8,521 nt of DNA from Chloroflexota bacterium (GTDB taxonomy: Bacteria > Chloroflexota > Dormibacteria > Dormibacterales > Dormibacteraceae): NCBI GenBank assembly GCA_005880345.1, contig VBGE01000120.1, positions 1 through 8,521 of the forward strand, written 5' to 3'. A program made the translations under genes and the position numbers. Below are positions 1-8,521 of this stretch, piece by piece (the stretch's first letter is position 1; every line of letters begins with the position of its first letter). Under the pieces are notes generated by a model that was not told where the DNA came from, did not search any database, and saw only the letters and a program-made list of their open reading frames with translations.

Positions 1-1
1 C

Positions 2-664
2 CGGATCCTTCAGCCGGTCGGCGCGCTGGCCGCGATCTCATCGTTTCTCGTTCCGCGCGGCGCGGCCGCCGCCCTGCTCGCCGCCGGCTGGCTGCTGGTC
101 TGCGCGCTCGCCGGCCTGGCCGGTCTGCTGCCTGCCGCCTCACTCGGCTTCCTGGCTGTCGGCGGCGCATGGCTCGTCGCCTATCGCGGCGCCCTTGCGC
201 TCGGCTACAGCCCACCTATCGTCGAGCTGACCGCGACCCATTTCCACTACGCCGGCTTCGCGGCCACCTTGATGTCGGCGCTCGCGTACAGCGTCCTGCG
301 CAGTCGCATCAGCGCCGCGGCCGGGCTGCTTGTCGTCATCGGCACGCCGCTGACGGCGGCAGGCATCGCGACCGGGACCGCAGCATTGACCGTGATCGGG
401 CCCATCCTGCTGGCCGCGGGCCTGCTCACCAACGCGGCGCTTACTGCCTTCCTCATCGCACCTCGCCAACCCAACCGTGCGCGCTGGCTGCTCATCGTGT
501 CGTCGCTCGCGGTGGTGGTCCCAATGCTGCTCGGCGTCGACTACGCCGCGGCGCGCGTTTTCCCGATTCCCTCACTCGACCTGCGGACGATGGCGCTGGT
601 CCACGGCGACCTCAACGCAGTCGCCTATGCGCTCATCGGCCTGGCCGGCTGGAGCCAGGCATGA
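2..664 (+). CDS. YndJ-like integral membrane protein, C-terminal part
   Basis: This is the last 220 residues of a protein whose start lies left of the window; the frame is open to the first bases. It is strongly hydrophobic, with several membrane segments rich in Ala, Leu, Val and Gly. The motif THFHYAGF (fragment residues 79-86) and a later VHGDLNA before the last helix are features I associate with the YndJ family, first named in Bacillus and of unknown function. The conserved histidines within membrane segments could bind metal or heme, but that is inference. It ends in TGA at 662-664, overlapping the ATG of the next gene by four bases (ATGA), so the two are very probably translated in a coupled way. 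The family call is from motif memory only; the membrane nature is certain. Confidence 0.75.
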   Translation, partial: RILQPVGALAAISSFLVPRGAAAALLAAGWLLVCALAGLAGLLPAASLGFLAVGGAWLVAYRGALALGYSPPIVELTATHFHYAGFAATLMSALAYSVLRSRISAAAGLLVVIGTPLTAAGIATGTAALTVIGPILLAAGLLTNAALTAFLIAPRQPNRARWLLIVSSLAVVVPMLLGVDYAAARVFPIPSLDLRTMALVHGDLNAVAYALIGLAGWSQA

Positions 665-1059
665 GCGACGAACCCATCGTGCTGCTTTTCGACGGCACTT
701 GAGGCGTTTGAACACGCATGGCGCGCTGGGTCCGCCGCCGCGCCGGGGCCGGCCGTGTGCAGGCCATCGCCAACCAGAAGGCCGGCGTGCTGGAGCGCTA
801 CCGGATCACGCGCGCCGAGGCGGACCGGGCCGCGTGGACGGTCGATGGGGAAGGACGCCGGCTCGAGGGCGCGGCGGCGATCAACAGAGTGCTGACCGAG
901 ATGCCAGGCATCTGGCCGGCGATCGCGTCGATCTATCGCATCCACCCGATTGCCGCGGTCGAGGAAGCTTTCTACCGCTGGTTTGCGCGGAGCCGCTCGC
1001 GATTCCAGCGCTGGGGCACTCGGCCGGAATGCGACGAGCCTGAGGCCGGCTGCGCGTGA
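661..1059 (+). CDS. DCC-family (DUF393) thiol-disulfide oxidoreductase-like selenoprotein with a U-x-x-U motif (two recoded TGA codons)
   Basis: Read through two TGA codons, this frame gives a 132-residue protein of normal DCC/DUF393 length and layout. Residues 6-19 read IVLLFDG-T-[TGA]-G-V-[TGA]-T-R. The family signature is a beta strand followed by D-G-x-C-x-x-C-x-R, so both catalytic cysteines (residues 14 and 17) are TGA. Downstream are the expected helix (MARWVRRR), a D-G-E-G turn with the EGAAAINRVL helix, and the closing segment AFYRWFARSRSRFQRWG, all typical of the family. The start ATG overlaps the upstream stop (ATGA), and GGAG at 651-654 is a well-placed ribosome binding site. The stop TGA (1057-1059) overlaps the GTG of the next gene. 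TGC is used for the other cysteines near the C terminus (PECDEP, GCA), and TGA ends neighbouring genes, so a changed genetic code is unlikely. Without recoding, only a 13-residue peptide or an internal-start fragment from ATG 718, lacking the active site, could be made. The likely role is a redox partner of the flanking membrane proteins. Other explanations are a pseudogene or a sequence error, but two independent hits on exactly the two cysteines make these improbable. Confidence 0.85.
700..711 (+). other. Paired recoding site: two in-frame TGA codons as predicted selenocysteine codons
   Basis: TGA at 700-702 and TGA at 709-711 are separated by GGC GTT (Gly-Val). They replace the two cysteine codons of the DCC family C-x-x-C motif. 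Each differs from a cysteine codon (TGC or TGT) only at the third base, as expected when Cys and Sec forms of one family interconvert. Confidence 0.8.
712..758 (+). promoter_or_regulatory. Candidate bacterial SECIS hairpin inside the DCC gene
   Basis: Directly after the second TGA, ACACG (712-716) can pair with CGTGT (754-758). Inside it GGCGCG (720-725) pairs perfectly with CGCGCC (739-744). The apical loop is 726-738 and contains GGGTC, reminiscent of the GGUC loop of the E. coli fdhF SECIS. The first loop G (728) is 16 bases past the second TGA and 25 past the first, so one hairpin could serve both within the spacing known for bacterial SECIS elements. The two stems are separated by a lopsided internal loop, and the region is so GC-rich that other folds exist (for example ATGGC 718-722 with GCCAT 763-767). 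The exact structure is therefore uncertain. Confidence 0.45.
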
Positions 1060-1757
1060 GTGACCTGCTCGCCGCGGAGCATCTCGGCGCCCTGGTCGTC
1101 ATCGCGGCGGTGATTTCCGTCCTGGTCGTCGCTGCGCGCCGCAACGCCGGCCCCTGGCTGAAGGTGCTCGCCTTGGTGCTCGCCCTCGACGAGGTGAGCT
1201 GGTGGGTCTACATGGCTTTCGGCGGCGGCGAGCCCGGCCAAAGGGCTCAGCCTCTGCCCCTGCAGCTGTGTGACGCCGCGATCCTCATCGCCGCCTTCGC
1301 GCTGTGGACCCGCCAACGGCTGCTGGCCGAGGTCACCTACTTCTGGGGGCTGGCCGGGACGGTCCAGGCCCTGCTCACGCCTGAGCTGCCGCAGCATTTT
1401 CCGACCTATCCGTACTTCCAGTACTACATCGCCCACGGAGGCGTCGTCGCCGTGGCGCTCATCCTGGTCATCGGCCTTCGACTGCAGCCGCGACGCTGGT
1501 CGGTGGCGTGGGTGGCCGGGCTGACGGTCGCATATGCCGGGTTGGTCGGTCTCGTCGACGCCGTCACCGGCGCGAACTACATGTTTCTACGCGGCAAGCC
1601 GGACGTGCCGACACTGCTCGACGACCTTGGCCCATGGCCGTGGTACATCCTGGCCGCATCCGGGGTCGGGACCGTGCTCTTCGCCCTCCTCGACGCACCG
1701 TTTCGGTGGCGTCGCGCCGGACGGCTACCGCAGGGGCGTGCCGAAGCGCTCCGCTGA
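1056..1757 (+). CDS. YwaF/TIGR02206 family integral membrane protein
   Basis: The 233-residue hydrophobic protein has about six or seven membrane segments. Family landmarks are all present in order: LPLQLCD (67-73), YFWGLAGTVQALLTPEL (95-111), FQYYIAHGG (121-129), NYMFLRGKP (174-182) and LGPWPWY (191-197). These are hallmarks of the TIGR02206/YwaF family, whose biochemical function is unknown. The length matches the family. The GTG start overlaps the DCC stop (GTGA), and no strong ribosome binding site is seen close by, so translation is probably coupled to the DCC gene. That would make expression of this protein depend on ribosomes getting through both TGA codons upstream, or on reinitiation. 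The 3' end overlaps the convergent nitroreductase by 33 bases. The conserved aromatic, His and Cys residues near membrane faces leave room for a redox or cofactor role, but nothing here proves it. Confidence 0.88.
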   Translation: MSDLLAAEHLGALVVIAAVISVLVVAARRNAGPWLKVLALVLALDEVSWWVYMAFGGGEPGQRAQPLPLQLCDAAILIAAFALWTRQRLLAEVTYFWGLAGTVQALLTPELPQHFPTYPYFQYYIAHGGVVAVALILVIGLRLQPRRWSVAWVAGLTVAYAGLVGLVDAVTGANYMFLRGKPDVPTLLDDLGPWPWYILAASGVGTVLFALLDAPFRWRRAGRLPQGRAEALR

Positions 1758-2240
1758 CACGACCTCGTCGAACGGCTTCCGCTTCTTCTTGCCGAGCACT
1801 TTCCGGGTCGGGTAGCCGAGGGGGAGAACCGCAAGGACGTCGTAGGTGTCCGGCAGCCCGAACTCCTGGCGCACGGCGTCCATCGGGGCGAACCCGGTCC
1901 AGTTCGAGCCGACGCCCTCGGCCCAGGCGGTGAGGATGATCGACTGGATCGCGCGGCTCGCGTCCGAAAGGCCGTACTGGCCGCTCTCCTTCTCATACGC
2001 GACGATCACCGCCGCGGCGGCCTTGGCCGTGTAAGGGCCCGTCCTGACCAGGGAGCCGAGCTTGCGCAGGCCCTCCTGCTCACGGACGACGACGAAGTGC
2101 CACGGCTGCCGGTTGCTCGCGCTGGCCGTGAGATGCGCTGACTCCGCGATCCTGCGCACGACATCGTCCGGAATCTCCTTGCCGTCGAAGTCCCGAATCG
2201 CCAAGACCGTCCGAACTGCCTCAAAAACTGGGTTCGCCAT
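1725..2240 (-). CDS. Nitroreductase family protein (FMN-dependent oxidoreductase)
   Basis: The 171-residue protein has the layout of small single-domain nitroreductases. An N-terminal helix ends in the R-x-F segment (AIRDFDG, 14-20), in place of the usual R-R-S-x-R-x-F phosphate-binding stretch. ASNRQPWHFVVV (41-52) forms the flavin-contact strand, the helix RAIQSIILTAWAEGVGSNW (96-114) follows, and VLPLGYP (138-144) precedes a basic C-terminal tail KKKRKPFDEVV. Members bind FMN, use NAD(P)H and reduce nitro compounds, quinones or similar substrates; the substrate here cannot be told. I chose the ATG at 2240 because the family alignment starts at about MANPVFEAV. An upstream in-frame ATG at 2273 would add residues that fit nothing and would overlap the divergent gene's ribosome binding site. 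No clear Shine-Dalgarno site precedes either. It faces the YwaF-like gene and overlaps its end. Confidence 0.88.
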   Translation of the reverse strand: MANPVFEAVRTVLAIRDFDGKEIPDDVVRRIAESAHLTASASNRQPWHFVVVREQEGLRKLGSLVRTGPYTAKAAAAVIVAYEKESGQYGLSDASRAIQSIILTAWAEGVGSNWTGFAPMDAVRQEFGLPDTYDVLAVLPLGYPTRKVLGKKKRKPFDEVVSAERFGTPLR

Positions 2241-2286
2241 GTGGCCAATTGTCTTAGCTTTATCCGGCGACATGGAGGAAGGCAAG
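2241..2286. promoter_or_regulatory. Short divergent intergenic region with weak promoter candidates
   Basis: These 46 bases separate the divergent nitroreductase and DUF1003 genes and are locally AT-richer than their surroundings. On the minus strand, TTGCCT (2285-2280) and TAAAGC (2262-2257) are 17 bases apart and could be a weak -35/-10 pair giving a very short leader. No convincing plus-strand pair is seen; that promoter may lie inside the nitroreductase gene. Confidence 0.25.
2274..2279 (+). promoter_or_regulatory. Ribosome binding site that fixes the DUF1003 gene start
   Basis: GGAGGA lies seven bases before the GTG at 2287. The frame is open much further upstream (to about 2062), but that stretch is antisense to the nitroreductase, so this site decides the start. 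Confidence 0.75.
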
Positions 2287-2823
2287 GTGTCCGACCAATC
2301 CCCGAGGCTGCCGCGGATCGAGCGGCGCATCAGCAGCGCCCAGCACAGGGCCGACTACGCGGCGGCCCAGGCCTCGCCGATGCAGCACAAGCCGCGGCTC
2401 ATCACCTCACGCAGCGTGCAGCCGGACGTGCACGGCGGCGGCCTCATCGGCCGCTTCAACACGTGGCTCGCGGTGCTGGTCACAAGGAGCGTCGGCACCA
2501 TGTGGGCCGCCTACGTCTTCACGCTGATTGCGCTCGTGGGCGCGGTCGCGCTCCTCACGAGCAACCCGTTCCTGATCCTGCTCGTCGCGTTGATCAGCCA
2601 GACATTCCTGCAGCTGGTCCTGCTGCCGATCATCATCGTCGGCCAGAACGTCATCTCCGCCAGCCAGGATGCGCGCGCCGAGGCGGACCATCTGACCCTC
2701 ACCACACTGCATGCGATCAACGTGCAGCAGCTCGAGATGCTCGAGCAGCAGAAGGAGATGCTCCAGCAGCAGCGGGAGATCCTCGACCTGATCCAGAAGA
2801 AGCGGCTGGCGGAGACCCAGTAG
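2287..2823 (+). CDS. DUF1003 family membrane protein with C-terminal coiled coil
   Basis: The 178-residue protein has a basic, polar N-terminal part (1-55). A two-helix membrane hairpin follows (about 70-90 and 93-117), then a charged linker and a coiled coil (about 147-172). The segment NPFLILLVALISQ through LPIIIVGQNV with the following SASQDARAEADH matches the core of the DUF1003 family, where the second helix ends near a conserved Q-N and an acidic helix follows. The function of this family is unknown. The coiled coil consists of three seven-residue units (EMLEQQK, EMLQQQR, EILDLIQ), suggesting oligomerisation or binding to a partner. It lies 24 bases before the ion-channel-like gene, so the two are probably one operon. 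The start is GTG behind a strong ribosome binding site. Confidence 0.8.
   Translation: MSDQSPRLPRIERRISSAQHRADYAAAQASPMQHKPRLITSRSVQPDVHGGGLIGRFNTWLAVLVTRSVGTMWAAYVFTLIALVGAVALLTSNPFLILLVALISQTFLQLVLLPIIIVGQNVISASQDARAEADHLTLTTLHAINVQQLEMLEQQKEMLQQQREILDLIQKKRLAETQ
2734..2796 (+). repeat. Three in-frame 21-base units encoding coiled-coil heptads
   Basis: Units at 2734-2754, 2755-2775 and 2776-2796 each begin GAGAT and encode seven residues starting E-M/I-L. The first two are close copies at the base level (both contain GAGATGCTC and AGCAGCAG) and the third has diverged, which suggests growth by duplication of one heptad. Confidence 0.6.
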
Positions 2824-2847
2824 ACCGACTGCGGTAGGGTTCAGCGT

Positions 2848-3966
2848 GTGAACCCGCTCGGGATGGCCGAGTTCACTGTCGGACTGGTCCTGCTGGCCGC
2901 GGTGCTGTACGACCTTTTCCAGTCCGTGGTCCTGCCCAGGCCGGCGGCCAGGAAATTCCAGCTCGCTCGCCTCATCGTCCGGCCTATGTGGTGGACGTGG
3001 CGCTGGCTGTTCATGCGCGGGACGAAGGTCGAGCGCACCGAGTCGAGGCTTGCGGTCTTTGGTCCCATTGCCCTGCTGACGCTTTTTGGGGTCTGGGGCT
3101 TTGCGATCATCGTCGCCTACAGCCTCATGCTCGACTCGATTCGGGACGAGTTCAGGCCGCCGGTCAACGACTATCTGACGTCCTTCTACGTCTCCGGCAC
3201 CACCTTGGTGCCGCTGGCCTACGGCGACTTCGTGCCCGAGATCGGCCTGGCCAGGGCGTTGATCTTCCTGGAGAGCGCGACCGGCGTCGGCGTGGCTGCC
3301 CTCGCGATCACGCTGCTGTTCGAGCTCTATGGCTCTTTCCGAGCGCGGGAGGAGCCGGTGGTCGCGCTCGACGCCCTCGCCGGCGCGCCGCCGTCAGCCG
3401 TCCAGCTCCTGGAGACCGCTGCCCAGAGGGGGATGGACGGCATCCTGAAGGAGACGTTCGACGAGTGGCGCAAGTGGTCGGCCATGGTGCTCGAAAGCCA
3501 CCTCGCGTATCCGCTGCTTGTCTATTTCCGTTCGAGCCACGACAACGAGGCGTGGATCAACTCGTTCGGCGCGGTGATGGATGCCGCCGCGCTCGTCATG
3601 ACCTCGACCGACGACAACTCCAAAGGCTCCGCCAAGCTGATGTTCATGGTCGGCAACCATTTCGTCGAGGACATCACCTGGGCCCTCAGGCTCAAGACGA
3701 CGCCCGACGCGATCATCGAGCGCAGCGAGTACACGGCGGCGGTCGCCAGGATGAAGGCGGCGGGCTACAATGTCATCGAGGGCGACGCCGCGTGGGACAA
3801 CTTCTCGCACTACCGCGCCAAGTACGCCTCGACTTTGAACCTGCTGGCGCAGATGCTGGCCGCGCCCCCGGCGCAGTGGGTCGGCGACCGTTCGTACCTG
3901 CCGCACCGGCAGCGTCCTCGGCGCCAGCGCGCCTCGCCGGCACCCGCTCAGAGCCAGACCGGCTAG
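2848..3966 (+). CDS. Ion-channel-like membrane protein (Ion_trans_2 type pore, altered filter)
   Basis: The 372-residue protein starts at a GTG preceded by GGTAGGG (2832-2838). Membrane segments lie at about 8-29, 70-95 and 132-163, with a pore-like loop at 108-130 just before the last one. The loop reads SGTTLVPLAYGDFVPE (116-131), aligned to the K+ channel filter T-V-G-Y-G-D. Here the six positions are P-L-A-Y-G-D, so Tyr, Gly and Asp are kept but the first Gly is Ala and the Thr is Pro. The long cytoplasmic part contains LDALAGAPPSA (174-184) and ESHLAYPLLVYFRSSHDN (216-233), which I recognise as conserved in a group of actinobacterial-type potassium channel family proteins. The last 20 residues are Arg- and Pro-rich and probably disordered. 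K+ selectivity should not be assumed, given the filter. It follows the DUF1003 gene closely, and its stop lies six bases from the convergent response regulator. Confidence 0.8.
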   Translation: MNPLGMAEFTVGLVLLAAVLYDLFQSVVLPRPAARKFQLARLIVRPMWWTWRWLFMRGTKVERTESRLAVFGPIALLTLFGVWGFAIIVAYSLMLDSIRDEFRPPVNDYLTSFYVSGTTLVPLAYGDFVPEIGLARALIFLESATGVGVAALAITLLFELYGSFRAREEPVVALDALAGAPPSAVQLLETAAQRGMDGILKETFDEWRKWSAMVLESHLAYPLLVYFRSSHDNEAWINSFGAVMDAAALVMTSTDDNSKGSAKLMFMVGNHFVEDITWALRLKTTPDAIIERSEYTAAVARMKAAGYNVIEGDAAWDNFSHYRAKYASTLNLLAQMLAAPPAQWVGDRSYLPHRQRPRRQRASPAPAQSQTG

Positions 3967-3972
3967 CTCAGC

Positions 3973-4662
3973 TCAGCTGATGAGGCCCAGCTCTCGGGCC
4001 TTGACGATGGCCTCGAGCTTGGAGTGCACTGCCAGCTTGCTGCCCAGGCTGCGGATGTGCGTGCGGATCGTGGTGTAGCTGATGCCAAGCTCCGCGGCGA
4101 TGGCGCGGCTGGCGTAGCCCTCCGCCATCAGGCGAAGCACCTCCTTCTCGCGAGGCGTGAGCCGCTCCAGCTGCGCCTCGATCGCTCGACGCTTGGCGAG
4201 CAAGGTCGCGATCGTTCGCGGCGTGATCAGCATCTTGCCACGCGCCACGTCTCGGACCGCCGCCACCACCTCAGCTGCGGCGCGTGACTTGTGGAGGAAC
4301 GCGCTGGCCCCCGACTGCACCGCAGCGAACCTGGCCGCGTCAGAATCCTCGCGGGTAAGGAAGATCATCTTCGCCGCGGGCCGAAGGCTCCGGATCGCAG
4401 CAGCTGCCTCGGGTGCCGATCCGTCGGGCAGCCGGAAGTCGAGAAGGACCACGTCGGGGTTGACCTCAGCTGCCGCCGGCCCCGCATCGGCGACCGTGCC
4501 CACATTGCCGACCACGTGCATGTCCGCCTGGTCGTTGATCAGCGCTGCCAGGCCTTCGGCGACGACACGATGGTCCTCGACGATAAGCACGCGTGTGGGT
4601 GCCTCTTCTCCATCGTGATGCGTCGGGCTGGAATTGGCAGCGAAGGAATTCGCGGGGGGCAC
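3973..4662 (-). CDS. Response regulator, NarL/LuxR family
   Basis: The 229-residue protein has a receiver domain (about 23-140) and a LuxR-type helix-turn-helix (about 168-225). The receiver has the acidic pair E29-D30 (VLIVEDH), the phospho-acceptor D75 (VVLLDFRLPDG), T103 (FLT) and K125 (LHKS), so it should be phosphorylatable. The DNA-binding part has LTPREKEVLRLMAEG followed by the recognition-helix region ISYTTIRTHIRSLGSKL. It is thus a DNA-binding transcription regulator of a two-component system, but no histidine kinase is next to it. The first 22 residues are polar and outside the domain. The ATG at 4662 has AGG eight bases before it; an internal start would lose nothing of the fold. 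It lies 45 bases downstream of the lipoprotein gene on the same strand, so it may be co-transcribed with it. Confidence 0.93.
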   Translation of the reverse strand: MPPANSFAANSSPTHHDGEEAPTRVLIVEDHRVVAEGLAALINDQADMHVVGNVGTVADAGPAAAEVNPDVVLLDFRLPDGSAPEAAAAIRSLRPAAKMIFLTREDSDAARFAAVQSGASAFLHKSRAAAEVVAAVRDVARGKMLITPRTIATLLAKRRAIEAQLERLTPREKEVLRLMAEGYASRAIAAELGISYTTIRTHIRSLGSKLAVHSKLEAIVKARELGLIS

Positions 4663-4707
4663 ATTCCTAAAACCTGCCTGTTGGATCGAGTACCCGGCAA
4701 ACGCCTG

Positions 4708-5106
4708 TTAAGCGGATCTCACGATGTGAAGATCGAGACGGACCTGGCCGGTCTCCGGAACCCGGATCGATGAAGGCTCGACCTTGCCCTGGAACGCAGG
4801 CGGTTCGGCGCCGATCATGTAGACGCCCGGGTCGAGGTGCAGGGCGAAGGTGCCATCGCCATTCACACGCACGGCGACGTCGGGGAGGCCCGGTCTCGAG
4901 AAGACGAGCCGGTACGCGACCATCGGCGGATCGCAGGGTTCGTCGACCGGGCATGTGGGCATCGCGCCGCGATCGATCGTGCCGGTGACATTGGTCGCCG
5001 TCCCCGCTGAGGTCGGGCTGGTCGCAGCAGGGTTCATCGAAGGAACGGTACCGCACGCTGCGGACGCCAGCGCAAGCAACGTCCACGCGACCACCGCGCG
5101 GCTCAT
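4708..5106 (-). CDS. Small predicted lipoprotein with a carboxypeptidase-regulatory-like (beta-sandwich) domain
   Basis: The 132-residue protein starts MSRAVVAWTLLALASAAC. The hydrophobic stretch followed by Cys18 looks like a lipoprotein signal, although Ser rather than Leu at -3 makes the lipobox imperfect. A Pro, Ser and Thr-rich linker (20-38) leads to a domain with VTGTIDRG, TCPVDEPCDPP (51-61, two cysteines), VRVNGDGTFALHLDPGVYMIG and a closing strand VRLDLHIV. The pattern of D-G-x-F followed by L-x-P-G-x-Y is that of carboxypeptidase-regulatory-like or Cna-B-like beta sandwiches. The TCPV...PC.D.P form occurs in many secreted proteins of GC-rich bacteria. It probably sits on the outer face of the membrane; no enzymatic role is visible. 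No good ribosome binding site precedes the ATG, so a nearly leaderless mRNA is possible. The response regulator gene follows it. Confidence 0.75.
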   Translation of the reverse strand: MSRAVVAWTLLALASAACGTVPSMNPAATSPTSAGTATNVTGTIDRGAMPTCPVDEPCDPPMVAYRLVFSRPGLPDVAVRVNGDGTFALHLDPGVYMIGAEPPAFQGKVEPSSIRVPETGQVRLDLHIVRSA

Positions 5107-5135
5107 GTAGGCAATCGTACGAGGCGAGCAAAACG

Positions 5136-5164
5136 AAAGGGCCGGCGCATCGCCGGCCCTTTTT
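5136..5164. terminator. Bidirectional rho-independent terminator
   Basis: AAAGGGCCGGCG (5136-5147) and CGCCGGCCCTTT (5151-5162) form a perfect 12-base-pair stem around a CAT loop. On the plus strand the stem runs into five Ts (5160-5164). On the minus strand it is followed by TTTCGTTTT. It sits about 20 bases past the original stop of the large minus-strand gene (TAA at 5187-5185), so its natural job is to end that leftward transcript before the lipoprotein gene. Confidence 0.88.
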
Positions 5165-5213
5165 AGCTTGTCTCGAGCTGGGAGTTACGAGTTGAAGAAG
5201 GTCATCAGCCTGG

Positions 5214-7061
5214 TCACGAAGGTGACCTTGTCGGAGCAGCATTGTTCAGGGTGATCTCATCCATGAACGGCGTGCCGAGGACCGGGGTCCGGGCCACGGT
5301 GCCGATGCCGTCGGTGAGGCTGCCGGCCACGCTGTGGAAGTTGGCGGTCGCGATGTCGTTCTGAGTCTCCGATCCGTCCCAGTTGACGTGCAGGTAGTTC
5401 TTGACGAAATCGGTCGTCCCGGCGCCCTGGTCGAGGATGTCCTGGCCAGACACCATCAGGTGCCCGCCGTTGTCGAGGTAGGCCGCCAGGCTTCGCTCGT
5501 AGGCGAGCAGCGGACCTGGATAGCTGATGCCGGTGAACCAGACGATGTTCTTGAACGCCTCCATGTACTTGAGAGGCAGGGCCGGATGCGCCGCTAGGTC
5601 CCACGTGTCATGGGCCATGCCGGCGCCGGTGAGAGCGGCGTCATAGAAGCTGCTGGTGTCTGGGTTGGCCGGACTGCCGTCCTCATCGACGAGCAGCGTG
5701 TCGACGGCGACCGCGATCGTAGTGATCGACGCGGATGCGCTGACCGTCGGGCTGCCTGCCGAGGTTGCCGTCACGGTTGATGTGCTGGACGTGCCGTCCG
5801 CGGCCGTGGCCGGAGCCGCCACCTTGACGCAGACGTCCTGCGTCGCACCCGCGGCCAGGTTGGCGGTGGCCGTGATCGAAGTGGTGCAGGTCGAGTCGAA
5901 GAAGCTGGTGGCAAAGGTGCCGCCAGACGACGTCAGGTTGTAGTGATCCGTCGTGAAGCCGAGGTTCTTGACCGTCTCGGTGTAGCTCTGCGTCGTGCCA
6001 GTGAGGGCGCCACCAGTCTGAGCGGACGGCGAGATGCTGACCGCGAAGGGCGGCGCGATGGGGGTGGTGGTCGGTGAGCCGCTCGGCGAGTCGTGCTGCG
6101 CGGATCGCACCTGGACCCCGTCGTTGACGATGGACTTGACGCTCGAGGACAAGCTGGGGTCGATCCTGACGCGGAGGTGGACCGCCGCATGGCCTCCGCC
6201 CACCAGCGGATTTCCAGTCGGCACGTTGAGGCCGCTCCACGTCACCAGGCCGTCTTCCAGGCGGCCGCCGTTGTCGGCGGACACAAACGAGGTGTGGGCG
6301 GGGATCGGATCAGTGATACGCACGCTGGTGGCCGGGCCGTTGCCGATGTTCTGCAGGCTCAGCGTGTAGTCGATGAAGCTCCCGGGGCCGACCGGCACGC
6401 CGGCGTCCACGGTCGAGAGAACGAGTGCCGGCGCCGGTGCCGACGTGTCCGTGAGCGACCACGCGCCGCGGCCATGGGTACCGCCGGCGAGCACGCGGTG
6501 GAACGTGTCGAGGTTCAGCTGCTCAACCGACACGATCGGAAGGTTTCTGCCGAGCGCGTACCAGTGCCCGCCGCCGTTGAACGAGACGAAGGGGCCGATG
6601 TCGGTGCCCGCGTAGATCGTGTCCGCGTAAGCCGGGTCGAGCACGAGCCAGTTGACCGGCGTGTCCGGCAGGTTGCTGGTCATGTTCTGGAAGGACTGGC
6701 CGCCGTCGGTGGTCTTGAAGATGTGTCCGGGACGGTTCGGCGTAGCGGCGTCGAACCCGTTGTAGGCGACATAAGCGTTGCGCCAGTTGCTCCGGTCGAC
6801 CGCGATGGAGCTGACCGGGCGCTGCGGCAGGCGCACGTCGCTGTGCGCGCCGTCCTGATTGCCGTTCTGGCCCGAGCTGCCGAGCCGGATCCAGGTCGGG
6901 TTGCTGCTGGTCTGCGCGTCCGGGCTCACCCAGAGGAATCCATCGTTGGAGCCGGCGTAGACGCCGGTGCCGCCGCCGACGCCGATGGCGGTCAGCGTGC
7001 AGTTGCGCGCGCCGTTCGGCGCGGGCCCGGTGCAGCCGCTCGTCAGGTCGGGGCTGATGGT
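5214..7061 (-). CDS. C-terminal part of the secreted BNR protein: last propeller blades, DUF11, Ig-like and amidotransferase-like domains
   Basis: True coding in this frame begins near TISPDLTSGCTGPAPNGAR at about 7061; the first usable start codon is a GTG at 6929, which is not a real gene start. Counting from that GTG, an Asp box KTTDGGQSF (72-80) and LVLDPAYADTIYAGTD close the propeller. Residues about 165-285 look like a DUF11/TIGR01451 domain (FIDYTLSLQNIGNGPATSVRI, then TDPIPAHTSF). Residues about 293-405 are an Ig-like beta sandwich (YTETVKNLGF, ATSAGSPTVSAS). Residues about 407-566 have the alternating helix and strand pattern of a class I glutamine-amidotransferase-like fold (TLLVDEDG, NIVWFTGISY, LAAYLDNGGHLMVSGQDI), without an obvious catalytic Cys. 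The frame ends at a TGA (5214-5216) that arose by a frame change; the natural tail lies in another frame to 5185. The protein is presumably extracellular and adhesive or polymer-binding. Confidence 0.8.
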   Translation of the reverse strand, partial: TISPDLTSGCTGPAPNGARNCTLTAIGVGGGTGVYAGSNDGFLWVSPDAQTSSNPTWIRLGSSGQNGNQDGAHSDVRLPQRPVSSIAVDRSNWRNAYVAYNGFDAATPNRPGHIFKTTDGGQSFQNMTSNLPDTPVNWLVLDPAYADTIYAGTDIGPFVSFNGGGHWYALGRNLPIVSVEQLNLDTFHRVLAGGTHGRGAWSLTDTSAPAPALVLSTVDAGVPVGPGSFIDYTLSLQNIGNGPATSVRITDPIPAHTSFVSADNGGRLEDGLVTWSGLNVPTGNPLVGGGHAAVHLRVRIDPSLSSSVKSIVNDGVQVRSAQHDSPSGSPTTTPIAPPFAVSISPSAQTGGALTGTTQSYTETVKNLGFTTDHYNLTSSGGTFATSFFDSTCTTSITATANLAAGATQDVCVKVAAPATAADGTSSTSTVTATSAGSPTVSASASITTIAVAVDTLLVDEDGSPANPDTSSFYDAALTGAGMAHDTWDLAAHPALPLKYMEAFKNIVWFTGISYPGPLLAYERSLAAYLDNGGHLMVSGQDILDQGAGTTDFVKNYLHVNWDGSETQNDIATANFHSVAGSLTDGIGTVARTPVLGTPFMDEITLNNAAPTRSPS

Positions 7062-7062
7062 C

Positions 7063-8521
7063 GCGGAAGGTACCGGTGAACAGCTGGTTGACGTTGCCAG
7101 GGTTGAGCACCAGGGGCATGTAGAACTCGGCGCGGTCGCCGAGGTTGATGCCGTTCAGGATGGGCTTCCAGGTGAAGAAGCTCGACCCGCCGTCCGTGAT
7201 GCGGTAGATCGAAGCCGGCGGTGCGAAGAACGTGCCGTACACGTACTGCCAGCCGGTTGGGTCGACCTGGACGTTGCCGCCGTCACCCGACGTGACGTCG
7301 AACCAGGTCGGCGATGCAGCCGCCTTGCGCAGGGTGCCGTTGTCCTGCGTGCCGCCCCAGAAGCGAGGGGTGCGGGTGGGGTTGGTGGAGATGGAGCTGA
7401 ACTGCGTGATCTGGAGGCCGTTCGAGCTCAGGTCCGGGTTGCCGTTCAGATCGATCCAGTGGTTCGAGAGCAGGTCGGTCTCGCCGGCCGAGCCCGGCAC
7501 GCGGCCGCCCTGATCGGGGCTGGACCAGACGCCGCCGTCGGAGCCGATCAGGACGTTCTTCGAGTTGTTGGGGTCGAACGCCAGGGCGTGGAAGTCGGGG
7601 TGCTGGTCGGCGCCCAGGTTCTTCCAGTGCACGCCGCCGTCGTCCGAGCGGTAGACGCCACCGGATGGCGGCGAGAGCGTGTAACCGAAGGAGCCGGCGG
7701 CGAAGACGACGTTCGGGTTCGTCGGGTCCGTTTCGATGACGTTGTCGTAAGTGCACTGCGTGCCGCAGTAGCCGAGCACGCTGTCGATGCCGCTCCCAAG
7801 GCCGGGCAGAGTCCACGTCGCGCCGCCGTCAGTCGACTTGAAGACGCGGGAGCCGCGGTGGGTGGTCGTTCCGGCGTTGAACCAGTCGAAACCGGCGTAG
7901 AGGACAGGCGACTGGCCGGCGGGATGCGAGATGGCGAGGTTGAAGCGCGTCGGGTTCTGGACGAAGTCCGGAGCAGGGGTCAGCGGCAGCGAGTGGGAGA
8001 TGTTGTTCCAGGTCGCCCCGCCGTCGGTGCTCTTGTAGATCGCGTCGCCCAGGAAGGACGCGTACAGGACGTTCGGGCTCAGCGGGTCCATGCGAATGTC
8101 GGTGGCACCCTCAGACATGGCGCCGTTGGGGAGCGTGGTCGCGCCCTTCAGGAGCGTCCAGGTAACCCCGCCGTCGGTGGATTGCCAGATGCCGTAGGCA
8201 GAGTGGACAGGCGGCGTCGTGCGGTGGGCGCCACCTCGACCGCGGAGGACGGTCGCATACAGGTGGTTGGCGTTGGCCGGGTCGACGGCGAGGCGCGAGA
8301 TGGAGACGCCGATGAAGAAGTCGCCTGACACGTGCGCCCACGTCGTGCCGCCGTCGGTCGACTTCAGGATGCCGTTGCCGAAGTAGCTGTCGCCCGACAG
8401 CGCACCCTCTCCGGTGCCGTCGTAGACGACCGTCGGGCTGGAAGGCGCGTAGGCGAGAGCCCCGCTCGAGAGCGACGGCAGGTTGTCGGTGCGGGCCACC
8501 CAGACTCCGGTCCCAGGGTCC
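7063..8521 (-). CDS. BNR/Asp-box beta-propeller part of the secreted protein (5' partial, frameshifted at its end)
   Basis: The frame is open to the right edge (DPGTGVWVARTDNLPSL at the border), so the signal peptide and start are outside; a GTG at 8499 is only an internal valine. Asp-box motifs S-x-D-x-G-x-x-W recur: KSTDGGTTW, QSTDGGVTW, KSTDGGATW (twice) and RSDDGGVHW, about 50 to 65 residues apart, with a degenerate one at YRITDGGSSFFTW. Between them are strands such as LAVDPANANHLYATV and ALAFDPNNSKNVLIGSDGGVW. This is the layout of sialidase-like or VPS10/sortilin-like propellers, often annotated as exo-alpha-sialidase or glycosyl hydrolase. Asp boxes mark the fold only; no sialidase Arg triad can be confirmed, so catalytic activity should not be assumed. 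The reading frame stays open to 6523, but after TGTFR at about 7063 it is nonsense rich in Arg and Gln. Confidence 0.85.

What the first reader, a model, noticed from the sequence alone, without database searches (positions are those of the whole stretch)
661..1059. DCC-family protein whose two catalytic cysteines are both TGA: a probable U-x-x-U selenoprotein
Seen: in one frame from ATG 661 to the stop at 1057, the only interruptions are TGA at 700 and TGA at 709. They fall exactly at the two Cys of the DCC motif D-G-x-C-x-x-C. The sequence on both sides is a textbook DCC protein, with gene overlaps (ATGA and GTGA) intact at both ends. Known: Sec commonly replaces catalytic Cys in thioredoxin-like redox motifs, and a double-Sec U-x-x-U motif with a diselenide is known in the SelL family. 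Inference: this gene makes a diselenide-type DCC oxidoreductase. I am not aware of a described U-x-x-U DCC family but cannot search. Two random mutations or errors hitting only these two codons, both giving TGA, is very unlikely.
Basis: partly seen in the sequence, partly recalled or inferred. Interest (0 to 1): 0.95.

Follow-up and report, generated by a model that had tools for sequence, protein, structure and literature searches.

The report
Double-selenocysteine DCC redox protein
A small redox-enzyme gene of an uncultured bacterium carries the stop codon UGA at both of its catalytic cysteine positions, as do many relatives in its phylum, and both codons are predicted to be read as selenocysteine, which would make it a two-selenium member of an enzyme family that is not on the latest published selenoprotein list that we read.

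Summary
Confirmed and strengthened. Window 661-1059 is a DCC protein (PF04134, 65.6 bits) whose only in-frame stops before its end are TGA 700 and TGA 709, at the two motif cysteines. Of 48 distinct homologous loci read at codon level, 20 are UxxU, 5 UxxC, 8 CxxU and 15 CxxC. The genome (63% complete MAG) holds tRNA-Sec and a UGA-containing selD; selA and selB were not found in it, but are over cut-off in 13 and 12 of 16 genus relatives. Codons 21-34, just after the UGAs, change synonymously at 0.12 of expectation in 17 U14 loci, against 0.81-0.92 further downstream and 1.05 in 8 CxxC loci: an RNA signal that goes with the first UGA. A stem-loop with GGUC starts 21 nt from the second UGA and 30 nt from the first (E. 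coli fdhF: 22), so one SECIS likely serves both. The only UCA tRNA seen in a 94% complete kin genome is tRNA-Sec. DCC is absent from a May 2026 table of prokaryotic selenoproteins. Sec insertion and a diselenide are inferred, not measured; the exact hairpin pairing is uncertain.

The parts
661..1059 (+). DCC-family (PF04134) gene, 132 residues if both UGAs are read through; U14-G-V-U17
700..702 (+). first in-frame UGA (position 14, first motif Cys); preceded by ACT in 17 of 17 close U14 loci
709..711 (+). second in-frame UGA (position 17, second motif Cys)
720..744 (+). candidate bSECIS stem-loop, apical loop GUCCG; GGUC at 729-732; loop starts 27 nt after the first UGA and 18 nt after the second; pairing inferred, one C-C mismatch in this copy
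721..762 (+). codons 21-34, under synonymous constraint (observed/expected 0.12 in 17 U14 loci); contains the stem-loop and a CCGGCCGTGTG that is invariant in 19 of 19 U14 loci
2..664 (+). YndJ-like membrane protein (PF14158), open at the window's edge, overlaps by ATGA
   Evidence: upstream in 7 of 14 genus loci
1056..1757 (+). TMEM164-related membrane acyltransferase (PF14808, TIGR02206), overlaps by GTGA
   Evidence: downstream in 14 of 14 genus loci

Best explanation
Window 661-1059 encodes a DCC-family oxidoreductase whose two motif cysteine codons are both UGA, and both are likely read as selenocysteine by the standard bacterial SelB route, giving a predicted U-G-V-U active site. Shown: the codons and their conservation, selC and selD in the genome, selA and selB in most of the genus, and the RNA-level constraint after the UGAs. 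Inferred: SelB with Sec-tRNA(Sec) binds one hairpin at about 720-744 that is in reach of both UGAs (18 and 27 nt); 4 of 5 relatives with only the first UGA keep that hairpin and 8 of 8 with only the second keep one around the same GGUC. Inferred: the two selenols lie at the start of helix 1 after strand 1 of a thioredoxin-like fold and cycle between diselenol and diselenide while exchanging with protein or small thiols; in this genus the partner may be the overlapping TMEM164-like membrane acyltransferase (weak, by adjacency only).
For: Codon states in 48 distinct loci: 20 UxxU, 5 UxxC, 8 CxxU, 15 CxxC; other in-frame stops lie only at or outside the gene ends. UxxU occurs in families f1, f3, f41, f83, f52 and f28 of the phylum. 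Own genome: tRNA-Sec 68.3 bits (gathering 47), ARAGORN anticodon tca; selD 340 bits with its own UGA. Of 16 genus relatives, over cut-off: selA 13, selB 12, selD 12; tRNA-Sec at 68-73 bits in 13. UGA-DCC genomes with selA over cut-off 26 of 29, Cys-only DCC genomes 6 of 21 (not corrected for kinship). Synonymous change over codons 21-34 is 0.12 of expected in 17 U14 loci, lowest of 68 sliding windows, 0 of 20,000 random column sets as low; 1.05 in 8 CxxC loci. Fixed-register hairpin at or below -7.5 kcal/mol in 32 of 33 UGA loci and 6 of 15 CxxC; at most 10 of 200 synonymous shuffles as stable in 17 of 33 (UxxU 13 of 20, UxxC 3 of 5, CxxU 1 of 8) and in 1 of 15 CxxC. GGUC at nt 21 from the second UGA, 22 in E. 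coli fdhF. In kin genome G005 the 64 tRNA places and the tRNA-Sec place were scanned with ARAGORN: the only tca anticodon is tRNA-Sec, both Cys tRNAs are gca (one partial place was not called). Model: strand 6-10, helix 15-27.
Against: selA and selB (one search found only an EF-Tu-like protein) were not found in this 63% complete MAG; kin G008 (95% complete) has the UGA gene, selC and selD, but no selA or selB over cut-off. In a free search the hairpin energy is no better than in synonymous shuffles, and the window's own copy is unremarkable even in the fixed register (58 of 200) and has a C-C mismatch; its 72-nt region folds no better than dinucleotide shuffles (z 1.26). L022 and L147 lack a convincing hairpin. 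In the 5 CxxU loci tested the synonymous ratio over codons 21-34 is 0.52, no lower than in another stretch of the same genes (0.52). RNAalifold chose a different fold without covariation support. No Rfam SECIS family matches the window or the other UGA loci tried, though fdhF does match. The invariant CCGGCCGTGTG is outside the simple hairpin and unexplained. No protein evidence exists; the diselenide is untested.
Confidence: 0.87

Rival explanations
1. UGA is read as cysteine (or another residue) by a special tRNA rather than as selenocysteine, so the protein is an ordinary C-x-x-C DCC enzyme.
For: The positions are cysteines in 15 of 48 loci; selA and selB were not found in this MAG.
Against: In G005 (94% complete) the only tRNA with anticodon tca is tRNA-Sec and the two Cys tRNAs found are gca. 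UGA ends genes here (YndJ, DCC itself, TMEM164). Sec genes are present in genome and genus. A reassigned codon would not need the RNA constraint, which is absent in CxxC relatives.
Confidence: 0.05
2. The upstream part is dead and the product is a 113-residue protein started at ATG 718, without the motif, as gene callers have it.
For: 111 of 120 listed database relatives are cut at MARW.
Against: The D-G and the strand before the UGAs are kept, as is the ATGA overlap here; Met20 is TTG or CTG in 4 of 17 close relatives; the two motif columns hold only TGA, TGC or TGT in the 48 loci; the tree shows repeated exchange, not decay.
Confidence: 0.04
3. Only one of the two UGAs is decoded as Sec efficiently; the other mostly terminates or is misread, so UxxU is a poorly expressed or selenium-gated state.
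For: Single-UGA relatives exist for each site (5 UxxC, 8 CxxU); the second UGA has an fdhF-like distance to GGUC, the first is 9 nt further.
Against: UxxU is the commonest UGA state (20 of 33) and occurs in six families of the phylum; 4 of 5 UxxC relatives have the far site alone with the same hairpin.
Confidence: 0.15

Closest known systems
DCC / YuxK predicted thiol-disulfide oxidoreductases (PF04134, DUF393)
   Same: Profile match over nearly the whole protein, D-G-x-[C]-x-x-[C] at the same columns, close CxxC relatives
   Different: Both cysteines are UGA codons; codons 21-34 carry an RNA-level constraint not seen in 8 CxxC members
Prx-like thiol:disulfide oxidoreductase with UxxC/UxxU (PF00578); SelL is recalled as of this kind
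   Same: Double Sec in a U-x-x-U motif (Table 1 of PMC13188914; passage of PMC2398784)
   Different: No PF00578 match here; another Pfam family
Metal-binding protein NF041115 and FmdB family (UxxU, 2 Sec)
   Same: Two Sec spaced U-x-x-U (Table 1 of PMC13188914)
   Different: No NCBIfam family matched this protein at E 0.01
E. coli fdhF UGA140 and its SECIS
   Same: GGUC starts at nt 22 from UGA; here at nt 21 from the second UGA
   Different: Stem sequence differs; fdhF matches Rfam SECIS_2, the loci here match no SECIS family; here one hairpin would serve two UGAs

Membership tests
Bacterial selenoprotein | In-frame UGA aligned with Cys of homologs, good homology on both sides | tested here: met
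Bacterial selenoprotein | Sec machinery in the organism | tested here: inconclusive
   selC and selD in the own genome; selA, selB not found in the 63% complete MAG but over cut-off in 13 and 12 of 16 genus relatives. Controls over cut-off: selA 1, selB 2, selD 2, tRNA-Sec 5 of 14 genomes
Bacterial selenoprotein | bSECIS model: loop 3-9 nt, G in first two loop positions, stem 4-16 bp, 16-37 nt from UGA, energy at or below -7.5 (PMC13188914 section 5) | tested here: met
   loop GUCCG, 27 and 18 nt, -16.5 kcal/mol, 11 pairs; but easy to meet in this GC-rich gene (6 of 15 CxxC loci also pass the energy limit)
Bacterial selenoprotein | RNA element under selection apart from the protein | tested here: met
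   for loci with UGA at position 14
Bacterial selenoprotein | Se in the protein | not testable with these tools
   -
DCC1-like (PF04134) | Profile score over the curated cut-off | tested here: met
   65.6 bits against 27.8
DCC1-like (PF04134) | Thioredoxin-like fold | tested here: inconclusive
Prx-like / SelL UxxU selenoproteins | PF00578 domain | tested here: not met
   only PF04134 at E 0.001

The most novel reading that the evidence does not exclude
DCC is a new selenoprotein family in which a single SECIS stands within reach of two UGAs 9 nt apart, so that one-base changes at either codon have switched the active site among CxxC, UxxC, CxxU and UxxU about 11 times on our tree: a natural two-site selenium switch with a diselenide end state.
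Probability: 0.57. Interest if true: 0.77.

Novelty: new variant of a known kind. Interest (0 to 1): 0.7.

Why it matters
Replacing both catalytic cysteines by selenocysteine means recoding two stop codons within twelve bases, so it should be worth something to the cell; this family offers all four combinations in close relatives, most with a hairpin at the same place, so the gain from one or two seleniums and the reach of one SECIS can be compared directly. It also explains why the databases hold many relatives as 113-residue proteins that lack their active site.

Tried and rejected
A free hairpin search against synonymous shuffles gave no excess, so hairpin stability alone is not evidence; the fixed-register test and the synonymous-site test were done after it. 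RNAalifold on 19 U14 loci was not used as the structure: too little variation. Pair counts on two two-sequence alignments show one double change each (C-G/U-A), too few for the controls to mean anything (266 and 281 of 500 shuffles as high). Rfam: no SECIS match for the window or for seven UGA loci, one of them the window's own; only chance-level other matches. PDB sequence search with the 69-sequence profile: no match at E 0.1. Plasmids: no match. Neighbours outside the genus: 20 proteins of 9 loci show no partner common to them, though an HD_5 domain gene lies upstream in two (L014, L144). Literature: searches found 0 papers; the listings, and the 10 of 416 shown, name no DCC selenoprotein. 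Seen of papers: PMC13188914 section 5, parts 1 and 2 of 3 of section 7, and passages; PMC9312934, PMC2398784, PMC4602095 passages only.

Full report
What is there. The frame from ATG 661 has stops only at TGA 700, TGA 709 and TGA 1057. Read with C at the two UGAs it is a DCC1-like protein, PF04134, 65.6 bits against a cut-off of 27.8. The UGAs replace both cysteines of the motif. The gene overlaps a YndJ-like gene upstream (ATGA) and a TMEM164-related acyltransferase gene downstream (GTGA). The window lies in a 1.95 Mb, 411-contig, 63% complete MAG; seven of the eight named public loci that resemble it are titled Chloroflexi bacterium.

Replication. A search of 151 genomes (its own and 150 relatives) found the gene in 50. 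Thirty loci from it and eight from the named collection were read at codon level; five of these repeat others and one (L037) lacks the motif. Seventeen further regions were read later, one of them a repeat; they cover the other matches of the class and phylum searches (45 of 110 and 118 of 400 genomes) that listed in-frame TGAs, save a contig-end fragment in G004, and four listed without; most Cys-type matches were not read. In 48 distinct loci: UxxU 20, UxxC 5, CxxU 8, CxxC 15. Other in-frame stops lie only at or outside the gene ends. UxxU is in the window's family and class and in families f41, f83, f52 and f28 of the phylum. One genome, G021, has a CxxC and a UxxU copy. Of 437 related database proteins, 120 are listed and 111 of these start MARW, at Met20, just behind the second UGA: the same cut in many data sets, although I did not see their DNA.

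Tree. On 48 rows the four states need at least 11 changes (shuffled mean 23.5); 16 of 45 inner branches are open, the bootstrap had not settled, and starred branches force only 2 changes for UxxU. Sec and Cys have been exchanged repeatedly; the direction is not resolved.

Machinery. Own genome: tRNA-Sec 68.3 bits with anticodon tca; selD 340 bits with a UGA at its own Sec site. No selA; the only match to a kin SelB is EF-Tu-like. Of 16 genus relatives, over cut-off: selA 13, selB 12, selD 12; tRNA-Sec at 68-73 bits in 13. Of 14 control genomes the families were over cut-off in 1 (selA), 2 (selB), 2 (selD) and 5 (tRNA-Sec). Among the 50 genomes, selA is over cut-off in 26 of 29 with a UGA gene and 6 of 21 with Cys only; 16 of the 21 were classed by the absence of stops, G004 by its fragment, and kinship is not corrected. 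The three UGA genomes without it (G000, G002, G008) have selC and selD. In G005 (94% complete), the 64 tRNA places and the tRNA-Sec place were scanned with ARAGORN: only tRNA-Sec has anticodon tca (one partial place was not called). That argues against a tRNA-Cys(UCA).

The RNA element. In 17 close U14 loci (13 UxxU, 4 UxxC), synonymous differences in codons 21-34 (window 721-762) are 116 of 1563 pairs, 0.12 of expectation; other stretches give 0.72 before the UGAs, 0.56 for the two codons between them, 0.99 for codons 18-20 and 0.81-0.92 further on. It is the lowest of 68 sliding windows, and 0 of 20,000 random column sets are as low. UxxU alone gives 0.11, UxxC 0.15, 8 CxxC loci 1.05 (80 of 125 pairs). 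Five CxxU loci give 0.52, but another stretch of theirs gives 0.52 too, so for CxxU this test shows nothing. The rows share one history along the gene, so the contrast within it is not kinship. It is the strongest evidence here that the UGAs are read by an RNA signal.

Which structure. A hairpin with its loop starting at nt 30-32 from the first UGA is at or below -7.5 kcal/mol in 32 of 33 UGA loci and 6 of 15 CxxC loci; at most 10 of 200 synonymous shuffles are as stable in 17 of 33 (UxxU 13 of 20, UxxC 3 of 5, CxxU 1 of 8) and 1 of 15. L145 and L146 show unbroken stems of 7 and 8 pairs around GGU. The CxxU clade has Q-R-H for R-R-R yet keeps a stem with loop GGUC in 8 of 8. GGUC starts at nt 21 from the second UGA and 30 from the first; in E. 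coli fdhF, at 22. Against: a free search gives no excess of stability, the window's own hairpin is ordinary (58 of 200), L022 and L147 fit poorly, RNAalifold prefers another fold, and an invariant CCGGCCGTGTG (19 of 19) lies outside. So an RNA element is well supported, its exact pairing is not. Four of 5 UxxC loci and all 8 CxxU loci keep a hairpin at this place with one UGA each; I infer that one element serves both in UxxU.

Protein. The model (pLDDT 77, pTM 0.71) has strand 6-10 then helix 15-27, which places U14 and U17 at the start of helix 1; matches are largely thioredoxin and GST folds but weak. A diselenide is inference from established thioredoxin chemistry. TMEM164-like genes follow directly in 14 of 14 genus loci and YndJ precedes in 7 of 14; neither was found in the 34 loci outside the genus, whose stretches are short, so the coupling looks genus-specific and says little about the family's basic function.

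Known or not. Table 1 of PMC13188914 (May 2026; 119 families or subfamilies by its own count), read in full, has UxxU in Prx-like PF00578, NF041115 and FmdB proteins, but no DCC, PF04134 or DUF393. Searches for DCC with selenoprotein or selenocysteine terms found no paper. Within the held library I found no report of this family; most subscription papers are not in it. SelL as UxxU precedent is recalled; only names it as Prx-like.

Odds. On recheck the probability of the novel case was lowered from 0.60 to 0.57, because the synonymous test says nothing for CxxU and only 1 of 8 CxxU hairpins stands out from shuffles; the main confidence, which concerns the window's UxxU gene, is unchanged.

Noticed in passing
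window 5214-8520, minus strand: A long repeat protein (sialidase/sortilin-like by eye, no family search made) is split between two overlapping frames near 6930-7080: a frameshift or an assembly error.
   Followed up: no
L187 5168-7249 (G005 contig C44): An array of 19 tRNA genes of many isotypes in about 2 kb, many with low tRNA scores, as in mobile or phage tRNA arrays.
   Followed up: no
L135 1083-1994 (G000 contig C407): selD of the window's genome is itself a UGA-containing gene (SHGAGUACK).
   Followed up: yes
A4 columns 50-60 (window 749-759): CCGGCCGTGTG is invariant in 19 of 19 U14 loci, including two with under 50% protein identity to the window, and includes a CGT arginine codon; not explained by the simple hairpin.
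   Followed up: partly
L138 and L019 (genome G021): One genome holds both a UxxU and a CxxC DCC gene; the UxxU copy faces a gene with a weak, sub-cut-off HTTM match.
   Followed up: no
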